39,314 nucleotides of DNA from Candidatus Zhuqueibacterota bacterium (GTDB taxonomy: Bacteria; Zhuqueibacterota; Zhuqueibacteria; Residuimicrobiales; Residuimicrobiaceae). The notes beneath the pieces were generated by a model. That model saw only the letters and a list, made by a program, of their open reading frames with translations, was not told the origin of the DNA and did no database searches. Where the stretch lies: NCBI GenBank assembly GCA_963169875.1, contig CAUJEL010000034.1, positions 1-39,314 on the forward strand, written 5' to 3'. Below are positions 1 through 39,314 of the stretch, one piece after another (within the stretch, counting starts at the first letter, position 1; each line of letters opens with the position of its first letter). Both the position numbers and the translations under genes were made by a program.

Positions 1-72
1 TTGAGCGATCGGTGCACAAAAGGCAACCTTGCGAAGGTTAGGAACCTTCACAAGGTTAAGGCGATCGCTCAG
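1..72. repeat. Double-hairpin repeat with GCGATCGC flanks (copy 1)
   Basis: The segment is bounded by GAGCGATCG (3-11) and its inverted partner CGATCGCTC (about 62-70). Inside lie two adjacent short hairpins, AACCTT-GCG-AAGGTT and AACCTT-CAC-AAGGTT, separated by three bases. A related copy with the same order of parts is at 8941-8990. No coding potential fits it. It looks like a REP-like or other small mobile palindromic repeat. Its left edge may lie outside the window. Confidence 0.6.
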
Positions 73-164
73 TTCAGGTCAGTCTAAAAAGCTGCTCTTG
101 ATGCTATTTTTCTGTTTTTCTATTCTTTGCGTATCTCTGCGTCCCTGGCGGTGAATAGTTCAGG
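73..164. repeat. Partial copy of the ~170-bp MITE-like repeat (copy D)
   Basis: The right half matches the family seen complete at 10497-10671, 19559-19731 and 36245-36412: a T-rich stretch, then CTTTGCGTATCTCTGCG, then GGCGGTGAATAGTTCAGG. The middle resembles the copy at 36245-36412 (shared CAGTC...GCT...GATGCT order). The left, G+C-rich end is missing and the double-hairpin repeat sits there instead. The element stops 8 bases before the first glycosyltransferase start, so that gene's promoter must be inside or upstream of the repeat. Confidence 0.6.
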
Positions 165-172
165 TTAGGTGT

Positions 173-1423
173 ATGAACGATATGAAGATACTTTATATCA
201 GCCAATATTTTCCGCCTGAAGCCGGCGCCACCCAAGCCAGGGCCTTTGAAATGACGCGTTTCCTGGCAGAGCGAGGGCATGATGTCACGGTTCTGTGCAA
301 CATGCCGAACCATCCGTCCGGTATCATCGCGGCGGGTTACCAAGGTCATTGCTATCTGCAAGAGCGCGACCACGGCCTGCGCATCATACGTACCTGGGTC
401 TTCACCCGGCCCCGTAAAAGCATTTTCGTCCGTGCCGCCTTTTATCTGAGTTTCATGATCAGCAGTTTTTGGGCTGGACTGAAGAGCGCCAGCCACTATG
501 ATGTGGTCCTGGCCACCTCGCCGCCGCCCATGACCGGCTTGACGGGATGGCTTTTGAGCAAACTCAAAGGCGCCTCTTTTGTTTACGAGGTTCGTGATCT
601 CTGGCGCGAAATGGCTTTGCAGCTGGGCGCTTTGCGGAATCCCGTGTGGCTGTGGTTGGGCCGCCGCCTCGATCATTTTCTCTATCACCATGCCGATCGC
701 TTGATCAGTGTCACCCAGGGCATTCACGATGAATTGATTCGCCTGGGGTGGGGCCACAAGTCGCATTTGATCAGAAACGGCACCAATCCGGACTTGTTCA
801 TGGATCGCGGACGCGGCTTTCGCGAAAAATTGGGATGGGATGGCAAATTCATCGTGCTCTACGCCGGGGTTCTGGGATTGGCCCAGGGTATGGAAGATCT
901 TTGTGCCCTGGCCGAACGTCTGAAACCGGAGGCAACTATTCAATTGGCCGTTGCCGGCGCCGGACCGCTGACCAGCACCATGCAACAGCTCAAGGAAGAA
1001 AAACAGCTCCACAATCTCATGCTGTTGGGAGAAATCTCCCGCGAAGAGATCGCGGCTGTGATCTCCGCAGCGGATTGCGGTCTGGTGCCTTTGAAAAATA
1101 AACCCCTTTTCCGCGGCGCCGTGCCCACGAAGATGTTTGATTTTATGGCCTGTGAGCGCCCCGTCGTAGTCAGCGTGGATGGGGAAGCCCGCGAAATCGT
1201 GGCGGCAAGTCAGGCTGGCGTCTATGTGGAGCCCGAGGACATCGATGGCATGGCTGAGGCGATCCGCTTTCTGTCCAGGAATCCGGCCGCCTGCCGGGAA
1301 ATGGGGCGCGTTGGACGGCGCTATGTGCAAGATCATTTCCTCCGCCGCCGCGCCGCCATGCTGCTTGAAGAAGTCCTGAAGGGGACCGGCAGCAAGAAAC
1401 AGCGTTCATGGACTGGAAGGTGA
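173..1423 (+). CDS. Glycosyltransferase family 4 (WbuB/WcaI-like)
   Basis: This 416-residue protein has the GT-B fold signature of family 4 sugar transferases. The N-terminus reads ILYISQYFPPEAGA followed by an Arg/Phe-Glu helix, as in WbuB/WcaI-type enzymes that use N-acetylated sugar donors. The C-terminal half has the nucleotide-sugar site: FRGAVPTKMFDFMACERPVV followed by a Glu-rich segment. It should act on the cytoplasmic face of the inner membrane, adding a sugar to a lipid-linked glycan; donor and acceptor cannot be read from sequence. ATG at 173 is chosen (AGG a few bases upstream); ATG 182 is an in-frame alternative. It is the first gene of a polysaccharide operon and ends 3 bases before the next start. 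Family is sure, specificity is not. Confidence 0.9.
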   Translation: MNDMKILYISQYFPPEAGATQARAFEMTRFLAERGHDVTVLCNMPNHPSGIIAAGYQGHCYLQERDHGLRIIRTWVFTRPRKSIFVRAAFYLSFMISSFWAGLKSASHYDVVLATSPPPMTGLTGWLLSKLKGASFVYEVRDLWREMALQLGALRNPVWLWLGRRLDHFLYHHADRLISVTQGIHDELIRLGWGHKSHLIRNGTNPDLFMDRGRGFREKLGWDGKFIVLYAGVLGLAQGMEDLCALAERLKPEATIQLAVAGAGPLTSTMQQLKEEKQLHNLMLLGEISREEIAAVISAADCGLVPLKNKPLFRGAVPTKMFDFMACERPVVVSVDGEAREIVAASQAGVYVEPEDIDGMAEAIRFLSRNPAACREMGRVGRRYVQDHFLRRRAAMLLEEVLKGTGSKKQRSWTGR

Positions 1424-1426
1424 TCT

Positions 1427-2947
1427 TTGTCCAATATCCTGAAATCATCCATCGCCGTCAGCTTTTTCCTCTTCCTCAATGTCCTGTTGATGTTCATGCT
1501 GGAAATGCTGCTGGCGCGCTATTACGGCACGCGCATGGAGATGGACTGTTACCTTTCGGCGGTCACGCTGCCGGATTTGCTGGTGACGGTGGCCATAACC
1601 GCGTTCAACTGCGCCCTGGTTCCCACACTGGTGCGTCATTTCGAGGCGGACACGGCTGAGCAGGCCTACCGGCTCACCAACAGCTATGTGAATATTATTT
1701 TTTTGATCTTTTTGCTGCTGGCCGCAGCCGGCGTCCTTTTCGCCGCACCGCTCATACGTTTTCTTTTTACAGGTTTTGATCAGCCCCGCGTCGAGCTCAG
1801 CGCCAGACTGATGATCATTTATTTTCCGGTGATGATCTTTCGCAGCCTCACCGCCTTGCTGAGCAGTATCTTTTACGCCGAGCGCCGTTTTTTTCTGGCG
1901 CCCCTGGCGCCGGTGGCGGGTTCGGTTGTGGCCGTCATCCTGCTCATGGTCTGGGTCGATCAACTGGGCATCTATGCTGCGCCTGTGGCCGTGGCCGTCA
2001 GCTCCCTGCTGCAGTTCGCCCTGCTCTTTGCCGTTTATGCCATTGAGAGAAAATATCGCTTTGAATGGCATTTTATCGATCGCGATTTTCGTGCCGTCCT
2101 GCGCCTGATGTGGCCGCTGATTTGGGGTGGACTCATCACCAAGGCCATTTTTGTCGTGGACCGCAGCATCGCTTCAGGCCTGAATGAAGGCGCCATCGCT
2201 GCGCTGGGATATGCCAACAAGATTGTGCGCGTGCTGACGCTGGTGGGACTCGGCGGACTGTCCATCACCTCTTTTCCTGCGCTTTCGGCTTTGATCGCGC
2301 AGAAAGATTGGCCGCGTTTGCAGAGTCTCAATCGCAAAACGCTGAGCGGCATCACCTTCATCACCCTGCTGATCTTTGTGCTGCTGGCCGGATTTTCTGC
2401 GACGCTGGTGCGCATCATGTTCCAATACGGCGCTTTCACGGCCGAGGATACTGTGAACGTCGGCGATACGCTGGTGCTCTATGGCGGGGTGCTGGTTTTC
2501 GGCGCCATCGCCAATCACATCGCCAATCTCTTTTTTGCGTTGCCGGATACGCGCACGCCCACGCTGATCGGCATTGCCGGCTTCATCGTGGGCTATTTCA
2601 TGAAACTGTGGTTCAGCACCTTTATGTCCTATCGAGGCATCGCATTGGCATCCACGCTCTATTTTGGATTGAATCTGATGGTGATGATCTGGTTTCTGCA
2701 AAAAAAGTCCGCCCCTGTCCTGGACATGCCATCATTTCTCAACGATTCCGGCAAGCTGGCGCTGATTGCCGCCATCTGCTGGCTGGCCGGTTGGGGATAC
2801 CGGCTTTTGTGGCCATCCGCCAGCCTGGCCTTATCACTGACTGGGATGATCGGCGTAGCCGCCTTGTTCATGGCGTTGAGTTACCTGTTTCACATTGAGC
2901 TGCGCTCGGTGCTGGTCTGGGATCGACTCTTCAAGAGGCGAGGCTGA
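1427..2947 (+). CDS. MurJ/MviN-family lipid flippase (MOP superfamily)
   Basis: This 506-residue polytopic membrane protein is the usual length of MurJ and contains about 14 hydrophobic segments. The start is typical of the family: a hydrophobic first helix, then a short loop RYYGTRMEMDCY and PDLLVTVAITAF with the later Pro-Thr-Leu motif. A MATE/MOP-type protein flips undecaprenyl-linked precursors across the inner membrane: lipid II for true MurJ, or glycan repeat units. The start is TTG at 1427 with GGAAGG about 6 bases upstream; no better ATG is nearby. It sits inside a glycosyltransferase operon and overlaps the next gene by one base (TGATG). In this setting it may flip the locus's own glycan rather than lipid II. 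Confidence 0.85.
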   Translation: MSNILKSSIAVSFFLFLNVLLMFMLEMLLARYYGTRMEMDCYLSAVTLPDLLVTVAITAFNCALVPTLVRHFEADTAEQAYRLTNSYVNIIFLIFLLLAAAGVLFAAPLIRFLFTGFDQPRVELSARLMIIYFPVMIFRSLTALLSSIFYAERRFFLAPLAPVAGSVVAVILLMVWVDQLGIYAAPVAVAVSSLLQFALLFAVYAIERKYRFEWHFIDRDFRAVLRLMWPLIWGGLITKAIFVVDRSIASGLNEGAIAALGYANKIVRVLTLVGLGGLSITSFPALSALIAQKDWPRLQSLNRKTLSGITFITLLIFVLLAGFSATLVRIMFQYGAFTAEDTVNVGDTLVLYGGVLVFGAIANHIANLFFALPDTRTPTLIGIAGFIVGYFMKLWFSTFMSYRGIALASTLYFGLNLMVMIWFLQKKSAPVLDMPSFLNDSGKLALIAAICWLAGWGYRLLWPSASLALSLTGMIGVAALFMALSYLFHIELRSVLVWDRLFKRRG

Positions 2948-4026
2948 TGCGGATTCTCTTCCTGACCCACGGCAGCACCGGCAGCGCGTCGAGCCGGGTG
3001 CGCATTCACCAATATCTTCCTCTTTTCGATCAGGAGGGGATTGACTATAAGGTGATTTCCGGTACGTCCGCGCGATTGGATCAACGCGTTCTCCAGCACC
3101 CCACCGCCTGGATCCGGCTGCGCTGGTTTGCGGCCAAAGTCGGGGCGCGCCTGGGCGTGTTGGCGGTGATACGGCGATATGATGTGGTGGTGATTCAGCG
3201 GGAGACGCTGCCCTATTGTTATCCTTTCATCGAGCTGCTGATCTGCCGCCTGGCCAGGCGCTGCGTATTCGAGTTCGACGACGCCATTTTTTACGACCGC
3301 CATCCGCGGTCCGGGTGGCGCACGTGGTTGAGGGATGGTAAAAATATCGCCCGCATTCTGGCGCGCTGTGACCGGGCGGTGGTGAGCACGCGGTATCTGG
3401 CGGACTATGCGCGGCACTATGTGCGTGATGTGCGCATCATCCCCACGACCGTGGATATGGAGCGTTTCCCCGGGCGCGCGCCGGCAGCATACGATCCACC
3501 CGTGATCGGCTGGGTGGGCAGCCGCAGCACGCAACCATACGTTGAAACGATTCGCACGCCATTGCAACAACTGGCGGAGCGATACTCGTTTATTTTGCGG
3601 ATCGTCGGCGGGGAACTGGCGCCGTGGCCCGGCGTCGCCCTGGATAACCGCCCCTGGCAAGAGGATCGCGAAGTAGCGGAAATTCAGGCCTTCGCTGTGG
3701 GATTGATGCCGCTGCCCGATGATGCATGGACGCGCGGCAAGGCCGGATACAAGATCTTGCTGTACATGGCTGCCGGCACTCCGGCGGTGGCCTCAGCCGT
3801 GGGCGCCAATAACGATATCATCAACGACGGCGTGGACGGCTTTCTGGCGCATGATGAGCAAGAGTGGCTGGATAAATTGCAGCGGCTGCTGACAGACGCG
3901 GAGCTGCGGCGAAAAATGGGGCTGGAGGCGCGCAAAACGGCCCGGGAACGATTTTCCATCACCGCCAACTATCCCGCCTGGCGCGACGCCTGGTGCCAGT
4001 GGCCGCAAGGCATGGACAAGTTATGA
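2947..4026 (+). CDS. Glycosyltransferase family 4-like protein
   Basis: This is a 359-residue GT-B protein. The N-terminus MRILFLTHGSTGSASSRVR is a typical donor-fold start. The middle has FEFDDAIFYDRHP, common in this GT4 subgroup. The C-terminal nucleotide-sugar site is recognisable at DDAWTRGKAGYKILLYMAAG, followed by Pro-Ala-Val and the NDGVDGFLA loop. It is expected to transfer a sugar to a lipid-linked acceptor in the cytoplasm. The ATG shares one base with the preceding stop codon, and the following gene starts within its stop (ATGA), so translational coupling is likely. Specific sugar unknown. Confidence 0.87.
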   Translation: MRILFLTHGSTGSASSRVRIHQYLPLFDQEGIDYKVISGTSARLDQRVLQHPTAWIRLRWFAAKVGARLGVLAVIRRYDVVVIQRETLPYCYPFIELLICRLARRCVFEFDDAIFYDRHPRSGWRTWLRDGKNIARILARCDRAVVSTRYLADYARHYVRDVRIIPTTVDMERFPGRAPAAYDPPVIGWVGSRSTQPYVETIRTPLQQLAERYSFILRIVGGELAPWPGVALDNRPWQEDREVAEIQAFAVGLMPLPDDAWTRGKAGYKILLYMAAGTPAVASAVGANNDIINDGVDGFLAHDEQEWLDKLQRLLTDAELRRKMGLEARKTARERFSITANYPAWRDAWCQWPQGMDKL

Positions 4027-5144
4027 CGCGGAAAATTAAAGTGCTGCACCTGACCACGGTCAGCGGCATCGGCGGCGCCGAACGCATGATCCTGGATGTG
4101 GTCGAACACATCGACAAAGTGCGTTTTGCCATGGCCGTCGCCAGCCTCTATGGCGGCGGCCCCCTGCGGGATCGCGCCCAGGCTTTGCACGTGCCCTATT
4201 ATGATCTCGATTTTCACCATCCCGTGCGGTTTTGCTCCGGATTGCGCGCGTTGCTGAGGCAGGAACGATATGATTTGATCCAGCTTCACGGCGATACGGC
4301 GGAGGTTGTGGTGCGTCCGCTGGCATCGCGGTGGGGCACGGGCAGTGTGATTTCAACCGTGCACGGCATCGCGAGCTTTTCATCCCGCGTCAGAAACATG
4401 CTTTTACGCATGCACAGCCGCAAAGTGGATCATTTTGTCTCCGTATCCGGGTTTGGCCGGCAGCTTCTCATGGAGAAAAGAGGGGTTGCCGCGGAGCGGA
4501 TCACCGTCATTCATCCCGGCATGGCCGTGCCGGGTCCGCATGATGCGCTTCGGCGCGAAGCGATCCGGCGGGAATTGCATATTGCGCCGGACGAGCTCAT
4601 GGTCCTCACCGTGGCCAATCTGCGCACGCTCAAGGGCCATATCACCATTTTAGAAGCGGCTGCGCAGATGCAAGGCGCCATAAAAACAGTCTTTGTTTTC
4701 GCCGGCGAGGATCGCAGCGACGGGGAAGTGGCGCGGGAGGCGGAATCCCTGGGCGTGCAACAGGCGGTGCGGTTAATGGGATTCCAGAAGAATGTCTATG
4801 ACTATTTGAATGCGGCGGATCTGTTTTTGCTGCCGTCGCAGAGTGAAGGGCTGCCGCTCTCCATACTCGAGGCCATGGCCATGGGCGTGCCGGTGATCGC
4901 GACGCCGGTGGGCGGGATCCCGGAGATTATCAACGATGGAGAACAGGGTCTGCTGGTGCCGCCCCGGGATGCCGCCGCGGTGGCAGCGGCTTTGCGGCGC
5001 CTCGCTGCGGATAAACCGTTGCGCGCTGCGCTCGGCCAGGGCGGCCGCGACCGCATCGCCGCTAAATTCAGCCTTCACGGCATGATCACTCAGTATCAGG
5101 ATCTCTATCAACGGCTCTATGATGACAAACACGCACACAACTGA
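4023..5144 (+). CDS. Glycosyltransferase family 4
   Basis: The protein is 373 residues from the ATG at 4023, which overlaps the upstream stop as ATGA. An upstream in-frame start at 3993 would lie deeper in the previous gene and adds residues unlike the family, so it is not used. The N-terminus has the VSGIGGAERMI motif, a glycine-rich acceptor loop typical of GT4 enzymes. The C-terminus has QSEGLPLSILEAMAMGVPVI with the donor-binding E-x7-E pattern and then NDGEQGLLVPP. It should extend a lipid-linked oligosaccharide. It overlaps the next gene by 26 bases. Substrate unknown. Confidence 0.9.
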   Translation: MTRKIKVLHLTTVSGIGGAERMILDVVEHIDKVRFAMAVASLYGGGPLRDRAQALHVPYYDLDFHHPVRFCSGLRALLRQERYDLIQLHGDTAEVVVRPLASRWGTGSVISTVHGIASFSSRVRNMLLRMHSRKVDHFVSVSGFGRQLLMEKRGVAAERITVIHPGMAVPGPHDALRREAIRRELHIAPDELMVLTVANLRTLKGHITILEAAAQMQGAIKTVFVFAGEDRSDGEVAREAESLGVQQAVRLMGFQKNVYDYLNAADLFLLPSQSEGLPLSILEAMAMGVPVIATPVGGIPEIINDGEQGLLVPPRDAAAVAAALRRLAADKPLRAALGQGGRDRIAAKFSLHGMITQYQDLYQRLYDDKHAHN

Positions 5145-6300
5145 ACCACTGCGCATTCTCCGCCTGATCGCGCGGCTCAATATCGGCGGTCCGGCCATCC
5201 AGGCCATTCGCTTGACAGCCGCCCTCAATGACGAACGCTTCAAATCCTTGTTGGTGACCGGCGTGGTGGGACAGAACGAAGGAGATATGCGCTATCTCGC
5301 TGATCAGCTCGGCGTCGAGCCCGTGGTCATTCCCACGCTGGGACGCGAGATACACTGGTACGACGATGTGCTGACTTTGATCAAATTGGTCCGGATCATG
5401 CGCCAGTTCAAGCCGGACATCATTCATACGCACACGGCCAAAGCGGGGACGTTGGGGCGGCTGGCTGCTCTTGCAGCGGGCAAATCCAAAAAGGTGCATA
5501 CGTTTCATGGACATGTTTTTTCGGGCTATTTTTCGCCATGGAAAACGCGCCTGTTCATCCATATTGAGCGCTTCCTGGCCGGACGCACGGATCGCATCAT
5601 CGCCATCAGCGCGCGGCAAAAGCACGATCTCTGTCAGGTCTATGCCATCGCGCCGGAGGAAAAAGTGACGGTTGTGCCCCTGGGGCTCGACCTTCAGCCC
5701 TTTGCGGAGACATCGCTACAAGACTTTTCATCACGGCCTCTTTTCGGATTGCAGCCGCAACATCTGGTCGTCACCATCGCCGGCCGGCTGGTGCCCATCA
5801 AAAACCACAAGATGTTTTTGCAGGTTGCCCAAAAAGTGGCTGCCGAAATGGAGCACGCACGATTTCTCATCGTCGGTGAAGGCGAACTGCGCGCTGAACT
5901 GGAGGCGCATGCGCAGGCGCTGGGTATTTCTGACAAGGTGCTGTTTGCCGGATGGCATAGAGAGATGCGGCCGGTGTACGCCGCTTCTGATATCGCAGTC
6001 CTGACCTCCCTGAATGAAGGGACGCCGGTGTCGCTGATAGAGGCCATGGCATCGGCCAGGGCGGTGGTCACCACCGAGGTCGGCGGCGTCGCCGATTTTG
6101 TCGAGGATGGCGTGGACGGCTTTTATGTGCCGAGCGGCGATGTGGACGCCATGACTGCGCGCATTTTGCAGTTGGCCCGGGATGCGTCCATGCGCCTGAA
6201 GATGGGAGCGCATGGCCGGGAGAAGGTTCTGCAGTTGTTTGATTTTGGCCGTTTACAGCGGGATGTCGAGAACCTGTATGTGCACGTATCCGGTCAATGA
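5119..6300 (+). CDS. Glycosyltransferase family 4
   Basis: This 393-residue GT4 enzyme has LIARLNIGGPAIQAI at the N-terminus, HTFHGHVFSGYFSPWKTR in the middle and NEGTPVSLIEAMASARAVV at the donor site, followed by EDGVDGFYVP. Tandem ATG codons at 5119 and 5122 are both possible starts; either lies inside the previous gene, consistent with coupled translation. It is the last of the consecutive glycosyltransferases and is followed, after a 57-base gap, by the WecA-like initiating enzyme. Function: one glycosidic bond of the surface glycan; donor not predictable. Confidence 0.9.
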   Translation: MMTNTHTTEPLRILRLIARLNIGGPAIQAIRLTAALNDERFKSLLVTGVVGQNEGDMRYLADQLGVEPVVIPTLGREIHWYDDVLTLIKLVRIMRQFKPDIIHTHTAKAGTLGRLAALAAGKSKKVHTFHGHVFSGYFSPWKTRLFIHIERFLAGRTDRIIAISARQKHDLCQVYAIAPEEKVTVVPLGLDLQPFAETSLQDFSSRPLFGLQPQHLVVTIAGRLVPIKNHKMFLQVAQKVAAEMEHARFLIVGEGELRAELEAHAQALGISDKVLFAGWHREMRPVYAASDIAVLTSLNEGTPVSLIEAMASARAVVTTEVGGVADFVEDGVDGFYVPSGDVDAMTARILQLARDASMRLKMGAHGREKVLQLFDFGRLQRDVENLYVHVSGQ

Positions 6301-6357
6301 GTGGTGGATGGAAAGGCGTGACTATGGAGCACTCGAAATGAAGGAGGGGAGAAAACA

Positions 6358-7449
6358 TTGCGCAATTTGACGTATATGCTGGCTTTTTCCGGCAGTCTGG
6401 TGGCCGCGTTGATTTTTGTGCGCCTGGCAATGGCGCTGGCGGTCAAATGGGATATTCAGGACCATCCCGTGGGGCGGAAGGATCATGCCAGGGTGACGCC
6501 GTTATTGGGCGGTCTGGGCATCTATGCCGCTTTTATGGCGGTGCTGGCTGGCGGACTTTTAATGGTACACTGGGCGGGTGTGACGGAAAACAGCCATGCA
6601 TTTTTGGCACTGCTGGGGCGGCAGCGGCCCGTTCTTGAGGCTGCCTTTCCCAAATTGCTGGCTCTGGTGGCGGGCGCCACGATTTTATTGATCATTGGTA
6701 TCATCGATGACATCCGCGGCATCAATTTTTCGCCGGCCATCAAATTTGTCGCGCAGATCATCGCCGCGGCCATCGCGGCTGGCGGCGGCGCGCACAGCAG
6801 TTTTCTGCCGTCGCTGTGGCTGAATATTGCATTTTCGGTCCTGTGGATTGTGGCCATCAGCAATGCGTTTAATTTCCTGGATAATATGGATGGCCTGTCG
6901 GCCGGGATTGGCCTGATCTGCGGCGGCATCTTTTTCTGGTTGACCGCTTCCCAGGGACAATATTTTTCCGCCTTGTTGTTCATCCTCATGGTTGGATCCC
7001 TCCTGGGATTCCTGTGGTACAACCGCTATCCGGCGCGCATCTTCATGGGCGATGTGGGCAGTCTCTTCACAGGCTATATGTTCGGCGCCCTGACCCTGAC
7101 CAGTTCCTACGTCGTCGCGGACAGCACTTCGCTTTTGCCCGTCATCGTCCCGATTGTGGTGCTGGGTGTGCCCATTTACGACGCCGTGACGGTCATTCTT
7201 ATCCGCATTCATGAGCGCAGACCGGTATATGTAGGAGATCAATGTCATATATCGCACCGCTTGCTGCATTTGGGGATGAGCCGCAACCAGGCGGTCCTCT
7301 TTGTTCACCTCATATGCATCGCCATCGGGATGAGTGCCCTGCTGTTGCCCTATTTGTCCGTTCGCCTCAGCATTTTCGTGCTGGTGCAGACGATGTTAAT
7401 TTATGTGATATTAACCCTGTTGATCAGGGCTGGAAGCAAGCGAAAATAA
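6358..7449 (+). CDS. Polyprenyl-phosphate sugar-1-phosphate transferase (WecA/TagO/MraY family)
   Basis: This 363-residue polytopic enzyme transfers a HexNAc-1-phosphate from a UDP-sugar to undecaprenyl phosphate, starting lipid-linked glycan synthesis at the inner membrane. Visible family motifs: Asp-Asp near residues 117-118 (GIIDDIRG), NFLDNMDGLSAG at about 172-183, MGDVGSLFTGY with Asp near 232, and the late His-rich loop CHISHRLLHLG near 295-305. Ten or eleven hydrophobic segments fit the family. The start is TTG 6358: an excellent SD, AAGGAGGGGA at 6341-6350, lies 7 bases upstream and there is no competing ATG. It is probably co-transcribed with the preceding glycosyltransferases. UDP-GlcNAc is the commonest donor, but it could be another HexNAc. 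Confidence 0.9.
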   Translation: MRNLTYMLAFSGSLVAALIFVRLAMALAVKWDIQDHPVGRKDHARVTPLLGGLGIYAAFMAVLAGGLLMVHWAGVTENSHAFLALLGRQRPVLEAAFPKLLALVAGATILLIIGIIDDIRGINFSPAIKFVAQIIAAAIAAGGGAHSSFLPSLWLNIAFSVLWIVAISNAFNFLDNMDGLSAGIGLICGGIFFWLTASQGQYFSALLFILMVGSLLGFLWYNRYPARIFMGDVGSLFTGYMFGALTLTSSYVVADSTSLLPVIVPIVVLGVPIYDAVTVILIRIHERRPVYVGDQCHISHRLLHLGMSRNQAVLFVHLICIAIGMSALLLPYLSVRLSIFVLVQTMLIYVILTLLIRAGSKRK

Positions 7450-7470
7450 CCGTTCATCAAAGGAGACTCC

Positions 7471-8445
7471 ATGAAAGTATTGATCACGGGTGGTGCAGGA
7501 TTCATCGGTTCCCACCTGGCAGAAAAGCTGCTTGAACGCGGCGATGAAGTGTGCGTCATCGATGATTTATCGACCGGAAAGTTGTCCAATGTCCAGCACA
7601 TCCGCAACCATCCACGTTTTCATCTGGCGGTTGAAAACATTTTGAATGAGACCGTCATGGACCGGCTGGTCAGCGAATGCGATGTCATCTATCATCTGGC
7701 GGCAGCGGTGGGCGTCGAGTTGATTGTAAAAAGTCCAGTGGAGACCATCCAGCGCAACGTGCTGGGCACGGACGTGGTGCTGCGCCTCGCCGCGCGCTAT
7801 TTGCGTCAGGTTCTGATCGCATCCACTTCGGAGATTTACGGCAAGAGCGAGTCCGTGCCTTTTCGTGAAGACGATGACCGTGTACTCGGACCCACCACCA
7901 AGAACCGCTGGAGCTATTCCTGTTCCAAGGCCATCGATGAATTTCTGGCCCTGGCCTATCACAAGGAAAAAAATCTGCCCACCATCATCATGCGGCTTTT
8001 CAACACCGTGGGCCCACGGCAGACGGGCCGCTATGGCATGGTGATTCCCCGCCTGGTGAAGCAGGCCCTGGATGGCAAACCCCTGACTGTTTATGGGGAC
8101 GGCCAGCAGGTGCGCTGTTTCACCTATGTTGCGGATGTTGTCGACGCCGCCATCAAACTGATGGATAATCCCGAGGCCATCGGACAAGTCTTCAACATCG
8201 GCAATGATCACGGCGTCAGCATTGCCGGCCTGGCTGAAAAGATCAAAGCCATGACCAACAGCACCTCGGAAATTCGCTATATCCCCTACGACGAGGCCTA
8301 TGAAGAGGGTTTCGAAGATATGCGCATCCGGGTGCCGGATCTCAGCAAGGCGAAACGCGTCATCGGCTACGAGCCCAAGGTGCAGCTGGATGAGATTCTG
8401 CAGCGCGTTATTGAACATTTCCGGGCGAATCAGGGTCAGGATTGA
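7471..8445 (+). CDS. NAD-dependent sugar-nucleotide epimerase/dehydratase (extended SDR)
   Basis: This 324-residue extended short-chain dehydrogenase has GGAGFIG at residues 7-13 binding NAD, Asp-Asp after the second strand, STSEIYG in the middle, and the catalytic Tyr149-x3-Lys153 (YSCSK). RLFNTVGPRQTGRYGMV and the YGDGQQVRCFTYV segment are typical of enzymes acting on UDP-hexoses or UDP-uronates. It probably supplies a nucleotide sugar to the glycosyltransferases upstream. A GGAG SD precedes the ATG. It could be a 4-epimerase, a UDP-glucuronate decarboxylase or a dehydratase; sequence alone does not settle which. It is the last gene of the left polysaccharide operon. Confidence 0.85.
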   Translation: MKVLITGGAGFIGSHLAEKLLERGDEVCVIDDLSTGKLSNVQHIRNHPRFHLAVENILNETVMDRLVSECDVIYHLAAAVGVELIVKSPVETIQRNVLGTDVVLRLAARYLRQVLIASTSEIYGKSESVPFREDDDRVLGPTTKNRWSYSCSKAIDEFLALAYHKEKNLPTIIMRLFNTVGPRQTGRYGMVIPRLVKQALDGKPLTVYGDGQQVRCFTYVADVVDAAIKLMDNPEAIGQVFNIGNDHGVSIAGLAEKIKAMTNSTSEIRYIPYDEAYEEGFEDMRIRVPDLSKAKRVIGYEPKVQLDEILQRVIEHFRANQGQD

Positions 8446-8940
8446 TCGCTCTTTGTTTTGAAGAGCAGGACGTCGTTGTGCGTTCCGTCGCAGTGGGTAC
8501 TGCAGGGGACAAATGTGGATAACTTGTCAAATATTTGTACAAATCCCCGGCAGACCCCGTTGGCGGCGTTACACAAGAGACCAGCCTGTTTTGCATCCGC
8601 ATACTGCTAATGGACGCCAGGCCGCCAGCGCTGACAGTATATTGAAAAACATATGTAAATGATTGTAAATAATAGAATAAAAAATGTTCTCAAAAATACT
8701 GAAGTTACGAATCTGCGACTCTTAACCGCAAGTGAATGTTTTTAGCCTGGTTTAAGCTAAAGGACCTTCTGCAGCGGGCGGCCGCTGTCCGGTTTGCGCT
8801 GTGGGAAAAATGTGGATAACTTGTGGGTAATTGACGGATAGGCGCGAAAACGCCTGGCCGCACTAGATATAGACCTCTGCGCGGTGTTCAAATAACCGTT
8901 GCTTTTCTGTCATATTTTTAGTAAATATAATACCTGAACC
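8446..8940. other. Gene-free spacer with DnaA boxes (candidate origin or DnaA-regulated site)
   Basis: No reading frame with coding character is seen here. The spacer holds TGTGGATAA (the complement of the consensus DnaA box) at 8514-8522 and 8811-8819, both inside the same 17-base string AAATGTGGATAACTTGT. A one-mismatch box TGTGGGTAA follows at 8822-8830. Between the boxes, about 8636-8715 is strongly A+T-rich. A small hairpin AGGCG-CGAAAA-CGCCT lies at 8840-8855, and a TATAAT hexamer at 8926-8931 may belong to a promoter of the next gene. This arrangement resembles a replication origin, though dnaA and dnaN are not in the window. Confidence 0.45.
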
Positions 8941-8990
8941 GAGCGATCGCAATAACCTTGCAAAGGTCGCAAGCCTTCGCAGGGCTCACT
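8941..8990. repeat. Double-hairpin repeat (copy 2, degenerate)
   Basis: It begins with GAGCGATCG like copy 1, then has ACCTTGCAAAGGT and AGCCTTCGCAGGGCT as two imperfect hairpins in the same order. The right-hand CGATCGCTC arm is absent, so the copy is decayed or truncated. It lies directly before the start of the membrane kinase fusion and overlaps the upstream extension of that reading frame. Confidence 0.5.
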
Positions 8991-9005
8991 CTTGTACGGG
9001 AATCG

Positions 9006-10496
9006 ATGACCACCACCGACACCACATATCTGGGCTTGTTCCTTGGTGTACTGTTGTTATTAATCCTTTCTGCGGAACTGCTGCGTCATCGCTTGCATGG
9101 CACTCAGGAATTTTCGCGCAAATTTGTTCACATGCTCACCGGTATTCTGGTGGCCTTTGTTCCGTTTTTCGTGCAGACGCCGTGGCCGTTGCTGGTGATC
9201 GGTGTGGCATTCGCCGCGTTCAATTATGTTGCCGTCAAACGCGGTTGGCTGCAGGCCATGCACGACATGCACCGCAAAACCTACGGAACGGTGTTTTATC
9301 CCATCGCCTTCACGCTTCTGGTGCTGCTGTTGTGGCACAGTCACAAGCCCATTTTGATCACGGCCATGCTTTTATTGGCGATCGGGGATGCGCTGGCGGC
9401 GATTGTGGGAGAAAATATCCGCCGTCCGCGCCTGTATCATTTTGGCCAGGATAAAAAGTCGCTGCAGGGCACGGCCGCCATGTTTCTGTCCAGCCTGATG
9501 ATTGTGGTGCTGGCTCTTTACATCACCCGTCCGGATTTGACCACTGCCCATATTTTCTGGTATGGCGCGCTGGTTGCCGTGTTTGCCACGGCTTGCGAAG
9601 CGGTATCGTTTCAAGGCTCTGATAATCTGACGGTGCCTTTGGGCGCGGCGCTGGTGCTCCATTATGTGTGGACGAACCCGGTGCCGGAGGTGGCGGCGTT
9701 CACTTTTGGCATGATACTGGCCCTGATCGTGGCGCTGATCTCGCTGCGGCTCCGCTTCCTCAGCGCCAGCGGTGCCATGGGGCTTTTTCTGCTCGGCACC
9801 ATGGTGTTCGGCATTGGCCGCTGGACGTTCAGCGCGCCCATTTTGACCTTTTTTGTGCTGTCGAGCCTGCTGTCCAAAGTCGGACGGGCGCGGAAAAAAC
9901 GCCTGGCGGGTCTGATCGAAAAAGGCGGCGCGCGGGATATCTGGCAGGTCATCGCCAACGGCGGCGTGGCTGGCCTGCTGCTCATCATCTACTATATAGC
10001 GCCTGCGCCGCTGTGGTACTTTTTATACGCGGGCTCTCTGGCGGCTGTGACGGCTGATACCTGGGGCACGGAGATCGGCACCCTGGCGAGCAAAGACCCG
10101 ATTTCGATCCTGACCTGCAAACGCGTGCCGGTTGGCACCTCGGGGGGCATATCCCTGTTGGGCACGCTCGGCGGTGCGCTTGGCGCCATGGTGCTGGCCG
10201 GTGTGAGCTGGTGGTTCAGTCCGCTGGCCTCTCCCCACGTTTTTGCCTGGCGTGGATTTGTGCTGGTGACGATTGCGGGCGTTCTCGCCAGTTTTCTCGA
10301 CAGTTATCTGGGCGCCACGGTGCAGGCCAAATTCAAATGCCCGGAATGCGCTAAAATCACCGAAAAGAAGCATCACTGTCATAATCACAGAACGGAATTC
10401 TACAGCGGCATCCGCTGGATGAATAACGATGTCGTCAATATCTTCGCCGCGGTCGCCGGCGCGGGATTTGTCTGGGTGTTAATGGAATTGATTTAG
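9006..10496 (+). CDS. Fused polyprenol (phytol/dolichol-type) kinase and DUF92 (VTE6-like) protein
   Basis: This is a 496-residue membrane protein in two parts. Residues about 1-215 match the VTE5/SEC59 polyprenol kinase family: an early RKFVHMLTG motif and GDALAAIVGE followed by DKKSLQGTAAMF. Residues about 225-496 match DUF92 (TMEM19/VTE6): GARDIWQVIANGG, TADTWGTEIG, CKRVPVGTSGGIS, and a late Cys-x2-Cys/His segment ending in Asn-Asp-x2-Asn. In plants and cyanobacteria VTE5 makes phytyl phosphate and VTE6 makes phytyl diphosphate; fusion suggests two successive phosphorylations of a prenyl alcohol. The ATG at 9006 is chosen because the upstream extension (from TTG 8958) is repeat-derived. 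The stop codon TAG abuts a MITE-like repeat. Families are clear; substrate is inferred. Confidence 0.85.
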   Translation: MTTTDTTYLGLFLGVLLLLILSAELLRHRLHGTQEFSRKFVHMLTGILVAFVPFFVQTPWPLLVIGVAFAAFNYVAVKRGWLQAMHDMHRKTYGTVFYPIAFTLLVLLLWHSHKPILITAMLLLAIGDALAAIVGENIRRPRLYHFGQDKKSLQGTAAMFLSSLMIVVLALYITRPDLTTAHIFWYGALVAVFATACEAVSFQGSDNLTVPLGAALVLHYVWTNPVPEVAAFTFGMILALIVALISLRLRFLSASGAMGLFLLGTMVFGIGRWTFSAPILTFFVLSSLLSKVGRARKKRLAGLIEKGGARDIWQVIANGGVAGLLLIIYYIAPAPLWYFLYAGSLAAVTADTWGTEIGTLASKDPISILTCKRVPVGTSGGISLLGTLGGALGAMVLAGVSWWFSPLASPHVFAWRGFVLVTIAGVLASFLDSYLGATVQAKFKCPECAKITEKKHHCHNHRTEFYSGIRWMNNDVVNIFAAVAGAGFVWVLMELI

Positions 10497-10671
10497 CCTG
10501 AATCATTCACCTCCGAGGACACAGAGGTACGCAAAGAAAAGAAAAACATAACAATGGCATTGATTACAATATATATGACTGAGATCAAAATCAAATCAAA
10601 AATTTTTCGATAATGATCATGAAAATTGCCTGGCGGCCTCGGCGCGCCCGGCGGTTTATGAATCGAACAGG
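10497..10671. repeat. ~170-bp MITE-like repeat (copy A, inverted)
   Basis: Starts with CCTGAATCATTCACC directly after a TAG stop codon and ends with TGAATCGAACAGG, giving imperfect terminal inverted repeats. It is oriented opposite to the copies at 19559-19731 and 36245-36412 and shares their two hallmarks: the CTTTGCGTACCTCTG-type end (here on the reverse strand) and the G+C-rich GCGCGCCGAGGCCGCC end. No reading frame lies inside. It occupies most of the gap before enolase. Confidence 0.7.
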
Positions 10672-10675
10672 TTCG

Positions 10676-10681
10676 TATAAT
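10676..10681 (+). promoter_or_regulatory. Possible -10 element of the enolase promoter
   Basis: A TATAAT hexamer lies 26 bases before the enolase ATG, just outside the repeat. No convincing -35 hexamer is found at 16-18 bases; that position would fall within the repeat's end, so the insertion may have supplied or replaced part of the promoter. Confidence 0.35.
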
Positions 10682-10689
10682 AACAATAA

Positions 10690-11991
<1,302 letters not shown>

Positions 11992-12006
11992 CGGTTCAGT
12001 CGTTGT

Positions 12007-12056
12007 GGAGGGTGTCCATGCCTGAAACCGTTTGTGGGCGCCCTCCTGTTTTTTTG
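12007..12056 (+). terminator. Rho-independent terminator after enolase
   Basis: GGAGGGTGTCC (12007-12017) pairs over 11 bp, with two G-T wobbles, with GGGCGCCCTCC (12036-12046), followed by TGTTTTTTT. The T-run ends just before the SD of the next gene. Confidence 0.75.
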
Positions 12057-12067
12057 TGGGGTGGAAG

Positions 12068-12403
12068 ATGATGTCACGAAAAAAATCCTACCGGCGTTCT
12101 CTCCGTGGACTCTCACAACGCCTGGCTTCTGTGGAGATGACACGGGGAAGATTTTATCTCCTCGGCTTCATCGTATTTTTCTTCCTCTTTGTGGCCGGAC
12201 GTTCCGGTTTTTATGCCCAGTTGCGGCTGTGGCAGGAGGGACGGCGGTTGCAGAGGGAGATAGAAGTCGAGCAGAAAAAGAAAATCTGGTTGAGAAAAGA
12301 GATTGACAGCCTGACGAATGACCGCAAGCGCATTGAACAGGAAGCCAGAAAAGAACACGGTCTGGGTGAACCTGATGAAATTATTGTCAAAATCCGCGAA
12401 TAA
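12068..12403 (+). CDS. FtsB/DivIC-like septum-formation initiator protein
   Basis: This small protein (111 residues) has a basic cytoplasmic N-terminus, one transmembrane helix (FYLLGFIVFFFLFVAG, about residues 31-46), then a coiled coil rich in Glu, Lys, Arg and Leu, ending with the FtsB/DivIC hallmark of an acidic/basic helix and EARKEHGLGEPDEIIVKI. FtsB-type proteins join FtsL and FtsQ in the division complex, with the coiled coil in the periplasm. Position directly after eno is the classic enolase-ftsB linkage of many bacteria. Tandem ATG codons at 12068 and 12071 follow GGGTGGA; the upstream GTG-type extension overlaps the terminator and is unlikely. Confidence 0.85.
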   Translation: MMSRKKSYRRSLRGLSQRLASVEMTRGRFYLLGFIVFFFLFVAGRSGFYAQLRLWQEGRRLQREIEVEQKKKIWLRKEIDSLTNDRKRIEQEARKEHGLGEPDEIIVKIRE

Positions 12404-12436
12404 CGATCAGGTTGCGGAGGAGTGAATGCTGTATGG

Positions 12437-12471
12437 AATGCCATCGCGTCGCAACGTAGATGGCATTTTTT
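12437..12471 (+). terminator. Rho-independent terminator after the ftsB-like gene
   Basis: AATGCCATC (12437-12445) and GATGGCATT (12459-12467) form a perfect 9-bp stem with a 13-base loop, followed by a T-run. Confidence 0.7.
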
Positions 12472-12502
12472 CTCGATACATACACTGATGAAGACGATTT
12501 GA

Positions 12503-14383
12503 TTGATCGCGCATAAAAAAAAATGTTTGGGGATGGTGCTGGTGTCGCTCCTGTTCACAGAGATTACGCTGGCGCAAAAGGAGACAGCCGGCATGCCATT
12601 GTCTCTGCAGCAACAGCCCAACCTGGTTCAGTTTCGCCAGGAACTCAATAATTATCTCTGGCAGCTCGGGTTGGGCCGGAGCTATCGCCTTGGACAGAGG
12701 TGGTTGTGGTCCTTCAATGAGCAATTTCGTACATCCATGCTGCGCGCCAATCTCGGGGATGAAAAATGGAAAGATGACCATTCTTTCGCCACATCCCTTA
12801 ATTTCAGGCTTTTATCCAGGCTGGAGCTTTTGGCGGACTTTCGCAGCCTGTTGTTTTTTGATCGTCAAACGGGTATGAATAACGATGTGCGCAGTCAAGC
12901 CGTGGGCGCCGGGTTAAGTTTTGCGCCGATTAAAGAATTCAATATGACGCTGCGCACCGGCCCGCGTTGGGAAACCAAATTGGGGCTCCACGATAAGGGG
13001 CACTATGTCTCCGGCGCTCTGGATGTGGATGCGCTCGCCTGGAGTGGCTATATCAACCGCGCCCGGGCTTCCGTGGAAGCCGATCAATTCGCGCAGCGCC
13101 GCAATCATCAGGCCAACATGCATTACCAGGTATCCAGATCCTTTGCGCAGGGGACAATGGATTCCCTGCGCATTTTCGAGACAAGCCGGCGTTTTGATAA
13201 TTATACCTCCGAACTCGGGGATATCGAAAGCCTGCGCGAAGGCAACAGGGGATTTGAAAACACACTTGTGTATGGCATCAACACCAAATCGCGCATGGTA
13301 TTGCGCAACGGCTGGCAGTTTCGCAACGTGGAATTGCACTCATTTGGATCGGGCAGCGCCAGCCGCCAGCGTAAACGCAATGATGTGTTGGGTGATCATC
13401 TTTTGGAGGCGCTCTTTGCCCAACCGGGCATGCAGGGACGTTTGTCCCTGAGTTATCTGTCGCAAACGCAAAAATACGATATCGATAAAGGGGCGGCCAC
13501 GCTTCCGTTTTCGCGCTACACCTCCTTTATCACGCCGGATAACAGCAGCCGCCGCTTGCAGCTGGTGGGCGAGTTCATGAAATCTTTGGGGAGAAAGGAT
13601 TCCCTGTATTCCTATGCGTCCGTGAGCCGCTTTCAGTATGATACACCGGATACAAATAACTTTGATGATCGGGATGAATTACGCATAAATTCGAGTTTTA
13701 CATTTAGACATCGCTTTGATTCAGCGTTATGGCTGGATGTGCAGACCAGTCTCAGTCTGTACCATATGGTTTATATTTTGGCAGAACGCAGCGCGGACAA
13801 CAACTGGAACCGTATTTTACGTCTGCGCCCCATTTTGACGTTTCGACCGCATGCGCGTATCCACTGGCATCAATCCTTTGAGGTGCTGGCGAATTATGTT
13901 GATTATGATTATGAAAATCTCTCCGCACAAACCCGGAGTTTTGTGTTTCGCAAATTTGCCTATGAAGACTCCCTGCGTCTGTCTTTGACCAGGAGAACGG
14001 GGCTCCGTCTCGATTACCGCGTTCAGCTGGAAGAAAACGGCCAGCTCTACTGGGAATCGTGGCGGGAACGGGTGCTGACAACCCGGCAGAGTCACTGGTT
14101 TCAGTGCCGGATTTCATACTCCCTGAAGGATGCTTTTTATGTTGCGCCCGGCTATGGGTTTTATCTTCGCGATGAATGGCGTCACGATCGCGATGCATTG
14201 GGAAATGAGACAAAAGCCAAGTCCCAGACCTATGTGAGTCACGGTCCTTCTCTTGAATTGGCCGTCTCCATCTCGCCCAGTAGCCGGTTCATTGTCGATG
14301 CCATGCGCAGAGTTGTGAAACCCTCTGCACAATCGCACTATTACATTAATACCCTGGATGTCAGGTTGGATTGGCTTTTCTGA
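12503..14383 (+). CDS. Unknown outer-membrane beta-barrel-like protein
   Basis: I do not recognise the family. The 626-residue product starts with a signal peptide (a HKKK basic region, a hydrophobic stretch and a likely cleavage after TLAQ near residue 25). The rest is rich in alternating polar/hydrophobic stretches with aromatic residues and Arg, without long hydrophobic helices, and ends in RLDWLF; a C-terminal Phe is typical of outer-membrane barrels recognised by the Bam complex. The start is uncertain: TTG 12503 gives the complete signal peptide, ATG 12533 loses its basic part. A run of nine A at 12515-12523 lies within the first codons. The Omp85-family gene two positions downstream may be a functional neighbour. 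Confidence 0.7.
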   Translation: MIAHKKKCLGMVLVSLLFTEITLAQKETAGMPLSLQQQPNLVQFRQELNNYLWQLGLGRSYRLGQRWLWSFNEQFRTSMLRANLGDEKWKDDHSFATSLNFRLLSRLELLADFRSLLFFDRQTGMNNDVRSQAVGAGLSFAPIKEFNMTLRTGPRWETKLGLHDKGHYVSGALDVDALAWSGYINRARASVEADQFAQRRNHQANMHYQVSRSFAQGTMDSLRIFETSRRFDNYTSELGDIESLREGNRGFENTLVYGINTKSRMVLRNGWQFRNVELHSFGSGSASRQRKRNDVLGDHLLEALFAQPGMQGRLSLSYLSQTQKYDIDKGAATLPFSRYTSFITPDNSSRRLQLVGEFMKSLGRKDSLYSYASVSRFQYDTPDTNNFDDRDELRINSSFTFRHRFDSALWLDVQTSLSLYHMVYILAERSADNNWNRILRLRPILTFRPHARIHWHQSFEVLANYVDYDYENLSAQTRSFVFRKFAYEDSLRLSLTRRTGLRLDYRVQLEENGQLYWESWRERVLTTRQSHWFQCRISYSLKDAFYVAPGYGFYLRDEWRHDRDALGNETKAKSQTYVSHGPSLELAVSISPSSRFIVDAMRRVVKPSAQSHYYINTLDVRLDWLF

Positions 14384-14435
14384 GCGCAGATCATTTCCGC
14401 GCGATCGCTCTGGAGCCCAGACAAGAGGAATTGGA

Positions 14436-14861
14436 TTGACCGAAAAAGTCATTACAAAATTGACCATGATCATCCCCAGTTTGCCGGATCAGATACAATT
14501 GGTGGAAGAAAAGGGCGAACAGTTGGCGGCATTGGCCGGTTTCAGCGAGGATGATCGGGATAATATGGCGATTGCGCTCACCGAAGTCGTGGCCAATGCG
14601 ATCTATCATGGCAATAAGGGTAATCCCGAAAAAACCGTCACCATTTGTTTCCGGGTGCGCCAAGGTTCCATCACCATCGAGATCACCGATGAAGGAGATG
14701 GCTTCAATCCACACTCCATTGCCGACCCCCTGCAGCCGGAAAATCTGCTCAAGGACAGCGGACGCGGAATTTTTATTGTGCGCGCGCTCATGGATTCCGT
14801 CAAGTATCGCTTTAAACCGAATGCGGGCACGACCGTGGTGCTCAGCAAACACGTCACCTAA
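14436..14861 (+). CDS. Anti-sigma regulatory factor, RsbW/SpoIIAB-like serine kinase ATPase
   Basis: This 141-residue protein is a stand-alone GHKL ATPase domain. The N box is ALTEVVANAIYHGN, the G1 box ITDEGDGFNP and the G2 box DSGRGIFIVRALMD. Such proteins bind a sigma factor or, in partner switching, phosphorylate a STAS-domain antagonist. A STAS protein is present in the window at 32413 but is not adjacent. The start is TTG 14436 with GAGGAA 5 bases upstream; the longer frame runs back into the barrel gene and is rejected, and ATG 14466 is an alternative. It sits between two outer-membrane protein genes, so it may control an envelope response. Confidence 0.85.
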   Translation: MTEKVITKLTMIIPSLPDQIQLVEEKGEQLAALAGFSEDDRDNMAIALTEVVANAIYHGNKGNPEKTVTICFRVRQGSITIEITDEGDGFNPHSIADPLQPENLLKDSGRGIFIVRALMDSVKYRFKPNAGTTVVLSKHVT

Positions 14862-14874
14862 CCGGTCCTGTAAG

Positions 14875-16188
14875 ATGTCCTCTTCGACGCACAGACGATG
14901 GGTTTTTCTTTTTTTCTTCCTTTTTTGTGCAGCCTCCTTCGTGGGATCCCAGAATTATCCTCTCTCTCCGGACTCGGTGATTATTGAATCCATTCTTTTC
15001 GTGGGCAACGACCACACGCGCGATTTTATCCTCTCTCGAGAGATGCAGTTGCGTGAAGGGGATCCTTATGATGCCGTAATCGCCGAACAGGACCGCCAGC
15101 GCCTGCAAAACCTGCAGCTGTTTAATCGCGTCGACCTGCAATTGCTGCCCGGCGAAAAAGGGGTCATCTTGTTGGTTTTGGTGGCTGAGAAATGGTACCT
15201 ATTCCCCTATCCGATTCTGTTCATCCACGAACGGGATTGGGACAAGCTCTCCTATGGCGCAGGCCTGATCTATGAAAACCTGCGCGGCCGCAATATAACC
15301 TTGACCGGAAATGCCTATTTGGGCTACAATCCCAGCGTCTCGATCAACTACCGCGATCCATGGATTCATGGCAGCCGCCGGGTCTCCTTTTCCGTCTCAG
15401 CGTATTATAAACGCATTCGCAACAACAGTACCTTCTATCGCCATTTCGATGAGCAACATCTCGGACTCTCCGTCTCCGTCGGCCGCCGCCTGGGATTTTA
15501 CGGCTATGCTGAAATCGGAACCGAGTACCGACGGGTGCAGGTACCCGAAGAGGAAGGTGCGAGTCTGTCGGAGAACGGCATCGATCAATTGCCGGCGCTG
15601 GCTTTGCGGCTAAAATATGACCATCGGGACTACTATGTGCTGCCCATGAAGGGATGGTTCCTGTATGGCTATGTGCAGGTGGTATACAATGGCGGCAGTG
15701 CCAATTATCAGATGGCCGGCATGGATATGCGCCGCTATCAGCCGCTGCCGGGCGGACTCAGCCTCGGCGTACGCGCCCAAATGGATGCCAGTTGGGGCAG
15801 GATACCGGTTTATAACCATTTTTATATCGGTTATTCAGAACGCGTTCGCGGCCATTTCAAGACGGTTCTTGAGGGTGAAAAACGGTCACTCGCAACGGCC
15901 GAACTTCGTGTGCCGCTGGTGAAGACCCGCTATATCGATATTGAAAGCGAGGATAAACCCTGGTCTTCCTACATGCGCAATCTGCCTGTGGGCTGTAATC
16001 TGACCGTGTTTTACGACACCGGCATCGCACTGGTTCAAGATCAATCCTGGTCGACAGCGCACTGGTTGAGTGGTTACGGCATCGGATTGAATGTGCAACT
16101 TCCCTATGCGGAAATGATCCGGTTTGAGCGCGCCTGGGATAGCAGAGGCCATGGCGAGTATATTGTCGATTTAAAGGTGTGGTTTTAA
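14875..16188 (+). CDS. Omp85/BamA-family surface antigen with a single POTRA-like domain
   Basis: The 437-residue product begins with a signal peptide (basic THRRW then a Phe/Leu-rich core, cleavage near residue 25). One POTRA-like domain follows at about residues 33-105 (IESILFVGNDHTRDFIL, LREGDPY, then NLQLFNRVDLQL). The remainder is a membrane barrel with a RGRNITLTGNAYLG strand and YRDPW, an RGHF motif near 324-328 resembling the VRG(F/Y) lock loop, and a C-terminal WF. BamA has five POTRAs and about 800 residues, so this is a short relative, perhaps a translocation or lipid-transfer pore. The reading frame is open upstream into the anti-sigma gene; ATG 14875, 13 bases after that stop, gives the signal peptide and is chosen. 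Confidence 0.85.
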   Translation: MSSSTHRRWVFLFFFLFCAASFVGSQNYPLSPDSVIIESILFVGNDHTRDFILSREMQLREGDPYDAVIAEQDRQRLQNLQLFNRVDLQLLPGEKGVILLVLVAEKWYLFPYPILFIHERDWDKLSYGAGLIYENLRGRNITLTGNAYLGYNPSVSINYRDPWIHGSRRVSFSVSAYYKRIRNNSTFYRHFDEQHLGLSVSVGRRLGFYGYAEIGTEYRRVQVPEEEGASLSENGIDQLPALALRLKYDHRDYYVLPMKGWFLYGYVQVVYNGGSANYQMAGMDMRRYQPLPGGLSLGVRAQMDASWGRIPVYNHFYIGYSERVRGHFKTVLEGEKRSLATAELRVPLVKTRYIDIESEDKPWSSYMRNLPVGCNLTVFYDTGIALVQDQSWSTAHWLSGYGIGLNVQLPYAEMIRFERAWDSRGHGEYIVDLKVWF

Positions 16189-16189
16189 C

Positions 16190-16924
16190 ATGAGCCATCT
16201 CGAACAATTTTATGTGCGCCCTGAAAACGTCGCTGAAGAAACTTTTATTCTCGACGGCAGCGAATATACTCATGCGGTGCGGGTGCTGCGAAAACAGAGT
16301 GGCGACTGGCTGGTCGCCGTGGATGGCGCTGGTCATCGCTATGGGGGCCCCATCACCGCCATCGAGCGGCATTTTCTCCGGGTTGCCGTTCGAACACGGG
16401 AAGAGGAGAGCGGAGAACCCCGGCTCCGCGTGGTGCTGGCGCAGGCCGTGCCAAAAGGAGGGGCGTTTGACTGGATTGTGGAAAAGGGCACCGAAATAGG
16501 CATCGCAGAATTCCAACCCATGCAAACCAGCCGCAGCGTGGCTGCACCGCAAGGCCGGGAGGGACGCTGGCTGGACAAGGCGCGCGCGGCCATGAAACAG
16601 TGCGGCCGCAGCCGTTGTCCCGTCATTCACCCGCTGTGTTCCTGGCAGGAGGTCCTCTCGCGCCACGGGCACTTGCCCGTGTTTTTGGCGCATCCATCGC
16701 ATCAATCCGATGAGGTGGCTCGACGAGGCATCCTCCATCAGGCCGGCAGGATTTTGCTGCTGGTCGGACCCGAGGGGGGATTCACCGATGCGGAAATTGA
16801 GGCGGTGAGATCGTTGCGGGCGCAAGAGTTATCGTTGGGCAGTCGCAGATTGCGGAGTGAAACCGCTGGTTTGGTGGCGGCGGTGCGTTTGCTGGCAGAG
16901 GCCGGCGACCTGGATCTGGTCTAA
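16190..16924 (+). CDS. rsmE: 16S rRNA (uracil-1498-N3)-methyltransferase RsmE
   Basis: This 244-residue SPOUT-class methyltransferase methylates N3 of U1498 in 16S rRNA of the 30S subunit using S-adenosylmethionine. Seen: the N-terminal PUA-like part (HAVRVLRKQSGD), VLAQAVPKGGAFDWIVEKGTEIG in the centre, and the C-terminal knot motifs LLVGPEGGFTDAEIEAV (about 190-206) and LGSRRLRSETAG (about 215-226). Length is normal. It starts one base after the stop of the Omp85 gene, so it is likely co-transcribed. Its stop codon overlaps the convergent DUF3307 gene by four bases. Confidence 0.96.
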   Translation: MSHLEQFYVRPENVAEETFILDGSEYTHAVRVLRKQSGDWLVAVDGAGHRYGGPITAIERHFLRVAVRTREEESGEPRLRVVLAQAVPKGGAFDWIVEKGTEIGIAEFQPMQTSRSVAAPQGREGRWLDKARAAMKQCGRSRCPVIHPLCSWQEVLSRHGHLPVFLAHPSHQSDEVARRGILHQAGRILLLVGPEGGFTDAEIEAVRSLRAQELSLGSRRLRSETAGLVAAVRLLAEAGDLDLV

Positions 16925-17640
16925 TGCCAATTGAGGAAATACCAGGCGAAAAGACCGCAAAAGAGGGTGATGGCGAAATTGACAGCGACTTCTGCGAAGC
17001 GGTACTTTCTTTGTTTGCTTGGAATGGGTGTTGCAAATACGAACGAGAGGAAATTGACCAGATAGAGCAGCAAATACCAGCCGCCGAGGATCAATCCGAG
17101 CGTGGCGAAAAAACGGAACAGGGTGCCGGGTAAGCGCTCCTTGAAAGAGGGGAATGGCATATGTTTCATGGGATCGCGGCTGGAAGGCAGAGAGCGCTGC
17201 ACATAATAGATCACCGGCGGGATGGCGAACGCGGCGATGCAGAGCGCTGTCAAGGAGATGATCCAGGATTGGGGGAGCCAGATGATAATTTCAGAGGGCT
17301 GCAGAACCTGCAGGAGATACCAGGCAGCCAGCATCAGCGAAAGGAGATGCAGGCTTTGGTCGAGAAAAAAATACCCCAGACCGTCTTTGGCGCGAAAAAC
17401 CGCGAGAAAAATTTTTGTCCGGTCCAGGGCTATATGAACAACTGCAATAAAAAGGATGGTCAGCCACACGGAAGCATGGGTGAGCATCTGCAACAGCATG
17501 ATAATGTTCACCGCGGTACAAACCATCACATGGACAACAACGCCCCATACCGATTTCTGCTTCAGCCGGAAAATGGCGTCGGTCTGTAAGGGAAAGTCCC
17601 CGATGATGTGGGCAAGATATAGAGTAAGAAAAAAATCCAT
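16921..17640 (-). CDS. DUF3307 integral membrane protein
   Basis: This 239-residue protein begins with DFFLTLYLAHIIGDFPLQTD, the diagnostic start of DUF3307, followed by LKQKSVWGVVVHV and AVVHIALDRTK. Six or so hydrophobic segments suggest an inner-membrane protein. The biochemical role of the family is not known to me. It is the last gene of the - strand housekeeping block, starting 27 bases after rplI, and converges with rsmE with a 4-base overlap. Confidence 0.8.
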   Translation of the reverse strand: MDFFLTLYLAHIIGDFPLQTDAIFRLKQKSVWGVVVHVMVCTAVNIIMLLQMLTHASVWLTILFIAVVHIALDRTKIFLAVFRAKDGLGYFFLDQSLHLLSLMLAAWYLLQVLQPSEIIIWLPQSWIISLTALCIAAFAIPPVIYYVQRSLPSSRDPMKHMPFPSFKERLPGTLFRFFATLGLILGGWYLLLYLVNFLSFVFATPIPSKQRKYRFAEVAVNFAITLFCGLFAWYFLNWH

Positions 17641-17667
17641 TTTCAGCCCCGCAGCAATGCTGGCGGA

Positions 17668-18111
17668 CTATTCGCGAACGACCCAGACTTTAACCGTTGC
17701 AGTCACTTCGGGATGTAATTTGACGGGCACGTCGTACACACCCAGCGCTTTAATCGGATCTTCGAGGACGATTTTGCGGCGATCCAGATCGTAGCCATTA
17801 TCTTTGAGCAGATCGGCGATATTCTGGCTGGTGACGGAACCGAAGAGTTTTTCTTCTTCGCCAACCTGGACGGCTACGGTGAGGGAGAGTTTCTCGATTT
17901 TTGCCGCCAATTCCTCAGCTTCTTTTTTGCCGCGTTGCAGGCGTTTCTGCGCAGCCTGGTTTTCGTGCTCGAATGCGCGCATGTTTCCCGGTGTGGCTTC
18001 GAGGGCGAAGCCTTGTGGAATCAAGTAATTGCGGGCATATCCCTGTTTTACGCTAATCACCTGGCCGGCGTTGCCCAGGGTTTCAATATCTTTTTTCAAA
18101 ATGATCTTCAT
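17668..18111 (-). CDS. rplI: 50S ribosomal protein L9
   Basis: The 147-residue protein has the standard L9 length. The N-domain signature is present: KIILKKDIETLGNAGQVISV, then KQGYARNYLIPQGFALEAT, a long connecting helix (residues about 45-75), and a C-domain with KLFGSVTSQNIADLL. L9 binds 23S rRNA at the base of the L1 stalk. It is 14 bases downstream of rpsR, in the conserved rpsF-ssb-rpsR-rplI order. Confidence 0.98.
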   Translation of the reverse strand: MKIILKKDIETLGNAGQVISVKQGYARNYLIPQGFALEATPGNMRAFEHENQAAQKRLQRGKKEAEELAAKIEKLSLTVAVQVGEEEKLFGSVTSQNIADLLKDNGYDLDRRKIVLEDPIKALGVYDVPVKLHPEVTATVKVWVVRE

Positions 18112-18125
18112 TGTGGCATTCCCAA

Positions 18126-18347
18126 CTATTTGGTCAATTCTGAAATGTACGGAATTAGGGCGATTTCGCGTGCCTTTTTGATGGCATTGACGAGCTGGCG
18201 CTGATGTTTGGCGCAGGTGCCAGAAGTACGGCGCGGGATGATTTTCCCCTGCTCGGTGGTGAAACGCATCAGCCGTTTTTCGTCTTTATAATCAATATAA
18301 TCGACTTTTTCTTCGCAAAAACGGCAAATTCGTTTTTTTCTCAACAT
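18126..18347 (-). CDS. rpsR: 30S ribosomal protein S18
   Basis: A 73-residue S18 with CRFCEEK and [10 protein letters not shown] near the N-terminus, and [19 protein letters not shown], the family signature, in the centre. The Cys-x2-Cys near the start and the later Cys-x2-His suggest the zinc-binding variety. S18 pairs with S6 on the platform of the small subunit, and its gene lies between ssb and rplI as usual. An AGGAG-type SD precedes the ATG. Confidence 0.98.
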
Positions 18348-18379
18348 AATAGCTCCTTTATAGAATAAAGAGATAAAAA

Positions 18380-18904
18380 TTACAGGTTCAGATCCTGATA
18401 TCCAAAATCGAAATCGGTCGGCTCGATTTTTTGCATTTCTGGGGCTTCCTGAGAGGGACTGGCTGCAGCGGCCGTGGGCTGGACCGAAGCGGTTGTCGCT
18501 TCCTGCTCCGCGCCTTCTCCATTCATCAGGTTGGCCATTTCTTCCACATCTTTACTGCTCTTGCGATCGAGGAACTGGATGCGCCGTGCGCGCAGTTCCA
18601 CAACATTGCGCGTGGTGCCATCGTCATTGTGCCAATTCCGGCTTTGCAATTCGCCGTCGATCAGAACAGATGAGCCCCGCTTCAAAATCTCATTGCACGC
18701 CTCAGCCAGTCGATGCCAGGCTACCACACCGACATAGCACATATTTTCGCGCCAAATACCGGAATTGTCCCGATATTTACGATTTGAGGCGATGTAGAAA
18801 TTGATCACGGGGGTGCCATTGGCTGTTTTGCGAAAGACCGGATCGCTGGTGAGATAGCCAGCGACGAGTACATTATTAATATCCGGCATCTTTAAATCTG
18901 GCAT
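18380..18904 (-). CDS. ssb: Single-stranded DNA-binding protein
   Basis: The 174-residue protein has an N-terminal OB fold of about 110 residues ([18 protein letters not shown], then [27 protein letters not shown] and [11 protein letters not shown]), a Gln/Ala/Pro-rich linker, and an acidic C-terminus. It coats single-stranded DNA in replication and repair. ATG 18904 is used because GAGGAG lies 8 bases upstream; the GTG at 18913 would touch the SD. The tail ends [11 protein letters not shown] and lacks the common DD(D)IPF tip that recruits partners, which is unusual. Confidence 0.95.
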
Positions 18905-19004
18905 ATATAACACTCCTCAAGCTGGCCCAATGGGTCCGCTTGAAATAGGCAATCATCGGAATCTCGTGATCGTGATTTTGTTAAAGAACACGTTCAGTCG
19001 AATA

Positions 19005-19496
19005 TCATTCAACTGGCGGTACCGTCTCTTCCGCCGCAGGCACCGGTTCCGTTGTCTGGTTTTCAACGGCTGGCTCTTCAACCGCTGGTACTTCAACCGC
19101 TGGTACTTCAACCGCCGGCACTTCGACCGGGGCGGGAACAGGTACTTCAGCCACAGTCTCAGCGGGCTTGGGCATGGCCAACATCTGCTTGGACAGTGCG
19201 GTCAAGGCGCGTTTGTCCAGTTTGGTGGTCATGGTGCGCAGCAGATATTCATTGAGGCGGTATTCACGATCCAGCTGTTTGATCATCGCAGAAGGCGCGT
19301 CAAAACGGATGAGGACGTAGATGCCGTATTGGCGTTTCTTGATCTCATAAGCTAAACGGCGTTTGCCCCAGCGTTCGACGATTTCGATGTTGCCGCCGTT
19401 AGCGGAAATGAAGCGTTCGTATTTGCTGATGATGCCTTCGATCTCTTCGGTCTTGAGCAGAGAATCGATGACAATAATGGTCTCATATTTACGCAA
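19005..19496 (-). CDS. rpsF: 30S ribosomal protein S6 with a Pro/Val/Glu-rich C-terminal tail
   Basis: Residues about 1-95 form a normal S6 (YETIIVIDSLL, then VERWGKRRLAYEIKKRQYGIYVLIRFDA, and the LNEYLLRTM end). S6 binds 16S rRNA with S18. The product is 163 residues, about 60 longer than usual, because of a tail of repeated VEVPA-like units. The start is TTG 19496, preceded at 7 bases by AAGGAGG; a longer frame would begin upstream of the SD. First gene of the rpsF-ssb-rpsR-rplI series; a MITE-like repeat separates it from pth. Confidence 0.95.
   Translation of the reverse strand: MRKYETIIVIDSLLKTEEIEGIISKYERFISANGGNIEIVERWGKRRLAYEIKKRQYGIYVLIRFDAPSAMIKQLDREYRLNEYLLRTMTTKLDKRALTALSKQMLAMPKPAETVAEVPVPAPVEVPAVEVPAVEVPAVEEPAVENQTTEPVPAAEETVPPVE
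19062..19121. repeat. Tandem 15-bp repeat inside the S6 tail
   Basis: Four head-to-tail 15-base units (TTCAACCGCTGGTAC type), two of them identical, encode repeated VPAVE pentapeptides in the C-terminal tail of S6. The unit keeps the reading frame, so copy-number change would only lengthen or shorten the tail. Confidence 0.75.
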
Positions 19497-19558
19497 AATG
19501 AATCCTCCTTGATTGCGGGTTGTACGTTTGATATTCCAATTCAATTTTATGATCTAAA

Positions 19559-19731
19559 CTGTTCTGTTCATAAACTGCCGGGAACGCCGGGGCTGCCGGG
19601 AATTTATAGTATACTTATCGAACCATTTGTGCTTAAAATCTTATTTCAATCATCAAAGTTGTTGTCAATACCATTTTTATGGTTTTCTTTTCTTTGCGTA
19701 CCTCTGCGTCCTTGGCGGTGAATAATTCAGG
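19559..19731. repeat. ~170-bp MITE-like repeat (copy B)
   Basis: The left end CTGTTCTGTTCATAAACTGCC and right end GGCGGTGAATAATTCAGG form imperfect terminal inverted repeats. The G+C-rich part (GCCGGGAACGCCGGGGCTGCC) is at the left and CTTTGCGTACCTCTGCGTCC at the right. TA dinucleotides lie close to both ends (19555-19556 and 19733-19734). The right end abuts the TAG stop of pth, read on the other strand. Confidence 0.7.
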
Positions 19732-20301
19732 CTACAGCGCATTAATACTATTCATGGCCTGATCAACGCCCAGGGTTACAAAAGCCAGAATCGCCTGGAC
19801 CGCTTGTTCGCCGATCTCGCGGATGACGGCTTGTTCAGACCGTGAAAAATCCGAGAGCACATGCTGAACCATGTCGCCCTCCGCGTCGGGACGGCCCATG
19901 CCCACCCGGAGTCGCGCGAACTGCTGCGAACTGAGGTGTGCGATGATGGATTTGAGCCCATTGTGACCACCGGCGCTGCCCTGTTTGCGCAGGCGCAGCT
20001 TGCCCAGCGGTAAATCCGCGTCATCAACGATGACGATGATACGGTCGATCTCCAGGTTGTAATAGCGCAGCAATTGTCCGGCCGCTTCACCGCTGCGATT
20101 CATATAGGATTGCGGTTTGGCGATGATCACTTCATGCCCCTGGTGCATGCCAAAGGCAAGCTGGGCGTTAAAGGACTTTTTCTGAAACGAAGCTGCCAGT
20201 TCATCTGCCAGCAGGTCGGCGATCATGAATCCCAAGTTATGCCGGTTGTTGGCATAGCGACGGCCCGGATTTCCCAGGCCAATGACAAGGTACTTGCTCA
20301 C
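19732..20301 (-). CDS. pth: Peptidyl-tRNA hydrolase
   Basis: The 189-residue enzyme cleaves the ester bond of peptidyl-tRNA released from stalled ribosomes. Motifs: VIGLGNPGRRYANNRHNLGF at the N-terminus with the catalytic His in NRHN and Asn in GNPG, KPQSYMNRSGEA, VDDADLPLGKLRLR, and GSAGGHNGLKSI. Length and motifs are standard. It lies 26 bases after the L25 gene, the common rplY-pth pair. The TAG stop abuts a MITE-like repeat. Confidence 0.98.
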   Translation of the reverse strand: MSKYLVIGLGNPGRRYANNRHNLGFMIADLLADELAASFQKKSFNAQLAFGMHQGHEVIIAKPQSYMNRSGEAAGQLLRYYNLEIDRIIVIVDDADLPLGKLRLRKQGSAGGHNGLKSIIAHLSSQQFARLRVGMGRPDAEGDMVQHVLSDFSRSEQAVIREIGEQAVQAILAFVTLGVDQAMNSINAL

Positions 20302-20327
20302 CGTTCACGACCGTCCGAAAGAGACAG

Positions 20328-20969
20328 CTAACCTTCTTTTCCTTCTTCGGAGTCAGCGCGGCGTGTGATGATCTCGGGTTCTGCCGAGGTCTCTTCAACG
20401 GCCACAGGTGCTTCCTCGGCCTGACGCAGGGCGCTCACGGTTGCCAGTGTGCGTTCCGCTTCGGCCATGATGGTGTATTTCTCGGTGGCGATGCTGCTGA
20501 CCTGGACCGAATCGCCGATGCCCAAATTGGTCACATCAATTTCAATGGCTTCGGGAATGTCGCCTGGCAGACATTCGATTTCGAGTTCGCGGATGACCTG
20601 CTGCAGAATGCCGCCGTCGGTTTTTACGCCAACGGGAATGCCGGTCAGGTGGACCGGAACCGATACCTTGATTTTTTCGTCGAGCTGAATGCCCATCAGG
20701 TCCACATGCAGAATGGCATGGGTGATGGGATCGAATTGCAGTTCACGAACGATACATTTGCGTTTGTCGCCGCTGCTGAAATGGACATCGAGCAGAGCGG
20801 CTTCGTGGCCCAGAGTCGCCTGCAACTCTTTGGAGTTGGCGGTAAAGGAAACGGCTTCTTTGCCGTGAAAGTAAAATATGCCGGGCACCAAACCTTGACG
20901 GCGAATTTTTTTAGCCTGGATCGTGCCATGCTTCTCGCGAACGGTTAACTCAAGCGCTATTGCTGACAT
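20328..20969 (-). CDS. rplY: 50S ribosomal protein L25 (long CTC/TL5 type)
   Basis: This 213-residue protein is the long form of L25, which binds 5S rRNA. The N-domain is seen in LELTVREKHGTIQAKKIRRQG and VPGIFYFHGKEA, and the beta-rich TL5 domain in ILHVDLMGI, VPVHLTGIPVGVKTDGG and IEIDVTNLGIGDSV. The end is a Glu/Ala-rich tail. Three consecutive ATG codons (20975, 20972, 20969) follow GGAGA; the last has the best spacing. The much longer open frame upstream overlaps prs in another frame and is not coding. Order prs-rplY-pth is conserved in many bacteria. Confidence 0.95.
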   Translation of the reverse strand: MSAIALELTVREKHGTIQAKKIRRQGLVPGIFYFHGKEAVSFTANSKELQATLGHEAALLDVHFSSGDKRKCIVRELQFDPITHAILHVDLMGIQLDEKIKVSVPVHLTGIPVGVKTDGGILQQVIRELEIECLPGDIPEAIEIDVTNLGIGDSVQVSSIATEKYTIMAEAERTLATVSALRQAEEAPVAVEETSAEPEIITRRADSEEGKEG

Positions 20970-21013
20970 CATCATTCTCCACGTGTTTATAAACAATGAA
21001 CAAAATAAATTAC

Positions 21014-21973
21014 TTATAAAATGGGCCCTTTTTCCGGAAACAAATCGGAAATGGAGCGATCCTCGTGGATGCGGCGAATGGCATCGGCGAGGAGATCGGC
21101 AACGCTGAGGATATGCAGCTTTTCGATGCGTTTCTCTTCCGGAATGGGCACCGAATCCGCGACAAAGAACTGATCGATGGGCGCCTCGGCAATTTTTGCC
21201 ACCGCGTTTCCGGAGAGAATGGCATGGGTGCACGCCACATAGATTTTCTCAGCGCCTTTTTCGCGCAGTACCTGCACACCATTGGTGAGCGTACCAGCGG
21301 TGTCGACGAGATCGTCCACCATCAGGACGTTTTTCCCCTGGACCTCACCGATAAGACGCGTGACTTCGCTGACGTTGTGTTTGAGCCGCCGTTTATCGAG
21401 CATGACCAGCTCGGTACCCAGACGGCGGGCATACGACCGCGCCAGATGAATGCCACCAATATCCGGCGAAGCCACCACCAGGTTGGGCCAGTTAACCCGC
21501 TTGAAGTGGTCAATCAATATGGTGGCGGCATAGAGATGATCCAGCGGGATATCGAAAAAGCCCTGAATCTGCGGTGCGTGCAGATCCATGGTTAGAATCC
21601 GGTCTGCGCCAGCCTGGGTGATGAGATTGGCCACCAGCCGCGCGGTGATAGCGACGCGGGGCTGATCCTTGCGATCCTGGCGGGCATAGCCGAAATAGGG
21701 AATGACCGCTGTGATTCTGAATGCAGACGACCTGCGCGCCGCGTCGATCATGATCAACAGTTCCAGCAAATTTTCCGCTGGCGCATTGGTCGATTGAATC
21801 AGGAAAACATCGGTACCGCGAATATTTTCTTCGTACTTGGCCCAGATCTCGCCGTCGGAAAAATTTTTCAGCGTAATCTGCCCGAGATTTTTTCCCAACG
21901 AAGCCGCAATTTTAGTAGCGAGGGGAGGATTGGAACGTCCCGAAAATATTTTCATTTCCCGATGCATGGTCAT
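21014..21973 (-). CDS. prs: Ribose-phosphate pyrophosphokinase
   Basis: This enzyme makes PRPP from ribose 5-phosphate and ATP for nucleotide and amino-acid synthesis. It is 319 residues, with IFSGRSNPPLATKIA near the start, FSDGEIWAKYEENIRG, PYFGYARQDRKDQPR, the DLHAPQIQGFFDIP stretch, and the PRPP-binding loop VDDLVDTAGTL. The start is uncertain among ATG 21973, 21967 and 21955; none has a strong SD, and the family's usual N-terminus would suit 21955. It lies between tRNA-Gln and L25. Confidence 0.97.
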   Translation of the reverse strand: MTMHREMKIFSGRSNPPLATKIAASLGKNLGQITLKNFSDGEIWAKYEENIRGTDVFLIQSTNAPAENLLELLIMIDAARRSSAFRITAVIPYFGYARQDRKDQPRVAITARLVANLITQAGADRILTMDLHAPQIQGFFDIPLDHLYAATILIDHFKRVNWPNLVVASPDIGGIHLARSYARRLGTELVMLDKRRLKHNVSEVTRLIGEVQGKNVLMVDDLVDTAGTLTNGVQVLREKGAEKIYVACTHAILSGNAVAKIAEAPIDQFFVADSVPIPEEKRIEKLHILSVADLLADAIRRIHEDRSISDLFPEKGPIL

Positions 21974-22076
21974 CGTCGCACCCCGTCGGTTTCAATTGGC
22001 TTAGGTACCTGCAAAAAATACAAAAAATGACGAAAACCAGGCTTGATTTTCGCCATTTTCTTAATAGAACCATGAG

Positions 22077-22148
22077 CTGGGGCGGGAGGATTCGAACCTC
22101 CGCATGCGGGAACCAAAGTCCCGTGTCTTACCGCTTGACGACGCCCCA
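22077..22148 (-). tRNA. tRNA-Gln (anticodon UUG)
   Basis: A complete cloverleaf is seen on the - strand: acceptor TGGGGCG paired with CGCCCCA, the D arm, anticodon stem CGGGA/TCCCG with loop CTTTGGT giving anticodon TTG, and T arm GGAGG-TTCGAAT-CCTCC. The discriminator is G and the 3' CCA is not encoded. It lies between ispE and prs, an order I recall from several bacteria, and is likely processed from the same transcript. Confidence 0.93.
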
Positions 22149-22173
22149 AGGCGCAATAAGCACAATATGGTCA

Positions 22174-23040
22174 TCAAGTTGCCCGGGCTGGGATCGCATG
22201 AAACAGGAATCGCTGCAGTGTGCAGTCGAACGATTCCAGCGCCTGCTGCGCAACTTTTTGTTCAGAAAACAGGCCAAAAACAGCAGAACCAGAACCCGAC
22301 ATATGAGCATAAAATGCCCCTTGCCGCCTGAACTGGTCCAGTAAAACAGGTAGCTGTGGATATTTATTAAAAACAACGGGTTCAAGGTCGTTTTTCAAAT
22401 GAATATCCCAGGCATCCATTTCATTGACGAAACTAGTCAAGCTGTAAAATTTACTGTTTTTTAATGATTTTGTCAAGTCAAAATTCGCGTTTTCGTAAAC
22501 CCAACGTGTGGAAACAGCCAGATTGGGATAGATCAAAACACCGTGGTAATTCTGCGGCATGCGGAGCGGTTGCAGGATTTCGCCGCGCCCTTTTCCCAGT
22601 GCGGCGCCGCCGAGGAGGAAGAAAGGCACGTCGGAACCCAGTTGTGCGCCAAGGATCATGAGATCTTGTGTCGTCAGGTGCATGCCCCAGATTTGGTTGA
22701 GGGCGCGCAGGGTGGTCGCCGCGTCGCTGCTGCCGCCGCCCAGGCCGGCGCCGCTGGGAATGCGTTTTTGCAGATGGATGCGGCAGCCAGATGCCGCGCC
22801 GCTCTGCTGCAGCAGCAGGGCCGCCCGGAAAACCAGATTGGTTTCATCGACGGGCAGGGATGGATCTGTGCAGGTCAACTGGATGCCTTGTTCCTGTGAT
22901 GTGAACGTCAGCGTGTCATGGAGGCTGATCTCCTGAAAGATCGTCTCGATGTCATGATAACCATCCGGCCTTTTTCCGAGGATGGAGAGACCGATATTGA
23001 TCTTGGCGCAGGCGCGATAGGTGTGCTGTTTTTGCGGCAT
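22174..23040 (-). CDS. ispE: 4-diphosphocytidyl-2-C-methyl-D-erythritol kinase
   Basis: This GHMP kinase phosphorylates CDP-methylerythritol in the MEP isoprenoid pathway. Motifs: RACAKINIGLSILGKRPDGYH near the N-terminus, the ATP loop PSGAGLGGGSSDAA, GSDVPFFLLGGAALGKGRGE, and MSGSGSAVFGLF near the C-terminus. From ATG 23040 it has 288 residues, normal for the family. The frame is open to ATG 23091, but that ATG lies between the -35 and -10 of a strong promoter; ATG 23052 or 23040 is therefore the start, the latter having GGAA upstream. It shows isoprenoids are made by the MEP route here. Confidence 0.95.
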   Translation of the reverse strand: MPQKQHTYRACAKINIGLSILGKRPDGYHDIETIFQEISLHDTLTFTSQEQGIQLTCTDPSLPVDETNLVFRAALLLQQSGAASGCRIHLQKRIPSGAGLGGGSSDAATTLRALNQIWGMHLTTQDLMILGAQLGSDVPFFLLGGAALGKGRGEILQPLRMPQNYHGVLIYPNLAVSTRWVYENANFDLTKSLKNSKFYSLTSFVNEMDAWDIHLKNDLEPVVFNKYPQLPVLLDQFRRQGAFYAHMSGSGSAVFGLFSEQKVAQQALESFDCTLQRFLFHAIPARAT

Positions 23041-23080
23041 GGGCTGTTCCATGGGTAATGGGTGCGTCCGAAATTCACAA

Positions 23081-23109
23081 AAAATACTCATCTTTTTGCT
23101 TTATGTCAA
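23081..23109 (-). promoter_or_regulatory. Sigma-70-type promoter of ispE
   Basis: On the - strand TTGACA (23109-23104) is followed after exactly 17 bases by TATTTT (23086-23081). Transcription should start near 23074, just before the ispE codons, and may continue through tRNA-Gln and prs. Confidence 0.7.
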
Positions 23110-23205
23110 CTTTTTTCCGCCGTGCCGCCGTGCTGCTCAAGTTCATGCTTGCATTTATGCCTGCATATCCTTAAATTTCAATTCTTGATAGGAGGTTTGC
23201 TGCCG

Positions 23206-23988
23206 ATGCCTGAAAAGACCGCTCGCATGGATCGCCAAAAGATTTTTTTGCTCGCTGATGCCCATCTGGGCGCTCATGGCAGCCAGTCCCCACAGGATGA
23301 ATATAACCGGCTCTTTTCATTTTTTAACTATCTGCAATCTCAGGAGAACGTCCGGCTCATCATCTGCGGCGATCTCTTCGATTTCTGGTTTGAATACCGG
23401 CAGGTAGTGCCTGCCCAGCATTATCGCGTGCTCGCCCATCTCGCTGATCTGGTTGATTCCGGCCTTGAGGTGGACTATATCGCAGGCAATCACGATTTTT
23501 GGCTCGGCTCCTTCCTGACCCGGAAAGTGGGCATTACCGTTCATCGCGATGATATGGAATTGTGGCAGTCCGGAAAGCGTATTTATCTGCGCCATGGTGA
23601 TGGTCTGTTGAAAAAAGATCATCTCTATCGCGCCATGAAAGCGGTTCTGCGCAATCGGGTGGCGATTTTTTTGTATCGTCTTCTGCACCCCGATTTAGGC
23701 ATCCCCCTGGCGCTCTTTTTTTACCAACTCAGCCGGGAGTCGGCGCGCGACCGGGATTATTCGGACGCGGATTACCGGCAATTCGCCGGCGATCGTCTGG
23801 GGCAGGGATTTGACATGGTGGTACTGGGTCATTCACATGTCGCCGCACTGGAGCGCCGCAGCAATGGCTATTATGTGAATCCAGGCTTTTGGATGCAATA
23901 CAACACGTATGCGGTTGTTGAGGATGGCGAACCGGCCCTGTTCCGCTGGGATGGGACGGCCGCTCATCCGTTTGTGCCGCAAAGATAA
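23206..23988 (+). CDS. LpxH-like UDP-2,3-diacylglucosamine pyrophosphatase
   Basis: This 260-residue metallophosphoesterase has the calcineurin-like metal-site motifs in order: LLADAHLG (Asp18, His20), GDLFDFWFEYR, AGNHDFWLG, RHGDG and LGHSH. The GDLFD-FW-E-R pattern is that of LpxH, which hydrolyses UDP-2,3-diacylglucosamine to lipid X in lipid A synthesis at the inner-membrane surface. The start is ATG 23206 with GGAGG 10 bases upstream; the open frame back to 23062 would overlap the ispE promoter and is not used. It lies 33 bases before mreC. A related cytoplasmic phosphoesterase is possible, but the motif set favours LpxH. Confidence 0.85.
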   Translation: MPEKTARMDRQKIFLLADAHLGAHGSQSPQDEYNRLFSFFNYLQSQENVRLIICGDLFDFWFEYRQVVPAQHYRVLAHLADLVDSGLEVDYIAGNHDFWLGSFLTRKVGITVHRDDMELWQSGKRIYLRHGDGLLKKDHLYRAMKAVLRNRVAIFLYRLLHPDLGIPLALFFYQLSRESARDRDYSDADYRQFAGDRLGQGFDMVVLGHSHVAALERRSNGYYVNPGFWMQYNTYAVVEDGEPALFRWDGTAAHPFVPQR

Positions 23989-24021
23989 TTCCTACTCATT
24001 TTTACTTTATGGTTAACACGC

Positions 24022-24834
24022 TTGAACAAACTCGGCAAGACCATTACCTACTGGCGTGATTATCTTATTTTAATCATCGCTCTGGCTTTGTCCATGTCCG
24101 TGCTTTTTTTCGCGAACAGTCCGCGGCAATTGGGCGGGATTCATACGTTGAGTCTGGAAGTTTTGGGCCGGCTCAGCGCCCCCATGGCGGCACTGCGCGG
24201 GCATATGGATGTGGCCGACGAGAACCGTCTGCTGCGTCAGCAAAATACGGTTCTGCAGCTGAAAAATGCGCAACTGGCGGAAGCGTATTATGAGAACATG
24301 CGTTTGCGTCAGCTTTTGGGATTTAAAATGATGGCATCCTATCCGCTGGTAGCGGCACAGGTGATTGCGCGAACCAACGAGACCGCGATGGAATCCATCA
24401 TTATTGATGCGGGGGCGGCCCAGGGCATCAAAACGAACATGACCGTGGTTTCGGGAGATGGTCTGGTGGGCCGTATCATCTCCGTCTCCAGTACGTATGC
24501 CGTGGTGCAGACCATGCAAGACCGCAATTTTCGCTGTGGGGCGCTGCTGCAGAGAAGCCGGCTGCAGGGCGTGTTTCAATGGGCGGGCTACGACACCGGT
24601 CTGTTGACGGGTATTTACCTGAGTTCAGATGTCAAGCCGGGTGATGTGGTGGTGACCTCCGGCGTCAATTCATTTTTTGTGCCGGGGCTCAAGATCGGAA
24701 CGGTGACGCAAATTGACGAGGCGGGTTCTGGTCTGTTTCAGAAAATCTATGTCAAGCCCAAGGTTGATGTGACGGTTTTGGAAGAGGTATTTGTGGTCCG
24801 CAGTGAATCCGTGAATCCGGGCGTTGTCCGATGA
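24022..24834 (+). CDS. mreC: Rod shape-determining protein MreC
   Basis: The 270-residue protein has one N-terminal transmembrane helix (about 14-32), a coiled coil (about 65-98, DENRLLRQQN) and a periplasmic beta-domain (QVIARTNETAMESIIIDAGAAQGI; SGDGLVGRII; DVVVTSG; PGLKIGTV). MreC is the periplasmic scaffold of the elongasome. No ATG is in frame nearby, so TTG 24022 is taken; its SD is poor. It overlaps mreD by four bases. mreB, the usual upstream neighbour, is absent from this window. Confidence 0.95.
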   Translation: MNKLGKTITYWRDYLILIIALALSMSVLFFANSPRQLGGIHTLSLEVLGRLSAPMAALRGHMDVADENRLLRQQNTVLQLKNAQLAEAYYENMRLRQLLGFKMMASYPLVAAQVIARTNETAMESIIIDAGAAQGIKTNMTVVSGDGLVGRIISVSSTYAVVQTMQDRNFRCGALLQRSRLQGVFQWAGYDTGLLTGIYLSSDVKPGDVVVTSGVNSFFVPGLKIGTVTQIDEAGSGLFQKIYVKPKVDVTVLEEVFVVRSESVNPGVVR

Positions 24835-25340
24835 TATACCTGTACTATTTGATCATGGTTGTGCTGGCGCTGGGGATGAAGCTTGGCATCAGCGATCTGG
24901 TGGCCATCAAAGGTGTCACGCCCGATTTTGTCCTCATCGCCCTCAGCGCCATCAGTATGTATGAAGGTCGCGGCAACGGTACGATTTGGGGACTGGCAAC
25001 CGGTTTTGTCGAAGACACCCTGAGCAGTGGTTTGCTGGGCGCCCACGCGCTGACCCGCACGCTGGTGAGTTTTTTCGCCGGATCCATCATGAGTTATCGC
25101 ACGCTGCAAAGCGCTTATAATTTGTACGCCAGTCTCACCGTGGGCGTTCTCTCCTTGATCAACAATGTAATTCTCTATATTGTTGTTGTCCAGGGCGGCG
25201 CCAGCTGGTTCAAAGGATTGTTGATGTCTGTTTTTTTCCCCGCCTTGTACACCACATTCTGGGCGTTGATTATTTTTTCGATCGTGCCCGATGCGGTTTG
25301 GGAGCGGATTTACAAGACGGAACCTACGCCTTTCATCTGA
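24831..25340 (+). CDS. mreD: Rod shape-determining protein MreD
   Basis: This 169-residue protein has five or so transmembrane segments and belongs to the MreD family: PDFVLIALSAISMYEGRGNGTIWGLATGFVEDTLS shows the conserved Pro-Asp and Gly-rich helix. It is an inner-membrane elongasome partner of MreC. Its ATG overlaps the mreC stop (ATGA), implying coupled translation. PBP2 follows after 34 bases. Confidence 0.92.
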   Translation: MIYLYYLIMVVLALGMKLGISDLVAIKGVTPDFVLIALSAISMYEGRGNGTIWGLATGFVEDTLSSGLLGAHALTRTLVSFFAGSIMSYRTLQSAYNLYASLTVGVLSLINNVILYIVVVQGGASWFKGLLMSVFFPALYTTFWALIIFSIVPDAVWERIYKTEPTPFI

Positions 25341-25374
25341 TCCGTAGATCGGTTCATTTATCCAAGTTGGAGAC

Positions 25375-27204
25375 ATGTTTTCCCAAGATCGAACAACCCG
25401 GGTTATCCAATCCGTTGTGGCCGTCGCATTTTTCGTGCTGGCCGCGCAACTGTTTCGTTTGCAGGTCGTTCAGCAAGGCAAATATCAGGCCCAATCTGAA
25501 CGGAACCGCATTCGCCGTATTCGTATCGAGCCGCCGCGCGGAATCATATACGACCGCCACGGCACCGTGCTGGTCGAGAACCGTCCGAGTTACACCTTGA
25601 GCGCCACGCCCTCGATCTGCAAAAAAAACCAGCGTTCAATGGAGTTTTTAGCGCAGTTGATGAATGTATCCGTGGCGGATGTGCGGCGTGAATTGAACGC
25701 GGCTGATAATCCTTTTATGCCCTTCAAACTGCGTCACAACATTGACTATGCAACGCTGGTGCAATTGGAGGAACACAAGCTGGAGGTGCCAGGGGTCACG
25801 TACGAGATCGAATCCCGTCGCGTCTACCCCAGCGGACTTAAATCGCCGCATGTGTTTGGCTATACCGCCGAAGTATCAAAGACGGAGCTGGAAAAACGCC
25901 GCGATCAAGGCATGCTTCCGGGTGATCTGGTCGGCAAAAAGGGCTTTGAGCGTCAATATGATCGTGATCTGCGCGGACAAGTTGGCTATAATTTTATCGA
26001 GGTGGATGCCCTGGGACGCGAGGTGCGTGATCTGGTCGCGGAAGGTGAGCAGGAGGCTTTGCGGGGAAAGGATTTCTACCTGGCGCTGGACGCGCGTTTG
26101 CAAACTTTTGCTGATTCGGCTTTTAGCGGCAAGCGTGGCGGCGCGGTCATGGTCGATACGCGCGATGGGGGCGTTCTCGTGCTCTGCAGCAAACCGGATT
26201 TCGATCCGGAACTTTTCACCACGGCGATCTCTAATGAAAATTGGCAAAAATTGATCAATGACCCCGATAAACCGCTCTATGACCGGATGCTGCAAAGCAC
26301 CTACCCCCCCGGCTCCGTTTATAAAATGATCGCTGCCGCAGCCGCCCTGGAAAACCACAAAGTCGATTTGAGCACTTATTTTTCCTGCCACGGCGGTATG
26401 CAGTTTGGCAACCGCCTGTTTCGTTGCTGGCTGTCGAGCGGGCATGGCGCGGTGACGCTTCACGATGCGCTCAAATATTCCTGCGATGTATATTTTTACA
26501 ATGTCGGTCTGCGCATAGGAATAGACCTTTGGGCTGATTATTCGCACCGCTTCGGGATGGGGCAATTGACCCGTATCGATCTGCCCGGCGAAGAAAAGGG
26601 GCTGCTGCCGGATCGCACTTATCTCGATCGCGTGTTCGGCAAGAAGGGCTGGACCAATGGCATGATGCTCAACCTGGCGATCGGGCAGGGGGATTTATTG
26701 ACGACGCCTGTTCAGATAGCGCAGTACACCATGATGATCGCCAATCGCGGTTCATATTATCAGCTGCATATGGTGGACAAGATTTTTGATCCCAAAACGA
26801 AACAGTTTTTCCGGCAAAAATTTCCCGTCAAAACTGTCTCCGGCATATCGCCAGGGACGTGGGATGCGATTCATGAAGGCATGTACCGGGTTGTCAATGG
26901 AGCGGGCGGAACCGGACGAAACAGTTTCCTCAACGATGTGGTTGTCGCCGGAAAAACCGGCTCCGCACAAAATCCGCATGGAGAGACCCATGCCTGGTTC
27001 ATCGCTTTTGCCCCCTATGAAAAGCCGGAGGTGGCGGTCTGTGTCATGATTGAAAACGCCGGCGGAGGTGGAGCGGCCGCCGCGCCCATTGCGGGCAAAT
27101 TACTGCGGCTCTATTTCGATCAGCAAAAGGCCGCGGTTGCGAAACCGCTAAAAATTCAGGAAGCAAGTACAGCGGGTGCGCTCGTGACGGCCCGGGGAAG
27201 ATAA
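25375..27204 (+). CDS. mrdA: Penicillin-binding protein 2, class B transpeptidase
   Basis: This 609-residue protein is the elongation-specific transpeptidase that cross-links peptidoglycan in the periplasm with RodA. It has one N-terminal membrane anchor (VAFFVLAAQLFRLQVV), a dimerisation domain starting at RNRIRRIRIEPPRGIIYDR, and the transpeptidase domain. Active-site motifs are complete: Ser314-x2-Lys317 in PGSVYKM, Ser369-Cys-Asp371 in YSCDVYFYNVG, and Lys527-Thr-Gly529 in VAGKTGSAQ. Length is as usual. Four bases separate it from rodA. Confidence 0.97.
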   Translation: MFSQDRTTRVIQSVVAVAFFVLAAQLFRLQVVQQGKYQAQSERNRIRRIRIEPPRGIIYDRHGTVLVENRPSYTLSATPSICKKNQRSMEFLAQLMNVSVADVRRELNAADNPFMPFKLRHNIDYATLVQLEEHKLEVPGVTYEIESRRVYPSGLKSPHVFGYTAEVSKTELEKRRDQGMLPGDLVGKKGFERQYDRDLRGQVGYNFIEVDALGREVRDLVAEGEQEALRGKDFYLALDARLQTFADSAFSGKRGGAVMVDTRDGGVLVLCSKPDFDPELFTTAISNENWQKLINDPDKPLYDRMLQSTYPPGSVYKMIAAAAALENHKVDLSTYFSCHGGMQFGNRLFRCWLSSGHGAVTLHDALKYSCDVYFYNVGLRIGIDLWADYSHRFGMGQLTRIDLPGEEKGLLPDRTYLDRVFGKKGWTNGMMLNLAIGQGDLLTTPVQIAQYTMMIANRGSYYQLHMVDKIFDPKTKQFFRQKFPVKTVSGISPGTWDAIHEGMYRVVNGAGGTGRNSFLNDVVVAGKTGSAQNPHGETHAWFIAFAPYEKPEVAVCVMIENAGGGGAAAAPIAGKLLRLYFDQQKAAVAKPLKIQEASTAGALVTARGR

Positions 27205-27208
27205 CGGT

Positions 27209-28432
27209 ATGCTGCAGGAACTCGGCAAAAAACGGATGGATCCCGTCATCCTGGTGTGTGTGTTGCTGTTCTCACTCTATAGCCTTTTGGCGGTTTACAG
27301 CGCCACATCCAGCAGCGAAATTGAACAGGTGCGCGGCAATTTTACCAAGCAAATCATCTGGATCAGCATAGGATTGATGATTTTTTTGGGATTATCTTAT
27401 ATTCCCCTGAGTGTTGTTTTCTCCGTCACCTTTGCGGCCTATGGCATTCTGATTTTCATGATTTTTATGATCGATATATTTGGCGCCATCAGCGGCGGGG
27501 CGCAACGCTGGTTCGAAGTGGGGGGCATCAAAATTCAGCCGTCGGAGTTCATGAAGCCGGTGCTGGTGCTGATGCTGGCCCGCTTCCTCAGTCCGGAACA
27601 TCATAATCCCAATAAATTGAATAATTTGCTGCTGACGTTTGTTCTGGTACTGGCGCCGTTTCTGCTGGTTTTGAAACAGCCCGATTTGGGAACCAGTCTG
27701 GTTTATCTGGCCGTTGTCATCCCCATGCTCTATTGGCGCGGATTGAGCCCGTTCACCATCTTTGTCCTGGTCTCTCCGTTCGTGGCTTTTCTGGCTTCGT
27801 TCAATTTTTATGCGTTCGCGGCTGCGATTTTTCTCATCAGCGTCATCCTCTATCTTTCCAAAAGGGGCAAATGGGTGGGCTGGACGGTGTTCCTGACCAA
27901 TGTCTTTGTAGGCACGCTGTCGCCGCTGGTGTGGAACAAACTGCACGGGTATCAGCAACAGCGTATCCTGACGTTCCTGGGACTGGTCGACGATCCCAAA
28001 GGTGTGGGCTATCAGATCATTCAATCGATGGTTGCCATTGGTTCGGGCGGTTTTTCCGGCAAGGGGCTCCTGCATGGAACCCAGACCCAGTTGCGATTTT
28101 TGCCGGCGCAACACACGGACTTTATTTTTTCGGTGCTGGCCGAGGAATGGGGGTTTGTCGGTTCGCTGGTGGTCCTGGGCACCTTTTATGTGTTCATCTT
28201 CCGCAGCATAAAAATCGCCTCCACAGTTGGTTATAATTTTGCAAGTCTTGCGACCCTGGGCTTGGCGACCATTTTCGCATTTCAGGTGGTGGTCAATCTT
28301 GGCATGACCATGGGCATCATGCCGGTGACCGGTGTTCCCTTGCCTTTTATCAGTTATGGTGGTTCTGCCATGTTAACCAGCATGGTGATGGCGGGACTCA
28401 TTTCCAACGCTGCGACACAGCGGCATCTTTAA
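27209..28432 (+). CDS. rodA: Peptidoglycan glycosyltransferase RodA (SEDS family)
   Basis: This 407-residue polytopic protein polymerises glycan strands from lipid II together with PBP2. Family motifs: GAQRWFEVGGIKIQPSEFMK, KQPDLGTSL, HGYQQQRILTF, GGFSGKGLLHGTQTQLRFLP with AQHTDFIFSVLAEEWG, and GVPLPFISYGGSAM. About ten transmembrane segments. It starts four bases after mrdA and is followed by lgt. Confidence 0.96.
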   Translation: MLQELGKKRMDPVILVCVLLFSLYSLLAVYSATSSSEIEQVRGNFTKQIIWISIGLMIFLGLSYIPLSVVFSVTFAAYGILIFMIFMIDIFGAISGGAQRWFEVGGIKIQPSEFMKPVLVLMLARFLSPEHHNPNKLNNLLLTFVLVLAPFLLVLKQPDLGTSLVYLAVVIPMLYWRGLSPFTIFVLVSPFVAFLASFNFYAFAAAIFLISVILYLSKRGKWVGWTVFLTNVFVGTLSPLVWNKLHGYQQQRILTFLGLVDDPKGVGYQIIQSMVAIGSGGFSGKGLLHGTQTQLRFLPAQHTDFIFSVLAEEWGFVGSLVVLGTFYVFIFRSIKIASTVGYNFASLATLGLATIFAFQVVVNLGMTMGIMPVTGVPLPFISYGGSAMLTSMVMAGLISNAATQRHL

Positions 28433-28456
28433 AACCCGTTTCAGGAGGATCAATTC

Positions 28457-29281
28457 ATGCATCCCGTGCTATTCAAACTGGGCAGTTTTGAGCTGCGCGC
28501 CTATGGTTTCATGCTGGCTATCTCGTTTCTATTGGGCATCTATCTCGCCGTCCGCCGCGGCAAAGCGCGCGGCATCGAGGCGGAAAAAATAATGGACCTT
28601 TCGGTGATCATTATCATTTGCTCGATTGTCGGTTCCCGGATAATGTATGTGCTTTTTCATCTCGATGAATTTGCCGGACATTGGACCGATACCTTTAATC
28701 CTTTTCAGAGTGACGGGCAGATCGGTATCGCCGGACTCACCATGCTCGGCGGCGTGATCCTTGCACTGGTCGCCTCTTTGCTGTATCTGCGTGTGAAAAA
28801 AATGCCGGTTCTCAAATTCGCCGATGCCATCATTCCCATCTTTTTCCTTGGCGAAGCCATCACCCGGATCGGTTGTTATCTCAACGGTTGCTGCTACGGT
28901 ATCCCCTGCCATGGTCCTTTGTGCGTGGTGTTTCCGCCCGACAGTCCGGCCGGCGCCATGTACCAGGGTGTAGGGATTCATCCGGCGCAGCTCTACACTT
29001 CTTTCTATGCCCTGGCGGTTTTCATCATCCTGCTTTGGATCGATCGCAAACCGCGTTTCGATGGCTATCTCCTCTATCTTTTTCTCATTTTTTACGGCCT
29101 CGGCCGTTTTATCATCGATTTCTTCCGCTACTATGAGGATTCAATGGTGATTATGCCTTCCCTCGGCAAGGGAATCAGCCTCAATCAGGGCATCAGTTTT
29201 GTTTTCATCCTCATCGGCATCGTTCTTTATTATATGCACGGCCGCTGGGCGGGCCGGGGGCATTCCACCCCCGCGGCGTAA
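28457..29281 (+). CDS. lgt: Prolipoprotein diacylglyceryl transferase
   Basis: The 274-residue inner-membrane enzyme transfers diacylglycerol from phosphatidylglycerol to the lipobox Cys of prolipoproteins. Conserved elements: ELRAYGFMLAISF at the N-terminus, IVGSRIMYVLF, GIAGLTMLGG, EAITRIGCYLNGCCYG (about residues 135-147) with the essential Asn-Gly, VGIHPAQLYTS, and GLGRFIIDFFRY. An AGGAGG SD lies upstream. It closes the mreC-mreD-mrdA-rodA-lgt operon; the lipoprotein gene at 29536 is a potential substrate. Confidence 0.96.
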   Translation: MHPVLFKLGSFELRAYGFMLAISFLLGIYLAVRRGKARGIEAEKIMDLSVIIIICSIVGSRIMYVLFHLDEFAGHWTDTFNPFQSDGQIGIAGLTMLGGVILALVASLLYLRVKKMPVLKFADAIIPIFFLGEAITRIGCYLNGCCYGIPCHGPLCVVFPPDSPAGAMYQGVGIHPAQLYTSFYALAVFIILLWIDRKPRFDGYLLYLFLIFYGLGRFIIDFFRYYEDSMVIMPSLGKGISLNQGISFVFILIGIVLYYMHGRWAGRGHSTPAA

Positions 29282-29305
29282 AAATCGGGGGAACTAAAAT
29301 AGTAC

Positions 29306-29334
29306 TTGACTTTTACCGGTTGCTTGGATATCTT
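29306..29334 (+). promoter_or_regulatory. Sigma-70-type promoter of the CpoB-like gene
   Basis: TTGACT (29306-29311) is followed after 17 bases by TATCTT (29329-29334). Transcription would start near 29341, giving a leader of about 195 bases before the ATG at 29536. Confidence 0.6.
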
Positions 29335-29535
29335 AAGTTAGATAAAAATATTGAGTTTTTGCCTGTTTGTGAAATAAGGCGCACCAACACTTGATTTTGC
29401 ATCTTCGAATTGCGCAACTGCAACAGAGGTTGTGGTGCCAGGCGGGATGTGAACGGGTGCGGCAACATGGTATTTGCGTTTCCGCGGCGTTCACAAGGTT
29501 CAACAAACCTGAAAATTGATGTGTAGGAGAAACCT
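29335..29535. other. Long untranslated leader of the CpoB-like gene
   Basis: About 200 bases between the predicted promoter and the ATG carry no reading frame of coding character and none of the riboswitch classes I can recognise by eye. It ends in GTAGGAGA, a good SD five bases before the ATG. Confidence 0.3.
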
Positions 29536-30321
29536 ATGAAAATGTTGCGAATTTCGCTGGTGCTGGTATTGGCCATTATTGTTGCAGCAGGGCTTTTGAT
29601 GTCGGGATGCGGCGGCTCCAAAAAGGTCAAATTAGCGACCGAACAGGCAGCGCTTTCCGGCGGTCCGGAGGAAAACGCCTCCACCACTTCGGATACCAGC
29701 ACGAAGAGCGGGGATGAGGATGAAGTGATGCGCCTGCTGGGTCTGAGTAACCGGGAACAGGTCAAAACGGACAGTGATACCAGCGTTGCGGCATTGGAGG
29801 AAAAGGGTCAGCAACTGGATGGTGAGATAGAGCAAAAGGAGCGCGAGATTGCCACGCTCAAAGCCGAGCTTGCGGAGCGGGAGCGCCGCATCACCGAGCT
29901 GGAGTCCGGGAAGGCGACTCCCATGGAAGCCAAAACGCGCGTTCAAGACAGCGGCACCTATGAACAGCGCTATAATCATGCCCGCGAGCTCTATGAAGCG
30001 CGTAAATACAAACAAGCCATTCAGGAATTTGCCGCTTTGCTGTCAACCAGCAGCAAAGACAAGCTCTCCGATAATGCGCAATACTGGCTTGGCGAATGTT
30101 ACTACGGCATGCGTGCTTATAACCAATCGATCATCGAGTTCGAAAAGGTTTTCACGTTCAATCAATCGGATAAAAATGATGCGGCGCAGTTGAAATTGGG
30201 ATTGTGTTATCTGCGCATCGGCAATGTCGAAAAAGCAAAAATCGAATTTCAAAAAGTAATCGATAATTACCCGACTAGTGAATATATCCCCAAAGCCCAG
30301 TATTATCTGCAAACCCTGTAA
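29536..30321 (+). CDS. Tol-Pal-associated CpoB/YbgF-like TPR lipoprotein
   Basis: The 261-residue product has a lipoprotein signal peptide with lipobox MSGC (Cys near 24), an acidic Ser/Thr linker, a coiled coil (about 75-120) and a C-terminal TPR region (about 135-261). The YNHARELYEARKYKQAI, YWLGECYYGMRAYNQSI and LGLCYLRIGNVEKAKIEF repeats are typical of YbgF/CpoB. CpoB coordinates peptidoglycan synthesis with Tol-dependent outer-membrane constriction in E. coli. The first residues after Cys are Gly-Gly, giving no inner-membrane retention Asp, so outer-membrane attachment is likely. It is a single-gene unit with its own promoter and terminator and no tol or pal genes beside it. Confidence 0.8.
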   Translation: MKMLRISLVLVLAIIVAAGLLMSGCGGSKKVKLATEQAALSGGPEENASTTSDTSTKSGDEDEVMRLLGLSNREQVKTDSDTSVAALEEKGQQLDGEIEQKEREIATLKAELAERERRITELESGKATPMEAKTRVQDSGTYEQRYNHARELYEARKYKQAIQEFAALLSTSSKDKLSDNAQYWLGECYYGMRAYNQSIIEFEKVFTFNQSDKNDAAQLKLGLCYLRIGNVEKAKIEFQKVIDNYPTSEYIPKAQYYLQTL

Positions 30322-30352
30322 ATTTGACGGGCCTTGCACAGATGGGACTTCA

Positions 30353-30380
30353 GGGTGGCGCATGCGTCACCCTTTTTTTT
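30353..30380 (+). terminator. Rho-independent terminator after the CpoB-like gene
   Basis: GGGTGGC and GTCACCC (within 30353-30372) form a strong stem closing on GCATGC, followed by eight T. Confidence 0.8.
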
Positions 30381-30489
30381 ATTGCATTTCTCATGAATTT
30401 TTAATAATTTAATGTGATGTAAAATCCACTGCACACTTTGCGTGCTGCACTGACAGGCACGCCAGGTCACCAAATTGGGCGAACAAAGG

Positions 30490-31983
30490 ATGAAAAACCG
30501 GCTTAGAGTTCTTTATCTATCCACAGAAGTGGCTCCCTTTGCAAAAACCGGCGGTCTTGCGGATGTCGCCAGCGCGCTTCCGAAAGCGCTTTTTGAAGAT
30601 GGACACGACGTCCGTGTCATCATGCCAAAGTATGGCAATATCAATGAACGGCGTTATACCCTGCGCGAAGTTATCAGGCTCAAAGAAATCCCAATTCGGG
30701 TTGGCAAGCAGGATCATATGGTCAGCGCCAAGTCCGCATTCCTGCCAGATACCAAAGTTCAAGTCTATTTTCTCGATTACAAGCCCTTTTTCGAACGCAC
30801 GGACTATTATGTCGACTCGGCAACGGGGGTTGATTTTCCGGACAATGCTGAACGTTTTTTCCTGTTTTGCAAAGCGGTGCTTGAGACCATAAAACTGCTG
30901 CATTGGGAACCCCATATCATACATTGCAACGATTGGCAGACGGCCATGGTGCCGTGGCTTTTGAAAAACAATTACCAGGAAGATCCATTCTTTGCCAAGG
31001 CCATCACGGTTCTCTCCGTGCATAATCTGGCGTATCAGGGCAGCTTTCCCACAGAAACTTTACAACGGTTGGGCTTGCCGGAGGAACTTGGTTCCGCCGG
31101 AAGTGAGCTGGAGTGTTATGGCAAAATCAATTTTTTGAAAGCCGGTCTGAGCGCAGCGGATATCATCACCACCGTGAGTCCAACCTATGCCATTGAAATC
31201 CAGAACGATCCTGAATTGGGGTGCGGTCTGAACGGATTGCTCAAGGATCGCAAAGAGGATCTCTGCGGCATTCTCAACGGCGTCGATTATGCCGTGTGGA
31301 ATCCCGAGACCGATCCCCTCATTCCCGAGAAATTTTCCGCTGCCAATTTAAAGGGCAAGATTAAAAACAAAGAAGAGCTGATGACCCGGGCGCGGTTGCC
31401 GTACAATCCGGCGGTGCCTGTCATCGGGGTGATTTCGCGGCTGGCCGACCAGAAGGGGTTTGATCTGATCGCAGCGGCCATGGATGATCTTTTGGCCCTG
31501 AAAGTGCAAATGGTCATTCTTGGCACCGGTGAACCCAAATATCACAAGCTTCTGGAAAAACTGAGCAAAGCGCACCCGCAACAGGTTGCCGTCTTTCTGA
31601 CGTTTGACGATCAACTGGCGCATCTCATCGAGGCGGGCAGTGATATGTTTCTTATGCCATCGCGCTATGAACCTTGCGGTCTGAACCAGATGTACAGCCT
31701 GCGCTATGGCACCATTCCCATTGTGCGCAAAACCGGGGGCCTGGCGGACACGATCATCGATTACGATGCGGATGCCAACCACGGCAACGGCTTTGTGTTT
31801 GAAAAGTACGATGCCAAAGCGCTCAAGAGCGCTGTCTCTCGCGCGGTCAAACTTTTTAAAGACGACAAGTCGTGGCAAAAACTGATCAAGCGCTGCATGA
31901 AACTGGATTTTTCCTGGCACGCTGCCGCTGACAAATATGTCAAGCTGTATTTAAAGCTGGAAAATTCGAAGAAGAAAAAATGA
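30490..31983 (+). CDS. glgA: Glycogen/starch synthase (GT5)
   Basis: This 497-residue enzyme adds glucose from ADP-glucose (or UDP-glucose) to alpha-1,4-glucan. The family hallmark KTGGLADV is at residues 19-26 (from ATG 30490). Further motifs: HCNDWQTAMVPWLLK, SVHNLAYQG, TVSPTYAIEIQ, GILNGVDYAVWNPETDP, GVISRLADQKGFDLI, and the C-terminal donor site PSRYEPCGLNQMYSLRYGTIPIVRKTGGLADT. In-frame TTG 30475 would add five residues; neither start has an ideal SD. A terminator follows at 32072. No other glycogen genes are here. Confidence 0.96.
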   Translation: MKNRLRVLYLSTEVAPFAKTGGLADVASALPKALFEDGHDVRVIMPKYGNINERRYTLREVIRLKEIPIRVGKQDHMVSAKSAFLPDTKVQVYFLDYKPFFERTDYYVDSATGVDFPDNAERFFLFCKAVLETIKLLHWEPHIIHCNDWQTAMVPWLLKNNYQEDPFFAKAITVLSVHNLAYQGSFPTETLQRLGLPEELGSAGSELECYGKINFLKAGLSAADIITTVSPTYAIEIQNDPELGCGLNGLLKDRKEDLCGILNGVDYAVWNPETDPLIPEKFSAANLKGKIKNKEELMTRARLPYNPAVPVIGVISRLADQKGFDLIAAAMDDLLALKVQMVILGTGEPKYHKLLEKLSKAHPQQVAVFLTFDDQLAHLIEAGSDMFLMPSRYEPCGLNQMYSLRYGTIPIVRKTGGLADTIIDYDADANHGNGFVFEKYDAKALKSAVSRAVKLFKDDKSWQKLIKRCMKLDFSWHAAADKYVKLYLKLENSKKKK

Positions 31984-32297
31984 TCGTGATGTCATTTCCG
32001 GCGTTTTCAAGCCGCACATTGACGGACTGCATAGAGATAGATGCATCTGCTGTTTTGAACTGCCAGACAAGTACCCCTCACGTTAGGGGTATTTGTTTTT
32101 AATGGCGCGGTTAATTTGTTTCACAATGATACAAGAATGTCTTGCATTACAACAGAAATTCGCCAAAGCCGCAGCCGGGGTCCGATTGGCTGTAAAGATG
32201 CATGAAGGCTAATGTATAAAACAATAATATACAATAAATTGGGCCGAATGAAAATTGTAACCTGCTGGCATCGGCTTCGGCCATGGCATGAAATCGC
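31984..32297. other. Intergenic region upstream of the sigma-54 promoter
   Basis: No gene is seen. It contains the glgA terminator (32072-32100), then A+T-rich DNA. Near its right end are two further TGGCAT copies (32266-32271, 32284-32289) leading up to the sigma-54 promoter. An activator binding site would be expected in this stretch, but I cannot point to one with confidence. Confidence 0.4.
32072..32100 (+). terminator. Rho-independent terminator after glgA
   Basis: TACCCCT (32072-32078) and AGGGGTA (32085-32091) form a perfect 7-bp stem with loop CACGTT, followed by TTTGTTTTT. It insulates glgA from the polysaccharide operon. Confidence 0.8.
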
Positions 32298-32313
32298 TGG
32301 CATTAACTTTGCA
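32298..32313 (+). promoter_or_regulatory. Sigma-54 (RpoN) promoter of the polysaccharide operon
   Basis: TGGCATTAACTTTGCA matches the RpoN consensus TGGCAC-N5-TTGCA at every strongly conserved position: -24 GG and -12 GC are exactly 12 bases apart, flanked by TGGCA and TTGCA. It lies in non-coding DNA 115 bases before the STAS gene. Sigma-54 promoters need an AAA+ activator; none is encoded in the window. Confidence 0.75.
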
Positions 32314-32349
32314 TTAAAAATGCCAACGGCCAGGGTGTGGACGAGGTGG

Positions 32350-32361
32350 AGGCGTACGCCT
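32350..32361. promoter_or_regulatory. Perfect 12-bp palindrome in the STAS leader
   Basis: AGGCGTACGCCT lies between the predicted sigma-54 start site and the STAS start codon. It could be an operator or an RNA hairpin; no T-run follows it. Confidence 0.35.
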
Positions 32362-32412
32362 GCCCTCAATGTCACTGGATGATTTGATGAGGTGCACAAA
32401 AGCAGGTTGAGC

Positions 32413-33144
32413 ATGGATGGAATTGAAATAACATTTGTTCGCGTTGGCGCTCTGCATGATATCGGATTATTTCGGGTACGGGGGTATGTGGACACGACCA
32501 CGTCTCCGGAACTGCAAAGGATGTTGACGGAAGTCATCCGCGATGGCATTCATCAAATCATCGTCGATCTGGGTGCGGTGAACTATGTCAGCAGTGCGGG
32601 CTGGGGTGTTTTTGTCGGGGAGATTCGTGGATTACGTGAGCAGGGCGGGGATCTGAAAATCGTCCAGATGATCCCTGAGGTGAATGAAGTCTTTGAAATG
32701 TTGGAGTTCAACCGAATTTTAACCTGCTATGATTCCATCGAGGAAGCCATCGACGATTATGATTTCAGTCAGGGTGTGGATTTTAAAGCCTCGTTGTTGA
32801 GAAGCAATCCATCCCCAGCGCCCGGGGTTGCTTCCTGGGATACCGATCGAAAAGTGGATAATCCGGCTGATTTCATCCCGCCGGCGGGCAAGGAAGGCCG
32901 TAACAGCCGTGGCATCACCGTTGCCCGCAGCCGGGCTGTTGATGATGTTGATTTGCCGCTGAATGAAAAAATTAAAAAATTGGTCACAGAAAATCCACTG
33001 ATGGGGCCATGGGCGATTAAAAAACAGCTCAATTCCCCGCGTTTTGGCTACACCAGGATCGGTTTTTTCAAATTGCGCGGCGTCATGAAAAGGCTCGGAC
33101 TGGACAGCAAAGCCAAACGCTACCGCTTTTATCGTTCACGTTGA
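32413..33144 (+). CDS. STAS-domain protein with C-terminal helix-turn-helix-like domain
   Basis: Residues about 1-110 form a STAS domain of the anti-sigma-antagonist type: FRVRGYVDTTTSPELQRML, QIIVDLGAVNYVSSAGWGVFVG with the phosphorylatable Ser60/Ser61, and a late IPEVNEVFEMLEF. A polar, Pro-rich linker follows (about 115-180). The last 60 residues (NEKIKKLVTENPLMGPWAIKKQL, FGYTRIGFFKLRGVMKRLGL, ending RYRFYRSR) are basic and resemble the HTH_21-type DNA-binding region of IS3 transposases. I know no described STAS-HTH regulator of this form. ATG 32413 has GCAGG 6 bases upstream; GTG 32392 is an alternative. First gene behind the sigma-54 promoter, so it may control the operon it leads. STAS is sure; the DNA-binding role is inferred. 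Confidence 0.8.
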   Translation: MDGIEITFVRVGALHDIGLFRVRGYVDTTTSPELQRMLTEVIRDGIHQIIVDLGAVNYVSSAGWGVFVGEIRGLREQGGDLKIVQMIPEVNEVFEMLEFNRILTCYDSIEEAIDDYDFSQGVDFKASLLRSNPSPAPGVASWDTDRKVDNPADFIPPAGKEGRNSRGITVARSRAVDDVDLPLNEKIKKLVTENPLMGPWAIKKQLNSPRFGYTRIGFFKLRGVMKRLGLDSKAKRYRFYRSR

Positions 33145-33232
33145 TTTCGGGATTGAGCTGGCGATCTGCATTCCGGTACCGGCCACTCCTTTGCTCAAGG
33201 CAATGTACGGATTTATCTTTCAGGAGTATCTG

Positions 33233-33919
33233 ATGAAACGCCCATTCCCTTCGCTTCCTGTCCGGCTCTCTCTGCTTTTGATGTTGGGGATTTGGACGTC
33301 CACGGTTGCGCAAACTACTGCGCGGCGCGAAATCCGGCTCACGCCGGGTGATGCCATTCATCTCTATGTCTACGACAGCGTTTTCCCGAGTGAGCGGGGC
33401 AAGTTCACCGCGAATTACCATGACACAGAAATGATCATTGACGGGCAAGGGCTGATCAATCTGGGGCCTTTGGGCCGGGTGCAGGTTGCCGGATTAAAGC
33501 CTGAAGAAATCGCTCAGGTTTTTCAGGAAAAATTCAAGCCTTTTTCCAAAGAACCCTATGTCATTGTCATCCCTCTGATTCGCATATCCTTGAAGGGTGG
33601 TTTTGCGCAACCGGGCATGTACCGTTTCAATCCCAATATGTCATTTTGGGAGATGATGAAACAAGTGGGCGGCCTGCAAAATCTCGCCGCGTTCGAGGAC
33701 ATGTATATTGTCCGCGATCGCGAGACCATTTACCGCCCCTTTGAGGAGGCGTTCTATCATGGGCAGTCACTCTATGAACTGGGATTTGAATCGGGCGATG
33801 AGTTGTTGGCGCCGCGCGTCAACCGGCTGACCTTCGAGGCCATCATGCGTTATATCCAGTTCGGCATGTCGATGCTCACGTTCTATTTTGCGTTGCTCAC
33901 ATATAATACCAATAAATAA
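33233..33919 (+). CDS. Polysaccharide export protein (Wza-like, Poly_export/SLBB)
   Basis: The 228-residue product has a signal peptide (MKRPFPSLPVRLSLLLML, cleavage after VAQ near 27), a Poly_export domain (about 32-110: LTPGDAIHLYVYD; DGQGLINLGPLGRVQVAGL), an SLBB-like domain (about 115-195: VSLKGG-type strand, PGMYRFNPNMSFWEMMKQVGG) and a C-terminal hydrophobic helix (FGMSMLTFYFALLTY). Wza-type proteins form the outer-membrane exit channel; the final helix would span that membrane. Unlike Wza it has no lipobox Cys. CAGGAG precedes ATG 33233; the upstream extension lacks signal-peptide character. Paired with the Wzc-like gene 15 bases downstream. Confidence 0.87.
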   Translation: MKRPFPSLPVRLSLLLMLGIWTSTVAQTTARREIRLTPGDAIHLYVYDSVFPSERGKFTANYHDTEMIIDGQGLINLGPLGRVQVAGLKPEEIAQVFQEKFKPFSKEPYVIVIPLIRISLKGGFAQPGMYRFNPNMSFWEMMKQVGGLQNLAAFEDMYIVRDRETIYRPFEEAFYHGQSLYELGFESGDELLAPRVNRLTFEAIMRYIQFGMSMLTFYFALLTYNTNK

Positions 33920-33934
33920 AAAACAATCAGGACC

Positions 33935-36244
33935 ATGGACGATCTCGATCTTCTCCAATCCGGCGGTGAACAGGAAACCTCGGCCATCGATTTTTCCAAA
34001 TTTCTCAAAGGATTCTGGAAGAGGAAATTCATCATTCTTTTATTCGTGCTTGCTGGCGGCGGTTATTTCTATTGGCAATCGCAGAATGAAGTGCCTATCT
34101 ACAGCACGTTTGTGACGCTGAAAACGCTTCAATTCGACAGCGATACCGAGAGCATACTCAGCCGGGACCGCCAGGCCGAATTGCGCAGCCGCAGTTTTTC
34201 AGAACGGGTGACCGCGCGTATGGGATTGGCCCTGCAGATCGGAAACCAGACCGGTCCGAATGAGGAAATATTCAGCGAATTCACCACCAATGAACATCCT
34301 GTGCCGGGCAAATACAAAATCGTGGCGGATGATGCGGGCAATTGTCAGATTTTTTTCATCGAGTATCCCAAAGAGACCCTGATTGACAGCCTGATCATCT
34401 GGGATGCGATTAATTCCCCCAGGACGCTCAATGGATTCACCTTTCGATTCAATCCAAAATATTTTCAGCAGACGCGCGTCATCAATTTTCGCATCCGGCC
34501 ATTTGAACGGGCGGTGTCAGAATTTAAAAATACGGTCACCGCAGAGATCAACCGCAGCGGCACCATCATGGTGCTCACCATGCGCGGCACCAACCCGGAT
34601 ATGATTGCGGATAAAATCAACCAGATTGCGGATATCTATGTCCAGGAAACGCTCAAGCTTAAAGACCGGGATGTGAACAATTATCGCAAGCGCGTCGAGA
34701 GCAGCCTGGAGATAGCCGGCGGCAAGGTTCGGGAAGCGGATGCGGCTCTGCGCGATTTTTATTCGCGCTACCCCCTTTCCCTGGACGCGGCCAAAAAGAC
34801 CATTCTCGATGAAATGCAGTTCTATACCCGCAGTCTGCGTGAAATCCCGCAGCAGCGCGAACAGTTGACGCAACTCCTGGAACGCCTGACCGTCTCGGTT
34901 TCGGGCACTGATCCAGATCAATACCGGCGGCTGATCGTGCGGCAGTTGGCCAATTTTTCCGCCATGCGCGAGGAGCCGAGTCTGGCTTTGTTGCGCGACC
35001 AGCTGGAGACCCAGGAACGGCAGTATCAGGAACTTGCCAAGGATTATTCCTCCGATTATCAACCTTTGCAGGCCCTGAGCCAAAATATTCGCGACACGCA
35101 GGATAATATCATCGCTTTCGCCTCGAATTATCGCAACATCCTGGTGCAAAAAGAGAATGAAGCGCGGTTGAAAATGGCGGAGAGTCAAGCCAAACAACGC
35201 ATGCTTCCGGACGATGAATACCGGCTGCTGGACCTGGAGCGCAACAAGCGCATCAGCGAGGATTATTACACGTCCCTGTACAGCAAGCTGCAAAAACTGG
35301 ACATCGATGGCGGCGTCGAGCGTGATGAGATCGCGGTTCTGGACCGGGCTTTGCGGCCGACAGCGCCCATCAATCCCAGCAAACGGATGCAGGTATTCAT
35401 CGGCGCCGGCATCGGCCTGGCCGCTGGTTTGGCCTTGTCGCTGGTGATGGATTTTGCCGACCGCACATTGCGCACCCCGGCAGAGGTTGAAAAGTATCTC
35501 AATTTGACGGTGTTGGGCGCGATCCCCAACGTCGATTTCAAGGATATCCCGGAATATCATGATTATGAAAAGGCGCGGCAAATTGACCGCCAGCTGGTGA
35601 CACACGATTATTCGCCAACGCCCATCGGTGAAGCCTATCGTGCGCTGCGGACCCATCTTTTATTCTCTCGTAATCATGAACGGCCGCACTCCATCGTCCT
35701 GACCAGTGTCACGCCCGAAGAAGGGAAATCCTTCACCGCCTCGAATCTGGCCATCATCTTTGCGCAGCAGCGCACCAATACCCTGGTGGTGGATGCGGAT
35801 TTGCGCCGCGGCGTCCTCCATAACACCTTTCAGATGAACCGGGAGCCGGGATTGGCCAATTATCTCAGCAACAGCGTCACGCTGGCCACCATTGTGCAGC
35901 AAACGCACATTCCCAATCTCTCCTTTATCAGCTGTGGTGCATTGATGCCCAATCCATCCGAGCTTTTGGGTTCTCCCCTGATGCACCGGTTTCTGGATGA
36001 AGTGAGCCGCAAATTTGACATGGTCATTTTTGACACCCCGCCGCTGGACGCGGCCACCGATGCGGTGGTGTTGGGCACTCAGGTTCAGGCTGTGGTCATT
36101 GTGGTGCGCGCGGGGAAAACCAGCCGCAGCAAAGCAAAGGAAAAGATGGAAATTTTTCAATCTGTACCCGTCAAACTCGTCGGGGCGGTGTTGAATGGCT
36201 CGGACAGTCAGCTGGTGAAGAATTACAGTTATTACCATTATTAG
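33935..36244 (+). CDS. Wzc-like chain-length determinant fused to BY-type tyrosine kinase
   Basis: This 769-residue inner-membrane protein combines a Wzz domain and a cytoplasmic tyrosine autokinase. It has a first transmembrane helix (about 30-48), a long periplasmic coiled coil, DDEYRLLDLERNKRISEDYYTSL, the Pro-rich RPTAPINPSK before the second helix (about 488-508), and the kinase: Walker A TPEEGKS with Lys598, Walker A' VVDADLRRG near 620-628, and Walker B VIFDTPPLD near 699-707. The C-terminus has a short Tyr cluster (YSYYHY), the phosphorylation sites. With the Wza-like protein it forms the export machine and sets polymer length. The TAG stop abuts a MITE-like repeat. Confidence 0.94.
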   Translation: MDDLDLLQSGGEQETSAIDFSKFLKGFWKRKFIILLFVLAGGGYFYWQSQNEVPIYSTFVTLKTLQFDSDTESILSRDRQAELRSRSFSERVTARMGLALQIGNQTGPNEEIFSEFTTNEHPVPGKYKIVADDAGNCQIFFIEYPKETLIDSLIIWDAINSPRTLNGFTFRFNPKYFQQTRVINFRIRPFERAVSEFKNTVTAEINRSGTIMVLTMRGTNPDMIADKINQIADIYVQETLKLKDRDVNNYRKRVESSLEIAGGKVREADAALRDFYSRYPLSLDAAKKTILDEMQFYTRSLREIPQQREQLTQLLERLTVSVSGTDPDQYRRLIVRQLANFSAMREEPSLALLRDQLETQERQYQELAKDYSSDYQPLQALSQNIRDTQDNIIAFASNYRNILVQKENEARLKMAESQAKQRMLPDDEYRLLDLERNKRISEDYYTSLYSKLQKLDIDGGVERDEIAVLDRALRPTAPINPSKRMQVFIGAGIGLAAGLALSLVMDFADRTLRTPAEVEKYLNLTVLGAIPNVDFKDIPEYHDYEKARQIDRQLVTHDYSPTPIGEAYRALRTHLLFSRNHERPHSIVLTSVTPEEGKSFTASNLAIIFAQQRTNTLVVDADLRRGVLHNTFQMNREPGLANYLSNSVTLATIVQQTHIPNLSFISCGALMPNPSELLGSPLMHRFLDEVSRKFDMVIFDTPPLDAATDAVVLGTQVQAVVIVVRAGKTSRSKAKEKMEIFQSVPVKLVGAVLNGSDSQLVKNYSYYHY

Positions 36245-36412
36245 CAGCTCCATTCATACACCGCCGAGCGCGCCGAGGCCGCCGAGTTGTTTTAAATGCG
36301 ATCATCGGGCAAGTTCTGATTCAAGTTTCAAGACAGTCCTGAAAGCTGGTATCGATGCTGTTTTCATGTTTTTTTTGCGCGTCTCCACGTTCCCGGTGGT
36401 GAATCATTCAGG
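36245..36412. repeat. ~170-bp MITE-like repeat (copy C)
   Basis: Starts CAGCTCCATTCATACACCGCC immediately after the TAG stop of the Wzc-like gene, continues with the G+C-rich GCGCGCCGAGGCCGCC, an A+T-rich centre, and ends in GGTGGTGAATCATTCAGG. TA dinucleotides lie at or near both ends (36242-36243 and 36414-36415). It splits the polysaccharide operon between the Wzc-like gene and the epimerase. Confidence 0.7.
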
Positions 36413-36441
36413 ATAGCCGGAACGACGCACTACCATTTCAT

Positions 36442-36455
36442 GGATTGATCAATCC
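36442..36455. promoter_or_regulatory. Perfect 14-bp palindrome upstream of the epimerase
   Basis: GGATTGATCAATCC lies between the MITE-like repeat and the epimerase start. Its dyad symmetry suits an operator, but no promoter hexamers are convincing beside it. Confidence 0.3.
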
Positions 36456-36541
36456 CGCAAAACCATTTCTGTCCCTTGGATTTTGCGGTTAAAAAATTCT
36501 CGAAAAGTCAGGAAATTCAAGTCAAAGGCAAGGTCCCATCC

Positions 36542-37492
36542 ATGCATGTACTCGTCACTGGCGGCGCTGGTTTCATTGGATCACATATGACCCAAAAATT
36601 GCTGGAACAGGGTTTTTCCGTGGATTGTGTGGATAATTTCAATACCTATTATGATCCGGTCCGCAAGCGGGAAAATATCAAGGACTATTTGCACAACCCG
36701 TGTTATCATCTTTTGCAAGGTGACATTGTCGACGCGTCTTTTCTTGAGGGTGTGTTTCAGCGCAATAAGTATGATGCCGTCATTCATCTGGCGGCGCGGG
36801 CCGGGGTCAGGCCATCGATTCAGCAGCCGCTGCTCTACGAACAGGTCAACGTCCAGGGCACGCTCAATTTGCTGGAACTATGCCGTCAAACGGACACAAA
36901 AAAGATCATATTCGCTTCCTCTTCTTCGGTCTACGGCGCCAATAACAAAGTGCCATTCAGCGAAGATGATCCGGTCGATCATCCCATCTCTCCCTACGCG
37001 GCCACTAAAAAGGCCGGCGAGTTGATGTGTTACACCTACCATCACCTCTATGGATTATCGGTCAGCTGCATGCGTTTTTTTACGGTTTATGGACCGCGGC
37101 AGCGCCCCGACATGGCCATTCACAAGTTTGCCCGCCTTATCATGGAGGGAAAAACCGTCCCGGTCTTTGGTGATGGCCGGTCACGCCGGGATTATACCTA
37201 TATCGATGATATCATTCAGGGGCTTTATGCCGCTTTTATGCAGTGCGAAGGCTATCATATCTATAATCTGGGTGAATCCAACACGGTTGAATTGTCTTAT
37301 CTCATCCAGCTGCTCGAAGCGGCCCTTGGACGTAAAGCCATCCTGGAGTATCGGCCGGAGCAGCCGGGGGATGTACCGATTACCTATGCGGATATTGGAC
37401 TTGCTCGCAAAGAGTTGAATTATCATCCGGTAACGCCGATTGAAGATGGCATTCGACAATTTGCCGCGTGGTTTAAAACAAACGCCAGGTAA
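36542..37492 (+). CDS. UDP-glucuronate 4-epimerase-like sugar-nucleotide epimerase
   Basis: This 316-residue extended SDR enzyme has GGAGFIG at residues 7-13, VDNFNTYYDPVRKRENI (the loop typical of UDP-glucuronate 4-epimerases such as LspL/Cap1J), FASSSSVYGANNKVPF, catalytic Tyr152-x3-Lys156 (YAATK), and RFFTVYGPRQRPDMA. It likely converts UDP-glucuronate to UDP-galacturonate for the polysaccharide. ATG 36542 directly begins the Rossmann strand; the open frame back to 36476 adds residues unlike the family. The next gene begins 28 bases on. Confidence 0.88.
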   Translation: MHVLVTGGAGFIGSHMTQKLLEQGFSVDCVDNFNTYYDPVRKRENIKDYLHNPCYHLLQGDIVDASFLEGVFQRNKYDAVIHLAARAGVRPSIQQPLLYEQVNVQGTLNLLELCRQTDTKKIIFASSSSVYGANNKVPFSEDDPVDHPISPYAATKKAGELMCYTYHHLYGLSVSCMRFFTVYGPRQRPDMAIHKFARLIMEGKTVPVFGDGRSRRDYTYIDDIIQGLYAAFMQCEGYHIYNLGESNTVELSYLIQLLEAALGRKAILEYRPEQPGDVPITYADIGLARKELNYHPVTPIEDGIRQFAAWFKTNAR

Positions 37493-37520
37493 CACATGCA
37501 GAATGGATTAAATAAAACGT

Positions 37521-38978
37521 ATGGTTTCTGAAAAGGAAAGATTTATTGGCAATGTCATGAAGGTGGTTGATTCATTCATCCTTCTGATGACATTTCCTGT
37601 GGCGTATTTTGTCGATGAATATATCCGCACGATCGCCGAATTGCACGTCAAAGCCTATGCGGTTTCGCCGACCTTTTCGGGATTCCTCTTTTTTGCATCC
37701 AAGTACTGGCAAATGATCATAGGATTCCCCCTGATTTGGCTGGCTATTTTTTCCCTCAATGGTATTTACCGCGGTTATCGCATCCGCACGTTCAGGAAAT
37801 TGACCTGGCTGGTTTTTGTTTCCACCGTCTGGTCCACGCTGGCATCAGGTGCATATATCTTTCTGTTGAAGATGGAACTCACCAGCCGGCTCTATTTCTC
37901 GGTCTATACCCTTCTCAGTTTTTTGCTGCTTCTGGCCAGTAAAAAGCTGTTATTGATCTTTCTCGACCGCATTCACAGCCGCGGTTATAACCGGGAGAAT
38001 CTGCTCATCGTTGGCACGGGCAAGCGCGCGCGCGATTTTATCCGCGCCATCAAGATGCATTCCACCTGGGGATTACACATTGTCGGTCTCATCGACGATG
38101 AACACGGCATGTATGGCAAGGAGGTGGATGGCTATCGTGTGGTTGGACGGATTCAGGACATCCCCTTTATCGTCAAACGCCTGGTCATCGACCGCGTCAT
38201 TTTTGTGGTGCCACGATTATGGCTCCATCGCATCGAAGAGGCTATTTTGGCATGCGAGGAGGTGGGCATTTCCACCTCCATCGCCCTTGATTTATACAAC
38301 CTTCATATTGCGCGAACACGGCAGACAGATTTTAATGGATTCCCGCTGCTGGAATTTGAGACATTTCATGCCAAGGAATGGCAGCTTTTTATCAAGCGTC
38401 TGATGGATATTTTCGTCGCCCTGACGGCCTTGCTCCTCTTCAGCCCCTTGATTCTGTTGGTATCCATCCTGATCAAGTTGACGTCAAAGGGTCCGATTTT
38501 TTTCAAGCAGACGCGTATAGGGCTCAACGGCCGCAAATTCACCTTGTATAAATTCCGTTCCATGGTCATCGATGCCGAAGCGAAGAAAAAGGAGCTGATG
38601 GCCAAGAACGAAATGGACGGCCCGGTATTTAAAATCCGCCGCGATCCGCGCATCACGCGACTCGGCCACATTTTGCGCAAAACCAGTATTGATGAGCTGC
38701 CGCAGTTTTTCAATGTGTTGATTGGCAATATGAGTGTGGTGGGACCGCGGCCGCCGCTTGTGAGTGAAGTGGAGGACTATAAAGTCTGGCAACGGCGCCG
38801 GCTGAGCCTTAAACCCGGCATCACCTGCATCTGGCAGGTCAGCGGCCGCAACAAGATCGGGTTTGACCAGTGGATGAAGATGGACCTGGAATATATCGAT
38901 AACTGGTCTTTGTGGCTGGATATTAAAATTTTGGTACGGACATTATTCGTGGTCATGGTCGGCTATGGAGCGGAGTAA
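37521..38978 (+). CDS. Undecaprenyl-phosphate sugar phosphotransferase (WbaP/WcaJ type)
   Basis: The 485-residue protein begins with four or five transmembrane helices, has a central CoA-binding-like Rossmann domain (LLIVGTGKRARDFIRAIK, then GLIDDEHG), and ends with the monotopic phosphoglycosyl transferase domain: KRLMDIFVALTALLLFSPLI, KQTRIGLNGRKFTLYKFRSM, RITRLGHILRKTSIDELPQ with the catalytic Asp-Glu, MSVVGPRPPL and PGITCIWQVSGR. It starts repeat-unit synthesis by moving a sugar-1-phosphate to undecaprenyl phosphate. With Wza/Wzc-like proteins it defines the second polysaccharide system. Confidence 0.95.
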   Translation: MVSEKERFIGNVMKVVDSFILLMTFPVAYFVDEYIRTIAELHVKAYAVSPTFSGFLFFASKYWQMIIGFPLIWLAIFSLNGIYRGYRIRTFRKLTWLVFVSTVWSTLASGAYIFLLKMELTSRLYFSVYTLLSFLLLLASKKLLLIFLDRIHSRGYNRENLLIVGTGKRARDFIRAIKMHSTWGLHIVGLIDDEHGMYGKEVDGYRVVGRIQDIPFIVKRLVIDRVIFVVPRLWLHRIEEAILACEEVGISTSIALDLYNLHIARTRQTDFNGFPLLEFETFHAKEWQLFIKRLMDIFVALTALLLFSPLILLVSILIKLTSKGPIFFKQTRIGLNGRKFTLYKFRSMVIDAEAKKKELMAKNEMDGPVFKIRRDPRITRLGHILRKTSIDELPQFFNVLIGNMSVVGPRPPLVSEVEDYKVWQRRRLSLKPGITCIWQVSGRNKIGFDQWMKMDLEYIDNWSLWLDIKILVRTLFVVMVGYGAE

Positions 38979-38999
38979 AAAAGAGAGGTCAGGAGGACA

Positions 39000-39314
39000 A
39001 TGGCTGGTTTTACGATCCCACCTGTGACAACAAAACTGCGTATTTTGATGATCGCCCCGCAACCCTGGTTTCAGCCTCGTGGTACCCCTTTCAGTGTACT
39101 GCATCGCATCAAAGCATTGACGCTTTTGGGCCATGAAGTAGACCTGGCCACCTATCCCATTGGTCAGGATGTCCCGATGGAAGGATTGCGGATTTGCCGG
39201 GCTGCGGCGGTGCCCTTTGTCAGGCAGGTTAAAATCGGTCCTTCGAAAGCGAAAATATTTCTCGACATTTCGCTCTATGGCCGAGCCACCCGGTTGGCGC
39301 GCGAGGGCGGATAT
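39000..39314 (+). CDS. Glycosyltransferase family 4, N-terminal part (cut by window end)
   Basis: AGGAGG lies 3 bases before ATG 39000. The 105 visible residues include LRILMIAPQPWFQPRGTPFSV followed by HRIKALTLLGHEVDLATYP, a typical GT-B acceptor domain of GT4 enzymes. No stop codon is reached before the window ends. It continues the exopolysaccharide operon, 21 bases after the initiating transferase. Donor site and specificity lie outside the window. Confidence 0.8.
   Translation, partial: MAGFTIPPVTTKLRILMIAPQPWFQPRGTPFSVLHRIKALTLLGHEVDLATYPIGQDVPMEGLRICRAAAVPFVRQVKIGPSKAKIFLDISLYGRATRLAREGGY

Follow-up and report, generated by a model that had tools for sequence, protein, structure and literature searches.

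A protein of 243 residues, designated A, is encoded in the window analysed here (39,314 nucleotides from a Candidatus Zhuqueibacterota bacterium) and combines a STAS domain with a C-terminal domain of the HTH_21 type found in IS3-type transposases. We put at roughly one in two the probability that A is the output of a partner switch with a membrane protein, T, and that the STAS proteins of this switch act through DNA. The same C-terminal domain is present on T and on B, a STAS paralogue of A. The near-universal presence of a common domain on A, B and T suggests that this switch may reach DNA directly and not via a sigma factor. The family offers a candidate path, open to direct test, by which serine phosphorylation could reach DNA; in it a transposase-type domain is reused in signalling. 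The family further suggests a way in which largely uncultured bacteria may control polysaccharide export, with carriers of the domain present in almost every genome sampled from two phyla, the KSB1-type phylum and Calditrichota.

Domain organization of protein A

32413–33144, + strand: protein A (243 aa), consisting of a STAS domain, a disordered linker and an HTH_21-type domain
32455–32748, + strand: STAS domain, residues 15–112
32590–32595, + strand: Ser60-Ser61
32770–32952, + strand: linker, residues 120–180, fairly Pro-rich and predicted to be disordered
32953–33141, + strand: HTH_21-type domain, residues 181–243

The open reading frame of A runs from an ATG at 32413 to a stop codon ending at 33144, and this start agrees with the family, Met1 being present in 92% of A orthologues (n = 61). 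The STAS domain, proposed in the initial annotation, is confirmed by matches to PF01740 (1.1e-20; 73.8 bits, curated cut-off 22.6) and to the NCBIfam model of anti-sigma factor antagonists, TIGR00377 (65.1 bits, cut-off 53.45). It is confidently modelled by AlphaFold2 (44 orthologues in the alignment), and its best Foldseek matches are STAS domains of the SpoIIAA/RsbV type. A match to UXS1_N in the same region (8.8e-6) lies under its own cut-off and was discarded as spurious.

Ser61 aligns with Ser58 of SpoIIAA, the phosphorylated serine of that protein, and the Asp preceding Ser58 is replaced by Ser60 in A. The Ser-Ser phosphosite, annotated earlier as intact, does not vary among the A proteins (61/61) or the B proteins (27/27). 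The annotated Pro-rich linker also holds, as a fairly Pro-rich, disordered region (residues ∼120–180) with pLDDT values below 50 for almost all of residues 137–173. Unlike the STAS-only antagonists SpoIIAA, RsbV and SypA, A is not a single-domain protein, having an extra folded domain at residues 181–243.

The C-terminal HTH_21-type domain

The C-terminal domain of A (63 residues) contains helices at 183–193, 199–206, 218–228 and 233–242, modelled with a pLDDT of ∼97, or 89.8 when the domain is modelled in isolation. The earlier reading of this region as about 60 basic residues resembling HTH_21 stands at the family level. The window protein scores 13.8 bits against Pfam HTH_21 (PF13276), under the gathering score of 28.1, two B-type paralogues exceed that score (29.7 and 29.2 bits), and E-values below 1 were obtained for 8 of the 44 sequences aligned for A (best 1.8e-5). 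Profile–profile comparison by hhalign with transposase HTH_21, using a profile drawn from IS3-type domains of the KSB1-type phylum itself, gave 92.9% for A, 88% for B and 58% for T; column-shuffled controls reached at most 2.98%, and in no case more than 4.2% against the transposase profile. Comparisons between the carriers (A-B 99.85%, A-T 97.5%, B-T 98.3%) indicate that the domains of A, B and T are homologous. The domain of A appears to belong with IS3-type HTH_21, an assignment that is convincing for the family and weak for the window sequence alone.

The domain shares with the HTH_21 of IS3-type transposases its fold and, in A and B, its basic helices (profile–profile 88–93%). It differs in that A, B and T have no integrase domain, and in an insertion ahead of helix 3, an L-[DN]-[ST]-K-x-x-R signature and a conserved C-terminal tail.

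Structural comparison with winged-helix folds gave a mixed result. The top 50 Foldseek matches are mostly DNA-binding HTH or winged-helix proteins (TM 0.5–0.6), including FapR, BlaI, AhrC, PadR, RpoN and Pax6 (all E>1), but individually they fall short of significance (best E 1.4). Because many of the small three-helix folds in the PDB belong to the DNA-binding HTH/winged-helix type, we treat these matches as supportive only. A PDB search with the domain profile gave no match under E 0.5. The highest TM values (0.62–0.67) were obtained with sigma-54 DNA-binding structures; since the operon also has a sigma-54-type promoter (see below), mimicry of RpoN by the domain was considered, and was dropped because RpoN C-termini (n = 30) scored just 0.4–2.6% when their profile was compared with that of the domain.

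Distribution and the three carriers

An HTH_21-type domain of this kind was found in 80/82 genomes of the KSB1-type phylum, which indicates that the C-terminal domain of A is real and under selection. It was also found in 40/40 genomes of Calditrichota (the phylum to which L082, a record labelled Caldithrix, belongs) and in 15/247 genomes of the phylum that includes L084, a record labelled Spirochaetota. Among completely sampled genomes, the majority have three carriers: the window's genome, 7/9 others and most Calditrichota genomes.

Paralogue B of the window's genome (G000:C82:4727–5365) is 46% identical to A over its full length. It lies directly after T, often before obg. At L128:3606–5365 and other B loci obg often directly follows B, and this linkage is gone in several lineages. 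Obg has been reported as required for activation of the sigma-B stress response in Bacillus, a role that the B-obg adjacency recalls.

Pairing of T with B is seen again in the Spirochaetota set. At one locus of this set (L292:1217–4660, G252) a T protein with the domain lies beside a STAS protein without it. A fourth carrier was seen in one genome (L293:2127–3638, G088:C14), a STAS protein of 503 residues whose middle region is long and whose C-terminal domain is that of A, B and T. Its gene has a TPR gene and one for a Wzc-type ATPase as neighbors. The protein is a third type of STAS-HTH carrier, likewise within a polysaccharide locus.

T as the probable kinase and phosphatase

L128:5529–9461 (G000:C82), − strand: T, a membrane protein of 1310 residues
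14436–14861 of the window, + strand: stand-alone RsbW-type ATPase (PF13581, 2.7e-30)

T matches HATPase_c_2 (6e-26), SpoIIE (3.7e-53) and TPR repeats, with weak Cache and HAMP matches and no receiver domain by Pfam. The N-box and G-box of its kinase and the Asp residues of its PP2C domain are conserved in at least 95% of T proteins (n = 24). After SpoIIE comes an HTH-like stretch, whose profile matches a transposase OrfA-type reading frame (5.8e-5), and then the HTH_21-type domain. T combines these tandem transposase-type HTH domains with an acidic low-complexity region in one membrane protein. A highly conserved KPPGTPxLTLDG motif follows the second HTH.

The T-B pair has the composition of a partner switch, with kinase, PP2C phosphatase and STAS substrate adjacent and their motifs intact. 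A is encoded elsewhere, A and T being on different contigs of a fragmented assembly (215 contigs, 95.6% complete). The ties between T and A are the common domain and their co-occurrence only; T is the likely cognate regulator of A. The initial annotation had pointed to the RsbW-like reading frame at 14436–14861 as a possible kinase. That reading frame is real, with a TTG start and a position between two outer-membrane-protein-like reading frames. As partner of A we rejected it in favor of T, because T carries RsbW-type and SpoIIE domains as well as the HTH_21-type domain and is adjacent to B, whereas the ATPase is unlinked to any STAS-HTH gene.

The polysaccharide operon and its predicted promoter

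32072–32100, + strand: hairpin TACCCCT/AGGGGTA with a T-rich tail, 3' of glgA
32117–32133, no strand assigned: palindrome TGTTTCACAATGATACA
32298–32313, + strand: sigma-54-type −24/−12 promoter TGGCATTAACTTTGCA, conserved upstream of A
33230–33919, + strand: wza-type polysaccharide export protein (PF02563, 3e-10)
33935–36244, + strand: Wzc-type chain-length determinant/tyrosine autokinase (TIGR01007, 3.7e-51)
36524–37492, + strand: NAD-dependent nucleotide-sugar epimerase-like gene
37521–38978, + strand: priming sugar-phosphate transferase-like gene

The last two genes were named by sequence inspection, and synteny shows that they are conserved in the operon. The order glgA-A-wza-wzc-epimerase-priming transferase is kept down to 43% identity, and homologues with the architecture of A directly precede wza-wzc at nearly every A locus with a long enough contig. 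The annotated position of A at the head of an export operon applies to the window and the KSB1-type loci. It does not extend to Calditrichota, where the order is priming transferase-A-wza-wzc; with a priming glycosyltransferase ahead of it, A is not always the operon leader. The hairpin after glgA was found by eye and is absent from the list of an automated scan; its stem and T-rich tail recur in aligned relatives, and it is a probable terminator isolating the A operon.

The −24/−12 element TGGCATTAACTTTGCA lies 115 bp before the start codon of A. Weighted matches to the sigma-54 pattern (p≤0.05 against Markov-simulated sequence) were found upstream of A in 28/43 regions, compared with 4/20 for T and 0/27 for B, and on these counts we rejected the idea that the A and T/B operons share a promoter or operator. 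The four Calditrichota regions among the 43 gave no match. The A-type form of the element occurs once in the 5.0-Mb genome and is the sole match of its class in the window, where one such match arises in 18% of shuffles in a window-only control. The case for a sigma-54 promoter rests on position and conservation, related species not being independent. The rpoN gene was found in 55/59 genomes, and the window's genome contains 28 sigma-54-activator matches.

The palindrome, TGTTTCA-N3-TGATACA in the window, precedes the −24 element by 181 bp. A TGT-N11-ACA palindrome recurs ∼110–220 bp upstream of the promoter in 18/38 A upstream regions (p≤0.05). This is the usual place of an activator site relative to a sigma-54 promoter, and the palindrome at 32117–32133 is possibly an enhancer or operator. 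It has two exact copies in the genome, the second at a predicted membrane-protein gene (G000:C126:4046–4062). Its use as a regulon marker was given up, since the 2 exact and 4 one-mismatch genomic sites have no clear common function.

Comparison with known systems

In Vibrio fischeri, the symbiosis polysaccharide locus, whose transcription depends on sigma-54 and SypG, begins with the gene for the STAS protein SypA; SypE is the kinase and phosphatase of SypA (PMC4517449, PMC10120452). We regard SypA/SypE as the nearest functional precedent of A, B and T. Both systems have a STAS protein, phospho-regulated by prediction in the case of A, at the start of a polysaccharide locus, with kinase and phosphatase in one partner (predicted for T). 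They also share sigma-54-dependent transcription, from a predicted promoter in the case of A; this does not apply to the Calditrichota loci. SypA, however, consists of a STAS domain alone (105 residues), whereas A has the additional HTH_21-type domain. In place of a response regulator such as SypE there is T, a membrane-anchored protein with HAMP, Cache-like, TPR and HTH_21-type regions and no receiver found, and A and B are two STAS paralogues. What is new relative to SypA/SypE is therefore the extra domain, the membrane-bound T, the B paralogue and the phylogenetic depth.

In Nostoc punctiforme, the phosphatase HmpU, the STAS protein HmpV and the kinase HmpW form a partner switch with ties to both motility and polysaccharide (PMC8256260). 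They resemble A, B and T in the link of a partner switch to polysaccharide, but kinase and phosphatase are separate, unlike in T, and HmpV is listed as STAS-domain-only, unlike A (PMC8256260). The literature describes the downstream target of SypA, HmpV and similar non-canonical STAS switches as unknown (PMC8256260, PMC10120452). The Bacillus systems SpoIIAA/SpoIIAB/SpoIIE and RsbV/RsbW/RsbU have the same domain families, Ser phosphosite and kinase and PP2C motifs, but distribute the domains over separate proteins, have a sigma factor as output and contain no HTH domain. We found no description of the STAS plus HTH_21-type architecture in the open-access literature, and its novelty is provisional.

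Proposed mechanism and alternative explanations

In the proposed mechanism, the membrane protein T, which joins an RsbW-type serine kinase to a SpoIIE phosphatase and has a weakly matching Cache-like sensor region, would set the phosphorylation of Ser61 in the STAS domain of A, and likewise that of B. Depending on this state, A would be either held by T or free, and free A would bind DNA via its basic HTH_21-type domain, most likely near its polysaccharide operon or at related genes. An envelope signal would thereby be coupled to polysaccharide export, with the operon expressed from the sigma-54-type promoter with its upstream palindrome. The scheme builds on features read from the sequence (STAS domain, invariant Ser61, HTH_21-type fold, operon, three-protein set, T motifs and promoter conservation); from these we infer the action of T on A, the binding of DNA, the target genes and the direction of control. 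A broader form, which we hold tentatively, is a phylum-wide switch free of sigma factors, in which the STAS proteins would bind DNA and the T copy of the domain would not, and would dock or compete instead. Points against the proposed mechanism are the insignificant Foldseek matches, the sub-threshold Pfam score of the window protein, the occurrence of the domain on T with its neutral helices 2–3, the absence of the domain from some Spirochaetota STAS partners (L292), and a search of the A upstream regions that yielded no assignable operator.

The surface of the domain bears on whether it contacts DNA or protein. The net charge of helices 2–3 is +6.3 in A, +4.9 in B and +6.5 in transposase HTH_21, compared with −0.5 in T. 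Position 226 is Lys or Arg in all A proteins; T has an invariant Glu224 and a nearly invariant acidic residue at 223. Arg236 is invariant across A, B and T, and the tail R-x-R-x-[YF]-R-S is restricted to A. We read this as A and B having kept a DNA-binding surface that T has lost, and the charge of A suggests that it binds DNA. The loss in T makes docking the natural role of the domain there and a rival to be taken seriously for the family as a whole: the common fold could be a docking or co-oligomerization module by which T recruits A and B into an insulated switch, with no involvement of DNA. The presence of the domain on the kinase/phosphatase and both substrates, including T with its neutral helices 2–3, is consistent with such a module, as are conserved acidic residues of T at 204–205 and 223–224, positions at which basic residues occur in A and B (204) and in B (223). 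Further STAS proteins and RsbW-type ATPases are encoded in the genome, and insulation from them would be useful. We nevertheless consider docking as the role of the whole family somewhat unlikely, as A and B retain a transposase-like basic charge on helices 2–3, the invariant RxRxYRS tail of A has no counterpart in T, and the STAS protein beside T at L292 has no HTH_21-type domain.

Two further explanations leave the domain with a lesser role. A could act below transcription on neighboring export or synthesis proteins, its basic domain merely positioning it. SypA, also first in a sigma-54/SypG-driven locus, acts in this way under SypE (PMC4517449, PMC10120452), and A is tied to wza-wzc in two phyla. 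This is improbable in our view: SypA is a small STAS protein, so the parallel leaves no role for a conserved DNA-binding-type domain, and B carries the domain yet sits at obg and not in a polysaccharide operon. Very improbable is a classical antagonist that releases a sigma factor held by an RsbW-type kinase, with the extra domain incidental, although the STAS domain of A passes TIGR00377 and RsbW-type kinases are present. Ten of the 16 sigma-70-type proteins of the window's genome could be classified (2 RpoD-like, 8 ECF), and none of these ten, including the two non-ECF proteins, is a SigB-, SigF- or SigG-type candidate for release by A; the six others are of ECF-like size. There is no sigma gene adjacent to T or B, a sigma-54-type promoter precedes the A operon, and conservation of the extra domain extends across the phylum. 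Action of the STAS proteins through DNA is thus the reading we prefer.

Elsewhere in the window's genome, matches to a sigma-70-type protein of ECF size, a STAS protein and an RsbW-type ATPase lie side by side (G000:C170:1294–2293; L205, L272). This is apparently a separate partner switch with a sigma factor.
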